A stretch of DNA of 64,000 nucleotides. It comes from Tridacna crocea (lineage: Eukaryota > Mollusca > Bivalvia > Cardiida > Cardiidae). This document shows, in pieces, positions 1 through 64,000 of the stretch. The notes beneath the pieces were generated by a model. That model was given only the letters and a program-made list of their open reading frames with translations. It was not told where the DNA came from and made no database searches. The first letter of the stretch is position 1, and the number at the start of each line of letters is the position of its first letter. Position numbers and translations under genes: made by a program. The stretch spans positions 16,129,290 through 16,193,289 of the forward strand of contig OX031061.1 of assembly GCA_943736015.1 (NCBI GenBank), written 5' to 3'.

Positions 1-122
1 CCCATGATGTTTTATACTCTATCCAAGAAAATTTGCACCATTTGACCAACATTGAAATTGTTGTCTGCAAAATGCTTCCAATTTAGACAAGGCTAAGATT
101 TTGTCGTCTGGTAAAGGGTTAA
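1..122 (-). mobile_element. Type-1 PC-MITE, cut by window edge
   Basis: Only the half after the palindrome is present. It has the characteristic TTGTCTGCAAAATGCTTCCAA block and ends in GGTAAAGGGTTAA. The copy is diverged. Confidence 0.7.
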
Positions 123-146
123 AACACTGCATTATGTGGTAAAGAG

Positions 147-346
147 TTAACTCTTTCCCAAACGGCAACATCTTAGACTAGTCTAAATTGAAAGCACTGG
201 CAGAAATTTATTTCCAGCAGGGTAGAAAACGTTGTGGAAAAAGGAGAAAATGCTGGTTACCAGCATTTTCTCCTTTTCCCACAATGTTTTCAAAAGGCTT
301 TGTTCTCAGGGTTGTAAGAACCAGGGATTGTTTGGTAAAGGGTTAA
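147..346 (+). mobile_element. Type-1 PC-MITE
   Basis: It is bounded by TTAA on both sides. The central palindrome lies at about 230-295 with loop GGTTACC. The sub-terminal block is shortened because the ACAAAATAAA stretch is missing, and the arms have a few mismatches at the outer end (AACGTTGTGGAAAAAGG). Confidence 0.85.
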
Positions 347-524
347 ATGTGGTTGAAATGATGAAAATTATCTGTTGAAGGCCACAAAACATGAAAGAAA
401 AGGGCAGCATTGTCTCCTTTTTCATTCAGCAATGTTTTCAAAAGCCCTTTTCTCAGGGATGATAAAATGTGGTACTTTTTTGCAATCTATGGTGTTTTGT
501 ATGAGTTTTTGGCCCAAGTAGTGT

Positions 525-925
525 AGGGACCATCTTTGCGAGTCAAGTTCACGATCACTACGTGGATCTTACCTTAGCTGATTAAGCCTGATTTTGAGAT
601 TCCTGCGATACGCCCTTTATTGGATGTTGGTTATTACCCCCTTTTTCATCATATTTCTAAAAGCAAATATAATATCATTTTAGGAATACACATGAAGCGA
701 TAAGCAGACATCCACATGGGTTTCCATGTTTACCTTCTATTCGAAAGGTAGAGACCTTGTTCTATTTTTATCAAAGATGAAATGCTACGAGTGATTTCAT
801 TCGTTGCAGCTAGAGCTGGCTGCATCCAATGAAAAAGCGTATCGGATGAATGTAAAAATCAAGCTTGAACCGCCAAGGGTAGATTTACGTAGTGAATCGT
901 CAGTCTTGGCTTGCGAAGATGTGTG
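525..925 (+). mobile_element. CATCTTCGC-ended MITE (family C), nearly full length
   Basis: The left end reads CATCTTTGCGAGTCAAG and the right end is the inverted complement (CTTGGCTTGCGAAGATG), so the element has terminal inverted repeats of about 17 bp. There is no coding capacity. The same ~400 bp unit recurs at 9224, 14928 (reverse), 22607 (partial) and 31228, which defines a repeat family in this window. Confidence 0.8.
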
Positions 926-1093
926 GGGACATGTTATGTACAGTCTTGTCAGATTGTAGCAACTTAAAGTGTATTCAGGAATTCATGGATTGATATTCTG
1001 GTCTTTGTGTACAGGGTTTTTTTAAACACAAGTGTCCCCTCAAATCAGTTGGACTGTAAAAACAGAAGACATTGAAACATCAGAAAAATGAAC

Positions 1094-1305
1094 TAAGGTA
1101 AGGAGTTGAAATGTTCTAAAGAGTTACAGTTCTTGCTGTTATAAACTTTAAACTGAAAATTGAGCTTAGGAATGGGGTTAAAATGTACTAAAGAGTTAAT
1201 TTCTTGCTGATATAAACTGCAGACTGAGAAATCTACTAAGGAATGGAGTTACAATGTTCTAAAGAGTTATGGTTCTTGATGATATAAACTGTAGACTGAC
1301 ATGCT
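1094..1305. repeat. 72-bp tandem repeat, three copies
   Basis: The motif CTAAAGAGTTA followed by TTCTTG and ATATAAACT recurs at about 1116, 1188 and 1259, giving a period of 71-72 bp. Each unit contains an AAAGAGTTA string similar to PC-MITE termini, so it may derive from MITE ends. Confidence 0.6.
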
Positions 1306-1350
1306 GAAAAGATCACATAAACAGAACAGGTAATGTTTATGCTACTTTAT

Positions 1351-1586
1351 TTAACTTTTTACCAGCCAAACAACAATATTTAAGACTGGCCCAAATTGAA
1401 AGCATTTGCAGATGAATAATCAAATATTGCTGGAATGGCTAGATTTGACTCTGATAGGATTTGAAAAAAACATTGTTGGAGAAGGAGAAATTGCTGTTTA
1501 CCAGCATTTTCTACATTTCCATAATGTTTTTAGAAGCCTTTTTTCTTCAGGTCATTACAATTCGCAATTATGTGGTAAAGAGTTAA
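1351..1586 (+). mobile_element. Type-1 PC-MITE, diverged
   Basis: TTAA flanks both ends. The palindromic core has the mutated arms GGAGAAGGAGAAATTGCTG and CAGCATTTTCTACATTTCC, so pairing is partly lost. It seems an older copy. Confidence 0.75.
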
Positions 1587-1667
1587 TAAGATATTGTGAG
1601 GTAATTCAGGAAGGCTCTCTCACCCATTTCCTTTTAAAATATTTTTAGCTCTTTTGCAAGAAATAGT

Positions 1668-2545
1668 TTTAGCTCTGCTCTACCTGAGCATGAATTGCCC
1701 AAATTTAGCTTTTGTGATCATGTTGTGGCCATCGTAGTTCATCTGTCATCTGTTGTGCATTCTGAACAGTTACCTTCTGTGCACTCTAGAGGCTACTTTC
1801 TCATTCCAATACTCATGAAACTTGATCAGAATGTTTTGATAATATCAAAAAGTAGATCGCAAGGCCCAATCTTAGGAAAATCGTGTGTGGACCTGGAGAC
1901 CACATTCTTAAGTCTGATACCCAAAATTCATCTGTTTGTCCTATTAGTATCTTGTATAGGTTTGAAGTGGGTCACTTGGGTCAAAAATTAGGTCAAAGGG
2001 ACAAATTGTAGAGAAAATCTTTTTGTGCACTCTAGAGGCCACTTTTTTGGTCCAATACTTGTGAAACTTGATCAGAATGTTTGTCTTGATGATATTTCAA
2101 ATTGATTTACAATCGGTTAAAAGTAGATCAATTGGAAAAAAATCGGTAAAATACCTTGTGAACACTCTAAAAGGCATATTTTCAGTGTTATGTCTAATAC
2201 TCATGAAATTTAGTCAGAATGTTTGTCTTGATGATATAATTAGAGTACAAGTTTGAAATTAGGTCATGTCAAAAAAGTAGGTCAACAAGTAGGTCATCTG
2301 AGCAGATCTAAGAAAAATTTTTTGTGCACTCTACAGGCCACATTTTCAGACAGACACTTATAAAACTTGGTGATATCATGAACTTGTGTTCATGATATCT
2401 AGAACATTATCAAAAATGGGTGATGTTAGTTTAAAAAGTAGGTCATTGGGACAAATGGTAAAAATACCACATGTGCAATCTAAAAGCTGTATTTTCAATC
2501 TGATACTCATGAAATGTGGTCAATGTTATAATGTTATTAACTCAT
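1668..2545 (+). mobile_element. Degraded 145-bp-tandem element (family H)
   Basis: The start resembles the head of the 12.3 kb element (a CTACCTGAGCATGAA... motif, then TGTGATCATGTTGTGGCC). It is followed by about five diverged units containing ACTCTAGAGGC, CTCATGAAACTTGATCAGAATG and AAAGTAGATC/AGGTCA, at about 1783, 2030, 2165, 2330 and 2477. No transposase is seen. Confidence 0.65.
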
Positions 2546-2765
2546 TACTACACGACAAAATTTTATACTGGTTCAACTTGAAAGCATTTGCAGAAGACAA
2601 ATTAAAGGTGACTGAAAAATTGAAATTTGCTCTGGGAAGGGCAGAAAACTCTGTGGGAAAAGGAGAAAATGCTGGTTACCAGCATTTTCTCCTTTTCCTG
2701 CAGTGTTTTCAAAAGGCTTCTTTCTCGGGGGTGTCAAAAGTAGGGCTTGTGTGGTAATGGGTTAA
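2537..2765 (+). mobile_element. Type-1 PC-MITE
   Basis: TTAA is present at both ends. The palindrome is almost perfect with loop GGTTACC, and one arm position differs (CCTTTTCCTGCAG against CTGTGGGAAAAGG). Confidence 0.9.
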
Positions 2766-3001
2766 TCAAGTGATTTCGTATTGGCACAGTTACAGGTCCA
2801 AGGTCAGCCGTATTGGCCCTATTTGTGAAATCAAAATGCCATGAAACAATGTTGTAGCTCAAAACACTTCATTCTGAAAAACAATTATTCTTAACGGCAT
2901 TGTATGGGACATCCATTTTTAAATCGCACATGTGTCACCGGCTTCGAAAATTGTGGGAAGGTAATTGCAAAATCAACGAAACTAATAAACAAAATATTAA
3001 T

Positions 3002-3353
3002 CAGAGTTCTGCCAAGCTTCTTACCTTATGGGGCCTCTGGCCCATCCAAACCCAAAAGTGGGGCCACCTTTTTACAACATGGGGCCATGAGTGAAATTCA
3101 GGGAACCCAACTTTCATTAAGTACCAAGCCAATCAGAATTGCCGTTACGATCCATAAAACGAGTTTGGGGAAAACACAGAAGTGCAATTGATGCAAACAA
3201 AAGTTACGGTGAATTTGTCCCAAGTAATGATTCATGCCTACGTTGCATGGCTCATATTTTTAATGCGCTGGGTCCCCTCGGACATACTTTTTGGGGGCCA
3301 TCTGTAATTTTTTAGCGCCGATCCCGCAATGGGGCGTCCTCGGCAGAACTCTG
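3002..3353. mobile_element. Inverted-repeat MITE with CAGAGTTCTGCC ends
   Basis: The first 12 bases and the last 12 bases are exact inverted complements (CAGAGTTCTGCC ... GGCAGAACTCTG). Internal sub-terminal G/C-rich blocks (GGGGCC...) also face each other imperfectly. No coding capacity is apparent and only one copy lies in the window. Confidence 0.6.
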
Positions 3354-3499
3354 TATACTAACGAAGAAAGTTGTCAGGTACCATATGCACTGCTTTGTTT
3401 TATTTGGACAGGTCTTCAATAACAATAATGTACAAGCTGAAAAACTTACCTTTTTAAAACGAAAATGGCGGATTTAAAATGTCTCCGATGACATATGCT

Positions 3500-3640
3500 A
3501 TGACGTAGGTTGTTACCCCTGAGTACTGACACAACTTTCTTTATAAGTCACTAACTACTTTTCCCAAATACATCAGCGGTGAGCTCTAGACAAAAATTGC
3601 CAGAAGGAAAGTTTGCCTCGACTGGGTTGAAAAAAGGAGG
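3500..3640 (-). mobile_element. SINE-1 fragment
   Basis: Read on the minus strand, it matches the body of the SINE at 45217 (GAGGCAAACTTTCCTTC..., then GTATTTGGGAAAAGTAGT and AAAGAAAGTTGTGTCAGTA). The tRNA-like head and the tail are missing. Confidence 0.55.
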
Positions 3641-3792
3641 AATGGCCTGTATGATATTCTGGATAAAGGGGAAACAAACATTGCGAAGATATCCTTCCGC
3701 GTATATTTCTACGCTTATTCTTATCCTGCGAAATAGAATAAATGAAACTTTCATGCCTATAGTAAAAACCCAGAATGCTTAGAAATTACTCA

Positions 3793-4010
3793 TTAACCAA
3801 ACGATAAAATTTTGGACTGTTTTCAAATTGAAAGCATTTGCAGATGACAAAATAAATGTGACTCAAGTACTGAAATTTTAGAAGCATAGAAAACATAGAA
3901 GGAAAAGGAGAAAATGCTGATTTCCAGCATTTTTTCCTTTTCCCACTATGTTTTCAAAAGGTTTCTTTCTCAGAGTTGTTAAAAGTTCGGATTGTGTGGT
4001 AAAGGATTAA
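3793..4010 (+). mobile_element. Type-1 PC-MITE
   Basis: It is flanked by TTAA, but the CCCTTT of the left terminus has been lost (TTAACCAAACGATAAAATTTT). The palindrome is near 3893-3957 with loop GATTTCC, where pairing is broken. Confidence 0.8.
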
Positions 4011-4322
4011 TCAACTGTTGTTTCGTGAAGAGGGAAAATGGCTGATGTATTAAGATTCTGCTTAGACTCATAAAATGGCCAGGCATGAGATTATGTGGAA
4101 GGTCTGCCTGTACAGTAATTGCCCTCCACTTGTCTTTGGGGAACTATTACATAAGGTCACAAAAACATGAGAAATTAATGAGCAGTCTTGTTTACCTTAT
4201 ATGGATTTTTCTAGCGCATCAGTCTGCTTTTGAAGAAACTGTCAAATCCTGGTAGCCCTGATGTCGTCTGCTTAGTCACTGTGTTAAAACTTTGACGTTC
4301 TATATGGTTTGCAACATACAAA
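4011..4322. other. Unassigned non-coding DNA
   Basis: I see no open coding exon with splice sites, no recognisable repeat family and no RNA gene here. Confidence 0.5.
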
Positions 4323-4470
4323 AAGGGGTATTCGAACATTAGCGTAAAGTGTCGTCTCGGATCAGGGTAATCCAAGATAGCACTTTACGCCAACAGAAGA
4401 CTTTTGTGAAAGAGAAAATAACTCCGGCTGATCAAAATGACACTTTACACGAAATGCCCGAATGCCCCTT
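4323..4470. mobile_element. Short inverted-repeat MITE
   Basis: The ends AAGGGGTATTCGAACAT and ATGCCCGAATGCCCCTT face each other. Inside them GCGTAAAGTG and CACTTTAC also pair, so the whole 148 bp can fold. A related hairpin vocabulary (CACTTTAC, CTCGGATCA) reappears at 59388. Confidence 0.6.
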
Positions 4471-4618
4471 CTTGCATGTTAGAGGCCATAATCATCTGTG
4501 TTATTACTCATAGATATAAACTGAAAACTGGGACAAACTGTTTACTATCAAAGGGGAACTAATACAGTAAAGGCAGGTAAGCATCAAGGTATTTCTGACA
4601 GTTATGTCCCTTTTGTGA

Positions 4619-4850
4619 CTTAAAGGTGGCCCTTCAGATTTTGTCAGAAATTTTACAAAAAAAAAATCATCCTTATACTCCCAAAGCCTTTTAATTTGGG
4701 TTCATAAAACCCCAGTAGTCGAAAACCATCTGAAGAGAAATTTATGAGTCTTAATTGTTGATGATTTGTATTATTTTTTCAATTGAATTTCAGTGATATA
4801 TATTTTTCTTAATTTGGTGAGATGTAAAAATTCTAATTACCCACCTTTAA
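4619..4850. mobile_element. AAAGGTGG-ended MITE (family E), short form
   Basis: The left end TTAAAGGTGGCCC and right end ACCCACCTTTAA are inverted. The inside is A/T-rich (TACTCCCAAAGCCTT, CCCCAGTAGTCGAAAACCATC). Longer or interrupted relatives occur at 35398 and at 12189/14141. Confidence 0.75.
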
Positions 4851-5092
4851 ATTTTCACTGAAAATCCAGCAGCTGCAGTGGAACATTTGGGCACCCATAA
4901 GTGGTGGTCTTGTTTCAAACAAGGTGGAATCCTTTTGAAGTAGCTTTGAATGGCTAAAAAGCCATGTTTTTACTCGGATTGTTATGAAATAATGTATTGT
5001 CAGTATTTCTGTGTTTTTGGTATCTTGCTCGGGAAAGGATTACCTTGAGACTAAGGTCAAATAATAATGATTTCAGTCTGTATTAACCCATT

Positions 5093-5311
5093 ACCACACA
5101 ATCCCTACTTTTGACGCCCCTGAGAAAGAAGCCTTTTGAAAACACTATAGGAAAAGGAGAAAATGCTGGTAACCAGCATTTTCTCCTTTTCCCACAGTGT
5201 TTTCTACCCTTCTCAGAACAAACTTCAATTTTTCATTCACCTTTATTTTGTTGTCTGCAAAAGCTTTCAATTTGGGCCAGTCTAAAATTTTGTTGTGTGG
5301 TAAAGAGTTAA
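5093..5311 (-). mobile_element. Type-1 PC-MITE
   Basis: TTAA is present at both ends. The core loop is GGTAACC and the arms match well over about 28 bp. Confidence 0.9.
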
Positions 5312-5419
5312 GGCATGCAAATCCTTTGAATTTTGGTGAGATATCCATTGTATTTGGACTTTATTAGTATTTATCCATTCAACCCTTGATCACACCGTTT
5401 AAAGTTTTAGTGACCGTAA

Positions 5420-5546
5420 AAAAGAAGATTTTTGAAACATAGTTTTGAAGATTTTTGGTAACCAGCATTTTCTCCTTTTTCCCACAATATTTTCAAAAGC
5501 TTTCTTTAGGGTTGTCAAAATTCATGATAGTGTGTTAAAGGGTTAT
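5420..5546 (+). mobile_element. Type-1 PC-MITE right half
   Basis: It begins inside the palindrome (TTTTTGGTAACCAGC) and continues through the right sub-terminal region to GTTAAAGGGTTA. The left half is missing. Confidence 0.6.
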
Positions 5547-5668
5547 TGTCGCTTCAATGCTAGGCAATTTAGAATATGGAATTCTAATTTATGTATACAA
5601 CAGTGGAGCGAGTCAGGGCTATTTTTGGCTCTCTTGTTTCACATCTGTACCACTCTACACACTTTTTG

Positions 5669-6090
5669 ACAGGTCCAAATTGAAAGCATTAACAGACATC
5701 AACCTGAATGTGGCTTAACCCTTTACTCCATAGATACTCATTTCTATGCATTGCTTGTAAGAGGCTTTGGAAAACATTGTGGCAAAAGGTGAAATTGCTC
5801 ATGACGAGTAATTTCACCTTTTGCCACAATGTTTTCTACGCTATCAAAAGGTGTCATATACACATAAGAAATGGCTTTATCCTTGCTCTTAATTAGAGTC
5901 ATTGAGAGATACCATAAAAATGCCTTAAGGGGTAAAGGGTTAAATGATTGAATTTGTCTTTAAAATGGGTAGAAATCATTGTGAGAAAAGGAGAAAATGC
6001 TGGTTACCAGCATTCTCTCCTTTTCCCATTATGTTTTTTAAAAGGCTTCTTCCTCAGGGTAGCTAAATCTGAGGATTATGTGATAAAGAA
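5669..6090 (+). mobile_element. Type-1 PC-MITE interrupted by a type-2 copy
   Basis: The left segment 5669-5718 (GTCCAAATTGAAAGCATT...AATGTGGCTTAA) and right segment 5940-6090 (TTAAATGATTGAATTTGTC..., palindrome, AAAAGGCTTCTTCC) join into one element. The break is exactly a TTAA that now flanks the type-2 copy. Confidence 0.75.
5715..5943 (+). mobile_element. Type-2 PC-MITE nested in type-1 copy
   Basis: The ends are TTAACCCTTTACTCCATAG and GGGGTAAAGGGTTAA. The core is GTGGCAAAAGGTGAAATTGC, then the spacer TCATGACGA, then its complement. The host TTAA is duplicated on both sides. Type 2 shares with type 1 only the outermost ~10 bp and the palindromic core design. Confidence 0.85.
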
Positions 6091-6237
6091 TTTGCCCAAA
6101 TTGAAAGCATATACAGTGTATAAATGTGGATAAAATGTTTGAAATTGATCGAAACATTGTCTGAAAAGGGCAAAATATTTCCTAAAAGGCTTCTTCCTCA
6201 AGGTCGTTAAAACTCGGGATTATGTGGTAAAGGGTTG
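6091..6237 (+). mobile_element. Degraded type-1 PC-MITE
   Basis: It keeps GCCCAAATTGAAAGCAT and the right end GGTCGTTAAAACTCGGGAT...GGTAAAGGGTTGA. The second palindrome arm has been deleted. Confidence 0.6.
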
Positions 6238-6412
6238 AACATTGCAACACCTGGAGAAAAATGTTGCGAAAAGAAAAGACTCCAAGTGTTCTCCACACCA
6301 CTTTTTCATCTTCATCTTCCTGCACTTACGTAACTGCATTTTCTGTTCTGGATTTTTGTTTACAAGTTTGGAAGTGTCCCAGTAATGTGTGGGAGTTTAT
6401 GTGAGGTAACAC

Positions 6413-6637
6413 TTAACCCTTACCCCATGAGGAATTTCTTTTGTATCTCTAATTGACCTTAAATAACAGCAAGGATGAAGCCGTTTCTTATGTGTATATG
6501 ACACCTTTTGATAGCGTAGAACATTGTGACAAAGGGTGAAATTGCTCATCATGAGCAATTTCACCTTTTGCCACAATATTTTCCAAAGGCTCCTACAAGC
6601 AATGCATAGAAATGAGTATCTATGGAGTGAAGGGTTA
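6413..6637 (-). mobile_element. Type-2 PC-MITE
   Basis: It is bounded by TTAA. The core arms GACAAAGGGTGAAATTGCTCA and TGAGCAATTTCACCTTTTGCC are mostly paired. Its right TTAA is also the left TTAA of the next copy. Confidence 0.85.
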
Positions 6638-6856
6638 ACCAAACAGTCCCAAGTTTTAACAACCCTGAAGAAAAAGCCTTCTGAAAACATTGTGGGAAAA
6701 GGAGAAAATGCTGGTAACCAGCATTTTCTTCTTTTCCCACAATGTTTTGTACACTTCCAAAGTCAAGTTTTAATTTTTGAGTCACATTTATTTTGTTGTC
6801 TGTAAATGCTTTTGGTTTGGTCAAGTCTAACATTTTGTCACTTGGTAAAGAGTTAA
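6634..6856 (-). mobile_element. Type-1 PC-MITE
   Basis: It shares TTAA with the type-2 copy before it and the degraded copy after it. The core loop is GGTAACC, and the second arm carries TTCTTCTTTTCCC instead of TTCTCCTTTTCCC. Confidence 0.88.
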
Positions 6857-7046
6857 CTCTTTACTACAATATTTCAAATTCTAATTATGATCTTGAAGTA
6901 GAACTTAGCTTTCGAAAACCTAGGAAAGGGAGAAATACTGGTAATCAGTATTTTCTCCTTTTCCTACAATGTTTTCTAGGAATCAAAGGAAAATGTCATC
7001 AACTTAGCCACATTTAATTTGTCAGCTGCACAGTGCATTCATTTAA
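6853..7046 (-). mobile_element. Degraded type-1 PC-MITE with altered core
   Basis: The core reads AGAAATACTGGTAATCAGTATTTTC. ATGC has become ATAC in one arm and GCAT has become GTAT in the other, so pairing is retained. It sits between two TTAA sites shared with its neighbours. Confidence 0.65.
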
Positions 7047-7388
7047 CTCATTACCAAATGACAAAATTTTAGACTTGTCCAAATCGGAAGTATTTGCAGA
7101 CAACAGAATAAAAGTGACTGAAAATTTGAAATTTGTTATGTGAAGGGTAGAGAACATTGTGGGAAAAGGAGAGAATGCTGGTTACCAGCATTTTCTCCTT
7201 TTCCCACAATGTTTTCTAAAGGCATCTTTCTCAGGGTTGTCAAAAGTAGGGATTGTGGGAAAAGGAGAAAATGCTGGTTACCAGCATTTTCTCCTTTTCC
7301 CACAATGTTTTCTCCTTTTCCCACAATGTTTTCTAAAGGCGTCTTTCTCAGGGTCGTCAAAAGTAGGGATTGTGTGGTAATGGGTTAA
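7043..7388 (+). mobile_element. Type-1 PC-MITE with internally duplicated core
   Basis: The left half and first palindrome (about 7146-7220) are followed by GGGATTGTG running directly into GGAAAAGGAG of a second palindrome (about 7253-7315). A further partial copy of CCTTTTCCCACAATGTTTTC follows before the normal right end. The joint falls in ATTGTG, which the terminus and the arm share. Confidence 0.85.
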
Positions 7389-7413
7389 GATAAGAGTAAA
7401 ATTTAAAAAAAAA

Positions 7414-7627
7414 TTAACTCTTCATCTTCTGACAAAATTTAAGCTTGGTCCAAATTGAAAAGCATTTTTAACTTGACAGGTTAGGTATTACTCAAAACAT
7501 GAAATATTTCTATCAAAAAGTAGAAAACATCATTAGAAAAGAAGCATTTCCTCCTATTCCCACAATGTTTACCAAAGCCCGCTACCTCAGGGTAGTTGAT
7601 TAAACTTAAGATTGTACAGTAAAGGAT
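7414..7627 (+). mobile_element. Degraded type-1 PC-MITE
   Basis: It keeps TTAACTCTTCATC, GGTCCAAATTGAAAAGCATT, the arm CATCATTAGAAAAGAAGC and a right end ACAGTAAAGGAT. The palindrome is largely lost. Confidence 0.55.
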
Positions 7628-7920
7628 CTGTAAACATAGCTGTAAAGTTTATTTATAATAAGCTGAAAATGTGTTAGATTTAGCTATTAATAGTTTTGCT
7701 TTGATCATCAGCTCTTACCATGCTTTGAGCAGAATTATGAAGGGCCAGTGTTGACAGTAAAGATTAAGATCAGACTATAGAGACATTACAGTCTGTTCAT
7801 GGTCTACACTGTTTGTTCACGGTCTATGTATACTGTTTGATAGATAGGAAAAATATTCTTTTTCTACAGCTTAGATTGTAGAATAATTAGACTATATCAT
7901 CTTCTGCAGGCTTGTAACTT
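7628..7920. other. Unassigned non-coding DNA
   Basis: A/T-rich sequence with a short direct echo (TGTTCATGGTCTAC / TGTTCACGGTCTA near 7796-7827). No gene or known repeat is recognised. Confidence 0.5.
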
Positions 7921-8010
7921 TTAACCCATTACCACACAATCCCCAGTTTTGACGACCCTGAGAAAGAAGCCTTTAGAAAACATTGTGGGAAAAGGAGAAA
8001 ATGCTGATAG
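7921..8010 (-). mobile_element. Type-1 PC-MITE, broken in the palindrome
   Basis: The left part runs from TTAACCCATTACC to the first palindrome arm and stops at the loop (ATGCTGATAGCC), where the family F element begins. The other half is not found on the far side. Confidence 0.75.
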
Positions 8011-8012
8011 CC

Positions 8013-8560
8013 AACTAATTAAATCAACTTCAGTTGTGTGTGTGTGGGGACACAGAAAATTTACCCAATGTGAGGACACAGGTCAGCCTTCACTGATTGC
8101 ACAGGCTGACCTGTAGGATGATACTTTTTTCTGTATGCCCGAAAGGGTCGTATTATATTATGGTCTCAGTTGTCCATCCATGTCTGTTCACAATTTCTTG
8201 TGCGCGCAACTCTTCCAACAATTTCATCGGAACAGGTCCTAACTTGCCACAATGAATCTCTTATGATTCGTGGTTGTGCATGTGACTCTTAAAATTTGGA
8301 TATCTTTAGGCTTTCTGGATCTTAATCCATTTTGCAGACTAAGCCCCTTCAGGCATATATGCGCATTCTGCGAAATCCTCGTTGTAGATGTATTAAAACC
8401 CCTTTTTATTGAGCAGTCACTCTGTTATAGTTGGTTCAGAAAAACCTCCACTCTTTGTGTTGAATTGTGGTTTCTGAAATTTGAAGTAAATGGTACATAA
8501 TTAAAGTATGCATAATTATGATCTATGTCAGCCTAACAACTGAAGTTGATTTAATTAGTT
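8013..8560. mobile_element. Inverted-repeat element (family F), ~550 bp
   Basis: Terminal inverted repeats of about 25 bp are clear: AACTAATTAAATCAACTTCA begins the element and its complement TGAAGTTGATTTAATTAGTT ends it. Inside is a small hairpin with AGGTCAGCC / GGCTGACCT (8083-8114). No transposase is encoded. Confidence 0.8.
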
Positions 8561-8720
8561 CTTTCAGCTTGGTGCTCTCTCAAATGCACCTACAATGCTT
8601 CTCCAAATAAAAGCTCAGGGGAGCTGTGGAAAACAAAGTCAGGGAGCATTTTATTTTGTACCCAATTTGCAAACCAAAAAGTCTGTCCAATTATGTATGT
8701 TTGTGTATTTTAGTGGCTTT

Positions 8721-8949
8721 TTAACCCTTTCCCAAACAACAAGTTTTAGACTCTTCCAAACTCAAAGTGTTTGCAGACCAAAATTTCAAATTTGATAAAT
8801 GGATGGCAGAAAGTTCTCCAAATGGGTAGAAACACTGTGGGAAAAGGAGAAATTGCTCGTTACGAGCAATTTCTTCTTTTCCCAAAGTGTTTTCAAAAGA
8901 CTTGTACTGCAAACACATATAAACAAGGGCTTGTTTGGGAAAGGGTTAA
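8721..8949 (+). mobile_element. Type-3 PC-MITE
   Basis: The ends are TTAACCCTTTCCCAAACAAC and GGGAAAGGGTTAA. The core carries AAATTGCTCGTTACGAGCAATTT in place of AAAATGCTGGTTACCAGCATTTT, with both arms changed together. Confidence 0.88.
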
Positions 8950-9104
8950 GGGTTTTTATGGGGGAGGGAGGGGAGAGGGCTACTTATAGGGAGAGTGCTT
9001 TTATTGGAAGAAATATGGTATATATCGCTGATGAATTGGAAATAACTTTGCCAATTTTTCATTTAATATGTCAAATGCATCACAACCTTTGCACTTTTAT
9101 GAGC

Positions 9105-9840
9105 TGATCTGAGCTTGAAGTCGAACAAGTGCTTAAGGTGAGCTTTTATGATCATACTGTGTCTGTGGCCCATTGTGCATCATGTGGTTGTCAACATTTA
9201 CCTTATGTTTACTCTATTGGCCAACATCTTCGCGAGCCAAGATTACAATCACTACATGGATCTTACCTTGGCTGATCGAGCCCGATTTCGAGATTCCTGC
9301 AATGCGCCCTCTATTGGATGCTGGTTAATACCCTTTACATCATATTTGTAAAAGGCAATGTAAGATCTTTTTAAAAACTGCTTACGAATACACATGAAGC
9401 AATAAGCAGACATCCACTTGGGTTTCCATGTTTACCTTTTATTCAAAAGGTAACAACCTGATTCTATTTTTATCAAAGATGAAATGCTACGATCGATTTC
9501 ATTCGTTGCAGTTAGAGCTGGTTGCGTCCAATGAAAAAGCTTATGGGGGAATGTAAAAATCAAGCTCGATCAACCAAGGGTAGAGTAGTGTACTGTATTG
9601 TCAGCCTTGGCTTGCAATTCATGAAACTTAGAATATTTGTCTGGATAACATCCGGACAAGTTTGAAATGGGGTCAAGTCAGAAAGTAGGTCACCAGGCCA
9701 AATCGTTGTCAAACCTTGTGAGTGGTATGGAGGCCACATTTTCACATTATCAGCCTAATATTCTTGGAACAGATCAGAATGCCTGTCTTTATCATATCTT
9801 AGTCAAGTTTGAAATTGGATGAAAAAGATCACATTAATAT
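9105..9840 (+). mobile_element. 145-bp-type element (family H), interrupted by family C
   Basis: The head is at 9105-9223 (GAGCTTGAAG..., AAGGTGAGCTTTTATGATCATA). The tail unit at 9616-9840 (TCATGAAACTTAGAATATTTGTCTGG, AGTAGGTCACCAGG, GGAGGCCACATTTTC) resumes the same unit after the nested element. Confidence 0.65.
9224..9615 (+). mobile_element. Family C MITE nested in family H element
   Basis: It starts with CATCTTCGCGAGCCAAG. The body matches the copy at 525, and the right end is slightly truncated (CTTGGCTTGC). Confidence 0.8.
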
Positions 9841-9982
9841 GTTACTGTTTTCTACAAGTTCACACCGAGCTTGACTGGTTTTACATTGGTAACTTGGTCT
9901 AATGTGGCTCAGGATTTTAGAGGCAGCATAGCCCATATTCACCAATAAAGTTCAATATGTTCAGTCTTTTCCTGCAGAATTT

Positions 9983-10060
9983 CCTAAATTTGAAAGTAGT
10001 TCAACTTCTGATTGGCTAAACCAAATAGTTTAGCCAATCAGGAATTATATGATATTCCAA
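9983..10060. mobile_element. Palindrome with CTGATTGGCTAAACC arms
   Basis: CTGATTGGCTAAACCAAATAG and its inverse TAGTTTAGCCAATCAG face each other at about 10005-10042. The same hairpin core is at 43281-43352, so it is a small palindromic MITE rather than chance. Confidence 0.6.
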
Positions 10061-10404
10061 TGTATAAAATCTTAAAGAATAAGGCTGAATGTTCTGAGGA
10101 ACGGTGGCAAATACGGACGCAGAGACATTGAAATGCAGGAAAAGGTGCCATATTGTTTTCTACTGGTTCTACTGTACTGAAGATTACATAAGATGATAGG
10201 ATAAGATTGCTGTCCAAGGTTTGACTTGCGTAATATTTGGTCGTTATGAAACTTGTCATGTCTGATATTACCCATTAAAGTAACCATTTGGTGACATAAT
10301 AGCGGTAAACTGTTACTAGGTCAGTCTTGTTATGCTGTACCTTGCAAATAAACTGTCTTTAATCAGTCTGCTAGGAATGGTATCATAGTCCAAGGAGCCT
10401 GAGG

Positions 10405-10604
10405 TTCTCTTTTTATATTTTTACGACCTTGAACAACAAGGCTTTTGAAAACATTTTTGGAAAAGGAGAAAATGCTGGTAACCAGCATTTTCTCCTTTTC
10501 CAACAATTTTTTTTGTGTATATAGAAAAAGATTGAATTTTTCATCCACAAAATTGAATATTTTCATTTTAAAAAAAGTGTGAACTTTTGTCATGTGGTAA
10601 AGAT
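10405..10604 (-). mobile_element. Diverged type-1 PC-MITE
   Basis: The core pairs well (GGAAAAGGAGAAAATGCTGG / CCAGCATTTTCTCCTTTTCC, loop GGTAACC), but the termini have decayed and no TTAA remains. Confidence 0.75.
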
Positions 10605-10609
10605 TTTTA

Positions 10610-11370
10610 GACTGGAACTGTGCAATTGGCTGGCTAGTAATTACAAAAAGAAATGGGACACAGATAAGATTGGCATAGGCAATGAACCATTCCAAGTTTT
10701 ATCTTTCCCATTTATAGTATTGGATTCCTGTTCATGACTAGAGCTACAGTATTAAAATCAATGAAAATTTGACCTTTTATTATTATGGAATACATTTTCT
10801 TGAGAAGGTTTCTGCAGCTGGTAATAAAAAAAGAAACAGAAACCATTTTGTGTGTGTGTAGGGGTGGGGTGGGGGAGGGAGGGGGAGGAGGGTGTTTTTT
10901 GCAGGAAATGTCAAGGTACTGTCAGAGACCTGTTGTCACCTGATCTGCATTATCTCCTGCTAGATGGCATTCATAAAACTCATCTATCTGATTTGGGCAT
11001 CCTGGGTACAGAACCATACTGCTTTTCTACGCAACAACTGTTACATTGAATTTCAAACTAAAATAAATGTTTACTCAACAAAATGCTACCTGGTGTGATT
11101 CACTCAGCTATGATCAGCATTTTAGAGAAATCTGGAGCTAGGACAGGCCTGATTTCTCCTCAAACGTATTGATAAAAGCCATTTTTTCCATTGCTACTTT
11201 AAAGTGTGTATTACTACAATCTCCCCAATATTGGGGAGAGTGATGCCTCTTATAAGACAGGTTAAATCTTTTAAGTATATGGTAAGTGCAGATAATGACC
11301 TGATACATGGTTAGTCTGCAACTTAATAAATATCAAAGCACAGCAGGTACTGTATTTCTCCATACGAAAG
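10610..11370. other. Unassigned non-coding DNA
   Basis: No coding exon or known element is visible. It contains the G-run at 10861 and a short perfect palindrome CTCCCCAATATTGGGGAG at about 11221. Confidence 0.5.
10859..10893 (+). other. G-quadruplex-forming run
   Basis: Seven G-tracts of three or more are separated by one or two bases (GGGGTGGGGTGGGGGAGGGA, then GGGGGAGGAGGG). This satisfies the usual four-tract quadruplex pattern on the + strand. Confidence 0.7.
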
Positions 11371-11787
11371 TGCCCTCCCTGGCTGAAGGCCAGTGGGCTT
11401 ATGTCATGGCCCGTTGTCCGTCGTGCATCTGTCCGGTCGACCGTCCGTGAGTCAATTTTTATTTCAAACATCTTCTTTGAAACAACCCATCCAAATTTGA
11501 TGAAACTTCAGATATAATCCTGCCATGGTCCTCTTTAGGATTTCTTGAAAGGATTTGATTCCTTCAAAACCTCTGGTCGCCATGGCAAAAAAAACTGAAA
11601 AAAATTTTTTTCTAAAAATCTTCTCTGAAACCACAAGGCCCAGGGCCACTGAATTTGGCATTTAGCTTTATCTAATGACCTTTAACAAGTTTCTTCATAT
11701 TATAGTCCTGGGGTCAAAATTTGATCCATTCCAGGGATCATAAGTTTAACATGGGCTTCCATATATAGTTTCTTCAATTTAAACATT

Positions 11788-11852
11788 AATCAAGGGAAGT
11801 AACTCTAGTTATAAAGAATAAAGTTTGTTAATATTTACCTCCCTTGATTATC
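11788..11852. repeat. Short hairpin AATCAAGGGAAGTAA
   Basis: TTAATCAAGGGAAGTAACTC and TTTACCTCCCTTGATTATC are near-inverse over about 15 bp, giving a 65 bp foldback. Confidence 0.5.
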
Positions 11853-11920
11853 AACCTGCAGTGATCCATGATTGGTGGCAGATAGCTAAGTTTTTTGATA
11901 AAAAAAATATTCTGTTTTCA

Positions 11921-11940
11921 GAGAGAGAGAGAGAGAGAGA
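11921..11940. repeat. (GA)10 microsatellite
   Basis: Ten uninterrupted GA units. Confidence 0.9.
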
Positions 11941-12048
11941 TTCATTTTGATATTAATAGTCATGCTCATATGAGAGGAATTTTAATTTCAAATTAAGATT
12001 TCTGTCATTCAGGTTTTTTCCAAAAACTTTACCTTTTATGCCAATGAA

Positions 12049-12141
12049 TTAACCTGCTTGTATGCCTGACAGTGTTCATTGTTTTCAAAATCCCTCTTTT
12101 TCAGGGTTATGAACCCTTCAATTTGTGTGGAAAAGGGTTAA
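12049..12141 (+). mobile_element. PC-MITE right-end remnant
   Basis: It keeps TTCATTGTTTTCAAAA, CAGGGTTATGAACCC and GGAAAAGGGTTAA. The rest is missing. Confidence 0.45.
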
Positions 12142-12188
12142 AAAGCCAGTGGAGTGATACAGGGCCATCATGGCCCTCTTTCATATTT

Positions 12189-14165
12189 CTGGCAGGAAAT
12201 CTAAAAATATCTGAAGAGGCTACATAGCCTTTTAAGGGAATATCGTCAAATTTTTTTTGTAATTTTTTGATTCTCAATTGGTGATGGATGATTTGTATTG
12301 TTTTTTGCTCTCCTGAGCATGAAGTGCTCAGAGTGAGCTATTGTGATAGTGCTGTGTCCGGCATGGGATGTGTGTCGACAACTTTTACCTTGTGTATGCT
12401 CTAGAGGCCACATTTTTTGTCTGATACTCATGAAACTTAGTCAGAATGTTTGCCTTGATGAAATCCCAGACAAGTTTGAAATTGGGTTATGTCGGGTCAA
12501 AAACTAGGTCACTAGGTCAAATTTTAGAAACGCCTTGTGTACGCTCTAGAGGCCACATTTTCAGTCCGATACTCATGAAAGTTTGTCAGAATGTTTGCTT
12601 TAATAAAATGTCGGAGGATTTTGAAAATGGGTCATGTCGGGTCATAAACTAGGTCACTAGGTCAAATCTTAGAAAAACCTTGTGAACGCTGTAGAGGCCA
12701 CTTTTTTAGTCTGATATCATGAAAGTTCATCAGAATGTTTGCCTCGATGATACCTTGGACTACTCTGAAAATGGGTCATATGGGTTCAAAAACTAGGTCA
12801 CTAGATCAATTCTTAGAAAAACCATGTGTAAGCTCTAGAGGCCACATTTTCAGCCTGATACTCATGAAACTTGGTCAAAATGTTTGCCTCGATGATATCT
12901 CGGATGAGATTATAAAATGGGTCATGTCAGGTCAAAAGCTAGGTCACTATGTCAAATCTTAGAAAAACCTTATGTACGCTCTAGAGGCTACATTTTCATT
13001 CCGATACACATGAAAGTTTGTTAAAAGATTTGCCTCAATGATATCTTGAATGAGTTTGAAAATGGGTCATGCCAGGTTAACAACTAGGCCACTGGGTCAA
13101 ATCTTTGAAAAAATTTACATACGCTCTAGAGGCCACATTTTCAGTCCGATACTCATGCAAGTTGGTCAGAATGTTTGCCTCAATGATATCTCAGATGAGT
13201 TCGAAAATGAGTCATGTCAGGTAAAAAACTAGGTCAAATCTTAGAAAAACCCTGTGTACGCTCTAGAGGCCATATTTTCAGTCTAAAACTCTTGAAAGTT
13301 GGTCAAAATGTTTGTCTTGATGATATCTTTCATGAGTTTCAAATTGGGTGATGTCTGGTCAAAAACTAGGTCACCAGGTCAAGTGTTAGAAAAACCTTTT
13401 GTACGCTCTAGAGGCCACATTTGCAGTCCAAAACTCTTGTAAGTTGGTCAGAATGTTTGTCTTGATGATATCTCTGACGAATTTGAAAATGGGTCATGTT
13501 GGGTCAGAAACTAGGTTACCAGGTCAAATATTAGAAAAACCTTCTATACGCTCTAGATGCTACATTTTCATTTCAACACTTGAAAATTGGTCAGAATGTT
13601 TGCCTTGATAATATCTTGGATGAGATTGAAAATGGATCATGTTCGGTCAAAAACTAGGTCAATAGGTCAAATATTGTAAAAACCTTGTGTATGCTCTGGA
13701 GGGCACATTTTCTGTCTGATACTCCTGAAACTTGTTCATAATGTTTGTCTTGGTGATACCTTGAATGAGTTTGAAAATGGGTCATTTGGAGTAAAAAACT
13801 AGGTTACTGGGTCAAATATTAGAAAAACCTTGTGTACACTCTAGAGGCCACATTTTCTGCCTGATACTCTTCAGACTTGGTCAGAATGTTTGTTTTGGTG
13901 ATGTCTCAAAAGTGTTTGATAATGGGTAATTGTCAGGTCCAAAACTAGGTCACTTGGTCAAATCTTAGAAAAAACTTTTGTATGCTGCAGAGGCCACATT
14001 TTCAGTCCAATACTCATGAAACTTGGTCAGAATGTTTGTCTTGCTGATATCTCAAAAGTGTTTTATAATGGGTAATGTGTGATAAAAAACTAGGTCACTG
14101 GGAAACTAGATTGAAAATGGTTCATGTTTGGTGAATAGACTCAAAATCTAAATACCCACCTTTAA
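12189..14165. mobile_element. Family E MITE split by a 145-bp-tandem element
   Basis: 12189-12303 (GGCAGGAAATC...TACATAGCCTTTTAAGGGAA...GATTTGTATTGTTTTTT) matches the interior of the copy at 35398. 14141-14165 (ATCTAAATACCCACCTTTAA) supplies its right terminus. The two parts are separated by the tandem element. The left terminus is not visible. Confidence 0.65.
12304..14140 (+). mobile_element. 145-bp-tandem element (family H), 12 units
   Basis: The head reads CTCTCCTGAGCATGAAGTGC, TCAGAGTGAGC and TGTGATAGTGCTGTGTCCGG. About twelve head-to-tail units follow; the CTCTAGAGGCCAC landmark recurs at 12401, 12546, 12691, 12835, 12981, 13126, 13263, 13408, 13553, 13696, 13841 and 13987, mostly 145 bp apart. 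Each unit includes CTCATGAAACTTGGTCAGAA, TTGATGATATCT and AACTAGGTCACTAGGTCAAA. It is non-coding. Short ORFs across it are by-products of the repeat. Confidence 0.85.
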
Positions 14166-14384
14166 CCCTTTACCACACTATCCCGACTTTTAACACCCCT
14201 GTGAAAGAAGCCTTTTGAAAACATTGTGGGAAAAAGAGGAAATGCTGGTAACCAGCATTTTTTCCTTTTCCCATAATGTTCTCTATCCTGTTGGAACAAA
14301 TTTCAGTTGGTATGTTGTTTTTGTCATCTGCAAATGCTTTCAATTTGGACCTGTCTAAAATTTTGTTGTTTGGTAAAAAGTTAA
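14162..14384 (-). mobile_element. Type-1 PC-MITE
   Basis: It begins at the TTTAA that ends the family E element and ends in TTAA. The core is slightly mismatched (GGGAAAAAGAGGAAATGCTGG). Confidence 0.85.
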
Positions 14385-14413
14385 ATCATGATAACTGAAT
14401 GTACATTTGTTGA

Positions 14414-14647
14414 TTAACCCCTTACCAAACGACAAATTTATAAACTGATCCAAATCAAAAGCATTAAATTTGCAGACGACAAAATAAAAGTGACTGAAGA
14501 TTTGAAATTTGTGTCTTGAAGAGTAGAAAACATTGTGGGAAAAGGAGAAAATGCTGGTTACCTCCATTTTCTCCTTTTCCCACAATGTTTTTTAAAGGCT
14601 ACTTTCTCTGGGTAGTCAAAAGTAGGGATTGTGTGGTAATGAGTTAG
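14414..14647 (+). mobile_element. Type-1 PC-MITE with damaged loop
   Basis: The left end is TTAACCCCTTACC and the right end is GGTAATGAGTTAG. The second arm reads ACCTCCATTTTCTCC, so the loop-proximal base pairs (GCTGG/CCAGC) are lost. Confidence 0.8.
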
Positions 14648-14759
14648 ATTGACTGTATTTGAAGAATTTGATGAGCATTAAATTTTCCTTTAATTTTATT
14701 AATATTTCCTCTTAACAATTATTATAACACAAAGAAATACAATATTAATTTTTTTTTGC

Positions 14760-14832
14760 AAATTGTGTACAAAATAAAAGCTCAAATTGTGTACAAAATG
14801 AAAGCTCAAATTGTGTACAAAATGAAAGCTCC
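14760..14832. repeat. 24-bp tandem repeat, three copies
   Basis: The unit AAATTGTGTACAAAATGAAAGCTC starts at 14760, 14784 and 14808 with one substitution in the first unit. Confidence 0.85.
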
Positions 14833-14927
14833 CTATCTAATTGTTTTGCATTGCTCCCCAGAGCCTGTATAAGGAGAACTACAGTATTTTTGACACTCTT
14901 ATACTCCTTTTTCGACTGACAGCCCAT

Positions 14928-15325
14928 CTTCGCAGGCCAAAGCTGACGATTCAGTACGTTACTCTACCCTTGGCGGATCAAGCTTGATTTTTACGTTCAC
15001 CCAATAGGCTTTTTCACTGGATGCGGCCAGCCCTAGCTGCAACAAATGAAATCCCTTGTAGCATTTCATCTTTGAAAAAATAGAACAAGGTCGCTGCCTT
15101 TCGAATAGAAGGTAAACGTGGGAACCCACGTGGATGTCTGCTTATCACTTCATGTGTATTTGAAAGTGGTTTGTAAAAAGATATTTCATTGGCTTTTAGA
15201 AATATGATGCAAAGGGGAGTAATAACCAGCATCCAATAGAGGGCGCATCGCAGGAATCTCGAAATTGGGCTCAATCAGCCAAGGTAAGGTCCACATAGTG
15301 ATCGTAAACTTGGCTCACGAAGATG
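14928..15325 (-). mobile_element. Family C MITE
   Basis: It begins CATCTTCGCAGGCCAAAGC and ends CTTGGCTCACGAAGATG. The body is the reverse complement of the copy at 525, including the inverse of the CACATGAAGTGATAAGCAGA block. Confidence 0.85.
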
Positions 15326-15592
15326 CTGACAGCCAAGCGTTGTCACCTGCATTTCGTGGTTACTCTGGTTATCTCTTTATCGGATGAGAAATTATCAGAC
15401 TTGTCCATTATGATCCATGTCTGTACTATATACACTGGTTTAAGACCTCCCCAGGGCTTCTACCAAAAGCAGCAAATAAATCGTAGACATTAATATTCAG
15501 TCAAGTAATGACTGGAAGTAATTGCAAACTCAAAGTTGCTCTTGTCTTGAGTGTGCAAATTCTGTTTTTGATCTATACTGAACACAAAATTA

Positions 15593-15822
15593 CCTAACAC
15601 CTTTCCTAATCGGCAAATTGTGGTCCAGACTAAATTGAAAGCATTTTGCAGATGACAAATTAAGAGTTGCTAAAAGATGATTTTTATATATGGTAGGGTA
15701 GAAAACATTGTTGGAAAAGGAGAAAATGCTGGTTACCAGCATTTTCTCCTTTTCACACATTGTTTTCAAAAGGCTTCTATTCCTGACCCGTAAAAACCAG
15801 GGATTGTTTGGGAAAGGGTTAA
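15593..15822 (+). mobile_element. Type-4 PC-MITE
   Basis: The right end is TTCCTGACCCGTAAAAACCA, then GGATTGTTTGGGAAAGGGTTAA. The left end is eroded (TAACACCTTTCCTAATCGG). The core is well paired with loop GGTTACC. Confidence 0.8.
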
Positions 15823-16009
15823 ATTATGAAAGACACTGAAAGGCCAGAGATCAGTCTACATGTTGTTCTTTGCCATCTGAACCTTATTGACAACATAGGC
15901 ACCGGCTATGAAACTTTGCCAATGACAGTGGATAAGCACCAAATAAACTCTAAATATAGATATTCAGTCAAGAAATAATGAGCTAAAATAATTCCAAACT
16001 CAAAGTTCT

Positions 16010-16344
16010 AATGTCTTCAGTTGGGTGTCTCTCCATACACTGCGGACAGTGTAGACCATAGATCAAGCTGCACCTTTTGTGCAGTCTGATCTTGATATAC
16101 AGTGGTCGCAAAAGTAACTTAACTCAGTGACAAGCACCTAAAGGGATAATACGATTAGGCCTGTTATTGACAGAAAACCCTCCCACACAAGTAATTATGT
16201 TGGGATGCTCCAGTTTTCTTTATTTATTGATTCTCCGCTGAATTGCGTGGTAGCTGTGTTCTGTTCCCTGTAACCTTGTCCGGTATTTACCAGTTATTCA
16301 AGATCCCATTCGGACTGTAATTCTGAAGAATTTTTTTAAATGTT
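16010..16344. other. Unassigned non-coding DNA
   Basis: No gene or recognised element is seen here. A TGTGCAGTCTGATCTTGATA string resembles sequence near 35076, so part of it may be an unlisted repeat. Confidence 0.45.
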
Positions 16345-16404
16345 GAAAGTGACACCAGCTTTGACGACCCTTTTGAAAACATTGCCACTAAAGAGAAAAG
16401 CTGT
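16345..16404 (-). mobile_element. Type-1 PC-MITE fragment
   Basis: Contains CAGCTTTGACGACCCTTTTGAAAACATTG, a left portion of a minus-oriented copy, directly abutting a type-2 copy. Confidence 0.45.
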
Positions 16405-16603
16405 TTTACCCTTTACTCCATAGATACTAATTTCTACGCTTTGCTTGTAGGAGCCTTTGGAAAACACTGTGGCAAAGGTGAAATTGCTCATGACGCTACA
16501 CTATCAAAAGGTGTCATATACACATAAGAAACAGCTTCATCCTTGCTTTTCTTTAGGGTCAATTAGAGATACCATAGAAATGCCTTATGGGGTAAAGGGT
16601 TAA
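16405..16603 (+). mobile_element. Type-2 PC-MITE lacking second palindrome arm
   Basis: The termini are normal, but the core runs GTGGCAAAGGTGAAATTGCTC, ATGACG, then directly CTACACTATCAAAAGG. The complementary arm is deleted. Confidence 0.8.
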
Positions 16604-16835
16604 ACTATTTACCAAATGACAAAATTTCAGGCTGGTCCAAATTGAAAGCATTTGCAGACAACAAAAAAAAAAAAACCATTTGCTCAAAAAATGAAATTTG
16701 TTTTGGGAAGGGTGGAAAACATTGCGGGAAAAGGAGAAAATTCTGTTACCAGCATTTTCTCCCTTTCCCACAATGTTTTCATAAGGCTTTTTCTTGAAAG
16801 TTGTCAAAACTCGGGATTGTATGGCAACGAGTTAA
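16600..16835 (+). mobile_element. Type-1 PC-MITE
   Basis: It shares TTAA with the preceding type-2 copy and contains a poly-A expansion (16662-16675). The core is almost paired, with AATTCTGTTACC at the loop. Confidence 0.85.
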
Positions 16836-16894
16836 CCAGTAATCATGATGGGGTTTATTCGTCTTATAAGCCCTCTTTCTTCATTGTTTTGACA

Positions 16895-17012
16895 ACAGAT
16901 GGATCGGAAAGCAGCCACTGAGTTTGGAAGAATATTGTGTAAAGCACTGGTAACAGATACTCTAGGAAAGCATTGATAGGTGTACTGGCTGCAGTATAAT
17001 TGAAATATTCAG
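16895..17012 (+). mobile_element. SINE-2 fragment
   Basis: Matches the 3' body of the SINE at 30549 (GGAAAGCAGCCACTGAGTTTGG, AAGAATATTGTGTAAAG, ACTGGCTGCAGTATAATTGAAAT). Confidence 0.6.
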
Positions 17013-17080
17013 GTAAAGACCAAACAGGCCAACAAACAATCATGCCAGGACCAGCATGGTACCTTACCTACCTTTCACAG

Positions 17081-18231
17081 CTAATTTTGTTTCTGTGAAA
17101 AAGTAAAAATCATTTTGGGAAAGAGAGAAAATGCTGGTTACCTCAATTTTCTCCTTTTCCCAACAATGCTTTCAGAAAGCTTCTTCCTCAAGGTTGTTAA
17201 AACCAGGGATTGTTTTTATACGCCCGTCGAAGACGGGATGTATTATGGGATCACCTGTGGCGGGCAGGCGGGCGGGTGGGTGGGTGGGCGGCTTCCAGTT
17301 CTTTGTCCGGAGCTTGCTTAATTTTTGAGTTATTGCCCTTTGTTGTTTTTCATACTTGAATTTTGTCCGGAGCATATCTCCAAAACTATGCTAGCTAGGG
17401 TTATGAAATTTCATGGGTGGATAGATCTCATTGAGGGGGAGTGCAGTGCACAGGAATCATAACTCTTGCTCGGTTAATTTTTGAGTTATTGCCCTTTGTT
17501 GTTTTTCATACTTAAATTTTGTCCGGTGTATATCTCCAAAACTATACTAGCTACGGTTATGAAATTTTTATGGGTGGATAGATCTCATCAAGGGAGAGTG
17601 CAGTGCACAAGAATCATAACTCTTGCTCGCTTAATTTTTGAGTTCTTACCCATTGTTGTTTTTCATACTTGAATTTTGTCCGGAGCATATCTTCAGAACT
17701 ATAGTAGCTACGGTTATGAAATTTCATGGGTGGATAGATCTCACTGAGGTGGAGTGCAGTGCACAAGAATCCTAACTCTTGCTTCCTTAATTTTTGAATT
17801 ATTGCCCTTTGTCATTTTTTATACTTGAATTTTGTCTGGTGACTATCTCCAAAACTATACCAGCTAGGGTTATGAAATTTCATGGGTGGATAGATCTCAC
17901 CGAGGGGGAGTGCATTGCACAGGAATCATAACTCTTCCTTGCTTAATTTTTGAGTTATTGCCTTTTGTCGTTTTTCATACTTGATTTTTGTCCGAAGCAT
18001 ATCTCCAAAACTATACTAGCTACGATTATGAAATTTCATGGGTGGATAGATCTCATCGATGTTGAGTGCAGTGCACAGGAATCACAACTCTTTCTTGCTT
18101 AATTTTTGAGTTATTGCCCTTTGTTGTTTTTCATACTTGAATTTTGTCCGATGCATGCCCCAGCTTTACAACTTGGGGTAAGACGGGCGTATCTTGCGAC
18201 AATTTGCTGCTCTTGTTTGGTAAAGGGTTAA
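17081..18231 (+). mobile_element. Type-1 PC-MITE split by the 156-bp-tandem element
   Basis: 17081-17216 carries the palindrome and right sub-terminal part as far as ACCAGGGATTGTTT. The terminus GTTTGGTAAAGGGTTAA resumes at about 18215. GTTT on both sides may be part of a target duplication. Confidence 0.7.
17217..18214 (+). mobile_element. 156-bp-tandem element with ACGCCCGTC ends
   Basis: The ends TATACGCCCGTCGAAGACGGG and GTAAGACGGGCGTAT are inverted. Between them are about five units marked by GAGTGCAGTGCACA at 17438, 17595, 17751, 17907 and 18063 (period ~156 bp). Each has TGAGTTATTGCCCTTTGTTG, AACTATACTAGCTACGG and CATGGGTGGATAGATCTCA. It is non-coding. Confidence 0.85.
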
Positions 18232-18349
18232 CTCTGTACCAGGTAGCAAAGCTTTAGACTAGTGTCCAAATTGATGACAAATTCAGTGTGGCTTAACTCA
18301 TTACCAAATGACAAAATTTTAGACAGGTTCAAATTGAAGGCATTTGCAA
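18228..18349 (+). mobile_element. Two partial type-1 PC-MITEs
   Basis: The first (18228-18296) runs to CAGTGTGGCTTAA. There a second copy starts (TTAACTCATTACCAAATGACA) and runs to CATTTGCAA, where a SINE begins. The TTAA used is the same internal one as in the copy split at 5715. Confidence 0.6.
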
Positions 18350-18497
18350 CTCTGCTGAAGCATGTGAGAAAAGTACTAGTTGGTGGCTTTGGAAAGAAAG
18401 TTACTGGTATGAGAAAGCCAGGAAACACATATTCGTCACCGACCGCCGTGATATGACCTCAGCTGTTAAAGTGGTGTTAAACCCCAATACAACCAAC
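18350..18497 (+). mobile_element. SINE-1, 5'-truncated
   Basis: Matches the body and tail of the SINE at 45217: CTGCTGAAGCATGTGAGAAA, GGTGGCTTTGGAAAGAAAGTT, TGTTAAAGTGGTGTTAAACC and an ACAACCAACCAA tail. The tRNA-like head is missing. Confidence 0.75.
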
Positions 18498-18509
18498 CAA
18501 CTCATCATT

Positions 18510-18585
18510 GTCTTGACTTATTAGGAAAGCATCCAGTGGTTTGGGAATATTATTGTATGAAGTATTGGTAAAAGAAACGCTTGGA
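18510..18585 (+). mobile_element. SINE-2 fragment
   Basis: Resembles the SINE-2 segment GGCTTGGGAAGAATATTGTG...ACTGGTAA...AGAAAC, diverged. Confidence 0.4.
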
Positions 18586-18771
18586 AACGAAACCAAAATT
18601 GGTTTGGAAGAAAAAAGCACTATCAATCTGTTTACTAAGAAAATTCGGGAAACCAAGATATCTGCCTTTTAATTCATAGATGGACATCATTATAGAGAAC
18701 TGGAAAATGTCTCTTTTTATTCATGGAAATTAAGATATTTTCATCATGATTATTGTTTATAAGGCCTCTGA

Positions 18772-18985
18772 AACCCTTTTACTGTACAATCCTATCTCAG
18801 GAAAAAGCCTTTTGAAAATATTGTGGAAAAAGGAGAAAATGCTGGTAACCAGCATTTTCTCCTTTTTCCACAATGTTTTCTACTCTTTCAAATTCAGATT
18901 TCAACTTTTTAGTCACATTTATTTTGTCCCCTGCAAATGTTTCCAATTTTAACAGGTCTAAAATTTAGTCGTTTAGTAAAGAGTT
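18772..18985 (-). mobile_element. Type-1 PC-MITE with compensated arms
   Basis: The core reads ATTGTGGAAAAAGGAG... and ...CTCCTTTTTCCACAAT. The usual GTGGGAAAA / TTTTCCCAC pair has changed on both arms, so the stem is still perfect. The termini are eroded. Confidence 0.85.
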
Positions 18986-19011
18986 ATTACCATAACAGAT
19001 GACTATAATGT

Positions 19012-19164
19012 TAACGTACCAGTGGTCTAGATTGAAAGCATTTGCAGATGATAAATGTCACCTAAAACATAAAATGTGGTATTCAAATGACATAAAGCAT
19101 TAATGGAAATGGAGAAACTGCTGGTTACAAGCATTTTCTCCTTTTTCCAGAATGTACCACAATG
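19012..19164 (+). mobile_element. Diverged type-1 PC-MITE
   Basis: It keeps GGTCTAGATTGAAAGCATTTGC and a mismatched core (GGAGAAACTGCTGGTTACAA). It abuts the next copy. Confidence 0.55.
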
Positions 19165-19379
19165 TTTTTTACCCTTTGCCAAACGACAAAATTATAGACT
19201 GGTCCAAATTGAAAGCATTTGTAGATGCCAAAATAATTGTGACTCAAATGTTGAAAGTTGGTTTGGGAGGAATGAAAAACATAATGGGTAAAGGAGAAAA
19301 TGCTGGTTACCAGCATGTTATCAAAAGGCTTTTTTGTCTCATGGTTGTTAAAAGTCAGGATTGTGTAGTAAAGAGTTAA
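19165..19379 (+). mobile_element. Type-1 PC-MITE lacking most of second arm
   Basis: It has a normal left half. After GGTTACCAGCATG the sequence jumps to TTATCAAAAGGC, so the rest of the second arm is deleted. It ends in TTAA shared with the next copy. Confidence 0.75.
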
Positions 19380-19605
19380 CCCATTATCACACAATTCCTA
19401 CTTTTGACGACCCTGAGAAAGATTAGCCTTTAGAAACATTGTGGGAAAAAGAGAAGATGCTGTATACCAGCATTTTCTCCTTTTCCTACGATGTTTTCTA
19501 ACTCTCACAAAGCAAATTTCAAATTTTCAATCATTTTTATTTTGTCGTCTGCAAATGCTTTCATTAACGACAAGCCTAAAATGTTGTCATTTGGTAACAA
19601 GTTAA
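19376..19605 (-). mobile_element. Type-1 PC-MITE
   Basis: TTAA is at both ends. The core is mutated at several pairs (GGGAAAAAGAGAAGATGCTG, TATACCAGC). Confidence 0.85.
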
Positions 19606-19723
19606 ATAGGCTTTTTCCTCGGAGTTGACATTTTAGTACTTAGATAGTTTATGATCGAAGTCCCAGAATATTTTAACCTTTCAGTACTGTAGGCTTAACA
19701 GGGACTTTTGCAAACAGCACAGG

Positions 19724-19952
19724 TTAACCCATTACTACACGAGAAAAATTTAGACTGGTCCAGACTGAAAGCATTTACAGACGACAAAATAAAGGTGACT
19801 GAAAAATTGAAATTTGTTCTGGGAAGGGTAGAAAACACTTTGGGAAAAGGAGAAAATGCTGGTTACCAGCATTTTCTCCTTTTCCCATAGTGTTTTCAAA
19901 AGGCTTATTTCTCAGGGGCGTCAAAAGTAGGGATTGTGTGGTATTGGGTTAA
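19724..19952 (+). mobile_element. Type-1 PC-MITE
   Basis: TTAA is at both ends, the loop is GGTTACC and the arms are nearly perfect (ACTTTGGGAAAAGG / CCTTTTCCCATAGT). Confidence 0.9.
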
Positions 19953-20133
19953 GATCGGACTGCACAGATTGTGTATCTGATCCTAGATTTAAAATGTCCA
20001 CTTGGTTTTGTCAGATAAAGAGATAAAAAACTTGCGTTTTAATAGGTAATATTTTCAGACCAAACAGTTCAGTTTATACCATATTGTCTCTTTTAACACC
20101 CCCAGGGGATTTGCTCTTTCCTAAAGGGGTGGA

Positions 20134-20365
20134 TTAAACGGTTACCACACTGCAAAATATTAGACCTATTTAAATTGAAAGCATTATTTTGTAGACAACA
20201 ATTTCAGTGTTGCTCAATGTTACAATTTTGCTTTGATAGGGTAGGAAACTTTGTGGGAAAAGGAGAAAATGCTGGTTACCAGCATTTTCTCCTTTTCCCA
20301 CAATTTTTTCAAAAGGCTTTTTTCCCAGGGTCGTTTAAAGTCGTTATTATGTTGTAAAGGGTTAA
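20134..20365 (+). mobile_element. Type-1 PC-MITE
   Basis: TTAA-bounded, with a variant left end (TTAAACGGTTACCACACTGC). The palindrome is nearly perfect except for AACTTTGTGGG / CCCACAATTTT. Confidence 0.85.
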
Positions 20366-20457
20366 TAGACAACAATGAAACTTGGTTTAGTCCGTTCCGG
20401 CAGTGAAACTCTAATGTTTGAAAAACCAGTTATAGTAAATGCAGAATATCAGTTTTA

Positions 20458-20655
20458 TTAGGGGTCTGAAGTGGCTTAGTGGTAAAGTGTTTGACTTGTG
20501 ACCTGGACAACCCGAGCTTGAGCCTGGCAATGAATTGACCTGGTCTTTGTTTGTTCCAGATACCTCAGGGCCTTATTCTAGTGCTGGTTAACGCAGGAAA
20601 AACATGAATATACAAGCTGTTGTCGTGATATGACAAAAAAGTTGTGTAAAACACC

Positions 20656-20688
<33 letters not shown>

Positions 20689-20690
20689 GT
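20458..20690 (+). mobile_element. tRNA-headed SINE-3 with (CAAT)n tail
   Basis: The head GTGGCTTAGTGGTAAAGTG resembles a tRNA A-box and GAGCTTGAGCC sits at the B-box position. The body ends with GTCGTGATATGAC and a tail of about six CAAT units. There is no intact tRNA fold, so it is not called as a tRNA gene. Confidence 0.65.
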
Positions 20691-21022
20691 TTTACCTTTA
20701 GATTTCGAATTTAAATTGAATTTGCAATTAATATGTGACACTTGATACCTCAAGTCATTGATGCTTCACTCTCTGAAATTGTTTCCAAGACAGTTGACAA
20801 ACTGTATTATCGGAAGTTTAACATGTTATTGGAAGTGTATGCATGTGCTTTCAGATAGCAAGCTGTAATTTGCAGGGAATTGTGAAGGGATTTTAATATG
20901 GATGCTGTAAGTATATCCCAACGGAGCTTTCCAGTGTAACTGGCATTTGACCCATTTTTAGGTTTTGATAAAAATCAATAAAAAGAAATTTGTGATTGGT
21001 TAAATATGTAGACATATTTATT

Positions 21023-21259
21023 TTAACCCTTTACCCCCATATGGCATTTCTATGATATCTCTAAATGACCCTAAATAACAGCAAGTATGAAGCTATTTTT
21101 TTTATGGGTATATGACACCTTTTGATGGCATAGAAAATATTGTGGCAAAAGGTGAAATTGCTTGTCACGAGCAATTTCACCTTTTGCCACAATTTTTTTC
21201 CAAAGGCTCCTACAAGCAATGCGTAGAAATGAGTGAGTATATATAGAAGAAAGAGTTAA
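21023..21259 (-). mobile_element. Type-2 PC-MITE
   Basis: Its core is GTGGCAAAAGGTGAAATTGC, TTGTCACGA, GCAATTTCACCTTTTGCCAC, nearly perfect. TTAA is at both ends (the right end has AAGAGTTAA). Confidence 0.88.
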
Positions 21260-21541
21260 GGGCCCCTGCCTATTTATGCGATATTTTTTCAATGATTTTC
21301 TTTTCCAATTTTGTCAATTGTTTGGCTCTCTGTTAAAACCATTTTCACATGGGGGCGGGGCGGGGTAATTAGAAGGGGGGTGTCTGTTAGGGACTATATG
21401 GTATATATAGGGCTGAAAGAGTCAAGATGGCTGTTCAATAATGAAAGCTATCTGGTTAGGCTGTGAACACACAACTTTGTTGTTCTAAAATAGATGATTG
21501 ACGCAAATCACTGGCACTTCTTACCAATTATAGATTGCCCA

Positions 21542-21812
21542 TTAAGCCTTTATCTCTCAACTCTGTGTGTTTTTTCAAAGGCCCTGAGGTAAGAGGAGTT
21601 TGAAAACATTGTAAGAAAAGGAGAAAATACTGGTAACCAGCATTTTTTCCTTTTATTGCAGTGTTTCCTACCCATTAGCGACCACTATACTTTTCACTCT
21701 ATCGAATACAGAAATAACCATTAATTTTTAGGAACATGTACATTATTTTGTTGTCTGCAAAATTACTTTCAAATAGATCTGGTCCAAATTGTATTGTTGG
21801 ATAAAGGGTTAA
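21542..21812 (-). mobile_element. Diverged type-1/4 PC-MITE
   Basis: It is bounded by TTAA, with core GAAAATACTGGTAACCAGCA and arms decayed on one side (TTTTTTCCTTTTATTGCAG). It is longer than usual because of extra A/T-rich sequence. Confidence 0.6.
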
Positions 21813-22266
21813 TTCCTTACCAGACGACAACATTATATAACCCTTTCCCAAACGACAAACTTTTGGACTAGACCAAATTGAAAGCATTTGCAGACGACAA
21901 TTTAACTCTTGCTGAAAAGATTATTTCTGTCTATGATAGGGTAGAAAACATTGTGGGAAAAGGAGAAAATGCTGGTTACCAGCATTTTCTTCTTTTCCCA
22001 CAATGTTTTCAAAAGGCTTCTATTCCTGACCCGTAAAAACCAGGGATTGTTTAGGAAAGGGTTATAGACTTTTCCAAATTGCAAGCATTTGCAGACAACA
22101 AAATAAAACATGACTCAAAAACTGAAATATGACTATAGAAGAATAGAAAACATTATGGGAAAAGAAAAAATGCTGGATTCCAGCATTTTCTCCTTTTCCC
22201 ACAATGTTTTAAGAAGGCTTCTTCCTATGGGTCATAAAAACTAGGGATTGTTTGGTAAAGAGTTAA
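21809..22266 (+). mobile_element. Type-1 PC-MITE split by a type-4 copy
   Basis: 21809-21838 (TTAATTCCTTACCAGACGAC, AACATTATA) and 22062-22266 (TAGACTTTTCCAAATTG... to TTAA) make one element. The palindrome of the outer copy is at about 22147-22205. Confidence 0.75.
21837..22063 (+). mobile_element. Type-4 PC-MITE nested in type-1 copy, TATA-flanked
   Basis: The element ends are ACCCTTTCCCAAACGAC and AGGAAAGGGT. The flanks read TATA before and TATA after instead of TTAA. The core is nearly perfect with loop GGTTACC. Confidence 0.8.
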
Positions 22267-22378
22267 ACCTTTCCCAGACAACCTATTAATTTAACTGTCC
22301 CTAAAAGGCTTTTGAAGATACAGTGGAAAAAGGAAAAAATGCCTTTCCTCCATGTCCCACAATGTTTTCAAGTATTCT
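22263..22378 (+). mobile_element. Degraded PC-MITE
   Basis: TTAAACCTTTCCCAGACAAC, then a shortened core (AGTGGAAAAAGG...CCCACAATGTTTTC). The arms are no longer complementary at the centre. Confidence 0.5.
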
Positions 22379-22379
22379 T

Positions 22380-22580
22380 TTATCCCTTTACTCCATTGAT
22401 ACTTATTTCTACGCATTGCTTGTAGGAAATGGAAAACATTGTGGCAAAATGTGAAATTGCTTGTGACAAGCAATTTCATCTTTTGTCACAATGTTTTCTA
22501 TGCTATCAAAAGGGGTAATATACACCTTAGAAATGGCTTCATCCTTGCTGTTATTAGAGATACCATAAAAATGCCTTAGA
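22380..22580 (+). mobile_element. Type-2 PC-MITE
   Basis: Starts TATCCCTTTACTCCATTG. The core loop arms GCTTGT / ACAAGC differ from GCTCGT / ACGAGC in a paired way. The right end is lost at ATGCCTTAG. Confidence 0.75.
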
Positions 22581-22894
22581 AGACATTGTGCATAGTCCTG
22601 ACGCTCAGTTGGTTTCTATGTTTACCTTCTATTCGAAAGGTAGAGACCTTGTTCTATTTTTATCAAGGATAAAATGCTACAAGCGATTTCATTCGCTGCA
22701 GTTAGAGCTGGCTGCATCCAATGAAAAAGCGTATCGTGGGAATGTAAAAATCAAACTTGATCCGCCAAGGGTAGAGTAACATAGTGAATTGTCAGCCGTG
22801 GCTTGCAAAGATGTCGTACCCTGTGATTAAAATGTTAAATAATGACAATCAGCCCATGTCTATGTAGAAGACATTGTGCATAGTCCTGACGCTC
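22577..22894. repeat. 30-bp direct repeat flanking a family C fragment
   Basis: The string beginning TAGAAGACATTGTGCATAGT and ending CTGACGCTC occurs at 22577-22606 and again, identical, at 22865-22894. Confidence 0.85.
22607..22815 (+). mobile_element. Family C MITE, right half
   Basis: It begins at GTTTCTATGTTTACCTTCTA and runs to CCGTGGCTTGCAAAGATG, matching the right half of the copy at 525. The left half is missing. Confidence 0.8.
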
Positions 22895-22940
22895 TGTCAG
22901 TAACTTAATTACAGGACTTGTGAAAAGGTGATGGCTCGTT

Positions 22941-23156
22941 CAATCCTTGACTTAACCGATTTCTTTCCCAGGATTGATGACAGTCAGTGGAACAGGATTC
23001 ATTCCTCTCTTACCCCTGATAATTGTTTCTACAATGTTATTTTGGGAAAAGAGCTAGTGGCTGGGTAAGAATATTGTGCGGAATACTGGTAAAGAAACTC
23101 TGGAAAGCATGGAAAGGTGCACTGGCTACTGCGATACAACTGAAATAATATAGAAA
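22941..23156 (+). mobile_element. SINE-2, 5'-truncated
   Basis: Matches the body of the copy at 30549: GTGGAACAGGATTCATTCCT, GTTTCTACAATG, GTAAGAATATTGTGCGG, TGCACTGGCTACTGCGATAC. Confidence 0.65.
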
Positions 23157-23162
23157 ATGGAG

Positions 23163-23416
23163 TTAACTCATTACCAAATGACAATAGTTTTGGCTTGTCC
23201 AAACTGAAAGCATAATTATGCAATCGACAAAATATAATTATGCAATCGACAAAATAAAAGTGATTGAAATTTTGAAATTTGTTTTGTGAAGGTCAGAAAA
23301 CATTTTGGCTAAAAGAGAAAATGCTGGCTACCAGCATTTTCTCCTTTTCCCACAATGTTTTCTAAAGGCTTCTTCCTCAGGGTCTTCAAAAGTATGAATT
23401 GTCTGGTAATGGTTAA
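23163..23416 (+). mobile_element. Type-1 PC-MITE with 25-bp internal duplication
   Basis: TTAA at both ends. ATAATTATGCAATCGACAAA occurs twice in the left sub-terminal region. The core has loop GGCTACC. Confidence 0.85.
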
Positions 23417-23429
23417 ACACTATTCAGTC

Positions 23430-24095
23430 ACATGAAAGAAAACACTGTGGCAAAAGGAGAAAATTTGGTATCTAGAGTTAGGTCCCTTTTCCCGCAATTT
23501 TTTCAAAAATCCTCTGCGGGGTCATTTATTTAACCCTGGATTGGTTGATAAAATGGTAGAAAAGGTGGGAAACGTCAGAAAGTCATGAAGTATTCTTCTT
23601 GAAAGGGGATAGAGTTTTGGATAATCTGAAATAAAATCGCATGAAAAGATGTGTGGTATCCAAAGTTTTCCCTTTTTCCTGCATGGTTTTCAACACTCAT
23701 GTTACGCAGTCATTAAAACCAGGGATTGTATCATACAATGTATGGCAATTGGTGAAAAAGGTCGGAAATGGCTGATCATGAGTAATCATTTATTTGCCTG
23801 AAAAGGAGATAGAGTTTTTGATAATTTGAAATGAAATGGCATTAGAAACCATGTGTGGTATCCAGCATTTTCTCTTTTTCCCTGCAGTGTTTTCAAGTCA
23901 TCTTTCGCAATCGTTTAAAAACCAGGGATTGTATGGTAAATGGTTGTAAAAGGTCGGAAATGGCTGATAGTCATCAGTTATTCGTCTGGAAAGGAGATGG
24001 GGCTTGGATAATTTGAAATAAAATGGCAAGGAAAGATGTGTGGCAGATTTTATGTTCATTTCCCGATACAGGAAAAACTTCAAAACCAGGACTGG
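23430..24095 (+). repeat. ~195-bp tandem array of PC-MITE-derived units
   Basis: Three diverged units each contain AAAGGTxGGAAA, a GAAAxGGAGATAGxGTTT block, TGTGTGGTATCCA and (in two) ACCAGGGATTGTAT. The AAGGTxGGAAA landmark recurs near 23561, 23759 and 23950. Parts resemble PC-MITE right ends. Confidence 0.6.
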
Positions 24096-24105
24096 GAGAG
24101 TTTTT

Positions 24106-24334
24106 CAACCCCTTATCAAACAATTCTGAGTTTTTAATGATCCTGATAGAGAAACCTGTTGGAAAACATTATGGGAAAAGGAGAAAATGCTGGTATCCAG
24201 CATTTTCTCCTTTTCCTAAAATGTTTTCTTTCGTTATTTTCAAGGACTATTTGCTTAATTTTAACCATTTTCAATTTGTTTTTCCTGCAAATGTTTTCAT
24301 TTTGGATGTATCTAAAATTTTGTCATCTGGTTAA
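24106..24334 (-). mobile_element. Type-1 PC-MITE
   Basis: Core GGGAAAAGGAGAAAATGCTG with loop GGTATCC and a near-perfect partner arm. The right TTAA is shared with the next copy. Confidence 0.85.
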
Positions 24335-24564
24335 CTCTTTACCACACAAGAAAATTTTAGACTGGTCCAAATTGAAAGCATTTGCAGACGACAAAATAAA
24401 AGTGACTAAAAAGTAGAAATTTGTTCTGGGAAGGGCAGAAAATACTGTGGGAAAAGGAGAAAATGCTGGTTAGCAGCATTTTCTCCTTTTCCCATAGTAT
24501 TTTCAAAAGGCTTCTTTCATAGGGGCGTCAAAAGTAGGGATTGTGTGGTGTGGTAATGGGTTAA
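24331..24564 (+). mobile_element. Type-1 PC-MITE
   Basis: TTAA at both ends. The loop is GGTTAGC, so the last pair is broken. A GTGTG slippage (GTGTGGTGTGGTAATGGG) lies at the right end. Confidence 0.88.
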
Positions 24565-24569
24565 GAGTG

Positions 24570-24920
24570 AACCCTTTACTTCTAAACAAAATTTCAGACA
24601 TGTCATAGTTGAAAGCATTTGCAGCCGAAAATTGGATACTGATTGGATGGTCAAATTTTGTCTGTGAATTTTGTGGAAAAAGGATAAAAAATTGTTTCCT
24701 CAGAGTCATTAAATCTCATTATGATGTGGTAAAGGGCTACGTTTTTAGCAAAGGGCAAACTTGTAGACTGTCCTAATTGAAAACATTCTGTAGATGACAA
24801 ATTCCATTTAGCTAAAGTAATGAAATATTCTATGAAAAGATGGAAAACAATCTGGAAAAAGAAGAAAATCCTGGCTTTTAGCGATTTTTCCCTTTTTCCA
24901 CCATGCTTTTAAAAGTTTGC
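24570..24920 (+). mobile_element. Two degraded type-1 PC-MITEs
   Basis: 24570-24739 and 24741-24920 each keep an AAATTGAAAGCATT-like block, an ATGACAAATT-like block and a damaged arm (GTGGAAAAAGGATAAA; CTGGAAAAAGAAGAAAATCC). Both lack a full palindrome. Confidence 0.55.
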
Positions 24921-25147
24921 TGAATTCTTTACCAAATGACAAAGTTGTAGACTTGTCCAATTGAAAGCACTTGCAGACAACAAATTGAATATGGCTTAAA
25001 AATTGAACTTTGTCTTGGGAAGGGTAGAAACCATTGTAGGAAAAGGAAAAAATGCTGGTTACCAGCATTTTCTCTTTTTCCACAATGTTTTCAAAATGCT
25101 TCTTTCTCAGGGTCGTTAAAAGTTGTGATTGTGTGGTAAAGAGTTAA
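24921..25147 (+). mobile_element. Type-1 PC-MITE
   Basis: The left end is eroded (TGAATTCTTTACC) and the right end is TTAA shared with the next copy. The arms are mostly paired (GTAGGAAAAGG / CTTTTTCCAC). Confidence 0.8.
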
Positions 25148-25371
25148 CCCTTTCCCAAACAAGCCCTTGTTTTTACGTGTCTGCTGTACAAGTCTTTTGA
25201 AAACACTGTGGGAAAAGGAGAAATTGCTCGCAACGAGCAATTTCTCCTTTTCCCACAGTGTTTTCTGCCCGTTCAGATAATTTTCTGCCATTGTTATGAA
25301 AGTTAAAATTGTCGTCTGCAAACTCTTTCAGTTTGGAATAGTCTAAAATTTGTCCTTTTGGAAAGGGTTAA
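25144..25371 (-). mobile_element. Type-3 PC-MITE
   Basis: Ends TTAACCCTTTCCCAAACAAG and GGAAAGGGTTAA. The core GAGAAATTGCTCG / CGAGCAATTTCTC is perfect, with loop CAA. Confidence 0.88.
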
Positions 25372-25452
25372 GGGCACTGAAACTCAGGAATAAAAACATT
25401 CAGATTTTCTAGCGATGTGTGATTGACCACAATGTTACATGCAAGTTGTTGT

Positions 25453-25706
25453 ATTGATTGATTGATTGATTTAGTTTAAACATATTTATTTTACATCGAT
25501 TGAGAAACAAGTTGTGACAACTTATACTAATCTCTCTCGATTCTGCTTCCTGGAAACTACACCAGTACTCGCGCCGAATGTGTGGGCCAATGTTAAATCC
25601 CAAAATTGACACCCACTCCCGGGAATCGAACTCAGGACCTTTTGGTTACGAGGCCGACGCTCTACCTCATGACCACGGACACCACTTGATTGATTGATTG
25701 ATTGAT
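25453..25706 (-). mobile_element. tRNA-headed SINE-4 flanked by (TTGA)n
   Basis: On the minus strand it starts with GTGGTCATGAGGTAGAGCG, and GGTCCTGAGTTCGATTCCCG gives a good B-box. It ends in AAATATGTTTAAACTAAA and a (TCAA)n tail. The same (TTGA)n string lies on the other side, so the insertion target or duplication is microsatellite-like. Confidence 0.75.
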
Positions 25707-25735
25707 TTTATGGTGACTAACTCTGTTTTCAAAAT

Positions 25736-26005
25736 TATTTCAGTTATATCAAAGCTGCCAGTGCACCTGTCCATGCCTTCCTGGAGTCACTCTTACCAGT
25801 AATATGCACATATTTCTTTCCAAACCACAGGCTGCTTTCCCACTTAACTATTGTTGAAACAGTGGTCAGTGGTGGGAGAGGAATGAATCCTGGCACAATG
25901 ACTATCATCAATCCTCGGAATGAAATTGGCCAAGTCGAGGATCAAACCACAGACCTGTTTTCAAGTCCTACAGGCTCAAGACTGAACTGCCGGGTTTGGG
26001 CACAG
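25736..26005 (-). mobile_element. SINE-2
   Basis: Reverse complement of the 30549 copy: GATCCTCGACTTGGCCAATT..., GGATTCATTCCTCTCCCACC, CACAGGCTGC... inverse, and a right portion with CAGTTCAGTCTTGAGCCTGT near the tRNA-like head. Confidence 0.7.
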
Positions 26006-26068
26006 TTGTTGTAGATAGAATGTAGTGTAAAGACCAACAATGATGTTGAAGACAAAATAGCCTGAATG

Positions 26069-26313
26069 TTAACCCATTCCCAAACAACAAACTTTTGGAC
26101 TAGACTAAATTGAAAGCATTCGCAGACGACAATTCAACTCTTGCTGAAAAGATGATTTCTGTCTATGATAGAGTAGAAAACATTGTGGGAAAAGGAGAAA
26201 ATGCTGGTTACCAGCATTTTCTCCTTTTCCCACAATATTTTCAAAAGGGTACTATTCCAGACTATTCCAGACCCGTAAAAACCAGGGATTATTAAATTTT
26301 GGGAAAGGGTTAA
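26069..26313 (+). mobile_element. Type-4 PC-MITE
   Basis: TTAA at both ends. ACTATTCCAG is duplicated in tandem in the right sub-terminal region. The core is perfect with loop GGTTACC, apart from ATTTTC at the outer end. Confidence 0.88.
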
Positions 26314-26456
26314 AGTCCAATGAACACTGAGAGAATTGTCATGAGAAATCTAATTCCAATGGAAAGATGAATTGTGTTGGATTCCTCCCACGCAGTCTTG
26401 TGTTGTGCCCTGTAAATACTTAGTGCGTCCTCCCAGAACCATGATTATGTCGTTTT

Positions 26457-26689
26457 ACCTTTTTCCTAGAGCGACACATTTTACGCTTTTTCAAATTGCA
26501 AATATCTGCAGATGACAATTTCACAATTAGTAAAAGTGACCTTAAATAAGGTCTCTGATAGGGTGGAAAACATGGTGGGAAAAGGAGAAAATGCTGGTTA
26601 CCAGCATTTCCTCCTTTTCCCACAATGTTTTCAAAAGCCTTCTTTTCCGCGGTTGTGAAAAACCTGGGATTGTTTGGGTAAAGAGTTAA
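26457..26689 (+). mobile_element. Type-1/4 PC-MITE
   Basis: The core (GGTGGGAAAAGGAGAAAATG ... CATTTCCTCCTTTTCCCAC) has one mismatch. The right end is GGGATTGTTTGGGTAAAGAGTTAA and the left end is eroded. Confidence 0.8.
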
Positions 26690-27082
26690 CCTTTTACCAG
26701 TGGATAAAATTTCTGAGGGGGGAATATTTTACGTCAGTCCATAATTTGAAAATGTTTGAATTTTTAGAGTACAATACTTACAAATGGCTTGAATGATGGG
26801 TATTGTCTTTGAAAGTGTAAAAAATGATGTTGGGAAAAGAGCCAGTATGTTTTTCTTTTCATAGAATGTTTTCAAAAGATGCCCCTGTGACTTTTAATCT
26901 TTGACCCTAACCTTTTACCACTCAGTCCCAACTTTTGATGAACATTGAGACCTGAAGCTTTTGAAACATTGTGGAAAAAGGAAAAATGCTGGCTTGTTCC
27001 CCCATGATATTTTGTACTCTTTCACAGCAAAAATTGATTTGAAAATTACAGCCACATTAAGATTATTGTCTGCAAATACTTT
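26686..27082. mobile_element. Two degraded PC-MITEs in opposite orientation
   Basis: 26686-26906 (plus; TTAACCTTTTACCAGTGGAT, GTTGGGAAAAGAG) and 26906-27082 (minus; CCTTTTACCACTCAGTCCC, GTGGAAAAAGGAAAAATGC, TTGTCTGCAAATACTT). Their palindromes are eroded. Confidence 0.5.
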
Positions 27083-27309
27083 AACCCATTACCACACAAT
27101 CCCTACGTTTGACGCCCCTGAGAAAGAAGCCTTTAGAAAACATTGTGGGAAAAGAAGAAAATGCTGGTAACCAGCATTTTCTCCTTTTCCCACAATGTTT
27201 TCTACCCTTCACAAAACAAATTTCAAATTTTCAGTCACTTTTGTTTTGTCTTCTGCAAATACTTTCAATTTGGACCAGTCTAAGATATTGTCGTTTGGTA
27301 ATGAGTTAA
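27081..27309 (-). mobile_element. Type-1 PC-MITE
   Basis: TTAA at both ends, loop GGTAACC. The arms are perfect apart from AAAAGAAG / CTCCTTTT. Confidence 0.9.
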
Positions 27310-27563
27310 ACTATACGTAGATAAAAAAGCGACAATAGGCGTACATGAAATTGAGACACCGTGGATTTTTCTTCGATTTAAACGGAAACTGGTTGTTTTG
27401 TCAATTAAATTGCTAGCTGCAATAGAACGAAATGCTTTTCTATCCGACGTAATCTGTGCAAACTTGCAACCGTTTGGCGTGAAGGTACAAGAATGATTAT
27501 AATCTCATGAAATAGAGATAAAATTGGTTACAAAACAGGATGAAAACACGTAAACATGCATCT

Positions 27564-27790
27564 TTAATTCTTTGCCAAACAACAAAATTTTAGATTGGTC
27601 CAAATTGAAAACAGTTGCAGACGAAAAAATAAAAGTGACTGAAAATTTGAAATTTCATTTGGGAAAGGAAGAAAAGATTGTGGGAAGAGGAGAAAATGCT
27701 GGTAACCAGCATTTTCTCCTTTTCCTACAATGTTTTCAGAAGGCTTCTTTTTTAAGGTTGTTAAAAGTCTGGATTGTGCTGTAATAATAA
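27564..27790 (+). mobile_element. Type-1 PC-MITE with inverted core polarity
   Basis: The sub-terminal order is plus, but the central base reads GGTAACC, the state usual in minus copies. The right end is eroded (GTGCTGTAATAATAAAG). Confidence 0.85.
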
Positions 27791-27807
27791 AGTTGGGTAA
27801 AGTGATC

Positions 27808-27897
27808 CGAATGAAGAAGGCTTTTGAAAAAACATTGTGAGATAAGGAGAAAATGCAGTTCACCAGCATCAATATTCAATATTTTCTACCCATATTA
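27808..27897 (-). mobile_element. PC-MITE fragment
   Basis: GAAGGCTTTTGAAAA, AACATTGTGAGATAAGGAG, ATATTTTCTACCC. It is truncated and joined to the next copy. Confidence 0.5.
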
Positions 27898-28124
27898 ACC
27901 CTTTCCCAAACAATTCCTGGTTTTTACGACCCTTAGATAGAAGCCTTTTAAAAACATTGTGGGATAAAGAGAAAATGCTGCTAAACAGCATTTTCTCCTT
28001 TTCCCACAATGTTTTCAACCCTACTGTATCCAAATTTAAATTTTTGAGTTAAGATTTTTTTGGTCGTCTGCAAGTGCTTTCAATCTGGAACAGTCTAAAA
28101 TTTTCTCGTGTGGTAAAGAGTTAA
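27895..28124 (-). mobile_element. Type-1/4 PC-MITE
   Basis: TTAA at both ends. The core loop-proximal sequence is GCTGCTAAACAGC, so the first pairs next to the loop have changed. Confidence 0.88.
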
Positions 28125-28263
28125 GAAGTTTAGTAAAGGATATAGTGATGAGCAGTAAATCAGTTTGTTCTGCCTACAAAAAAACTTTACAGTAATTATT
28201 GACAGTTTTTACTGTCAGGGGATTTCTGGCTGGGAGGGGGAGGGGAATCACTTTCACTGTGTC

Positions 28264-28494
28264 TACTCTTTACCAAACAGCAGGAGTTTGGACTGGTCCA
28301 AATTGAAAGCAATGGCAGACGACAACATTAACATGACTCAAAAATTGAAATTTGTTTTTGGATGGGTAGAAAACATTGCGGGAAAAGGTGAAAATACTGG
28401 TTACCAGTATTTTCTCCTTTTCCCACAATGTTCTCAAAAGGCTCCTGTCCCAGGGTCGTAAAAACCAGGGGTTGATTGCATGATAAAGAGTTAA
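28264..28494 (+). mobile_element. Type-1 PC-MITE with compensated core
   Basis: The core reads GAAAATACTGGTTACCAGTATTTTC. ATGC has become ATAC while GCAT has become GTAT, so the stem stays perfect here. The left TTAA is lost and the right TTAA is kept. Confidence 0.88.
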
Positions 28495-28550
28495 TTTGAA
28501 AGAGTATTGTTTATTACAGATAAGATGACATTGGTGTCAATAGTATTGTT

Positions 28551-28703
28551 TTAACTCTTTATGAGATGACAAATCAGCAACGTTTCCTTTCCCCGCAATG
28601 TTTTTTACTCTAACAAAGGCAAGCTCTATCACATGAGCACCATTTGTCTTCAGTTACTTCCAGTGTTAACCAGTCTAAATTGTTGTTGTTCAGTAAAGAG
28701 TTC
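28551..28703 (-). mobile_element. Degraded type-1 PC-MITE
   Basis: TTAACTCTTTATGAGATGAC, CCCGCAATGTTTTTTACTC and CAGTAAAGAGTT remain. Confidence 0.5.
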
Positions 28704-28707
28704 ATCC

Positions 28708-28936
28708 TTAACCCTTTCCCAAATGACAAACTTTTGGACTAGATTAAATTCAAAGCATTTGCAGACAACATTTCAACTCTTGGCTGAAAAGATGATTTCT
28801 GTCTATGATAGAGTAGAAAACATTGTGGGAAAAGGAGAAAATGCTGGTTACCAGCATTTTCTCTTTTTCCCACAATGTTTTCAAAAGGCTACTATTCCAG
28901 ACCTGTAAAAACCAGGGATTGTTTGGGAAAGGGTTA
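28708..28936 (+). mobile_element. Type-4 PC-MITE
   Basis: TTAA at both ends. The arms are perfect except one position (TTCTCTTTTTCCC). The right block reads CCAGACCTGTAAAAACCAGG. Confidence 0.9.
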
Positions 28937-29141
28937 AACCACAAACCAAAATTTTATACCTGTCTAAATTGGAGTTGCTTATCAGATATTATTCAAAATA
29001 TGAAATCTTTCTACCATAGGATAGAAAACATGGAGGAAAAATGAGAAAATGCTGGTAACCAGCATTTTCGCCTTTTCCCACAATGTTTTCAAATGGCTTT
29101 TGTAGTCGGGTTTGTTAAAAGTTGTTATTGATAGTAAAGAG
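28933..29141 (+). mobile_element. Diverged type-1 PC-MITE
   Basis: Core GAGAAAATGCTGGTAACCAG, i.e. minus-type central base in a plus element. The outer arm is mutated (CATGGAGGAAAAATG). Confidence 0.6.
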
Positions 29142-29284
29142 TGACAGAAAGATCATTTTGTGTCGTGTTTGCCTATTTAGCATGCATGGCATGTCAGCCT
29201 CAGAAGCTGTGGGCGGAATGGGTGTGTTTATCTAGGTCATGTGACTTCCCTTTATCCAACTCATCTTTTCCTGCTTCTTTCTCT

Positions 29285-29514
29285 TCACCTATTACCACAA
29301 AATTCCAACTTTTTATGGTCCTGAAAAAGAAGCCTTTTGAAAACATTATGGGAAAAGAAGAAAATGCTGCTAACCAGCATTTCCTACAATATTTTTTACC
29401 ATGTCAAAGTCCGAAAGTGTTATATTACCAAGATTGAATTTGCTATTATCTGTAGATGTTAGGGAATAAGGTCCAGTCTAAAAATTTGTCATTTCCTAGA
29501 AAATAATTTAACTC
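29285..29514 (-). mobile_element. Diverged type-1 PC-MITE
   Basis: ACCTATTACCACAAAATTCC, CTGAAAAAGAAGCCTTTTG and core GCTGCTAACCAGC. The second arm is shortened (CATTTCCTACAATATTTT). Confidence 0.65.
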
Positions 29515-29515
29515 T

Positions 29516-29651
29516 TTAACTCATCACCAAACAACAATATTTTAGGCTTAGCCAAATCTAAAGCATTAATTTGAAATTTGTTTTTTGAAGGGTAGAAAAC
29601 ATTGTGGGAAAAGGAGTCTCAAAATGCTCACAGTTTTTTTCTTCTCCCATG
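29516..29651 (+). mobile_element. PC-MITE fragment
   Basis: TTAACTCATCACCAAACAAC and GGGTAGAAAACATTGTGGG remain. The palindrome decays after GGAAAAGGAG. Confidence 0.55.
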
Positions 29652-29724
29652 GTTAGATGAATAGATTGTAGTAGTGTATCCGTACAGAACTGTATTAATT
29701 TTATTATCTGTTTTCCAATACTGT

Positions 29725-30148
29725 CAGGTCGACAAAATTGAAAGCATTTGCAGAAAACATAATTTGTAGCTTAACTCTTAACCAGACGACAAAAATTTTA
29801 GACTGGTCCAAATTGAAAGTGTAAGCAGAAGACAAAATAAAAGTGACTGAAAATTTGAAATTTGTTTTGGGAAGGGAAGAAAACATTATAGAGAAGGAGA
29901 AAAAGCTGGTTACCAGCATTTTCTTCTTTCCCATGATGTTTTCAAAGGGCTTCTTTCCCAGTGGTGAAAACCCAGATTGTTTGGCAAAGAGTAAGCGAGA
30001 GTTTTTTATCCTTGATGGGATAGAAAACGTTGTGGAAGTAGGAGAAAATGTTAGTGTCAGTACATTGTATTTTCTCCTTTCTCACAATGTTATCAAAAAG
30101 CTGCTTCTTCAGGGCCATCAAACCTCATAATTGTGATGTAAAGAGGTA
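29725..30148 (+). mobile_element. Type-1 PC-MITE split by another type-1 copy
   Basis: Outer left part 29725-29774 (CAAAATTGAAAGCATTTGCA...TTTGTAGCTTAA) and outer right part 29994-30148 (GATGGGATAGAAAACGTTG...GATGTAAAGAGG). The junction is the internal TTAA after GTAGC. Confidence 0.6.
29771..29993 (+). mobile_element. Nested type-1 PC-MITE
   Basis: TTAACTCTTAACCAGACGAC to GTTTGGCAAAGAGTAA. The core is imperfect (TATAGAGAAGGAGAAAAAGC). Confidence 0.7.
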
Positions 30149-30150
30149 GT

Positions 30151-30271
30151 CATTTACCACAAAATTTTACCTTTTTAATGATCATAAAGAAAAAGAAGTT
30201 TGGAAACTGGTTGTCTGCATTTTCTTCTTTTCCTGTAATGTTTTTCACCATATTAAAGTCAGAAACTGTAT
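30151..30271 (-). mobile_element. Degraded PC-MITE
   Basis: TTTACCACAAAATTTTACC, TGCATTTTCTTCTTTTCC, TGTAATGTTTTTCACC. Short and decayed. Confidence 0.45.
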
Positions 30272-30272
30272 T

Positions 30273-30486
30273 TTAACCCTTTCCCAAACAATCCCTGGTT
30301 TTTATGGGTCTAGAATAGTAGCCTTTTGAAAACATTGTGGGAAAAGGAGAAATTTTTTCCTCTTCCCACAATGTTTTCTACCCTATCATAGACAGAAATC
30401 ATCTTTTCAGCAAGAGTTGAATTGTCATCTGCAAATGCTTTCAGTTTGGTCTAGTCCACAATTTTGTCATTTGGGAAATAGTAAAG
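30273..30486 (-). mobile_element. Type-4 PC-MITE with shortened palindrome
   Basis: The left end is TTAACCCTTTCCCAAACAAT. The loop-proximal 10-12 bp of both arms are missing (GGAGAAATTTTTTCCTCTTC). The right end is eroded and followed by a small extra fragment to 30540. Confidence 0.75.
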
Positions 30487-30548
30487 CTGTATCTATTTTG
30501 GTCTTCTGCAAATGCTTTCAGTTTGGTTGAGTTTGTAATTTGGGCCAA

Positions 30549-30815
30549 GCCCCAGTGGCTCAGTCGGTAGCGTGCAGGACTTGAAAACGGGATACTGGGT
30601 TAGATACTTGGTTCATGACCCCAGTCTCAGCAAATTTCTGTCTGAGGTTTTATGGTAGTGTAACAGGAATCATTCCTTTCCCACCTCTGATCATTGTTCT
30701 GAAGATGATTTCATGGGAAGGCAGCCAGCGGCTTGGAAAGAATAATGTGCAGAGTAATGGGAAAAGAGATTCCAGGATGCACTGGCCACCGCTATATAAC
30801 TGAAATAATGTAAAA
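30549..30815 (+). mobile_element. tRNA-headed SINE-2, longest copy
   Basis: The head CAGTGGCTCAGTCGGTAGCG is a good A-box, and the B-box region is degenerate. The body includes GTAACAGGAATCATTCC, GGCAGCCAGCGGCTTGG, AAGAATAATGTGCAGAG and CACTGGCCACCGCTATATAA. Other copies lie at 16895, 22941, 25736 (-), 36866 (-) and 61070. Confidence 0.75.
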
Positions 30816-30822
30816 TACAGTG

Positions 30823-30966
30823 TTAACCCTTTACCCCCATAAGGCATTTCAATGGTATCTCTAATCGACCCTAAATAATAGCAAGGATGAAGCCATTTCT
30901 TATGTGTACATGACACCTTTTGATAGTATAGAAAACATTGTGGCAAAAGGTGAAATTGCTCGTCAT
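30823..30966 (-). mobile_element. Type-2 PC-MITE, broken at palindrome
   Basis: It is normal from TTAACCCTTTACCCCC to GTGAAATTGCTCGT, then unrelated sequence follows (CATCTGCATCATG). Only one arm is present. Confidence 0.75.
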
Positions 30967-31071
30967 CTGCATCATGTTGAAATTGTGTCTCTTTCAGATT
31001 AAATAAAAAACCATTTGGAATTGTTTGATTTATTGTATTAGACACTAATCTTGCTTTAACAGCTTGGATCA

Positions 31072-31222
31072 TATCACGGCAGTCACAACACCTATATAAT
31101 GTGTTGCCTGGCTTTCTCACACCTGTACCCACACAATATTCTTTCTAAGTCAATGACTACTTTTCTCACATGCTTCAGAGGTGAGAGGTGACAATTTGCA
31201 AGAAAGAAAGTCTGCTTGTACA
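31072..31222 (-). mobile_element. SINE-1 fragment
   Basis: The minus strand reads GAAGCATGTGAGAAAAGTAG, AAAGAATATTGTGTG, GAGAAAGCCAGGCAACAC, GCCGTGATATGAT, as in the SINE at 45217. Confidence 0.65.
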
Positions 31223-31227
31223 TGGTA

Positions 31228-31630
31228 CTGCATCTTTGCGAGCCAAGTTTACGATCACTACATGGATCTTACCTTGGCTGATTGAGCCCAATTTCGAGAT
31301 TCCTGTGATGCACCCTCTATTGGACGTTGGTTATTACATCCCTTTACATCATATTTCTAAAAGCCAGTGAAATATCATTATACAAACCACTTACGAATAC
31401 ACATGAAGTGATAAGCAGACATCCACATGGGTTTCAATGTTTACCCTCTATTCGAAAAGTAGTGAACTTGTTCTATTTTTATCAAAGATAAAATGCTACA
31501 AGCGATTTCATTCGTTGCAGTTAGAGCTGGCTGCTTCCAATGAAAAAGCGTATCAGAGGAATGTAAAATCAAGCTCAATCTGCCAAGGGTAGAGTAGCAT
31601 AGTGAATTGTCAGCCTTGGCTTGTGAAGAT
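31228..31630 (+). mobile_element. Family C MITE, full length
   Basis: Begins CATCTTTGCGAGCCAAG and ends CTTGGCTTGTGAAGATG. It lies 340 bp upstream of the first coding exon, so any upstream regulatory sequence would sit among repeats. Confidence 0.85.
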
Positions 31631-31667
31631 GATGGTACTCAACAAGTATTCACAAGGCCACGCTTAA

Positions 31668-31868
31668 TTAACCCTTTTCCAAACTATCTCCGGTTTTTAC
31701 AACCCTGAGATACAAGCCTTTTAAAAACATTGTTGGAAGAAGAGAAAATGCATTTTCTCCTTTTCCCGCAATGGTTTCTACCCTGCTCAATTTTTGAGTT
31801 TATTTTGTCGTCTGTGTGTGCTTTCAATTTGGACCAGTCTAAAATTTTGTCTTGTGGTAAAGGGTTAA
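31668..31868 (-). mobile_element. Type-1/4 PC-MITE, shortened core
   Basis: TTAA at both ends. The loop-proximal part of the palindrome is deleted (GAGAAAATGCATTTTCTCC), leaving a shorter perfect hairpin. Confidence 0.85.
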
Positions 31869-31979
31869 CACTTGAGCTAGCCAGCTGGGCTTGGAATGAT
31901 CTGTGAATACAGCCCACGATGCATAGATCTTAATTAAACTTAATTTTTATTCGCTCTTTTTCTTTACAGCAGGTTTAAG

Positions 31980-32121
31980 ATGGCCACTGAACAACAAACA
32001 GAGGAAGTGCAGTCATCACGGCCTCATCGGTCAGGGTTGCTACGGCAACCAGAAATAGAAGAAGTAGAGGAAGAAGATACTAGCCCTGGCTCTGATCAGT
32101 CTGACACTACTATAACTGCAG
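31980..32121 (+). CDS. R3HDM-like exon 1 (start codon, residues 1-47)
   Basis: Translation starts at ATG 31980, shortly after a TTTCTTTACAG acceptor, so at least one upstream non-coding exon is expected but not identified. The peptide begins MATEQQTEEVQSS and is rich in Glu, Ser and Asp (EIEEVEEEDTSPGSD). The donor CTGCAG|GTACTA leaves one base of codon 48. No in-frame ATG or similarity is needed further upstream because the acceptor is only a few bases away. The N-terminal part is weakly conserved in the family, so assignment rests on phase continuity with exon 2. A PC-MITE begins 12 bp after the donor. Confidence 0.72.
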
Positions 32122-32133
32122 GTACTATGTTAC

Positions 32134-33974
32134 TTAACTCTTTACCACACAGAGAAAATTTTAAACTGGTCCAAATAGAAAGCATTTGCAGACGACAAAA
32201 TAAAGATGACTGAAAATTTGAAATTAGGTCTGGGAAGGGTAGAAAATACTGTGGGAAAAGGAGAAAATGCTGGTTACCAGCATTTTCTCCTTTTCCCACA
32301 GTGTTTTTAGCTCACCTGAGCACAACGTGCTCAAGGGGAGCTTTTAGGATCACCCGGTGTCCGTCGTCCGTCGTCCGTCGTGCGTCAGTGCGTCGTGCGT
32401 CGTGCGTCGTCAACAATTCTTTAAACATCAACTCCTCCTAAACCGCTGGGCGGATTTGGACCAAACTTGGCTGGAATGTTCCTTGGGAGGTCCTCTTTAA
32501 AAATTGTTCACAGAATTTGATTCCGTCAAAAACTCTGGTTGCCATGGCAAGGAAATGGAATTTTTTAGCAAATTCTTTAAAAATCTTCTTCTCTGAAACC
32601 GCTGGCCAGATTTTAAAATAATTTCACACAGATGTTCCTTGGGTGACCCTTTTCAAAAATTGTTCGCGAAATTTTGATCTGTCAAGAAACATGGCTCTGG
32701 TGAATGGGGGCTTCTTGCACTATACAGAAATGATGAAATTCTTAAAAATTCTTCTTCTCTGAAACCGCTGGCCAGATTTTAAAATAATTTCACACAGATG
32801 TTCCTTAGGTGACCCTTTTCAAAAATTGTTCGTGAAATTTTGATCCGTCAAGAAACATGGCTCTGGTGAATGGGGGCTTCTTGCACTGTACAGAAATGAA
32901 GAAATTCTTAAAAATTCTTCTTCTCTGTAACCGCAGGTCAGATTTTAAAATAATTTCACAGAGATGTTCCTTGGATGACCCTTTTCATAAATTGTTCGCG
33001 AAATTTTGATCTGTCAAGAAACATGGCTCTGGTGAATGGGGGCTTCTTGCACTATACAGAAATGAAGAAATTCTTAAAAATTCTTCTTCTCAGAAACCGC
33101 TGGTTAGATTTTGAAATAATTTCACAGACTTGTTCCTTGGGTTACCCTTTTCAAAAACTGTTCGCGAAATTTTGATTGGTCAAGAAACATGGCTCTGGTG
33201 AATGGGGGCTACTTGCACTATATAGAAATGAAGAAATTCTTGAAAATTCTTCTTCTCTGAAATGGCTGGACAGATTTTGAAATAATTTCACAGAGATGTT
33301 CCTTGGGTGATCCTTTTCTAAAATTGTTCGCAAAATTTTGATTGGCCAAGAAACATGGCTCTAGTGAATGGGGGCTACTTGCACTATATGGAAATGAAGA
33401 AATTCTTGAAAATTCTTCTTCTCTGAAACCTGTGGTCAGATTTTAAAATAATTTGACAGAGATGTTCCTTGTGGGACCCTTTCCAAAAGCTGTACATATA
33501 ATTTTGATCCATCAAGAAACATGGTCTTGTGAATGGGGGCTACTTGCACTATATGGACATGATGAAATTCTTTAAAATTCTCTTTCTCTGAAACCCCTGG
33601 TCAGATTTTGAAATTATTTCAGAGAGATGTTCCTTGGGTGACCCTTTTCAAAACTTGTTTGTAAATTTTGATCCATCAAGAAACATGGCTCTCATGGATG
33701 GGGCCTACTTGCTCTTATACAGAAATGAAGAATTCTTAAAAATTCTTCTTTTTGAAACTGATGGTCAGATTTCGAAATGATTTTTACAGGTGACCTTTTG
33801 AAAATTGCTTGGCAAAATTATAAATTTGGTTCCAATGTTTCAATACCTAAAAAAAAAAATAGACTATGGTCATCTCAAAAATTCAGGTGAGCGATCCAGG
33901 GCCATCTTGGCCCTCTTGTTAAAAGGCTTCTTTCTCAGGGGTGTCAAAAGTAGGGATTGTGTGGTAATGGGTAA
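32134..33974 (+). mobile_element. Type-1 PC-MITE in intron 1, split by the 166-bp-tandem element
   Basis: 32134-32307 holds the left end and the whole palindrome to CACAGTGTTTT. 33920-33974 resumes with AAAAGGCTTCTTTCTCAGGG and GGTAATGGGTA. Confidence 0.8.
32308..33919 (+). mobile_element. 166-bp-tandem element (family H), eight units
   Basis: The head is AGCTCACCTGAGCACAACGT, GCTCAAGGGGAGC, then repeated TCCGTCGTCCGTCGTGCGTC. The CTCTGAAACCGCTGG landmark recurs at 32595, 32761, 32927, 33093, 33259, 33425, 33590 and 33754 (period 166). The tail is AGGTGAGCGATCCAGGGCC then CCCTCTTGTT. The first 12 bp (AGCTCACCTGAG) are roughly inverted in the tail (CAGGTGAGC). It is non-coding. Confidence 0.88.
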
Positions 33975-34056
33975 AAAAGTAGTCTAGTGTATCTTTTTTC
34001 CTGTGCTTGTTTACTGATTTAGTTTATAGCCAAAGGCTAGCCAGGGTACCAGTCCT

Positions 34057-34170
34057 TTAACCCTTTACTAGATGACAAAATTTTAGCCTTGTCCAAATGG
34101 AAAGCATTTGCAGATGACAATTTCATTGTGGCTCAAATTGTGTAATTTTTCTTTGTTAGAGTAGAAAACA
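34057..34170 (+). mobile_element. Type-1 PC-MITE left half
   Basis: It runs from TTAACCCTTTACTAGATGAC to GTAGAAAACA at the base of the palindrome, where a family H-type fragment begins. Confidence 0.75.
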
Positions 34171-34616
34171 GGAGGGCCCAAATTATAGCCTTGGGGTCAA
34201 GTTTGTCCCCACACCAGGGGTTACAAGTTTCACATGGGCTTTTGTGGTGAAAACTTTCTCAGTCATCTTGTTACTAACCATATGAAAGACCAGGGCTACT
34301 AAATTTAGCCCTGCCTCATGGGTTACATGTTTTACAGGGCCTTTTATTGAGAAACTTAGAAAATCTTCTTGTTTATAACCACACATTCTAGACCTATATT
34401 ATTTAGTATGGGGCTTTATCTTTTGGACCTCCATCAGGATTCATGTAATTAAAGCTTTGCAGTCAAAACTGGCTTTGCACGGGAGTCACAACTTGTTTGT
34501 ACAATTTTATAGAAAAAATTTTCTGTGTCCTCAAGTTTGAAACCAATTGGCCAAATATTGTAATGTTTGGCTTTTAGTCAGTGGAGCATTACAGGGCCAT
34601 CATGGCCCTCTTGTTA
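34171..34616 (+). mobile_element. Family H-type fragment
   Basis: Shares CCAAATTATAGCCTTGGGGT, GGTATGGGGCTTTATC-like and the end CATTACAGGGCCATCATGGC CCTCTTGTT with the copies at 38662 and 57022. It ends 19 bp before exon 2. Confidence 0.7.
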
Positions 34617-34635
34617 TTTTTATACAATATTTCAG

Positions 34636-34706
34636 GGACAGACACTCCGAGAGTGACGGGCGGGGAGTCACCAGAGTCAGGGTCTCCGGATGATCTCAAA
34701 CCAACC
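34636..34706 (+). CDS. R3HDM-like exon 2 (residues 48-71)
   Basis: Acceptor ATATTTCAG|GGACAG and donor CCAACC|GTAAGT. The exon-1 base G completes GGG (Gly48), then TDTPRVTGGESPESGSPDDLKPT. It is Ser/Pro/Asp-rich and ends in phase 0. A type-1 PC-MITE starts only 21 bp after the donor. Confidence 0.7.
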
Positions 34707-34726
34707 GTAAGTATTTTGGGTGTAAT

Positions 34727-34956
34727 TTAACCCTTTACCACACATTGCCGACTTTTAATGACCCCCGAAAAAGATGCCTTTTGAAAATATTGTGGGAAAA
34801 GGAGAAATTGCTGGTAACCAGCAATTTCTCCTTTTCCCACAATGTTTTCAAAAGCCTTCTTTTTCATGGCCAGCATTTTCTCCTTTTCCCAAATGTTTTC
34901 AAAAGTCTTCTTTTTCATGGCTTTTAAAACCAGGGGATGTTTGGGAAAAGAATAAA
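34727..34956. mobile_element. PC-MITE right-right isomer
   Basis: Both flanks are of the right-half type. On the left are CACATTGCCGACTTTTAATG and ACCCCCGAAAAAGATGCC. After the palindrome come CAAAAGCCTTCTTTTTCATGG, a second partial arm, and GGCTTTTAAAACCAGGGGAT. The first core has paired changes (GAAATTGCTGG / CCAGCAATTTC). Confidence 0.8.
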
Positions 34957-35200
34957 ACTAGCAGTGTCCTCCTAGCGAATATGACCCAGACAACTACAAT
35001 TTCAAGTTTGCTACTATCTACGGTGGTTCAGCAAAGTGGACAATGTTCATCAAAGATTAGCATTGCATTTTGTGCAGGCTGATCTTGATCTTCACTGTCT
35101 GCAAAGGCAACAATAAGGATGACATGCACTGTCAGGATTAACTTTTGCAATGCTTTTGGAACAACCTGTATATTATCTAATACCTGACAATCACCTTTTC

Positions 35201-35397
35201 TTCAACCCTGTACCACATGACAAAATTTTAGACCCATCCAAATTGGAAGCTTTTGCAATCGAGAATTTCAATATGGCTTAATTGATTTGACTTTTCTTTG
35301 ATAGTATAGAAACCTTTTGGTAGAAACATTGTGGAAAAAAGATAAATTGGTGATTGCCAGTGTTTCCTCTTTTTCCTACTATGGTATTAAAAAGGCT
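35201..35397 (+). mobile_element. Degraded type-1 PC-MITE truncated by family E
   Basis: TTCAACCCTGTACCACATGACA, an uninterrupted internal TATGGCTTAATTG site, a decayed core, then AAAAAGGC running straight into the family E terminus. Confidence 0.6.
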
Positions 35398-35949
35398 TTA
35401 AAGGTGGCCCTTCAGATATTGGGACGAAAATTTTACAAAAATACAAAAAAATCATCCTTATACTCCCAAAGCCTTATCATTTTCATTCATTAAACCCCAG
35501 TAGTCGAAAACCATCCGACAACTAGATAGATTAGAGATTTACTACAGCCCAGGTGGACACTGTAAGGAAACACGGTCTATTTTTACATGAGCAACTCGCT
35601 CATTTACATACCGGAAATATACAGACTATGCTTTAAACATAGCGTCCGAAGTTCTAGACATTATGGAAAATAATTACAAATTTGTTATGCTATGGAATTT
35701 ATAGTCCTTTGTCACGTGCGAGTCACTTAACATTCCTACAGTGCTTTTTTTGATTTTGGCGGGAAATCTGAAAATAGCTTAAGAGGCTACATAGCCTTTT
35801 AAGGGAATACCACCAAAAAGTTGGGGTTTTTTTTGTAATTTTATGAATCTTAATTACTGATGATTTGTATTGTTTTTTCATATAAATTTCATAGACATAT
35901 ATATTTTTTAATTTGGTGTGATGTGAAAATTCTAAATACCCACCTTTAA
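35398..35949. mobile_element. Family E MITE, long form
   Basis: TTTAAAGGTGGCCC at the left and ACCCACCTTTAA at the right. It is longer than the 4619 copy because it includes an internal segment with GGCGGGAAATCTGAAAATAG and AGGCTACATAGCCTTTTAAG. Confidence 0.8.
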
Positions 35950-36132
35950 CCGGAGAGCTGAACTTGCAATTTTGTGGAAAAGGCTTGATTGGATATCAGA
36001 GAGAAACATTGTATAAAATATTATCAGTCAGAATTCTTGTCAATTAAAAATGACAGTGAAGAAATAAGAGGGGAAAAATTCATTATACATAAATTAATAG
36101 GAACTTTGCCCTTTATATTTTACTATAAATTC

Positions 36133-36361
36133 TTAACCCTTTACTCCATAGATACTCATTTCTACGCATTGCTTGTAGGAGCCTTTGGAAAACAATGTGG
36201 CAACAGGTGAAATTGCTCGTGACGAGCAATTTCACCTTTTGCCACAATGTTTTCTACACTATCAAACGGTGTCAAATACACATAAGAAACAGCATCATCC
36301 TTGCTGTTATTTAGGGTCAATCAGATATACCATAAAAATGCCTTATGGGGTAAAGGGTTAA
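36133..36361 (+). mobile_element. Type-2 PC-MITE
   Basis: TTAA at both ends. The core GGTGAAATTGCTCG, TGA, CGAGCAATTTCACC is perfect in the inner half; the outer half has GTGGCAACAGG opposite CCTTTTGCCAC. Confidence 0.9.
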
Positions 36362-36471
36362 GAAGACAAAAAATCATTAATACAGTATAATCAACAGAAT
36401 TTCTTCTTTCCCGACTGACTTTAAAAAATGCATCACTTTATTCTTCAAATAGATTTCTCTGAACTCTTTAT

Positions 36472-36700
36472 CAACCCATTACCACACGAGAAAAATTTGG
36501 ACTGGTCCAAATTGAAAGCATTTGCAGACGACAAAATAAAGGTGACTGAAAAATTGAAATTTGTTCTGGGAAGGATAGAAAACACTGTGGGAAAAGGAGA
36601 AAATGCTGGTTACCAGCATTTTCTCCTTTTCCCACAGTATTTTCAAAAGGCTTCTTTCTTGGGGGCCGTCAAAAGTAGGGATTGTGTGGTAATGGGTTAA
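36472..36700 (+). mobile_element. Type-1 PC-MITE
   Basis: Left end TCAACCCATTACCACACGAG, right end TTAA. The arms are almost perfect (ACACTGTGGGAAAAGG / CCTTTTCCCACAGTAT). Confidence 0.88.
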
Positions 36701-36850
36701 ACAACAAAACTTTAAGACTGGTCCTAATTGTGAAAGCACTTGCAGATGAAAAATTAACGGAACTCCAAAATTGAAATCTGTTTCCAGGAGGGTAGAAAAC
36801 ACTGTGGGAAAAGAAGAAAATGCTGGTTGCCAGCATTTACTCCTTTTAAT
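36697..36850 (+). mobile_element. Type-1 PC-MITE left half
   Basis: TTAAACAACAAAACTTTAAG to the second palindrome arm (GGTTGCCAGCATTTACTCC), then lost at a SINE-2. Confidence 0.7.
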
Positions 36851-36865
36851 TTTAATGCCATTTTT

Positions 36866-37138
36866 AACATCATTTCAGTTATATCTCTGTGGCCGGTGCA
36901 CCTATCTATGCTTTCCATGGAATTGTTTTACTAGTATTCTGCACTATATTCTTTCCAAGCCTCTGGCTGCTTTCCCACATAAGCATTGTTGAAAAACAAT
37001 GGTTAGCAGGGAGAGAGGAATGAATCCTGCTGCAATGACCATTATTATGTTGTCAGAAATTGGCCAAGCAGGGAATCAAACAAGTGACCCACGATTCTCA
37101 AGTCCTGCACTCTGCTGAGTGAGCCACAGAGGCTGAGC
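36866..37138 (-). mobile_element. SINE-2
   Basis: Reverse complement of the 30549 copy, including the tRNA-like head on the right (CACTCTGCTGAGTGAGCCAC) and body CATCATTTCAGTTATATC at the left (3' end). Confidence 0.75.
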
Positions 37139-37238
37139 ATTGTAAATATAATGAAAGTCATACCATCAGGTAACCAGCACCTACAAGTCAATGAAAAATT
37201 GTTTTTGCATGAAGGCCTATAAAATGTTATATGGTACT

Positions 37239-37478
37239 TTAACCCATTACGACACAATGCCTACTTTTGACGACCCTGAGAAAGAATCCTATAGAAAACA
37301 TTGTGGGAAAAGGAGAAAATGCTGGTAACCAGCATTTTCTCCCTTTCCCACATTGTTTTCTACTCTGCTGGAAACAAATGTCAATTTTTGAGTTACTTTT
37401 ATTGTGTCTGCAAGTATTTTCGATTTGGACCAGTCTAATATTTTTTTGTTTGGTAAGTGGTTATTTGGTAAATGGTTA
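37239..37478 (-). mobile_element. Type-1 PC-MITE
   Basis: TTAACCCATTACGACACAAT at the left. The right end has a tandem duplication of the terminus (GGTAAGTGGTTATTTGGTAA, ATGGTTAA). The palindrome is perfect apart from two positions. Confidence 0.88.
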
Positions 37479-37662
37479 ACTGTTTTTATGTTGAACCAAA
37501 ATCCAATCTCATACAAAAGTGGACATACTAATGCTTTTTTGAAAGTGATACGTTTATAAAGTCCGTTTGTATATTTGTCAGAAATCCTTTTTTGGTGGCT
37601 ACTTGGACTTGGATATTAAGATGGTAAATGCAGGTAAAAGTTGATTTACACTACCTTTACAG

Positions 37663-37803
37663 ATATCGCCTAAGATCAAACAGCTAACCAGAAGTGAGGC
37701 TATCTGCGAGGGATGTGCCTCCCCACCTCTAGATCCGTTACCAAGCACGGCCAGCACGTGTAGCACGGACAGTAGTTCCAGTGGTATTGGTACAAAATCC
37801 ATG
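37663..37803 (+). CDS. R3HDM-like exon 3 (residues 72-118)
   Basis: Acceptor CTACCTTTACAG|ATATCG and donor AAATCCATG|GTAAGA, 141 bp, phase 0 at both ends. The peptide begins ISPKIKQLTRSEAICEGCAS and ends in a serine run (STDSSSSGIGTKSM). The 'LTRSEAICEG' stretch resembles the LVRSLAVCEE region that lies N-terminal to the R3H domain in vertebrate R3HDM proteins. That similarity supports both the identity and the splice model. Exons 2 and 4 lie about 3 kb away on either side with only repeats between. Confidence 0.8.
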
Positions 37804-37880
37804 GTAAGATTTTGCTTTTAAGTCTCCAATCATCTTTGCTAGCCAAGGATGATGATCACAAAAATGTTTTCTATCCTCCC

Positions 37881-38292
37881 CAGAGCTCCGGATAAGAGGG
37901 AGTGATGGTATTCTAATTCCATTAATTTTCTTTTAACCCTTTCCAGAACGACAAAGTTTGGACTCTTCCAAACTCATAGAGGTTGCAGACGACAATTTTA
38001 GATTATTAAAAAATGGCAGAAAGTTCTCAAAAAGGGTAGAAAACACTGTGGGAAAAGGAGAAATTGCTCGTTACGAGCAATTTCTCCTTTTCCCACAGTG
38101 TTTTCAAAAGACTTACTGCAGACACGTAAAAACCAGGGCTTGATTGGGAAAGGGTTAAACCCTATATTGTGGGTACTCATTTGAATCATCTTGATGAGAC
38201 GATTCTAATGAGTACCCACAACATAGGGTTTAAAGCAGAATTATTAGGAATTCAATTTTGAAATCAAAATCACTCCCTCTATCTGGAGCTCT
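37881..38292. mobile_element. 'Agagctcc' palindromic MITE (family D), interrupted
   Basis: Ends CAGAGCTCCGGATAAGAGGG and CTCCCTCTATCTGGAGCTCTG. A central palindrome (GTGGGTACTCATTTGAATC / GATTCTAATGAGTACCCAC) lies at about 38168-38222. A type-3 PC-MITE sits inside the left half. Confidence 0.8.
37933..38158 (+). mobile_element. Type-3 PC-MITE nested in family D
   Basis: TTAA at both ends. The core GGAGAAATTGCTCGTTACGA plus GCAATTTCTCC is perfect. It is the youngest of three nested insertions here. Confidence 0.88.
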
Positions 38293-38390
38293 GCTCCTTA
38301 AGGCGAGTTTTGATTTTAAATGTACCTTTAGTTTGTTGTCTGCAAAATCTTTTGATTTGAACAAGTCTAAAATTTTGTTGTTTTTGAGAG

Positions 38391-38585
38391 TTAACTCTTT
38401 CCCAAACAACATGATTGTAGACCGGCCCAAAATGAAAGTGTTTGCAGATGCCAAAACTAAAGTGACTCAAAAAATGAGACTTGTATTGGGTAGGGTGGAA
38501 AACATAGTGGGAAAGGGAGAAAATGATGGTTACCAGCATTTTCTCCTTTTCCCACAATGTTTTCTATTGGATTCTTTGTAAGGTT
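38391..38585 (+). mobile_element. Type-1 PC-MITE, right end lost
   Basis: TTAACTCTTTCCCAAACAAC at the left. Core GGGAAAGGGAGAAAATGATG has two mismatches to its partner. The right end stops after AATGTTTTCTATTGG. Confidence 0.75.
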
Positions 38586-38596
38586 TGTTCACTTTC

Positions 38597-39403
38597 ACCA
38601 TACAATCCAGAGTTTCAAGAACCAGAGAGAGTTGCCAAGTAAAAACATTGTGGAAAAAGGAGTCATGGCCTGGTGTCCATCATGCTTTAAAATCCTTCTC
38701 GTACCTAGCCATATGGCCTAGGGCTTCTCAATTGGCATTTAGCTTTATCAAGTGTTTTTCTAGTAAAGGTGCCCAAATAAAAGCCCTGGGGTTAAATTTG
38801 GCAACGTCAAATGGGGGTCACAAGTTTTACATTGGCTCCTATATGAAATTTTTTGAAAAATCTGCTTGTACTTAACCATAAAGCCCAGGGCTACCAAATT
38901 TTGCATGTAGCTTTATCTAGTGGGCCTCTACCAAATTATAGCCTTGGGGTCAAGTTTGTCCCCACACCTGGGGTCACAAGTTTTACATGGGCTTTTGTGT
39001 TGAAAACTTTGTAAGTCATCATGTTACTAACCATAATAAAGACTAGGGCTACTTAATTTAACCCTGTCTCATGGGTTTCATGTTTTACTGGGCCTTTTAT
39101 TTAGAAAACTGAAAATCTTCTTGTTTATAACCACAAATTATAGAACTGTATTACTTGGTATGGGGCTTTATATTGATGACCTCCACCAGGATTCAAATAA
39201 TTATAGCTTTGCGGTCAAAATTAGCTTTTCCCGGGGGTTACAACTTTCTCTTAGGATTAGATAGGAAAATGTTTGTATGTCTTCAAGTTTGAAACCAATT
39301 GGTCAAATATTGTAATGTTTGGCTTGTAGTGTTTTTACTTATTAGCCAGTGGAGCGATACAGGGCCATCATGGCTCTCTCGTTCCTTTTCTCACAATGTT
39401 TTA
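38597..39403 (-). mobile_element. Type-1 PC-MITE split inside the palindrome
   Basis: 38597-38661 runs to ACATTGTGGAAAAAGGAG. 39382-39403 is the outer part of the second arm (TTCCTTTTCTCACAATGTTT). The element between them is family H-type. Confidence 0.65.
38662..39381 (+). mobile_element. Family H-type element
   Basis: Starts TCATGGCCTGGTGTCCATC and ends GCCAGTGGAGCGATACAGGG, CCATCATGGCTCTC. Internal units contain GGGGTCACAAGTTTTACATGG, CCCAGGGCTACCAAATTT and TATGGGGCTTTATATTG. Confidence 0.75.
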
Positions 39404-39628
39404 ACTCTTTACCAAATGACAAAACTTAGACCGATCCAAATTGAAAGCACTTGCAGACGACAAAATAAACATAACTCAAAAATCAAAATTTGTTTCCAGC
39501 AGGGTAGAAAACACTGTGGGAAAAGGAGAAAATGCTGCTTACCAGCATTTTCTCCTTTTCCCACAGTGTTTTCGAAAGGCTTCTATCTCAGGGTCGTAAA
39601 AACCAGGGACTGTTTGGGAAAGGGTTAA
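39401..39628 (+). mobile_element. Type-1 PC-MITE
   Basis: TTAA at both ends. The loop-proximal sequence is GCTGCTTACCAGC, one pair broken. The outer arms are perfect (AACACTGTGGG / CCCACAGTGTT). Confidence 0.9.
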
Positions 39629-39659
39629 ACCCTATAACAGACAATTTCCGTCATTTGAG

Positions 39660-39730
39660 TCCCAGTTATTTTGTTGTCTGCCAATGCTTTCCATTTGAGG
39701 AAGTCTAAAATTTTGTCATCTTGTAAACAG
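39660..39730 (-). mobile_element. PC-MITE right-end fragment
   Basis: TTTTGTTGTCTGCCAATGC and GTCTAAAATTTTGTCATCTTG remain. Confidence 0.5.
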
Positions 39731-39851
39731 TCAGTAATATCATTGACATTTTATAGAGTCAGATCAATTGTTTGATTGATGTTGTATGCCACTTTAAACG
39801 TTATCAAAGTCATATCAAGGAAACAGCTCACATATTCATGTGTTTCCTGGG

Positions 39852-40073
39852 TTAACTCTTTAACAATTGCCAAAATTTTAGACTGGTCTAAATTGAAAGC
39901 ATTTGCACAAAATGAAAGTAACTCAAAAATTTAAATGTGTTTACAGAAGGCAGAAAATATTGTGTAAATGGAGAAAATACAGGTTACCAGCATTTTCTTC
40001 TATTCCCACAATGTTTTCAAAAGGCTTCAATCTTAGGGTTGTGATAACCAGGGATTGTTTGGTAAAGGGTTAC
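39852..40073 (+). mobile_element. Diverged type-1 PC-MITE
   Basis: TTAACTCTTTAACAATTGCC at the left and GGTAAAGGGTTAC at the right. The core is decayed (TGTAAATGGAGAAAATACAG). Confidence 0.7.
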
Positions 40074-40084
40074 ACTAGTACTAG

Positions 40085-40268
40085 GCTGGAGCTCTGAAGT
40101 GTCTTGCCTAAGGACACTCCCACGAAAAAAGACAGTGGATCCAGCTGTGATAGCTCATATTCATGTATTTTCTTGGGTTTAGCAGTTCTCAGCTAAGGCT
40201 TCGAAGGTCTCCAGTGAGGCTCGAACCCTGGAGCTTCTTTCTCACACTTTACCTGTTAGCCATGCCAG
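40085..40268 (-). mobile_element. tRNA-derived SINE-like element
   Basis: Minus-strand B-box-like GGTTCGAGCC and A-box-like TGGCTAACAGGTAAAG. The body contains GTGTCCTTAGGCAAGAC, a common feature of molluscan SINEs. No intact cloverleaf. Confidence 0.5.
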
Positions 40269-40364
40269 ATGCCACAGATAAGATGAAGTCAAACCGTCAA
40301 ATGGTAAAATCGTACACAGTTCATCTATGCACTTGGAGGCTGTACTTTAGTCAAATGCTTATTA

Positions 40365-40559
40365 CAGAGCTCCTGAATGATAGAGGGAATGGTTATGATT
40401 TCAAAATTGAAAATATAAATTATTCTCCACTAAACTGGATGTTCGGTGTACTCATTAGAATGGGCTCAACGAGACGATTCTAATGAGTACCCACAATGTA
40501 GGGTTTTGGAGAGAAATAAAGGATTTAGAATACCATCACTCCCTTCTATCTGGAGCTCT
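40365..40559. mobile_element. Family D palindromic MITE
   Basis: Ends CAGAGCTCCTGAATGATAGA and TTCTATCTGGAGCTCT. Central arms GTACTCATTAGAATGG / CGATTCTAATGAGTAC. Confidence 0.8.
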
Positions 40560-40573
40560 CATTTTGCTAAGCC

Positions 40574-40802
40574 TTAACCCTTTACCAAACGACAAAAATT
40601 TAGACTAAACCAAATTGAAAACACTTGCAGTCGACCAAATAAACATAATTTAAAAATTGAAATTTGTTTCCAGCAGAGAAGAAAACATTGTTGGAAAAGG
40701 AGAAAATGCTGGTTACCAGCATTTTCTCCTTTTCCCACAATGTTTTCAAAAGGCATCTATCTCAGGGTCGTAAAAACCAGGAATTGTTTGGTAAAGGGTT
40801 AA
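40574..40802 (+). mobile_element. Type-1 PC-MITE, 35 bp upstream of exon 4
   Basis: TTAA at both ends. The core is perfect except for ATTGTTGG / CCCACAAT. It leaves only ~34 bp of unique intron before the exon-4 acceptor. Confidence 0.9.
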
Positions 40803-40836
40803 GAATCAAACGTAGGTATAATATTTTCCACTGCAG

Positions 40837-40933
40837 ACCTCTGGCTCATTGTCTGGGAGCTCTTTTCGTGGACGCCTGGAGAAAGATGGGTCTCAAAGCT
40901 CAGAAGCTGGAACTTCGTCTAGCCTGTCAAGAG
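40837..40933 (+). CDS. R3HDM-like exon 4 (residues 119-150)
   Basis: Acceptor TTTTCCACTGCAG|ACCTCT and donor TCAAGAG|GTATGC, 97 bp, phase 0 to phase 1. The peptide is Ser/Gly-rich: TSGSLSGSSFRGRLEKDGSQ then SSEAGTSSSLSR. No domain is recognised; the bias fits the disordered linker that precedes the R3H domain. Confidence 0.75.
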
Positions 40934-40995
40934 GTATGCAAATGTTTGAAGCCCACCTTTTGCTGTTGCTTTACTCTCTTCTGAAGAAGCAGTTT

Positions 40996-41231
40996 CGTTA
41001 CTCTTTACAAAATGAAAAAAAAAAAATTACTTGACTACGTTGAAACAATTGGCAGATGACAAAATATGTTTTGTTAAAAAATTGAAATTTGTATATAGAA
41101 GAGTAGAAAATATTGAGGGAAAAGGAAAAAATTGAAATTTGTATATAGAAGAGTAGAAAATATTGAGGGAAAAGGAAAAAATGCTTCTACCTCTGGGTTG
41201 TAAAAACCAGGGATTGTTTGATAAAGTGTTA
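40996..41231 (+). mobile_element. Diverged type-1 PC-MITE with 54-bp duplication
   Basis: The stretch AAATTGAAATTTGTATATAG through GAGGGAAAAGGAAAAA is repeated exactly in tandem (about 41078-41185). The second palindrome arm is missing. Confidence 0.75.
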
Positions 41232-41255
41232 GAAGCCTTATTTTGAGTATGATTA

Positions 41256-41456
41256 TTAACCCTTTACTCCATAGATACTCTTTTATACACATTGCTTCTA
41301 GGAGCTTTTGGAAAATATTGTGGCAAAAGGTGAAATTGCTCGTGTTTTCTTCACTATCAAAAGGTGTCGTATACACATAAGAAACGGTTTCATCCTTGCT
41401 GTTATTTAGGGTCAATTACAGATACCATAGAAATGCCTTATGGGGTAAAGGGTCAA
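41256..41456 (+). mobile_element. Type-2 PC-MITE lacking most of second arm
   Basis: After GTGAAATTGCTCGTG the sequence goes straight to TTTTCTTCACTATCAAAAGG. The termini are otherwise typical. Confidence 0.8.
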
Positions 41457-41509
41457 GATATCAGTCAGCTTGGTATACATAAGTGAAAATGCTGTTGTTT
41501 GGTAGTGAG

Positions 41510-41736
41510 TTAACCCTTTCCCTAACAATCCCTGCTTTTTACGGGTCAGGAATAGAAGCCTTTTGAAAACATTGTGGGAAAAGGAGAAAATGCTGGTAAC
41601 CAGCATTTTCTCCTTTTCCCACAATGTTTTTACCCTATCATATAGAAAAATCATCCTTCTGGCAACTGTTAATTTGTCATCTGCAAATTGCTTTCAATTT
41701 GGTCTGGTCCAAAATTTGCCATTTGGGAAAGGGTTA
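41510..41736 (-). mobile_element. Type-4 PC-MITE
   Basis: TTAACCCTTTCCCTAACAAT to GGGAAAGGGTTAA. The arms are perfect, loop GGTAACC. Confidence 0.9.
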
Positions 41737-41840
41737 AGCCTCTTTTTTGACTTGTAATTTTCTCTGAAAGTCAATCTGTTTCTCAAAGGAACTGAGCGCT
41801 AGCACATTAACCCCAGCATGCATGCTCTTGTTGTCCTCAG

Positions 41841-42027
41841 GTACTTTTAGATATTTGGATATTAACTTTTCAGAATTTTCAGATTCCAGTGTAGACACGC
41901 CATACAAGGACTCCACAGGCATTGACTTGGAGGAATTCATCAAGAAAACGTTGAACAAAACACCGAAAGACCGAAGCATGTTGATAAAATTAGAAGGGGA
42001 CCTCATCAAATTCATCAAAGAACCAAA
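41841..42027 (+). CDS. R3HDM-like exon 5 (residues 151-212; R3H N-terminal part)
   Basis: Acceptor TTGTCCTCAG|GTACTT and donor GAACCAAA|GTAAGT, 187 bp, phase 1 to phase 2. It contains DSTGIDLEEFIKKTLNKTP, then DRSMLIKLEGDLIKFI (about 174-209). This is the conserved segment leading into, and the first helices of, the R3H domain in R3HDM1/2-type proteins ('GIDLxEFLxxTLKxxPRDRxxLLKLE' pattern). It joins in frame with exon 6. A second AG at 41872-41873 would be phase-incompatible, so the first acceptor is preferred. Confidence 0.92.
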
Positions 42028-42077
42028 GTAAGTCAACCTGTAAACTTTGAAAGTGGACAGTGACAAGAAACATCTTT

Positions 42078-42306
42078 TTAACCCTTTACTCCATAAGGCA
42101 TTTCTGTGGTATCTCTAAATGACCCTAAATAACAGCAAGGATGAAGCCGTTTCTTATGTGTATATGACACCTTTTGATAGCATAGAAAACATTGTGACAA
42201 AAGGTGAAATTGCTCGTTACGAGCAATTTCGCCTTTTGTCACAATGTTTTCCAAAGGCTCCTACAAGCAATGCATCAGAATGAGTATCTATGGAGTAAAG
42301 GGTTAA
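42078..42306 (-). mobile_element. Type-2 PC-MITE with compensated arms
   Basis: TTAA at both ends. The core is GTGACAAAAGGTGAAATTGC...GCAATTTCGCCTTTTGTCAC. The usual GTGGC/GCCAC pair is GTGAC/GTCAC here. It starts 50 bp after exon 5. Confidence 0.9.
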
Positions 42307-42801
42307 CTCTTTAGCAAACAACAAAAATTTGAACTTGTTCAAATTCAGAGTAGCCCGCCTGGATGGCTCAGTGGTGAGCGTGTTGATCTCATGACCTGGT
42401 GGTTTCGAGTTTGATACCCAGTTGAGACGAACCCTCTTTCTGGCGTATTTTTGCCTCTCACCTCTGCTGAAGCATGTGAGAAAAGTTGTTGGTAGCTTTT
42501 GAAAGAAGGTTGTGTTAGTACTTGTATGAGAAAGCCAGGAAACACTTATGCGTCACTGACCACCGTGATATGACCTTAGCTGTTAAAGTGGTGTTAAACC
42601 CCAATACATCAAATTAAAGCATTTGCAGATGACAAAATAAATGCATATAGAAAATAGAAATTTGATTTCAGGAGGGTGGAAGACCTTAAGGGAAAAGGAG
42701 AAAATGCTGGTTAACAGCATTTTCTCCTTTTCCCACAAGGTTTTGTAAAGGCTTCTTTCACAAGAGTCGTTAAAAGTCTGGATTGTGTGGTAATGAGTTA
42801 A
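42302..42801 (+). mobile_element. Type-1 PC-MITE split by a SINE-1
   Basis: 42302-42349 (TTAACTCTTTAGCAAACAAC...TTCAAATTCA) and 42606-42801 (CAAATTAAAGCATTTGCAGA ... TTAA) are one copy. TCAAATT on both sides of the SINE is a plausible target duplication. Core GGTTAACAGC. Confidence 0.82.
42350..42605 (+). mobile_element. tRNA-headed SINE-1, full length
   Basis: Head GCCTGGATGGCTCAGTGGTG (A-box) and GGTTTCGAGTTTGATACCCA (B-box). The body has CTGCTGAAGCATGTGAGAAA and GAGAAAGCCAGGAAACACTT. The tail is GTGATATGACCTTAGCTG, TTAAAGTGGTGTTAAACC. Confidence 0.85.
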
Positions 42802-43026
42802 CTCTTTACCACATGAGATAATTTTAGACTGGTCCAAATTGAAGGCATTTGCAGACAACAAAATAAAAGTGACTGAAAAATTAAAATCTGGTTTGGGAAG
42901 GGTAGAAAACACTGTGGGAAAAGGAGAAAATGCTGGTTACCAGCATTTTCTCCTTTTCCCACAGTGTTTTCAAAAGGGTTCTCTCTCAAGGTCGTTAATA
43001 GTTGGGATTGTGTGGTAAAGAGTTAA
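42798..43026 (+). mobile_element. Type-1 PC-MITE
   Basis: TTAA at both ends, left TTAA shared with the previous copy. The arms are perfect (AACACTGTGGG / CCCACAGTGTT), loop GGTTACC. Confidence 0.92.
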
Positions 43027-43204
43027 AAGATAGATTGCATAAGTTCGCCAACAAATAGTTGTGCAGGGGACAGCAGAATTAACATGTTTATATTTTTAAC
43101 CAATCACAAATTTCAATTTATTCATTCATCCATATTAATTAAAAAAAGCACAGGTAAGTCAAAGCCACCACATTCAGCTATACGAAAAAGAGACTTTTCC
43201 CTTA

Positions 43205-43412
43205 CATTTTAAACCTTGATCTATATTCACTAACCATTCTTAAGAATGTTCTTGGTCTTATTCTTCAAGATTTCCGGACTGAAAGTAACAAAACCTCTGA
43301 TTGGCTAAACCAAACCAAATGGTTTAGCCAATCAGGAGTTCTGTTACTTTCACATTAACAAAATTCTAAACAATAAGACTAGGAATTTGCTCAAGAATGA
43401 TTGGTGAATAGA
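43205..43412. mobile_element. Palindromic MITE with CTGATTGGCTAAACC core
   Basis: Core arms GAAAGTAACAAAACCTCTGA, TTGGCTAAACCA / TGGTTTAGCCAATCAGGAG, TTCTGTTACTTTC at 43281-43352. Weaker outer complementarity includes TTCACTAACCATTCTTAAGA against a TGATTGGTGAATA end. Confidence 0.65.
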
Positions 43413-43458
43413 TACTCGATCTTTGAGCAATTTATGATATATTTAGTAAAAACATCCC

Positions 43459-43687
43459 TTAACTCTTTACCACATGAGAAAATTTTAGACTGGTCCAAAT
43501 TGAAAGCATTTGCAGACGACAAAATAAAGGTGACTAAACAATAGAAAATTGTTCTGGGAAGGGTAGAAAACACTCTGGGAAAAGGAGAAAATGCTGGTTA
43601 CCAGCATTTTCTCCTTTTCCCATAGTGTTTTCAAAAGGCTTCTTTCTCAGGGGCGTCAAAAGTAGGGATTGTGTGGTAATGGGTTAA
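43459..43687 (+). mobile_element. Type-1 PC-MITE
   Basis: TTAA at both ends. Core perfect apart from CACTCTGGG / CCCATAGTG at the outer end. Confidence 0.9.
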
Positions 43688-43936
43688 AAGGAAATAGTTG
43701 TTCAGTTTTCCTGCTATAAAAAATTATTCCTTCAATATAGGGTTAACCACATACTGTATATGTGGATATATTTGCATGTCAAAAAATGTGTGAATAACCG
43801 ATTACATTGTGTTTGTGAATTTAAGACACTTGTTATTTGCTGGTATACTTGTGGTAAAATACGCAAACAGAAATGTTTGTGAATTTTTGAATTTGCAAAA
43901 CACAAAAATGTTCACATTGCAAAAATTTTCACTTAT

Positions 43937-44060
43937 ACAGTAATCCTGAGTTTTTCACAACCCTTAGAAAGAAGGCTTTTGAAAACTTTGCGAGAGAGGG
44001 AGAAAATGCTAGTGACCTGCGTTTTCTGCTTTTCTTACAACATTTTCCTTCCCTTTCAGA
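43937..44060 (-). mobile_element. PC-MITE left half, diverged
   Basis: GTAATCCTGAGTTTTTCACA, GAAAGAAGGCTTTTG, then a mutated core (GAGAGAGGGAGAAAATGCTA). It ends about 40 bp before exon 6. Confidence 0.6.
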
Positions 44061-44072
44061 CAGATCCCATAA

Positions 44073-44243
<171 letters not shown>

Positions 44244-44286
44244 TAAGTATGAAAAAGGGATCGTAAGTTATTGAAAGTCCTTACTG

Positions 44287-44482
44287 ACTACAAAGTTTTA
44301 AGCAGTCTACCAAACAAAGTCCTTAACAAAGAAACAAATCCATTGCAGAAATACAGGATCCAGGCAGGATTCAAACTTGGAATGCCCGGACAATAGGCCA
44401 ACACCATAATCACTGAGCTAAAGAGAATTCTCCCGAAGGCAGTTGTTAGGTATCGTGTTGAAATCGGGATGAAGCCACGCAT
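44287..44482 (-). mobile_element. tRNA-derived SINE-like element
   Basis: Minus-strand GCTCAGTGATTATGGTGTTG (A-box-like) and AAGTTTGAATCCTGCCTGG (B-box-like), followed by a body with CTGTATTTCTGCAATGG. Single copy here. Confidence 0.5.
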
Positions 44483-44671
44483 GAAGGAGTGGTCTCCCGT
44501 AACAACAGCTTATATAAGGCGGGACAAATCAACATTAATTTACATGCTCTACTGAATGTGATGCATGGTCTTCAAAATTCAGTGTTGAATATTTATTATT
44601 GATCTCATAGTGGCATTGTCCTCGACAAACGCCACAAAAAGTTAATACAAAAATGTTCATCTAGTAAAAGG

Positions 44672-44756
44672 TTAACTCTTTCCCAAAAGACAAAGAAACT
44701 GTTAGATTTATCGGAATTGAAAAGATTTGCAGATAGGAAAATGTGATTAAACCCTT
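44672..44756 (+). mobile_element. PC-MITE left fragment
   Basis: TTAACTCTTTCCCAAAAGAC ... GATTTGCAGATAGGAAAATG, cut at the TTAA where the next copy starts. Confidence 0.55.
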
Positions 44757-44966
44757 TACCAAACAACAAAGTTTTAGACTGGTCCAAATTGAAAGCATTT
44801 GCAGACAAAAAAAAGTGACAGAAAATTTGAAATTTTTGTGAAGGGTGAAAAATATTGTGGGAAAAGGAGAAAATGCTGGTAACCAGCATTTTCTCCTTTT
44901 CCCACAATGTTTTCAGAAGACTTTTAGAGGGTTGTTAAAGGTCGGGATTACTTGGTAAAGGGTTAA
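44757..44966 (+). mobile_element. Type-1 PC-MITE with inverted core polarity
   Basis: TTAA at both ends. Plus-type flanks but GGTAACC at the centre. Arms perfect from CATTTTC outward (AATATTGTGGG / CCCACAATGTT). Confidence 0.88.
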
Positions 44967-45027
44967 TATAGTTTCTGATGGAGGATGTCTAACTATTTAC
45001 GATTTTTCGTCGTTTCATGCCTTTCAG

Positions 45028-45127
45028 ACCAGATTTTAGTTTTCAAGAACATATCACCAGCAGTGGTGGAGAATCAAAACCGAAGATGTTACTAAAGAGA
45101 GGTGGGGGAAGTTTTGATGAATCCCAG
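45028..45127 (+). CDS. R3HDM-like exon 7 (residues 260-293)
   Basis: Acceptor TGCCTTTCAG|ACCAGA and donor GAATCCCAG|GTAAAC, 100 bp, phase 2 to phase 0. AT plus A gives Ile260, so the junction reads NTR-I-PDFSFQEHI. This matches the 'NTRIPxxxFxEHI' motif that closes the R3H region in the family. The rest is TSSGGESKPKMLLKRGGGSF, then DESQ, corresponding to the 'ILKR' strand after the R3H fold. Confidence 0.9.
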
Positions 45128-45216
45128 GTAAACAGTTTTTTTGTGGTTGCTCACATAATGGTTTACTTCTGGTCATCCATCTGTCCACCTGCAGTTTTTT
45201 CTGATCTCTCTCTCTC

Positions 45217-45483
45217 TGCCCGCCCGGGTGGCTCAGTGGTGAGCGTGTCGGACTCATGACCTGGTGGTTGTGAGTTCGATACCCGGTTGAGGCGAACTTT
45301 CTTTCCGGCGTACTTTTGCCTCTCACCACTGCTGAAGCAAGTGAGAAAAGTAGTCGGTGGCTTTGGAAAGAAAGTAGTGTTAGTACCGGTGTGAGAAAGC
45401 CAGGAAACACATCTGCGTCACCGACCGCCTTGATATGACCTTGGCTGTTAAAGTGGCGTTAAACCCCAACACAACCAACCAAC
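45217..45483 (+). mobile_element. tRNA-headed SINE-1, full length
   Basis: Head CCGGGTGGCTCAGTGGTGAG and GTTGTGAGTTCGATACCCGG give both Pol III boxes. The body and tail match 42350, ending TTAAAGTGGCGTTAAACC and ACAACCAACCAACCAA. It is the best-preserved SINE here. Confidence 0.88.
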
Positions 45484-45486
45484 CAA

Positions 45487-45504
45487 CTCTCTCTCTCTCT
45501 CTCT
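45487..45504. repeat. (CT)9 microsatellite
   Basis: It follows the SINE tail directly. Confidence 0.8.
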
Positions 45505-45596
45505 AAAACCTCTTGATAGTTTTTGAGAATGTTTCACAAATGCATGCCAGTAGATGATGTAACATGCAGAGCAGAGGTTTCAGATGACAGGCTCAA

Positions 45597-46999
45597 AGGT
45601 CAAAGTCACAGCGGTGGGTGGGAGGTGTGGTGTAAGCAGAAAGTCACAGCAGTTAATGGGAGGGGTGATGGAAGCACAAAGTCAAAGCAGTATGTGGGAG
45701 GGATGTTGGGAGCAGAAAGTGACAGAGGTGGGTGGGAGGGATGGTGGAAGCAGAAAGTGACAGAGGTGGGTGGGAGGGATGGTGGAAGCAGGAAGTCACA
45801 GCAGTGGATGGGAGGGTTGGTGGTAGCAGAAAGTGACAGCGGTCAGTGGGAGGGATGGTGAAAGCAGGAAGTCACAGCAGTGGATGGGAGGATTGGTGGT
45901 AGCAGAAAGTCACAGCGGTCAGTGGGAGGGATGGTGGAAGCAGGAAGTCACAGCAGTGGGTGGGAGGGATAGTGGAAGCAGGAAGTCACAGCCGTTGGTT
46001 GGAGGGATGGTGGAAACTGGAAGTCAGAGCAGTGGGTGCGAGGGATGGTGGAAGCAGGAAATCACAGCAGTGGGTGGGAGGGATAGTGGAAGCAGGAAGT
46101 CACAGCAGTGGGTGCGAGGGATGGTGGAAACAGGAAGTCACGGTGGTGGGTGTGAGGGATGGTGGAAACAGGAAGTTAGGTGGTGGGTGTGAGGGATGGT
46201 GGAAGCGGGAAGTCACAGCAGTGGGTGGGAGGGATGGTGGAAGCGGGAAGTCACAGTGGTGGGTGCGAGGGATGGTGGAAGCGGGAAATCACAGCAGTGG
46301 ATGCGAGGGATGGTGGAAACAGGAAGTCACAGCAGTGGGTGCGAGGGATGAAGGAAACAGGAAGTCACGTTGGTGGGTGTGAGGGATGGTGGAAGCGGGA
46401 AGTCACAGCAGCAGGTGGGAGGGATAGTGGAAGCAGGAAGTCACAGTGGTCGGTGGGACAGATGGTGGAAGCAGGAAGTCACAGCAGTGGGTGCGAGGGA
46501 TGGTGGAAACAGGAGGTCACAGTGGTGGGTGGGACAGATGGTGGAAACAGGAAGTTACAGTGGTGGGTCGGACAGATGGTGGAAGCAGGAAGTCACAGTG
46601 GTGGGTGGGACAGATGGTGGAAACAGGAAGTCACAGTGGTGGGTGGGACAGATGGTGGAAGCAGGAAGTCACGGCAGTGGGTGGGAGGGATGGTGGAAGC
46701 AGGAAGTCACGGTGGTGGATGGGACAGATGGTGGAAGCAGGAAGTCACAGCAGTGGGTGGGACAGATGGTGGAAGCAGGAAGTCACAGTCGTGGGTGGGA
46801 TGGATGGTGGTAGCAGGAAGTCATTTTGGTGGGAGGTAGTAATGGTGGAAGCAGAAAATATCAGCATTGAGTGGGAGGAGTGGTGGAATCAGAAAGTTAC
46901 AGTGGTGGATGGGAGGGGTGGTGGAAGCAGAAAGTCACAGCAGTGGGTGTGAGGGATGGTGGAAGCAGAAAGTTACAGCAGTGGTGGGAGGGGTGGTGG
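45597..46999. repeat. 38-bp G-rich minisatellite in intron 7, ~37 copies
   Basis: The unit is GTGGGTGGGAGGGATGGTGG, AAGCAGGAAGTCACAGCA, with variants (CAGATGG for GGGATGG; GTGCGAGG; AAACAGG). GATGGTGGAA recurs at exact 38-bp spacing, e.g. 46461, 46499, 46537. Because 38 is not a multiple of three, long frames stay open in all three registers of the + strand. These are repeat artefacts, not genes. Each unit has three or more G-tracts. Confidence 0.92.
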
Positions 47000-47056
47000 A
47001 ATAGAGCAAGCACTTGTCTTGAGTAAACATGTTTTGAGTGTCCCTTTGTTGTTGAC

Positions 47057-47271
47057 TTAGCTCCTTACCGAACAACAAAACTTTGGAATTGTTCAAATTG
47101 AAAGCACTTGCAGCAGTTAAAGGTGACTCAAAAATTGAACTTTGATTGTGGAAGGGTAGAAAACATTTTGGGAAAAGGAGAAAATGCAGATTACCATATT
47201 TTTCCTATATTGTTTTCAAAAGCTTTCCTTCTCAAGGTCGTTAAAAGTCGGGGTTGTGTGGTAAAGAGTTT
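47057..47271 (+). mobile_element. Diverged type-1 PC-MITE
   Basis: CTCCTTACCGAACAACAAAA to GGTAAAGAGTTTA. The second palindrome arm is shortened (TACCATATTTTTCC). Confidence 0.75.
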
Positions 47272-47448
47272 ACTGTATTGTTTTCCTGACAGAAATTTTC
47301 ATGTACATATATTTCAAGAAATAGTTACCTGATGAATAAATTGTTTAGCCATAAAAAAAAAGTTTAGTGTGATGTTACTTGTCTTTCTTGACTTAGATGC
47401 CCTAGGTGTGATGTATGTAAGATTTCAATGGCTATTTTGTTCTCTTAG

Positions 47449-47568
47449 ACAAGAAGCCTTCAAAAACCCTCGCTGGATACAACCAGAGCTGCCAAATCAT
47501 TAGAAGAAAGAAAACAGCACTATGAGGAGATCAGAAGTCGTATATTTACAGACGGGGAACAAGGAGAG
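47449..47568 (+). CDS. R3HDM-like exon 8 (residues 294-333; SUZ-like)
   Basis: Acceptor TTTGTTCTCTTAG|ACAAGA and donor GGAGAG|GTAAGC, 120 bp, phase 0. TRSLQKPSLDTTRAAK is followed by KSLEERKQHYEEIRSRIF (309-326) and TDGEQGE. The 'KSxEERxxxYxxxRxRIF' pattern is the SUZ motif that follows the R3H domain in R3HDM proteins and assists RNA binding. Good family support. Confidence 0.9.
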
Positions 47569-47606
47569 GTAAGCTTTTATCCTTTGCCTTTCAACTCAGA
47601 GTTTAA

Positions 47607-47797
47607 CAATGGTGAGGAATAAAGCCATTGAAAACATTGTGAGAAAAGGAGAAAATGTTTGTAACCAGCTTCTTTTCCTTTTGGACTGTTTCTACCATTT
47701 TTGCAACAAGGCAATCATTAAATCCAGATTTAGTTTGTTATCTGTAAGGGATTTCTAAAAAGAAAGTTTTTAAAAAATGGTACCTGATAAAGAGATA
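47607..47797 (-). mobile_element. Degraded type-1 PC-MITE
   Basis: GAAAACATTGTGAGAAAAGG, GTTTGTAACCAGC, and a decayed right part with CTGATAAAGAGATAA. Confidence 0.55.
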
Positions 47798-47962
47798 ACC
47801 CTTTACCAAATAATCCCAGGTTTTTATGACCCAGAGGAATAAGCCTTCTGAAAACATTGTGGGAAAAGGAGAAAATTCTGGTAATTCTTCTTTTCCCACA
47901 ATGTTTTTAAAAAAGTCTTCTTTCTAAGGGTCGTTAAAATATGGGATCGTGTGGCAATGGGA
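47796..47962. mobile_element. PC-MITE right-right isomer
   Basis: Both outer arms are the right-half type: ATAATCCCAGGTTTTTATGA, CCCAGAGGAATAAGCC on the left and GTCTTCTTTCTAAGGGTCG, TTAAAATATGGGATCGTGTG on the right, around a short core. Confidence 0.75.
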
Positions 47963-48033
47963 AAGATACATTGCAGTTGGAAACATCTGTAGAAGTTACA
48001 GAATATACAAAAAATGCACTGTGAAAAGGTTGC

Positions 48034-48293
48034 TTAACTCTCCACCAAACGACAATATTTTAGACCAGTCTAAAATATTGTCGTTTGGTGGAGAGTTAAG
48101 CGAAATCGAAAGCATTTACAGACGACAAAATAAGAGTGACTGAAAAATTGAAATTTGTTTTGTGAAGGGTAGAAAACATTGTGGGAAAAGGAGAAAATGC
48201 TGGTTACCAGCATTTTCTCCTTTTCCCGCAATGTTTTCTAAAGGCTTCTTTCACAGGGGCGTCAAAAGTAGGGATTGTGTGGTAATGGGTTAA
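48034..48293 (+). mobile_element. Type-1 PC-MITE with fold-back left terminus
   Basis: 48034-48099 is a perfect 66-bp palindrome of the terminus itself (TTAACTCTCCACCAAACGAC ... inverse ... TTAA; 32-bp arms around CA). The normal sub-terminal, core (near-perfect) and right end with TTAA follow. Confidence 0.9.
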
Positions 48294-48518
48294 CTCTCCA
48301 CCACACAATCCCTAGTTTTTACGACCCTGAGATAGAGGCCTGTTGAAAACATTGTTGGAAAAGGAGAAAATGCTGGTAACCAGCATTTTCTCCTTTTCCC
48401 ACAATGTTTTCTACCCTGCTTGAAGGAAATTTCTATGTTTGAGTTTCAATAATTTTGTTGTCTGCAAGTGTTTTCAAATTGGGCCAGTCTAAAGTTTTGT
48501 TGTTTGGTAAAGAGTTAA
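48290..48518 (-). mobile_element. Type-1 PC-MITE
   Basis: TTAACTCTCCACCACACAAT to TTAA, sharing TTAA with the previous copy. Arms perfect except ATTGTTGG. Confidence 0.9.
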
Positions 48519-48760
48519 TGCATTTGCCACTAACTAAGGTCGACCTAGTTCGATATTTTACTACTTGTCAATTCTCTGCATGTTATAGGACTATTCTGCC
48601 TTGTGATGTTAGACAAATGTACAATTTCGTTTCTGCTTGGTATCATACATGAAGTAGATGCTTCAAGCCACAGTTTTTCTAGAGCATGGCTGAGATCAGT
48701 TTTCAGAAAGAGTATCCCCACTTTTGTTTGTCAATGTATATGCTTTTCTGTCTATTCAAG

Positions 48761-48804
48761 GTACAGCCTTATACGCAGGAAGAAATGACAGTATCTAATA
48801 TCAT
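48761..48804 (+). CDS. R3HDM-like exon 9 (residues 334-347)
   Basis: Acceptor TGTCTATTCAAG|GTACAG and donor AATATCAT|GTGAGT, 44 bp, phase 0 to phase 2. The peptide is VQPYTQEEMTVSNI plus two bases completed by exon 10. It is short, so support is mainly from splice signals and phase, which fit both neighbours. Confidence 0.65.
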
Positions 48805-49355
48805 GTGAGTACATTGTGGGTCTAGTACAGATAACTGTCCCCAAAGGCTATGTTACTTTTTGACTGGTCGCCTCTTGGTACAGAGACAATCAAGACAAAA
48901 CTGGTTGAAAGTTCCGCACAGATTTTGTTTGCAAGTTTGAACTCTCATGATTTTGCAAATAGAGCACAAAACTAGAATTTAAACATACCTGTTGCTTGTG
49001 TATTTAATATTCCTTTGAAATACAGATATTTTCAATTTACATACTGAACATAAGAGAAAATTGTTCATTTCATCTGTTACTTGAGTTATTTACATTCTGG
49101 AAAACGCTCAAAATGGCTGCCAGGCACGATAAATTTTGTCAGTGTTCTTTCCGAGATTTACATATAAAATAAACAACTTCTACAAGTTTTTTAGGTAATA
49201 TAAGGTTTAATATTTGTCTTTTGTCATGTAAGTTACTTAAATTTAATTGCATTTCGCTGCAATACAGATTAAACCAACAATACAGAAAGGCAGTATAGCA
49301 CTCCATCTTTGCTACTAGAAAATCTACAATGGACTTGATACAGTATGATGCACAA
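48805..49355. other. Intron 9, unassigned part
   Basis: A/T-rich intronic DNA with no recognisable repeat family. Confidence 0.5.
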
Positions 49356-49570
49356 TTAACCCATTACCACACAATCCCTACTTTTGACGCCCCTGAGAAA
49401 GAAGCATTTTGAAAACACTGTGGTAACCAGCATTTTCTCCTTTTCCCACAGTGTTTTCTACCCTTCCCAGAACAAATTTCAATTTTTCAGTCACCTTTAT
49501 TTTGTCGTCTACAAATGCTTTCAATTTGGACCAGTCTAGTCTAAAATTTTCTCGTGTGGTAAAGAGTTAA
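49356..49570 (-). mobile_element. Type-1 PC-MITE lacking first palindrome arm
   Basis: AAAACACTGTGGTAACCAGC joins the outer left arm directly to the loop. Everything else is typical, with TTAA at both ends. Confidence 0.85.
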
Positions 49571-49644
49571 TGTTCAAATATGAAAAAAATCAGCATAGCG
49601 TCTCGTTATTGAGGCAAATTGTGGTTTTAATATTTTACTTCTCA

Positions 49645-49765
49645 GAGAAAGCTTTTGACGACACTGTGGGACAAGGAGAACATGTTTCCTTTACCCTTAA
49701 TGTTCTTCTCTTTCAAATACAGATTTCATTCTTTTGTCAGTTTTATTTTGTTGTCTATTAATGCT
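49645..49765 (-). mobile_element. Degraded PC-MITE
   Basis: GAGAAAGCTTTTGACGACAC, TGTGGGACAAGGAGAACATG and TTTATTTTGTTGTCTATTAATGC remain. Confidence 0.55.
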
Positions 49766-50040
49766 AGATTAACATGCATTTTGGTCATACAATTGTATCA
49801 CTCTTTTTGCTTATTATCTGGTTCAATAAGTATAAGCCCAGGGAAAATGATCTTTACAATATTGGAGAGGGATTATGCCATGGCAACCCTTTTTTTCTAG
49901 TCCAAGAGCTACTCGCTTGCAAGGACATAAAATCGTAAAACAAGGTTAAAAGTTGTTAAGATCACTCAATCTGTTGTCAACTTTAAGTCTTGTTCTGATT
50001 TCCATATTTCTGCCAACAACTAACATTTGAAGCCACCATC

Positions 50041-50266
50041 AAACCTTTACCAAACAATAAAATTTTGGACTTGTCCAAATTTAAAGCATTTGCAGACAAC
50101 AAAATAAATGTGAATCAAAATTGAATTTTGACTTTGGAAAGGTGGAAAACATTGTGGGAAAAGGAGAAAATACTGGTTACCAGCATTTTCTCCTTTTCCC
50201 ACAATGTTTTCAAAAGGCTTCTTTCACAGGGGTGTTTAAAGTTAGGGATAATGTGGTAAAGGGTTA
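50041..50266 (+). mobile_element. Type-1 PC-MITE
   Basis: Left TTAA lost (AAACCTTTACCAAACAAT), right TTAA kept. Core GGAGAAAATACTGG / CCAGCATTTTCTCC has an unpaired change, an intermediate towards the compensated state at 28264. Confidence 0.85.
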
Positions 50267-50303
50267 AGAACAGTTTGATGTGTTTAAAATAATTTCCATA
50301 CTT

Positions 50304-50679
50304 TTAAGGTAGTAGACCCCTAATATCTCTAGTGCTGCATTGCATAAAGTTTTCTTGATAGTTGATAAATACGGATTATACAGATACATGTATAATACTT
50401 TTGCACATTTCTAACTGACCAGAAATTTCTTTATGCCTATCTTGAAATTAATTGGAGATACTTTTGTTAGTTTTCCAGAAAAGGGAGGTAATTACTATCT
50501 ATCTTTATAATGAAAGTATAGTGGTTTTAGATTCATAAATGATAATTCCAGAAAAGACAAAAAGGGAAAAGTGGCTTGGTTAAAGCAGTACATTAACACT
50601 CTTTTTTAATCATAGCAAATTTTGTAGGATAATATTGTTGTGGAAATAGCTGTTTTCTATTAGGGGTCTACTACGTTAA
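50304..50679. mobile_element. MITE with GTAGTAGACCCCTAAT ends
   Basis: The left end GGTAGTAGACCCCTAATA and right end TATTAGGGGTCTACTACG are inverted over about 16 bp, and both are flanked by TTAA. It contains GAAAAGGGAGGTAA. Non-coding, single copy. Confidence 0.75.
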
Positions 50680-50769
50680 ATGGAATGATTGAATTGAAAT
50701 AAAGATGAGAATTAGCACCTCCTTTTTGTACTGTCGGCATTTGTTTAGCGCATATATATATTTTTTTTA

Positions 50770-50793
50770 AGAGAGAGAGGAAGAGAGAGAGAG
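50770..50793. repeat. (GA)n microsatellite near exon 10
   Basis: An imperfect GAGA run about 30 bp upstream of the exon-10 acceptor. Confidence 0.8.
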
Positions 50794-50825
50794 TTATTTT
50801 GATTTATTATGTTATATTTTCATAG

Positions 50826-51007
50826 TAAAGGAGCTGGGCCCCCGAGTGTAATCAAGGATGAGCAAGGGGTCAGTGAGGTCAGAGGTTACGGTATAGATGG
50901 TAAAACACGGATAGTGGTCCCGAAGGCAAACAGTTTTGGGGGTACCGGAACATTTGTCTTGCAGCCCATTAAGTCCCCTATGAGATGCTCAAGCTTGACT
51001 AAAGCAG
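50826..51007 (+). CDS. R3HDM-like exon 10 (residues 348-408)
   Basis: Acceptor ATATTTTCATAG|TAAAGG and donor AAAGCAG|GTAAAT, 182 bp, phase 2 to phase 1. AT plus T gives Ile348, then KGAGPPSVIKDEQGVSEVRG, YGIDGKTRIVVPKANSFGGT and GTFVLQPIKSPMRCSSLTKA. The 'KANSFGGTG' stretch resembles the 'KASSFSGIS' region after the SUZ motif in vertebrate R3HDM proteins. The long open frame spanning both splice sites supports coding. Confidence 0.83.
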
Positions 51008-51159
51008 GTAAATAACAGTGGATTATATGGTTTTAAAGAAATATTCTTACAGCTTACATAGTTTTAAAGACACACCCTTAAAGCCAGATAGAAAAATAAT
51101 GTTAAAACTTGAAAATGCATCTCAGAATTTAGTCATCTGTGAAAAATAGATTTCTAACA

Positions 51160-51346
51160 GAGCTCCAGATAAGACGCAGTGATTGTTTTTCTAGATCCAT
51201 TATTTCTCTTCAAAACCCTGTGTTGTTGGTACTCATTAGAATCGTCTTGATGAGACGATTCTAATGAGTACCCACAACATTGAGTTTAGAGGAGAATAAT
51301 CAGTATTTCACATTTTAGAATCGAAATCACTCCCTCTATCTGGAGC
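51160..51346. mobile_element. Family D palindromic MITE, uninterrupted
   Basis: CAGAGCTCCAGATAAGACGC to CTCCCTCTATCTGGAGCT. Central palindrome with CTCATTAGAATCGTCT / AGACGATTCTAATGAG and TGATGAG at the centre. Confidence 0.85.
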
Positions 51347-51560
51347 TTTCAGTACCTGGTTGAGGCAAACTTTCTTTCCAGTGTTTTTTCGCCTCTCACC
51401 TCCGCTGAAGCATGTGAGAAAAGTAGTCGGTGGCTTTGGAAAGAAAGTTGTGTTAGTAATGGTATGAGAAAGCCAGGAAACATGTGTGCGTCACCGAAGG
51501 CCATGATATGACCTTAGCTGTTAAAGTGGCATTAAACACCAATACAACCAACCAATCTAT
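51347..51560 (+). mobile_element. SINE-1, 5'-truncated
   Basis: It starts after the B-box (GTACCTGGTTGAGGCAAACT) and runs to TGTTAAAGTGGCATTAAACA and ACAACCAACCAAT. Confidence 0.8.
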
Positions 51561-51604
51561 CTGGAGCTCTGTTCTGATATATGTTGTCTAACGGATAGGT
51601 TAAC

Positions 51605-51849
51605 TTAACCCTTTACCAAACAGGAAAATTTTAGACTTCTTCAAATTGAAGCATTTACAGACAACAAAATATATGTGACTCAAAAATTGAAATTTGTGCT
51701 GGGAAGGGTAGAAAGCATGGAAGAAAAGGAGAAAATGCTGGTTACCACAATGTTTTTTCGTCCTATCAAGAACAAATTTTATAATTTAAGCCTCCTTTAA
51801 TTTGTTGTCTGCAAATGCTTTCAATTTGGAAATGTCTGTAAAGAATTAA
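51605..51849. mobile_element. PC-MITE left-left isomer
   Basis: The left half is normal (TTAACCCTTTACCAAACAGG ... AGAAAATGCTGGTTACC). After the core the sequence is again left-half type, inverted (TTTAATTTGTTGTCTGCAAA, TGCTTTCAATTTGG). There is no right-half sequence at all. TTAA at both ends. Confidence 0.85.
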
Positions 51850-51859
51850 ACCTATTTTA

Positions 51860-52050
51860 CATACACTGAGAAACAAGGTGATGAAAGTTATACTTCTCTC
51901 TCTTGATCCTGTTTTCTGGAAACAAAATCAGTTCATTTGGAATATGTGGGCAAATGAACAGTCCTTAACTTCCCATCTCTCAGGAATCGAACTCAGGACT
52001 GTATGATTGCAAGGGTGACAATCTACCTCATAATCAGGGAGTCCATATAT
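51860..52050 (-). mobile_element. SINE-4 copy, diverged
   Basis: Minus strand GATTATGAGGTAGATTGTCA and GAGTTCGATTCCTGAGAG, with body and TTGTTTCTCAGTGTATG, matching 25453. Confidence 0.65.
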
Positions 52051-52065
52051 ATGTGAATGTTGCTT

Positions 52066-52293
52066 TTAACCCATTACCAAACAATCCCTACGTTTGATAC
52101 CCCTGAGAAAGAAGACTTTGAAAACACTGTGGAAAAAGGAGAAAATGCCGGTAACCAGCATTTTCTCCTTTTCCCAGAGTGTTTTCTACCCTTCCTAGAA
52201 CAAGTTTCAAATTTTCAGTCACCTTTATTTTGTCGTCTGCAAATGCTTTCAATTTGGACCAATCTGAAATTTTCTTGTGTGGTAATGAGTTAA
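52066..52293 (-). mobile_element. Type-1 PC-MITE
   Basis: TTAA at both ends. Core GTGGAAAAAGGAGAAAATGC / GCATTTTCTCCTTTTCCCAG, with two unpaired changes and CCGGTAACC at the loop. Confidence 0.9.
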
Positions 52294-52303
52294 AGTGATA
52301 ATG

Positions 52304-52542
52304 TTGAACCATTTTGCAAACAATGCAATGTCTTTGATGAACCAGAGGAAGAGTGATATTAAAATCAATTTTGGAAAAGAAGCATTTTGCTGGTCAGCTG
52401 TATGGTATGTTCTCTTTTTCCAACCGTGATTTCAAGGGCATTATTCTTCAGTGTTGCTGTGTTACCATTATTCTCTCCTTTTCCCACAATGATTTCAAAA
52501 GGCTTCTCCTTTTAGTTGAAGATTGTGACTGTGTGGTAAAGG
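52304..52542 (-). mobile_element. Degraded PC-MITE
   Basis: CATTTTGCAAACAATGCAAT, TCTCCTTTTCCCACAATGAT and GTGTGGTAAAGG remain. Orientation is uncertain. Confidence 0.4.
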
Positions 52543-52872
52543 TCTATAAATTTCTGTTTCTTTGTTGAAGATGTTACAGAGCTCAACCTATCCTCAGGTG
52601 ATCTATAATATAATATTGGGCAACATGACGGCATGACCTAGTGGGATTTGTTAATTGAGGCATTCTCTGTCAAAAGGGGGTTTATTGCATTTCTGTGATG
52701 TGTGATAGCAAGCAAGTAATCACGTAATGATGTGTCTAGGACCTCAATTTTTGTATGACAAAATGGTAGAATCATTAGATTGACTGGCCCTTTGGCACGC
52801 AGAAAATTGACCAGTAGTAAAAACTTTTGATCCAGGACAGCCGTTAAGGACTTCTAGGGCTGACCTGAGTCA

Positions 52873-53115
52873 ATGCTTTTCCAAACAACCAATTATTGGA
52901 CTGGATTAATTTGAAAGCATCTGCAGACGACCAACTAAATCTTGTTGATGTGATAATTTTCGACTTTGATAGGGTAGAAAATATTGTGGGAAAAAGGAGA
53001 AAATGCTGGTTACTAGCATTTTCTCCTACCAGCATTTTCTCCTTTTCCCACAATGCTTTCTATAGGCTTCTTTCTCAGATTTGTTAAAAATCGGGATTGC
53101 GTGTTAAAGGGTTAA
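52873..53115 (+). mobile_element. Type-1 PC-MITE with duplicated second arm
   Basis: Core GGAGAAAATGCTGGTTACTA, GCATTTTCTCCT, then ACCAGCATTTTCTCCTTTTC again. The second arm starts twice, as expected from a template switch at the loop. Right end TTAA. Confidence 0.85.
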
Positions 53116-53343
53116 CCCATTACCACACAATCTCGACTTTTGACAACCCTGAGAAAGAAGCCTTTAGAAAACATTGTGGAAAAAGGAGAAAATGCTGATA
53201 TCCAGCATTATCTCCTTTTTCTACAATGTTTTCTTCCCTTTAGACCAAAAAAAAAAATCAGGTTTTCAGTCATTTTTATTTTGTCACCTGAAAATGCTTT
53301 CGATTTGGAAAAACCTAATATTTTGTTTTTGGTAATGAGTTAA
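53112..53343 (-). mobile_element. Type-1 PC-MITE
   Basis: TTAA shared on both sides. Core GTGGAAAAAGGAGAAAATGC / GCATTATCTCCTTTTTCTAC shows a mostly compensated outer arm, loop TGATATCCA. Confidence 0.88.
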
Positions 53344-53569
53344 CCCTTTCCCAAACAATCCCTGGTTTTTATGGGTCTAGAATAGTAGCCTTATGAAAAC
53401 ATTGTAGGAAAAGGAGAAAACGCTGGGTAACCAGCATTTTCTCCTTTTCCCACAATGTTTTCTAACCTATCATAGACAGAAATAATCTTTTCAAGAAGAG
53501 TTGAATTGTCATCTGCAAATGCTTTGAATTGGGTCTAGTCCAAAAGTTTGTCGTTTGGGAAACGGTTAA
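53340..53569 (-). mobile_element. Type-4 PC-MITE
   Basis: TTAACCCTTTCCCAAACAAT to GGGAAACGGTTAA. Core nearly perfect with an extra G at the loop (GCTGGGTAACCAGC). Confidence 0.9.
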
Positions 53570-54525
53570 GCAGATGTACTAAGCCACCTTTTCACAGAGC
53601 ATGGCTCAACCATTTTTGATTGGTGTTCTTGTATAAGTGGATATAGTGGATATATGTGAATCACTATACTAAGCAACTTGTCACAATGTAATGGATCTGC
53701 TCTATCTAAAACCACCTAAACCTGGAGGTAAAATGGTCCTTGGATATGCAAAAAATTAACCAATAGCATAAAAGTTAAATCTTTGTCAGCCTGCATGAAC
53801 TAGACAGGCTGACAGATAAATAGGGTTTATTTAATCAGCAGGTGGTTAGTGTGGGGAAATATTTGCCAAAAAAGGGAAAGGTGTGCGAAAATAATGAGTG
53901 CTGTAAGGCACGAGTTATATGCAGACATTTCCCTTTTGAGGCCAATATTTCCCCATATTAACCACAAGCTGATGAAATATACTAGTATTATATTTCCTCT
54001 GATTATTTTGTCAACAAATGCCACCTTTAAAAGTGGAACAAAAAAAAGTAGTTAAAAATTTTCGGCAGGAGGAAAATAGTCAATGTAACGAGGAAATAAT
54101 TCCCCCCCAGCTTAAATTACTACAATTCTTTACCCATAACATTTACAAGAATAGACACATAAAATATAATATATACTTTTAATAGATCACTTTTATACAG
54201 GGCATGCCTCATTTAGATGGAGTTGGGTTATATTGGGAAAAGTAGGGCTGTGTGAAACATTACACATTTTGGGTGTGAAATCTAAACATTAGTTTTATGA
54301 ATTTAGTTTTGGAAGAAGAGAAAATATATATTTTCACATTGTTTATAGAGTTCTTAGTACATTAATAATTTCTTGAAATATAGTATAGACTGAAATATTA
54401 TACTGCAAAGAATGTTCTCAAGATCTGATTGGAAAACAAGCTGCATATGTATACTGCTGCCCACTGGTAGCTTAAGGGAACAAATGGTTTCCCTGTCAGG
54501 AACTGAGTACACACTGGACTTTTAC
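53570..54525. other. Intron 10, mostly unassigned
   Basis: It contains a GTCAGCCTG / CAGGCTGAC hairpin at 53787-53813 and a long imperfect inverted repeat at 53838-53975 (CAGGTGGTTAGTGTGGGGAA ... TTCCCCATATTAACCACAAG). The rest is A/T-rich and unrecognised. Confidence 0.5.
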
Positions 54526-54746
54526 TTAACCCTTTCCCAAGCAAGCCCTGGATTTTACGGGTCAGGAATAGAAGCCTTTTGAAAACATTGTGGGAAAGGA
54601 GAAAATGCTGGTTACCAGCCCTTTTCCAACAATGTTTTCTACCCTCTCAAATAGAAAAATCATCTTTTTAGCAACTGTTAATTTGTCATCTGCAAAATGC
54701 TTTCAATTTGGTCTGGTCCAAAATTTGCCATTTGGGAAAGGGTTAA
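54526..54746 (-). mobile_element. Type-4 PC-MITE, core partly deleted
   Basis: The second arm lacks CATTTTCTCC (CCAGCCCTTTTCC). Minus-type flanks but GGTTACC at the loop. TTAA at both ends. Confidence 0.85.
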
Positions 54747-55071
54747 GTGATTTTTGATGTTTTTAATGCACTCAGTTTCGAGTTTCCATAGACATCACCA
54801 TCTGTGTTGGGACACTCAGGAGGGAAATAAGATTTTTAAGTGTACTTGGTTCATGAGACCATAAATCAAGGAAATTTCTCTGATAACATGTTAAAATGGT
54901 GAACCTTTGCAGTATAATAAATTCATTGCAAGGTCAGGTGGTAGGGCACTTGGGAACTTTTTTAACTTTAAGCTGTGGTAGATCATTTCGCCACCTTGCC
55001 TAATTTTCACAGTGCTCTGCCACTTGGCTGTATAACTAATAATGTAACTGGTGAGCACTAATCCATGACAG
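54747..55071. other. Intron 10, unassigned
   Basis: No repeat family or coding exon recognised. Confidence 0.5.
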
Positions 55072-55294
55072 TTAATTCTCTTCCCAATCCCGACTTTTAA
55101 AAACCTTAAGGAGGAAGACATATAAACATCGTGGGAAAAGGAGAAAATGCTGGTAACCAGCCATTTTTCCTTTTCTTTTAATGTTTTCTACCCTATCAAT
55201 AAAAAAATCACCATTTCATTAACATTTATGTTGTTGTCTGCAAATACTTTCATAATGGTGATTCTCGAAACTTTGTTGTTTGGTAAAGAGTTAA
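55072..55294 (-). mobile_element. Type-1 PC-MITE abutting exon 11 acceptor
   Basis: TTAATTCTCTTCCCAATCCC to TTTGGTAAAGAGTTAA. Core decayed on the second arm. It ends 25 bp before the exon-11 start, so the branch-point region lies at or inside the MITE end. Confidence 0.82.
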
Positions 55295-55319
55295 AGAAAG
55301 CAACAATGTAACTCTGTAG

Positions 55320-55508
55320 TTCAATCATCTTCCATTGAAGACTCATTGAGTATGCAAGTAGGGACTCTACAGCCCAATATGGGCAGTCCGCTGGTCCGAC
55401 CCGTGTTGATGTCATCCCCGACATGTAGTCAGTCGGACACCTCGTCATTGTCCGGTAGCAGCTCGTCGGGCCTCGCACCATCGCCCCAGCAGCAGCCAAG
55501 TAGTACAG
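55320..55508 (+). CDS. R3HDM-like exon 11 (residues 409-471)
   Basis: Acceptor GTAACTCTGTAG|TTCAAT and donor AGTACAG|GTAGAC, 189 bp, phase 1 to phase 1. VQSSSIEDSLSMQVGTLQPN, MGSPLVRPVLMSSPTCSQSD, TSSLSGSSSSGLAPSPQQQP SST: Ser/Pro/Gln-rich, as in the disordered C-terminal half of R3HDM proteins. The acceptor lacks a long pyrimidine tract, consistent with a MITE having landed in it. The high G+C (CCCGACC, TCGTCGGGCC) against A/T-rich flanks supports an exon. Confidence 0.8.
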
Positions 55509-55722
55509 GTAGACTATAGTCGTGGTTAGACCATGTGATATATCAGTGGTGTGCGGTGCATAGACAGATAGAAGCTTTTGTTCACTGTAATATTGCACTT
55601 TTCCCTTCTTTTTTAGCTCATCTGTTTTCAAAGGGAACATTGAGGTATTGTCATAGGCCTGGCATTGTCATCTTTATGCAAAACTTAGACATTTTGTAAT
55701 AGCTCTGTCATTAGCAGATATA

Positions 55723-55902
55723 TTCAACCCTTTACCAGACAAGAAAAATTTTCTCTTGTCTCCTTGAAAGCATGTGCACATGACAGTATAAATGTGGTTT
55801 AGATAGTGGAATTTGTCTTTGTAACCAGCATTTTTACCTTTTCCCATGTTTTCAAAGGCCCTCCTCATGGTTAAAAGTTGGCATTTTATGGTAAACGGTT
55901 AA
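55723..55902 (+). mobile_element. Degraded type-1 PC-MITE in intron 11
   Basis: TTCAACCCTTTACCAGACAAG to TATGGTAAACGGTTAA. The first palindrome arm is missing. Confidence 0.65.
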
Positions 55903-55928
55903 ATATCACTTGGATATATTATTAACAG

Positions 55929-55949
55929 GGGAATCCATGCAACAGGCAG
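55929..55949 (+). CDS. Possible 21-nt microexon 12 (residues 472-478)
   Basis: TATTAACAG|GGGAATCCATGCAACAGGCAG|GTAACA would add GESMQQA in phase 1 to phase 1. Because both flanking exons are phase 1, skipping it also keeps the frame, so it could be an alternative microexon. The acceptor has a poor pyrimidine tract. Support is splice signals, phase and the Gln-rich character only. Confidence 0.42.
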
Positions 55950-56004
55950 GTAACAATCCAAATATTTTGGACCTTGTTATGCCCCATTTTTGACTCATTT
56001 CTGA

Positions 56005-56197
56005 GCTCTAGATAGAGGGAATGATTTTGATTTTGGATCTAAATTATCAACTATTCTTCACCTCATGTTACGGGTTCTTATTAGAATAGTCTCAACGAGA
56101 CAATTTTAATGAGTACCCACAACATAGGGTTTTAAAAAGAAAATAATGAACATAGAATACCATCACTCCCCATTATTTGGAGCTCTGATCTTATGAT
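56005..56197. mobile_element. Family D palindromic MITE
   Basis: GAGCTCTAGATAGAGGGAAT to CCATTATTTGGAGCTCTG. Central arms GGTTCTTATTAGAATAGTCT / AGACAATTTTAATGAGTACC. Confidence 0.75.
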
Positions 56198-56394
56198 ATG
56201 TCAGTAATCAATGAAGATTTTTGTTTCCAATTTGGAAAAAGTTGTAAACTATCAAAAGGAAACCCATACAAGACGGAGGAGTAGCCATCAAAATATTTTT
56301 GACAGTTAATGCACCTTTTTAGACTTGCATTAACAAAAAAAAACAACATCTATCTGATTCCTCTGTAAGTGATGAAGGTATCGTTTAACTCATC

Positions 56395-56613
56395 ACCAAA
56401 TGACAATATTTTAGGCTTGTCCAAATCCAAAGCATTTGCATACAACAAAATAAAAGTGACTGAAAATTTGAAATTTGTTTTGTAAAGAGTAGAAAACACT
56501 GTGGCAAAAGGAGAAAATGCTGGTTACCAGCATTTTGTCCTTTTCCCACAATGTTTTCTAAAGGCTTCTTTCTCAGGGTCATCAAAAGTAGGGATTGTGT
56601 GGTAATGGGTTAA
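56395..56613 (+). mobile_element. Type-1 PC-MITE
   Basis: TTAA at both ends. Core GTGGCAAAAGGAGAAAATGC / GCATTTTGTCCTTTTCCCAC, loop GGTTACC. Confidence 0.9.
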
Positions 56614-56879
56614 GACATAGACAAAGTTGTTAGCTATCAAAAGGAAAACCATACAGGAGGGACAAGTACACATCTTAATAATTTTTACACAGTCATGCTG
56701 CTTTTTCACAGTGCAATTTTTACGGAAAATTGAACAGTTGCAGCTGAGCGTTGGCACCTGCATATGGTGCTCTTGTTTATTTATCACCTCTCTCGATACC
56801 TTTTCAGTTCTACTTGCCAATGCTTATTTAGTTTCTGTTTGCTCTTCTTTTGTATAGCTGTTTGTATATCATTTTTCTT

Positions 56880-57021
56880 TGTCAAGCGACAAAGTTATGG
56901 ACTAGACAAAATTGAAAGTATTTGCAGATGACAAAATTAATGTGACAAAAAATTGAAAAAATGTTTTTGAAAAGTAAGAAAACATTGTCTGAAAAGGGGA
57001 AAATGCTGGTAACCATCATTT
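56880..57021 (+). mobile_element. Type-1 PC-MITE left half
   Basis: CAAGCGACAAAGTTATGGAC to the start of the second arm (GGTAACCATCATTTTT), where family H begins. The central base is minus-type. Confidence 0.65.
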
Positions 57022-57722
57022 TTAGCTCCACTTATGTCATGGCCCGGTGTCCACCCTGCGTGCATGCATCTATGCATGCATTAACTTTTATTTCAAACAT
57101 CTTCTTCCCTGAAACTGCTCATCCAATTTTGATGAAACTTCACAGAAATGATCCTGACATGGTCCTCTTCAGAATTTCTTGAGAGAATTTTATTCCTTCA
57201 AAAACTCCGGTTGCCATGGCAACAAAACTGAGAAAAAAAAAATTTTTTTTTTAAATGTTCTTCTCTAAAACCATAATGCCTAGGGCTACCAAATTTAGCA
57301 TGGCCCTGTCCTGGGGGGGTGGGGGGGGGTCAAGAGTTTAACTTGGGCTCATATTGGGAAATGTTTAAAAATCTACTTGTACCTAGACATAGGGCCTAAG
57401 GCTACCAAATTTTGCATGTAGCTTTGTGAAGTGGGCCTCTACCAGGGGACCCAAATTATAGCCTTAGGCTATCACACATTCTAGACATGTATTATTTGGT
57501 ATGGGGCTTTATCTTGGGGGCTTCCACCAGGATTCAAGTAATTATAGCTTTGGAGTCAAAATTGGCTTTGCCTGGGGTTCACAACTTTCTCAAAGGATTT
57601 TAAAGAAAAGATTTTGTATGTCCTGAAGTTTGAAACCAGTTGGCCAAATATTGTAATGTTTAGTTTGTAGTGTTTTTATATCAGCCAGTGGGGCGATACC
57701 GGCCCATTGTGGTCCTCTGGTC
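57022..57722 (+). mobile_element. Family H-type element
   Basis: Head AGCTCCACTTATGTCATGGC CCGGTGTCCACC; end GCCAGTGGGGCGATACCGGC. Internal blocks GGGCCTAAGGCTACCAAATT, GTATGGGGCTTTATCTTGGG and GGCCAAATATTGTAATGTT are shared with 34171 and 38662. Contains a G-run at about 57315. Confidence 0.75.
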
Positions 57723-57762
57723 TTATTTTCCTTCTTTGTTTTAGAAAGAGGAACCTTTTGCT

Positions 57763-57992
57763 ATTAGCTCTTTACAACCCAATGCCGAGTTTTATGCATC
57801 TTGAGGAAGATACCGATTGAAATCATTGTGGGAAAAGAAGAAAATGCTGATAAGCAGCATTTTCTCCCTTTCCCACAATATTTTCCACCTTTCCCAGAAC
57901 AAATTTCAATTTTTGAGGCACATTGCTTTTGTCATTGGCAAAAGCTTTCAGTTTGGACCAGTCTTACATTTTGTTGTTAGGTAAAGATTTAA
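57763..57992 (-). mobile_element. Type-1 PC-MITE
   Basis: Left TTAA eroded (ATTAGCTCTTTACAACCC), right TTTAA. Core loop GCTGATAAGCAGC with otherwise paired arms. Confidence 0.82.
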
Positions 57993-58207
57993 ATTTCTAT
58001 ATGGTCAAGGCCTATTTTATCTTGTAACTAAGTCTGTTATTAAGAATGTGGTTATTATGAGCCCATGAATATGCGGCCGCTTGCTTTGATTTTGGTAAAT
58101 AGTTGAAATGCTTGCTTTACTTCCTATGTATTGATGGTACATGAAAATTGCTCTTTTAGAAATTTTATTTGTATTTCTTTTTTTTTTTATTTTTCCCTTT
58201 TTTCACT

Positions 58208-58435
58208 TTAACCCTTTACCAAGCAATCCATGGTTTTCATGGCCTTGAGAAAAGAAGCCTTTTGAAAACATTGTGGGAAAAGGAGAAAATGCTGGTTACC
58301 AGCTGTTACCAGCATTTTCTTCTATTCCCACAATGTTTTCTACCCTACTGGAAACAAATTTTAATTTTTGAGTTACTTCTGATTTGTCGTCGGCAAGTGC
58401 TTTCAATTTGGACCAATATAACATTTTGTCATTAA
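58208..58435 (-). mobile_element. Type-1 PC-MITE with loop duplication
   Basis: Core GCTGGTTACCAGCTGTTACC, AGCATTTTCTTC: the loop and start of the second arm are repeated. Left TTAA, right end eroded. Confidence 0.8.
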
Positions 58436-58446
58436 CCTTACATCAA

Positions 58447-58583
58447 TTAACCCTATGTTTCAATGACCTTGAGAAAGAAGACTTTTGACAGCATCATGGG
58501 AAAAGGAGAAAATGATAGTAACTAGCATTTTGTCCTATAAATCCACAATGCTTTCTATGTTGTCATTGACAAATCTCAGTTAA
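58447..58583 (-). mobile_element. Diverged PC-MITE
   Basis: TTAACCCTATGTTTCAATGA, GGGAAAAGGAGAAAATGATA, GCATTTTGTCC, ATCCACAATGCTTTC; truncated right part. Confidence 0.6.
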
Positions 58584-58797
58584 CCCATTACTACTCTTGA
58601 CGCCCCTGAGAAAGAAGTCTTTAGAAAACATTGTGGGAAAAGGAGAAAATGCTGGTAACCAGCATTTTCTCCTTTTCCCACAATGTTTTCTACCCTTCAT
58701 AAATCAAATTTCAAATTTTCAGTCACTTTCATTTTGTTGTCTGCAAATGCTTTCGATTTGGGCAAGCCTTAAATATTGTCATTTGGTTATGAGTTAA
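58580..58797 (-). mobile_element. Type-1 PC-MITE
   Basis: TTAA at both ends; 10 bp deleted near the left end (ATTACTACTCTTGACG). Core perfect, loop GGTAACC. Confidence 0.9.
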
Positions 58798-58871
58798 TTG
58801 AGCAGTATCTAATGACTGTACATGTCACCTAGAGATTTGGACAATCTCAAAATTTTGTATGTAAAAGGGTT

Positions 58872-59061
58872 TTAACTCTATTAAAACGACAAAATTACAG
58901 GCTGGTTCAAATTGAAAGCATTCGCAAACGATAAAGTTAATGTGACTGAAAATTGAAATTGGGTTTGAGAAGGGTAGAAAATCAGCATTTTCTCCTTTTC
59001 CCATAATGATTTCAAAAGGTTTCTTCTAAGGGTCATTAAAAGTTGGGATTGTAAAGGGTAA
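58872..59061 (+). mobile_element. Type-1 PC-MITE lacking first palindrome arm
   Basis: GGGTAGAAAATCAGCATTTT jumps from the left half to the second arm. Confidence 0.75.
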
Positions 59062-59064
59062 ATC

Positions 59065-59264
59065 CTTAATTCAAATATGGAAGCATTTGCAGGCATCAAA
59101 TTATATTGTGGTCAAATGATGTAGTTTCTCTGTGTAAGGGTAGATAGAACTGTGGAATTACAAGAAAATTTTGGTAGCCAGCATTCTCTCCTTTCCTCGC
59201 AATGTTTTCTGATGCCAAATTCCAAATAGTCGTTAGAAAAATGGGGTTATGTGGTAGAGGGTCA
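59065..59264 (+). mobile_element. Degraded PC-MITE
   Basis: TATGGAAGCATTTGCAGGCAT, GGTAGCCAGCATTCTCTCC and TATGTGGTAGAGGGTCAA remain. Confidence 0.55.
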
Positions 59265-59387
59265 AAGCAATTTTGGTTTGAGGTAACAGATATAAACAAA
59301 GTACTAGTTACAATACATACAGCATGTATTGAAGAAGGACAATTTTGCTTGCAACACATGACAAGGGGCGTTTGGACATATCATGAA

Positions 59388-59450
59388 AAATGCCATCTCG
59401 GATCACCCTGCACAGTCTGCGCAGACTAATTGGTGATGGCACTTTACAAG
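59388..59450. repeat. Hairpin GCCATCTCGGATCACC
   Basis: GCCATCTCGGATCACC faces GGTGATGGC, around an inner CAGTCTGCGCAGACT palindrome, and is followed by ACTTTAC. Confidence 0.55.
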
Positions 59451-59553
59451 TTAATTAGGTATTTTGCAACAGCAGACTTTCAAAAAACACAAAAATTACA
59501 GAAAAACGGAGATTGTGATTAAATGATTAGCCTGCACAGAATACACCGGCACT

Positions 59554-59781
59554 TTTACCCATTACCACACTATCCCTGCTTTTGACGCCCCTAAGAAAGA
59601 ATCCTTTTGAAAACATTGTTGAAAAGGAGAAAATGCTGGTAACCAGCATTTTCTCCTTTTCCCACAATGTTTTCTACCCTTCACAAAACAAATTTCAAAT
59701 TTTCAATCAGTTTTATATTGTCGTCTGCAAATGCTTTTGATTTGGACAAACCTAAAATATTGTCGTTTGGTAAGGAGTTAA
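59554..59781 (-). mobile_element. Type-1 PC-MITE
   Basis: Left end TTTTACCCATTACC, right TTAA. Core perfect except ATTGTTGAAAAGG. Confidence 0.88.
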
Positions 59782-59847
59782 AGCCCTGTTGGAAAGTACT
59801 TTTCCATGTGTTGCAGGTTGATAATAAATTAACATGTATTTGAGCCA

Positions 59848-60098
59848 TGCTCTGACAAAAGGGGGCTTACCGGTAATGCATCTTTGTGATACAGGATAAC
59901 TAGCAAGTCAACCCATGATCATGGATCTGTAAATCTGTTTTGTAGTAATCAAAATAATCATGAGGTAGATGGGTTTTCGACATACAGAAAGCTGACTTAA
60001 AGTGAAATGTATCGGCCCAGGTCAGCCTGCACGTACTGCGCAGGCTGACCTGGGTCGATACATTTCACAGATACATTAAGGCCCCATTTCTCAGAGCA
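59848..60098. mobile_element. MITE with TGCTCTGA ends and inner long hairpin
   Basis: Ends TGCTCTGACAAAAGGGGGCT and GGCCCCATTTCTCAGAGCA are imperfectly inverted. Near the right end GTGAAATGTATCGGCCCAGG TCAGCCTGC faces GCAGGCTGACCTGGGTCGAT ACATTTCAC (60001-60069), an almost perfect hairpin. Confidence 0.65.
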
Positions 60099-60202
60099 TT
60101 TATTTTACTTTTTTATTTGTTCTTTCTAAGGTAATCTATGCATGCTGGGAGAAATCTTTGTATTATTTTATGAACTTTATTTTTCTTTCGTCCCTGTAGT
60201 TC

Positions 60203-60418
60203 AATTGTTTACCTTACTTTGCAGGCTTTGATGACCCTGAGAAATAAAGTTTTTGAAAACATGGAAAAGGAAATATTGGTATCTAGGATTTTCTCCTTTT
60301 CCCACAATATTTTCTACCATTTCGAAGACAAAACCCTTCGCTTGAATAACCTTTTTATTTGTTATCTACAAGTGCTTTTATTTGGACAAATCTAAAGTTT
60401 TTACCATTTGGCAGGAAT
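60203..60418 (-). mobile_element. Diverged type-1 PC-MITE
   Basis: GCTTTGATGACCCTGAGAAA, ACATGGAAAAGGAAATATTG, CCCACAATATTTTCTACC and TTATCTACAAGTGCTTTT. Confidence 0.65.
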
Positions 60419-61069
60419 TTGAATATGTAACATGACTTAGTTGAGGGCAAAGTGTTATACTTGTACTTTGTATTTTTGATATTAATTTGGGTATCCTCGA
60501 GTGCCTAAGAGAACTTGAGTTGATTTGTAGATGAAGATCTGATGACAAAAAAGAATAGCTGTCTGGTCTTATACTTACGCTACCCTTAATATTTAGATGA
60601 TATCATCTTACACTGTATGGGAGGAAAGCAGATTTCAGATTCCAGGGGAGGGTCCCTGTCCAAGACATGACACTGCCCTATTGTGTCACTGATGAAACAA
60701 ATAAGTAGGAGAAGAAACTGTCCCTGTATCAAAATGAATAGAAAATTGTCTAAAAGATTATTCATTCAAAATTTTCTATAATATATCAGCACAATGTATA
60801 GCCGCCTTTCTCTTCTTTTTTTGTTCTCTTGTGGCACCAAGTTTGTTTCTCATAATTTTTCTTATTTATGAAGAATACCTTTTATTCCAGGGATCGTATA
60901 TACACATATCTCTATATGCGATCCATGTTCATATCCAACTAAACGACTGTTGTATATGTTGTTTTCCTGACCACATGCTTGTTTATATTGTCCTCATGTT
61001 TTCCTTTACTGGAACTGAGAGAATAAGACTTTTGTATTGTATTTGTATTGTATTGCCAGTTATTTTTCA
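60419..61069. other. Intron 12, unassigned
   Basis: A/T-rich DNA without a recognised repeat or a coding exon with credible splice sites. Confidence 0.5.
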
Positions 61070-61262
61070 AGGGTTGATGATGTCGCTGTGACAGTATTCA
61101 TTCTTTTCTCACCATTGATTACTGTCTCCACAATCCCTCCACAATAATTGTTCGGGAAACAGTCAGTGGCTTGGGAAGAATATCATGCACTGTACTGGTA
61201 ACAGAAACACCAGGAAAGCATGGATAGGTTTATTTGTTGCTGTGGTTTCAGTGAAATGATGT
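61070..61262 (+). mobile_element. SINE-2, 5'-truncated
   Basis: GTGACAGTATTCATTCTTTTC, GTCAGTGGCTTGGGAAGAAT, AACACCAGGAAAGCATGGAT. Confidence 0.65.
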
Positions 61263-61403
61263 CAACAGCGTTACACACCATACTGTCAATCATTTAACTT
61301 ACTTCCACATTGAAAATGTTGGTTGAGTTTTTTGCCGTTCTTTGGGTTAGCGTCAGTTGTTTCAATTTTGAATGTGTTTGTCTTTCTATTTCTTGTGAAA
61401 ATT

Positions 61404-61595
61404 TTCTCGTCCAAATTGAAAGCATTTGCAGATGACAAAATAAAGGTGACTAAAAATAGAAATTTGTTCTAAGAAAGGTAAAAAAACACTGTGGGAAAAG
61501 GAGAAAATGCTGGTTACCAGCATTTTTTCCTTTTCCCATAGCGTTTTCAAAAGGCTTCTTTCTCAGGGGCGTCAAAAGTAGGGATTGTGGGTTAA
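61404..61595 (+). mobile_element. Type-1 PC-MITE, 25 bp upstream of exon 13
   Basis: Left end truncated (TTTTCTCGTCCAAATTG), right end GGGATTGTGGGTTAA, with the final GGTAATG lost. Core nearly perfect. Confidence 0.85.
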
Positions 61596-61620
61596 CAGGG
61601 CAGATGATTTTTTTTTTCAG

Positions 61621-61722
61621 GTTCATTACCAGCACAATCATCCCCTGGACCCAAGTATTACTGGACCCCGACAGAGATGAGCCCAGTTGCTCCAGGGGGC
61701 TTGATTATCAATCCACAAACAG
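61621..61722 (+). CDS. R3HDM-like exon 13 (residues 479-512)
   Basis: Acceptor GATTTTTTTTTTCAG|GTTCAT and donor CAAACAG|GTAGGC, 102 bp, phase 1 to phase 1. With the carried G it reads GSLPAQSSPGPKYYWTPTEM, SPVAPGGLIINPQTG. 'PGGLIINPQTG' matches the 'PGSILINPxTGQPF' block of vertebrate R3HDM1/2. Joined in frame by a single base, it confirms the downstream part of the model. The donor ends on the G that would begin the next codon, so the gene continues beyond the window. Confidence 0.9.
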
Positions 61723-62428
61723 GTAGGCTTACCTTTTACCAAAAGATCCCTTGTTCTACCTCTGTACCACACAATGTGGACTTTTGATGACCTTGGAGAA
61801 AGATGTCTTTGAAAACATTGTGGGAAAAGGAGACAACGCTGCTTAAGGCCCAGTCACACAGCGAAAACGCATGAATTACGCACGAATTACGCACAGATTT
61901 TCTTTTCTGCGCAGTGCGTGCGTCGTATGCGTAATTCGTTGGTGGAACTAACGTTGACAGTCTGTGATTGTAAGTGGATGTGCGTCGAAGGCGGTTTGTG
62001 CGTGATTTTGAGTTTTGAACGGTTCAAAATTTTTCCGACGCGTTGGTGTGCGTAATTCATGATTCGGTGTGCGTAGTTAATGCGTCGAGTATGCGTGACT
62101 ATGTGTGGGTCACGCGTCGGCCGTCAGTGCTTATGTGTCGGAACTGGTTTGAAACCGCGCACGTCCATGTCCGTCCACTGACGCCCCACGTTCATATCAC
62201 GCATGAACCGCGCATGTATCACGTTCATTCCACTGACATCCACTGACAATCACTTAAAAAACTGACAAATAACTGACATATCACTGACGGAAAACGCATT
62301 ACAACGTACATCCACTGACGTGTGACGCATTTCCAATGCATTGCCACACACATCCGACAGACGACTAACTGACAGAAAACTGATGAATCACTGACGAATC
62401 ACTGACAACTCGCGTATGATTTTTGGCA

Positions 62429-62436
62429 TATAAAAG
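62429..62436 (+). promoter_or_regulatory. TATA-box-like site of the Harbinger element
   Basis: CATATAAAAG lies about 65 bp before the ATG of the transposase-like ORF, a spacing typical of a short 5' UTR promoter. Confidence 0.5.
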
Positions 62437-62494
62437 CAGCCATTTCGGGCACTTTTGCCATTCCAGGCCTTGCTGCCAAAGGGTCCATATCACT

Positions 62495-62788
62495 ATGAAC
62501 CCTCAAAGAAGAGATGTTATGGTGTTCCTGCTGCAGCACCAGAATGCCCAGATGGTGCAACTTCATCAGATGTTGGCCAGGAGAAGAAGACGCAGGAGAA
62601 GACAACAGATCCGGGCTGTCCGGACCAGAAACTGGATCACTAGAAGACCACAGCAGGGCTTGTATGACCGTCTGATAGTGAAGCTCAGAAATGAAGACCC
62701 AAGATCCTTCCAGAACTTCATGAGAATGCCTCCAGACATGTTTCAAGTAGTCTTCAAGGTCTCAGGATCACAGCATCAACCGATGTGA
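62495..62788 (+). pseudogene. Truncated Harbinger transposase-like ORF (97 codons)
   Basis: It starts MNPQRRDVMVFLLQHQNAQM. It has an eight-arginine tract (RRRRRRRR), then RNWITRRPQQGLYDRLIVKL, RNEDPRSFQNFMRMPPDMF. The sequence 'xxWxxRRxxxGxYxxLxxELRxEDxxxFxNFxRMxPxxF' is the usual N-terminal region of animal Harbinger nucleases ahead of the DDE domain. The catalytic domain is absent: the frame ends shortly after QVVFKVSG. There may be a cryptic splice donor at TTCAAG|GTCTCA, so this could be a retained first exon. Host function is not indicated. Confidence 0.7.
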
Positions 62789-63415
62789 AGTGTTCTGGAT
62801 TGGCAAAAGGTACTGAGGAACTCCCGTCATGGACCGCTTTTTATATGCGCGAAATGGAAGCGATAGTGATGCTGAGGGTGCGTGTTCCGTGTGTGATCCG
62901 TCAGTGATTCATGCGTGGGGCATGCGTCGACATGTGCGGAACGAAAGTGCTTGTATGTGGAAAGTACGCGAAGCGTTCGTGTTTGGACGTGCTCCGTTAG
63001 TGATTCGTGCGTCGGGCGTGCGTCGAATGTTCGTGGAATACTGCACCGTATTTGCTAGTATGCGTTGATGTGCGCAATATGTCAGTGATTTGTCAGTGAT
63101 TGTAAGTGATAAGTGTGCGGTTCATGCGTGATTCATGCGTGATTCATCAGTGATTTCTACCCCCGACACCCCGAAAAATTGGTCAATTTCTTGACAAACA
63201 AGCACGCACAAACCCACTCTGTGCGTGATTTGTGAGTGATTCGTGCGTGATCGGCTGTGTGACTGGGCCTTTAGCAGCATTGTCTCCTTGTCCCCACAGT
63301 TTTTCTAATCTATTAAAGATAATAATGATGTTTTGAGCTGCATTTCATTTGTCTTCAGTAAATGCTTTCAGTTCGGTTGTGTCCAAAATTGTGCCATTTG
63401 GTATAGTGTTAATGT

Positions 63416-63462
63416 TTAGTTTAAACATATTTATTTTACATCGATTGAGAAACAAGTTCTTA
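63416..63462 (-). mobile_element. 5'-truncated SINE-4 tail
   Basis: TTTAGTTTAAACATATTTAT through GATTGAGAAACAAGTT equals the 3' end of SINE-4 at 25453. TATAGTGTTAATG precedes it and is repeated just after it (63463-63475), a 13-bp target duplication. Confidence 0.8.
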
Positions 63463-63489
63463 TAGTGTTAATGAGCCATAACAAAATTG

Positions 63490-64000
63490 CGATTCATAGC
63501 TCTGTGATGAAAGAAGGTGGCTTCATATTATATTTCATTTTACACCATTATTTCTTTAATTGCTGGACATATCTCAACAGATTTTGATGAGATTTTCACA
63601 GATCATGTGACCTAGCACATATTGTAAAGGGTTTTTGGAATTTATTGTTGTAGCACGGAAAAAGGGGTATGCATGTCAAATTTAAACTGCATTTGTCTGT
63701 ATGTACGGCCTTTTCTTCTGAATGCAACTCCTCCCTTATTTCTTGAGGGATTTGGATCTAATTTTCACTGAATGTTTCATATTGTATGACCTATTGTCAT
63801 GATGTTAAGGTTTTGCAATTTCATCTGCATCATGGAAAAAGGGTCTTTATGTCATATTTCATTAATCACAGCTATGTCTTTAATTACTGGACATACCTCA
63901 ATGGGTTTGGATGAAGTCTTCACAGATCATGTAACCTAATACATATTGTCAGGGTTTTGGAACATATTTCTGTATCATGGAAAAAGGGAGCTTCATGTCA
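63490..64000 (+). repeat. ~162-bp tandem units (dimeric 324 bp), running off the window
   Basis: CACAGATCATGTGACCTAGC at 63597 and CACAGATCATGTAACCTAAT at 63921 are 324 bp apart. A weaker half-unit (TTTCACTGAATGTTTCATAT, TGTATGACCTATTGTC) lies between. GTATCATGGAAAAAGG ends each unit. It resembles the other family H tandem cores. Confidence 0.7.

What the first reader, a model, noticed from the sequence alone, without database searches (positions are those of the whole stretch)
28377..28440. Palindrome arms of the dominant MITE change in pairs between copies
The 32-bp arms remain complementary although their sequence differs among copies. Examples: ATGC/GCAT became ATAC/GTAT at 28377; GTGGGAAAA/TTTTCCCAC became GTGGAAAAA/TTTTTCCAC at 18820-18880; GTGGC/GCCAC became GTGAC/GTCAC at 42195; GCTCGT/ACGAGC became GCTTGT/ACAAGC at 22455; GAAAATGC became GAAATTGC on both arms at 34805. 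Point mutation alone should break pairing. Either hairpin-templated repair (quasipalindrome correction during replication) homogenises arms, or the folded form is selected, for example as a hairpin RNA or transposition intermediate. The 50160 copy shows an unpaired intermediate (ATAC with GCAT).
Basis: partly seen in the sequence, partly recalled or inferred. Interest (0 to 1): 0.78.

Follow-up and report, generated by a model that had tools for sequence, protein, structure and literature searches.

The report
Hairpin arms sometimes copy each other
A very abundant short mobile element in this animal-like DNA carries a 67-letter mirror-image hairpin whose two arms sometimes change together; most of that is inherited from founder copies, but a small excess fits a known copying error in which one arm serves as the template for the other.

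Summary
The quoted paired changes are real, but "the arms remain complementary" is overstated. The element is a ~230-bp TTAA-flanked, piggyBac-like MITE with a 67-bp internal palindrome (33-bp arms, one centre base). Of 82 hairpins analysed, 4 are perfect and the median has 3 mismatched pairs; single changes outnumber complementary doubles 293 to 27.

Two layers explain the doubles. (1) The common paired states (pairs 8, 14, 21, 26, 31) mostly mark flank clades, so they are largely founder-inherited. (2) Copy-specific doubles still exceed chance about twofold: 27 versus 12.1 in mis-registered same-base pairs (0 of 5000); 19 distinct kinds versus 10.35 (2 of 2000). Recurrent kinds sit on distant flanks. 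Wobble (G-U) and A-C intermediates are about equally common, so nothing points to RNA selection. A protein-database sample agrees weakly.

Best reading: arm-to-arm template copying in a DNA hairpin, a known mechanism, on top of founder inheritance, touching roughly 4% of mutated pairs. Unsampled subfamilies cannot be excluded: the genome could not be searched.

The parts
28265..28491 (+). MITE copy that holds the focal hairpin (model positions 3-225)
28369..28435 (+). Focal 67-bp hairpin: pair 28 G:C to A:T in both arms; pairs 3, 11 and 21 mismatched
   Evidence: folds as DNA (stretch shifted by 2)
18814..18880 (-). Hairpin with pair 14 G:C to A:T in both arms; pair 6 mismatched
42185..42251 (+). 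Subfamily C hairpin with pair 13 G:C to A:T in both arms; pair 21 mismatched
22432..22498 (-). Subfamily C hairpin with pair 31 C:G to T:A at a CpG in both arms; pairs 13, 19 and 20 mismatched; orientation rests on a weak flank match
34783..34849 (-). A-type hairpin with the B/C state (A:T to T:A) at pair 26
50145..50211 (+). Hairpin changed in the left arm only at pair 28 (unpaired)
24438..24504 (+). A2 hairpin with a private paired change at pair 6 that its flank relative 43460 lacks (flank distance 0.052)
43566..43632 (+). Flank relative of the 24332 copy, without that paired change
38039..38105 (+). Subfamily B hairpin (pairs 8, 26 and 31 in other paired states)
27671..27737 (+). Hairpin whose centre base reads A instead of T

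Best explanation
A ~230-bp TTAA-inserting, piggyBac-like MITE carries an internal 67-bp palindrome. Its paired arm changes have two sources. (1) Shown: the common paired states are mostly inherited by whole subfamilies from founder copies. (2) Inferred from a shown statistical excess: in single lineages a point mutation in one arm is now and then copied into the other when a strand folds back and one arm serves as template for repair or replication (quasipalindrome correction, template switching). In low-divergence A1/A2 copies the excess is about 7 of 173 changed pairs, roughly 4%; most mutations stay unpaired. How the founders of B and C acquired their paired states is not shown; the same copying, or selection for a symmetric palindrome in active copies, could have done it.
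For: 27 doubles versus 12.4 under a null that keeps each copy's load and each site's changes (0 of 2000), 19 distinct kinds versus 10.35 (2 of 2000); 12.95 with GC-to-AT class also kept (0 of 2000); 12.1 for same-base pairs out of register in the same hairpins (0 of 5000); 21 versus 10.7 in A1 alone, whose consensus stem has no CpG (1 of 5000). Random complementary pairings of flank columns give a ratio of 1.19 (5-95%: 0.78-1.64) against 24/8.17 for the hairpin without pair 8. Carriers of the 6 recurrent kinds are 0.29-0.66 apart in flank sequence. Of 35 disjoint flank-nearest pairs, arms match their own partner better than the relative's in 15, worse in 2, equal in 18. Terminal-repeat doubles are instead 13 of 15 two shared states. 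G-U and A-C intermediates are about equal, 89:81. Large deletions cluster at the hairpin: 14 of 25 of 5 bp or more. The centre base reads A for T in 7 of 73 A1/A2 hairpins versus 2.2% for that change elsewhere.
Against: Doubles are few beside 293 singles. In the 13 most diverged copies the excess is weak (52 of 1000 nulls reach it). Doubles are not surrounded by cleaned-up stem: 34 nearby mismatched or changed pairs versus 36.6 expected, so copied tracts would have to be short. The centre T-to-A excess over T-to-C is only p 0.07 in the window, and in the protein sample T-to-A (20) and T-to-C (17 of 219) are similar. In the protein sample, subfamily B pair 31 shows 2 doubles against 2.2 expected. 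Copying at this rate is too rare to explain why arms diverge more slowly than flanks, 5.7% versus 9.5%. Private in the window need not be private in the genome.
Confidence: 0.5

Rival explanations
1. Founder inheritance only: every paired state, the apparently private ones included, arose rarely in an active source copy and spread by transposition; the window samples too few copies to show the sisters.
For: The common paired states mark clades. The terminal repeats, about 200 bp apart, also covary (15 versus 7.2), as two shared states. The protein hits suggest thousands of copies elsewhere, so many subfamilies are unsampled.
Against: 13 of 19 kinds of double have one carrier and the recurrent 6 sit on distant flanks; the excess appears in close flank relatives too; flank columns show little such excess.
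Confidence: 0.27
2. DNA-level selection in active copies for a symmetric palindrome, for example as paired half-sites for a transposase dimer or as a fold used in transposition; paired changes track the needs of the transposase.
For: The palindrome is the most conserved inner part and diverges more slowly than flanks even in the 11 closest pairs. piggyBac ends carry palindromes bound by two cysteine-rich domains (PMC11707139, passages read). Four of the five founder changes are base swaps, which suits symmetry rather than RNA pairing.
Against: Inserted copies should be neutral, yet private doubles exceed chance; only 4 of 82 hairpins are perfect; 33-bp arms are long for a dimer site (known piggyBac palindromes: 19 bp).
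Confidence: 0.15
3. RNA-level selection: transcribed stems act as small-RNA precursors and pairing is kept by compensatory change.
For: The stem folds strongly (DNA parameters); the palindromic MITE Made1 gave rise to miR-548 genes (PMC1784062, passages read).
Against: Wobble-keeping singles are not clearly commoner than A-C ones, 89 versus 81; no Rfam family reaches its gathering score in the window; founder changes are mostly base swaps without a wobble intermediate.
Confidence: 0.05

Closest known systems
Template-switch homogenisation of short inverted-repeat arms, with spacer inversion, in S. cerevisiae genes (PMC8604942; passages read)
   Same: One arm takes the other's sequence; the spacer can flip; seen as lineage-specific events.
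   Different: There multi-base changes in orthologous genes; here single pairs in dispersed MITE copies, with no orthologues and no tract signal.
Template switching maintaining stems of RNA genes (PMC8794818; abstract and one section read)
   Same: Compensatory changes explained by copying at the DNA level; most are isolated single pairs, uninformative about mechanism.
   Different: RNA genes are under selection for pairing; no RNA role is seen here.
Concerted evolution of palindrome arms in Nematomorpha mitochondria (PMC6649704; passages read)
   Same: Paired substitutions in both arms; template switching proposed.
   Different: There most repeats over 30 bp are perfect; here 4 of 82 are.
Made1 MITE and miR-548 (PMC1784062; passages read)
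   Same: Short non-coding element with ~35-bp palindrome arms able to fold as a hairpin.
   Different: In Made1 the arms are the terminal repeats; here the palindrome is internal and the ends lie at TTAA.
piggyBac transposon ends (PMC11707139; passages read)
   Same: TTAA target duplication; palindromic sites near the ends.
   Different: No transposase was looked for or found here beyond 2 ORFs without Pfam hits; the palindrome is 67 bp.

Membership tests
piggyBac-type MITE | TTAA at both ends as the target duplication | tested here: met
   86-99% per letter at 81 left ends, 84-93% at 85 right ends; outside bases reach at most 49%
piggyBac-type MITE | Terminal inverted repeats next to TTAA | tested here: met
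   Ends CYCTTTACCA and its reverse complement; likeness to piggyBac termini is recalled
piggyBac-type MITE | Moved by a piggyBac transposase | not tested
   No transposase search was made beyond Pfam on 2 window ORFs, no hit
Template-switch arm homogenisation | Paired changes in register above chance, beyond shared ancestry | tested here: met
   ancestry controlled within the window only
Template-switch arm homogenisation | Spacer inversion | tested here: inconclusive
   Centre A in 7 of 73 (p 0.0016), 6 changes on a tree of 80 rows; not specific against T-to-C
Template-switch arm homogenisation | Tracts of several bases copied at once | tested here: not met
   34 changed pairs within 4 of a double versus 36.6 expected; so mechanism is argued by likeness, not filed as shown
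Template-switch arm homogenisation | Event seen directly between parent and offspring sequences | not testable with these tools
   No orthologous insertions were available
Selected RNA hairpin (Made1/miR-548-like) | Wobble-keeping intermediates preferred | tested here: not met
   89 G-U versus 81 A-C singles
Selected RNA hairpin (Made1/miR-548-like) | Small RNAs from the stem | not testable with these tools
   No expression data held; no Rfam match at gathering threshold in the window

The most novel reading that the evidence does not exclude
Dispersed copies of a palindromic MITE are many parallel natural records of arm-to-arm template copying in an animal germline: roughly 4% of mutated stem pairs are copied across, the centre base occasionally flips, and new palindromic subfamilies can arise by mutation alone, without selection for pairing.
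Probability: 0.3. Interest if true: 0.6.

Novelty: new member of a known kind. Interest (0 to 1): 0.4.

Why it matters
Covariation is usually read as proof of a selected RNA structure. Here a stem in presumably neutral mobile-element copies covaries with no sign of RNA selection, so the element is a warning case for covariation tests and, with a whole genome in hand, a natural assay for how often one hairpin arm is copied onto the other in a germline.

Tried and rejected
Rejected: RNA-level selection (no wobble bias, no Rfam match). Rejected as a full account: chance coincidence at mutable sites (margin, class-stratified and mis-register nulls). CpG decay fits the 22455 example and one more C-subfamily double (6415, pair 32), but the A1 consensus stem has no CpG and A1 alone still shows 21 versus 10.7. 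Long-tract copying: not seen. An early comparison of within-copy mismatch (0.1153) with flank-nearest relatives (0.1136) showed no difference; it is biased because nearest relatives tend to be little-diverged copies, so it was replaced by the balanced comparison, which does show one.

Led nowhere: viral contigs and genome contigs gave no relative; Pfam gave nothing for 2 window ORFs. Nine paper searches: 28, 47 and 48 returned nothing; others listed neighbouring work. I saw no listed paper on arm-to-arm copying inside a MITE, in an open-licence library only; that is not proof that none exists.

Limits of the protein sample: 120 listed of 1622, 7086 and 1450 hits (335 proteins after overlap), mostly close to consensus, from unnamed ENA sources, readable at 11 of 33 pairs; its out-of-register mean was not rescaled for pairs left in place, so it is somewhat too low.

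Full report
What is there. The window is 37% GC and looks animal-like; the organism was not identified. A profile grown from one copy gives 133 non-redundant matches, 57 of them complete, and its hits cover 37.7% of the window. The model is 226 bp: 106 bp of left flank, a 67-bp perfect palindrome (two 33-bp arms around one T) and 53 bp of right flank. Ends lie at TTAA: 86-99% per letter at 81 left ends and 84-93% at 85 right ends, while bases outside reach at most 49%. 25 of 132 neighbouring matches abut within -6 to +4 bases, and by my count of that printout 18 of the 25 junctions hold a TTAA. This is the anatomy of a piggyBac-type MITE (superfamily traits partly recalled).

Checking the observation. 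Of 98 loci with at least 50 hairpin columns I analysed the 82 with at least 60 (16 dropped). By nearest palindrome they are A1 (61), A2 (12), B (3) and C (6). Arm mismatch is 11.5% within copies and 15.7% between copies.

Founder layer. On a tree of 71 copies built from flanks alone, C is one clade (100/100), B is one clade (100/99) and A2 needs three changes. Pairs 8, 14, 21, 26 and 31 hold 33 of the 39 double-changed cells in the hand-picked set of 43 and are therefore largely inherited. Relative to A1, four of these five are base swaps (A:T/T:A, G:C/C:G), which have no wobble intermediate; which state is older is not known.

Private layer. Against each copy's subfamily, 27 complementary doubles remain. 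Keeping each copy's load and each site's changes, 12.4 doubles and 10.35 distinct kinds are expected, versus 27 and 19 (0 and 2 of 2000). Keeping GC-to-AT class as well, 12.95 (0 of 2000). Same-base pairs out of register in the same hairpins, 12.1 (0 of 5000); A1 alone, 21 versus 10.7 (1 of 5000). A1/A2 copies with at most 8 differences and without 34729: 11 versus 4.09 (2 of 5000), among 173 changed pairs, so an excess of about 4%. Random complementary pairings of flank columns give a ratio of 1.19 (0.78-1.64), the hairpin without pair 8 gives 24 to 8.17. Of 19 kinds, 13 have one carrier; carriers of the other six differ by 0.29-0.66 in flank sequence. The terminal repeats also covary, 15 versus 7.2, but 13 of those 15 are two shared states, which is what founder inheritance looks like. 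In 35 disjoint flank-nearest pairs, arms match their own partner better than the relative's in 15, worse in 2, equally in 18.

Against this reading: in the 13 most diverged copies the excess is weak (52 of 1000 nulls reach it), doubles are not surrounded by cleaned-up stem (34 versus 36.6), and a copy that is private in this window may have unsampled sisters.

Other hints. The centre base is A instead of T in 7 of 73 A1/A2 hairpins, against 61 of 2753 for the same change at other T:A sites (p 0.0016), with 6 changes between A and T on a flank tree of 80 rows. Spacer inversion would do this, but the skew against T-to-C is only p 0.07, and in the protein sample T-to-A (20) and T-to-C (17 of 219) are similar. 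Of 25 deletions of 5 bp or more in 78 copies, 14 touch the hairpin; of the 16 of 9 bp or more, 12 do (counted by hand). Arms diverge more slowly than flanks even in the 11 closest pairs, 5.7% versus 9.5% (p 0.0016). Copying at the inferred rate is too rare to cause that, so constraint on source copies or lower mutability is also likely.

Beyond the window. Translations of the MITE match 1622, 7086 and 1450 proteins from unnamed ENA sources in three searches, 120 listed each time. In the frame read, 11 stem pairs join first codon positions. Among 218 distinct hairpins (one misaligned row dropped from 219), 7 complementary doubles lie in register against 1.1 out of register. Three of the 7 are at the CpG pair 31, where subfamily B shows 2 against 2.2 expected, and two are in one tandem protein, so this is weak support. 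In some searches only the first part of the query was scored, so the right arm was not selected for; the whole query was.

Conclusion. Founder inheritance explains the common paired states. A modest, well-controlled excess of private doubles fits arm-to-arm template copying, described in yeast genes and, by its introduction, in phages and many organisms (PMC8604942, passages), in RNA genes (PMC8794818, abstract and one section) and in great apes (PMC7954356, seen only in a listing). Selection on RNA is unsupported; selection on a symmetric DNA palindrome in active copies remains possible. The missing test is genome-wide.

Noticed in passing
window 45603-47001: 38-bp minisatellite, about 37 copies, 83% matching; it gives long open frames on the + strand.
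   Followed up: no
window 12387-14099, 17312-18150, 32570-33783: Satellite-like tandem arrays with periods of about 145/291, 156 and 166 bp.
   Followed up: no
window 62423-62788 (+): 121-aa open frame that reminded me of Harbinger-type transposon proteins (recalled); Pfam finds nothing.
   Followed up: partly
window 7044-7386: One MITE with its hairpin repeated (7150-7216 and 7251-7312) and part of an arm repeated again; looks like a slippage or template-switch duplication at a shared ATTGTG.
   Followed up: no
terminal repeats of A1/A2 copies: Both ends switch together: pair 7 T to A in 8 copies and pair 10 A to C in 5 copies, marking groups with matched ends.
   Followed up: partly
whole window: 25 of 132 neighbouring MITE matches abut, most sharing one TTAA, as if new copies inserted at the TTAA of old ones.
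   Followed up: partly
whole window: More MITE matches on the + strand than on the - strand, 82 versus 51.
   Followed up: no
MITE arms versus flanks: Arms diverge more slowly than flanks even in the closest pairs, most of all at A:T sites (3.0% versus 8.0%); not explained by the inferred copying rate.
   Followed up: partly
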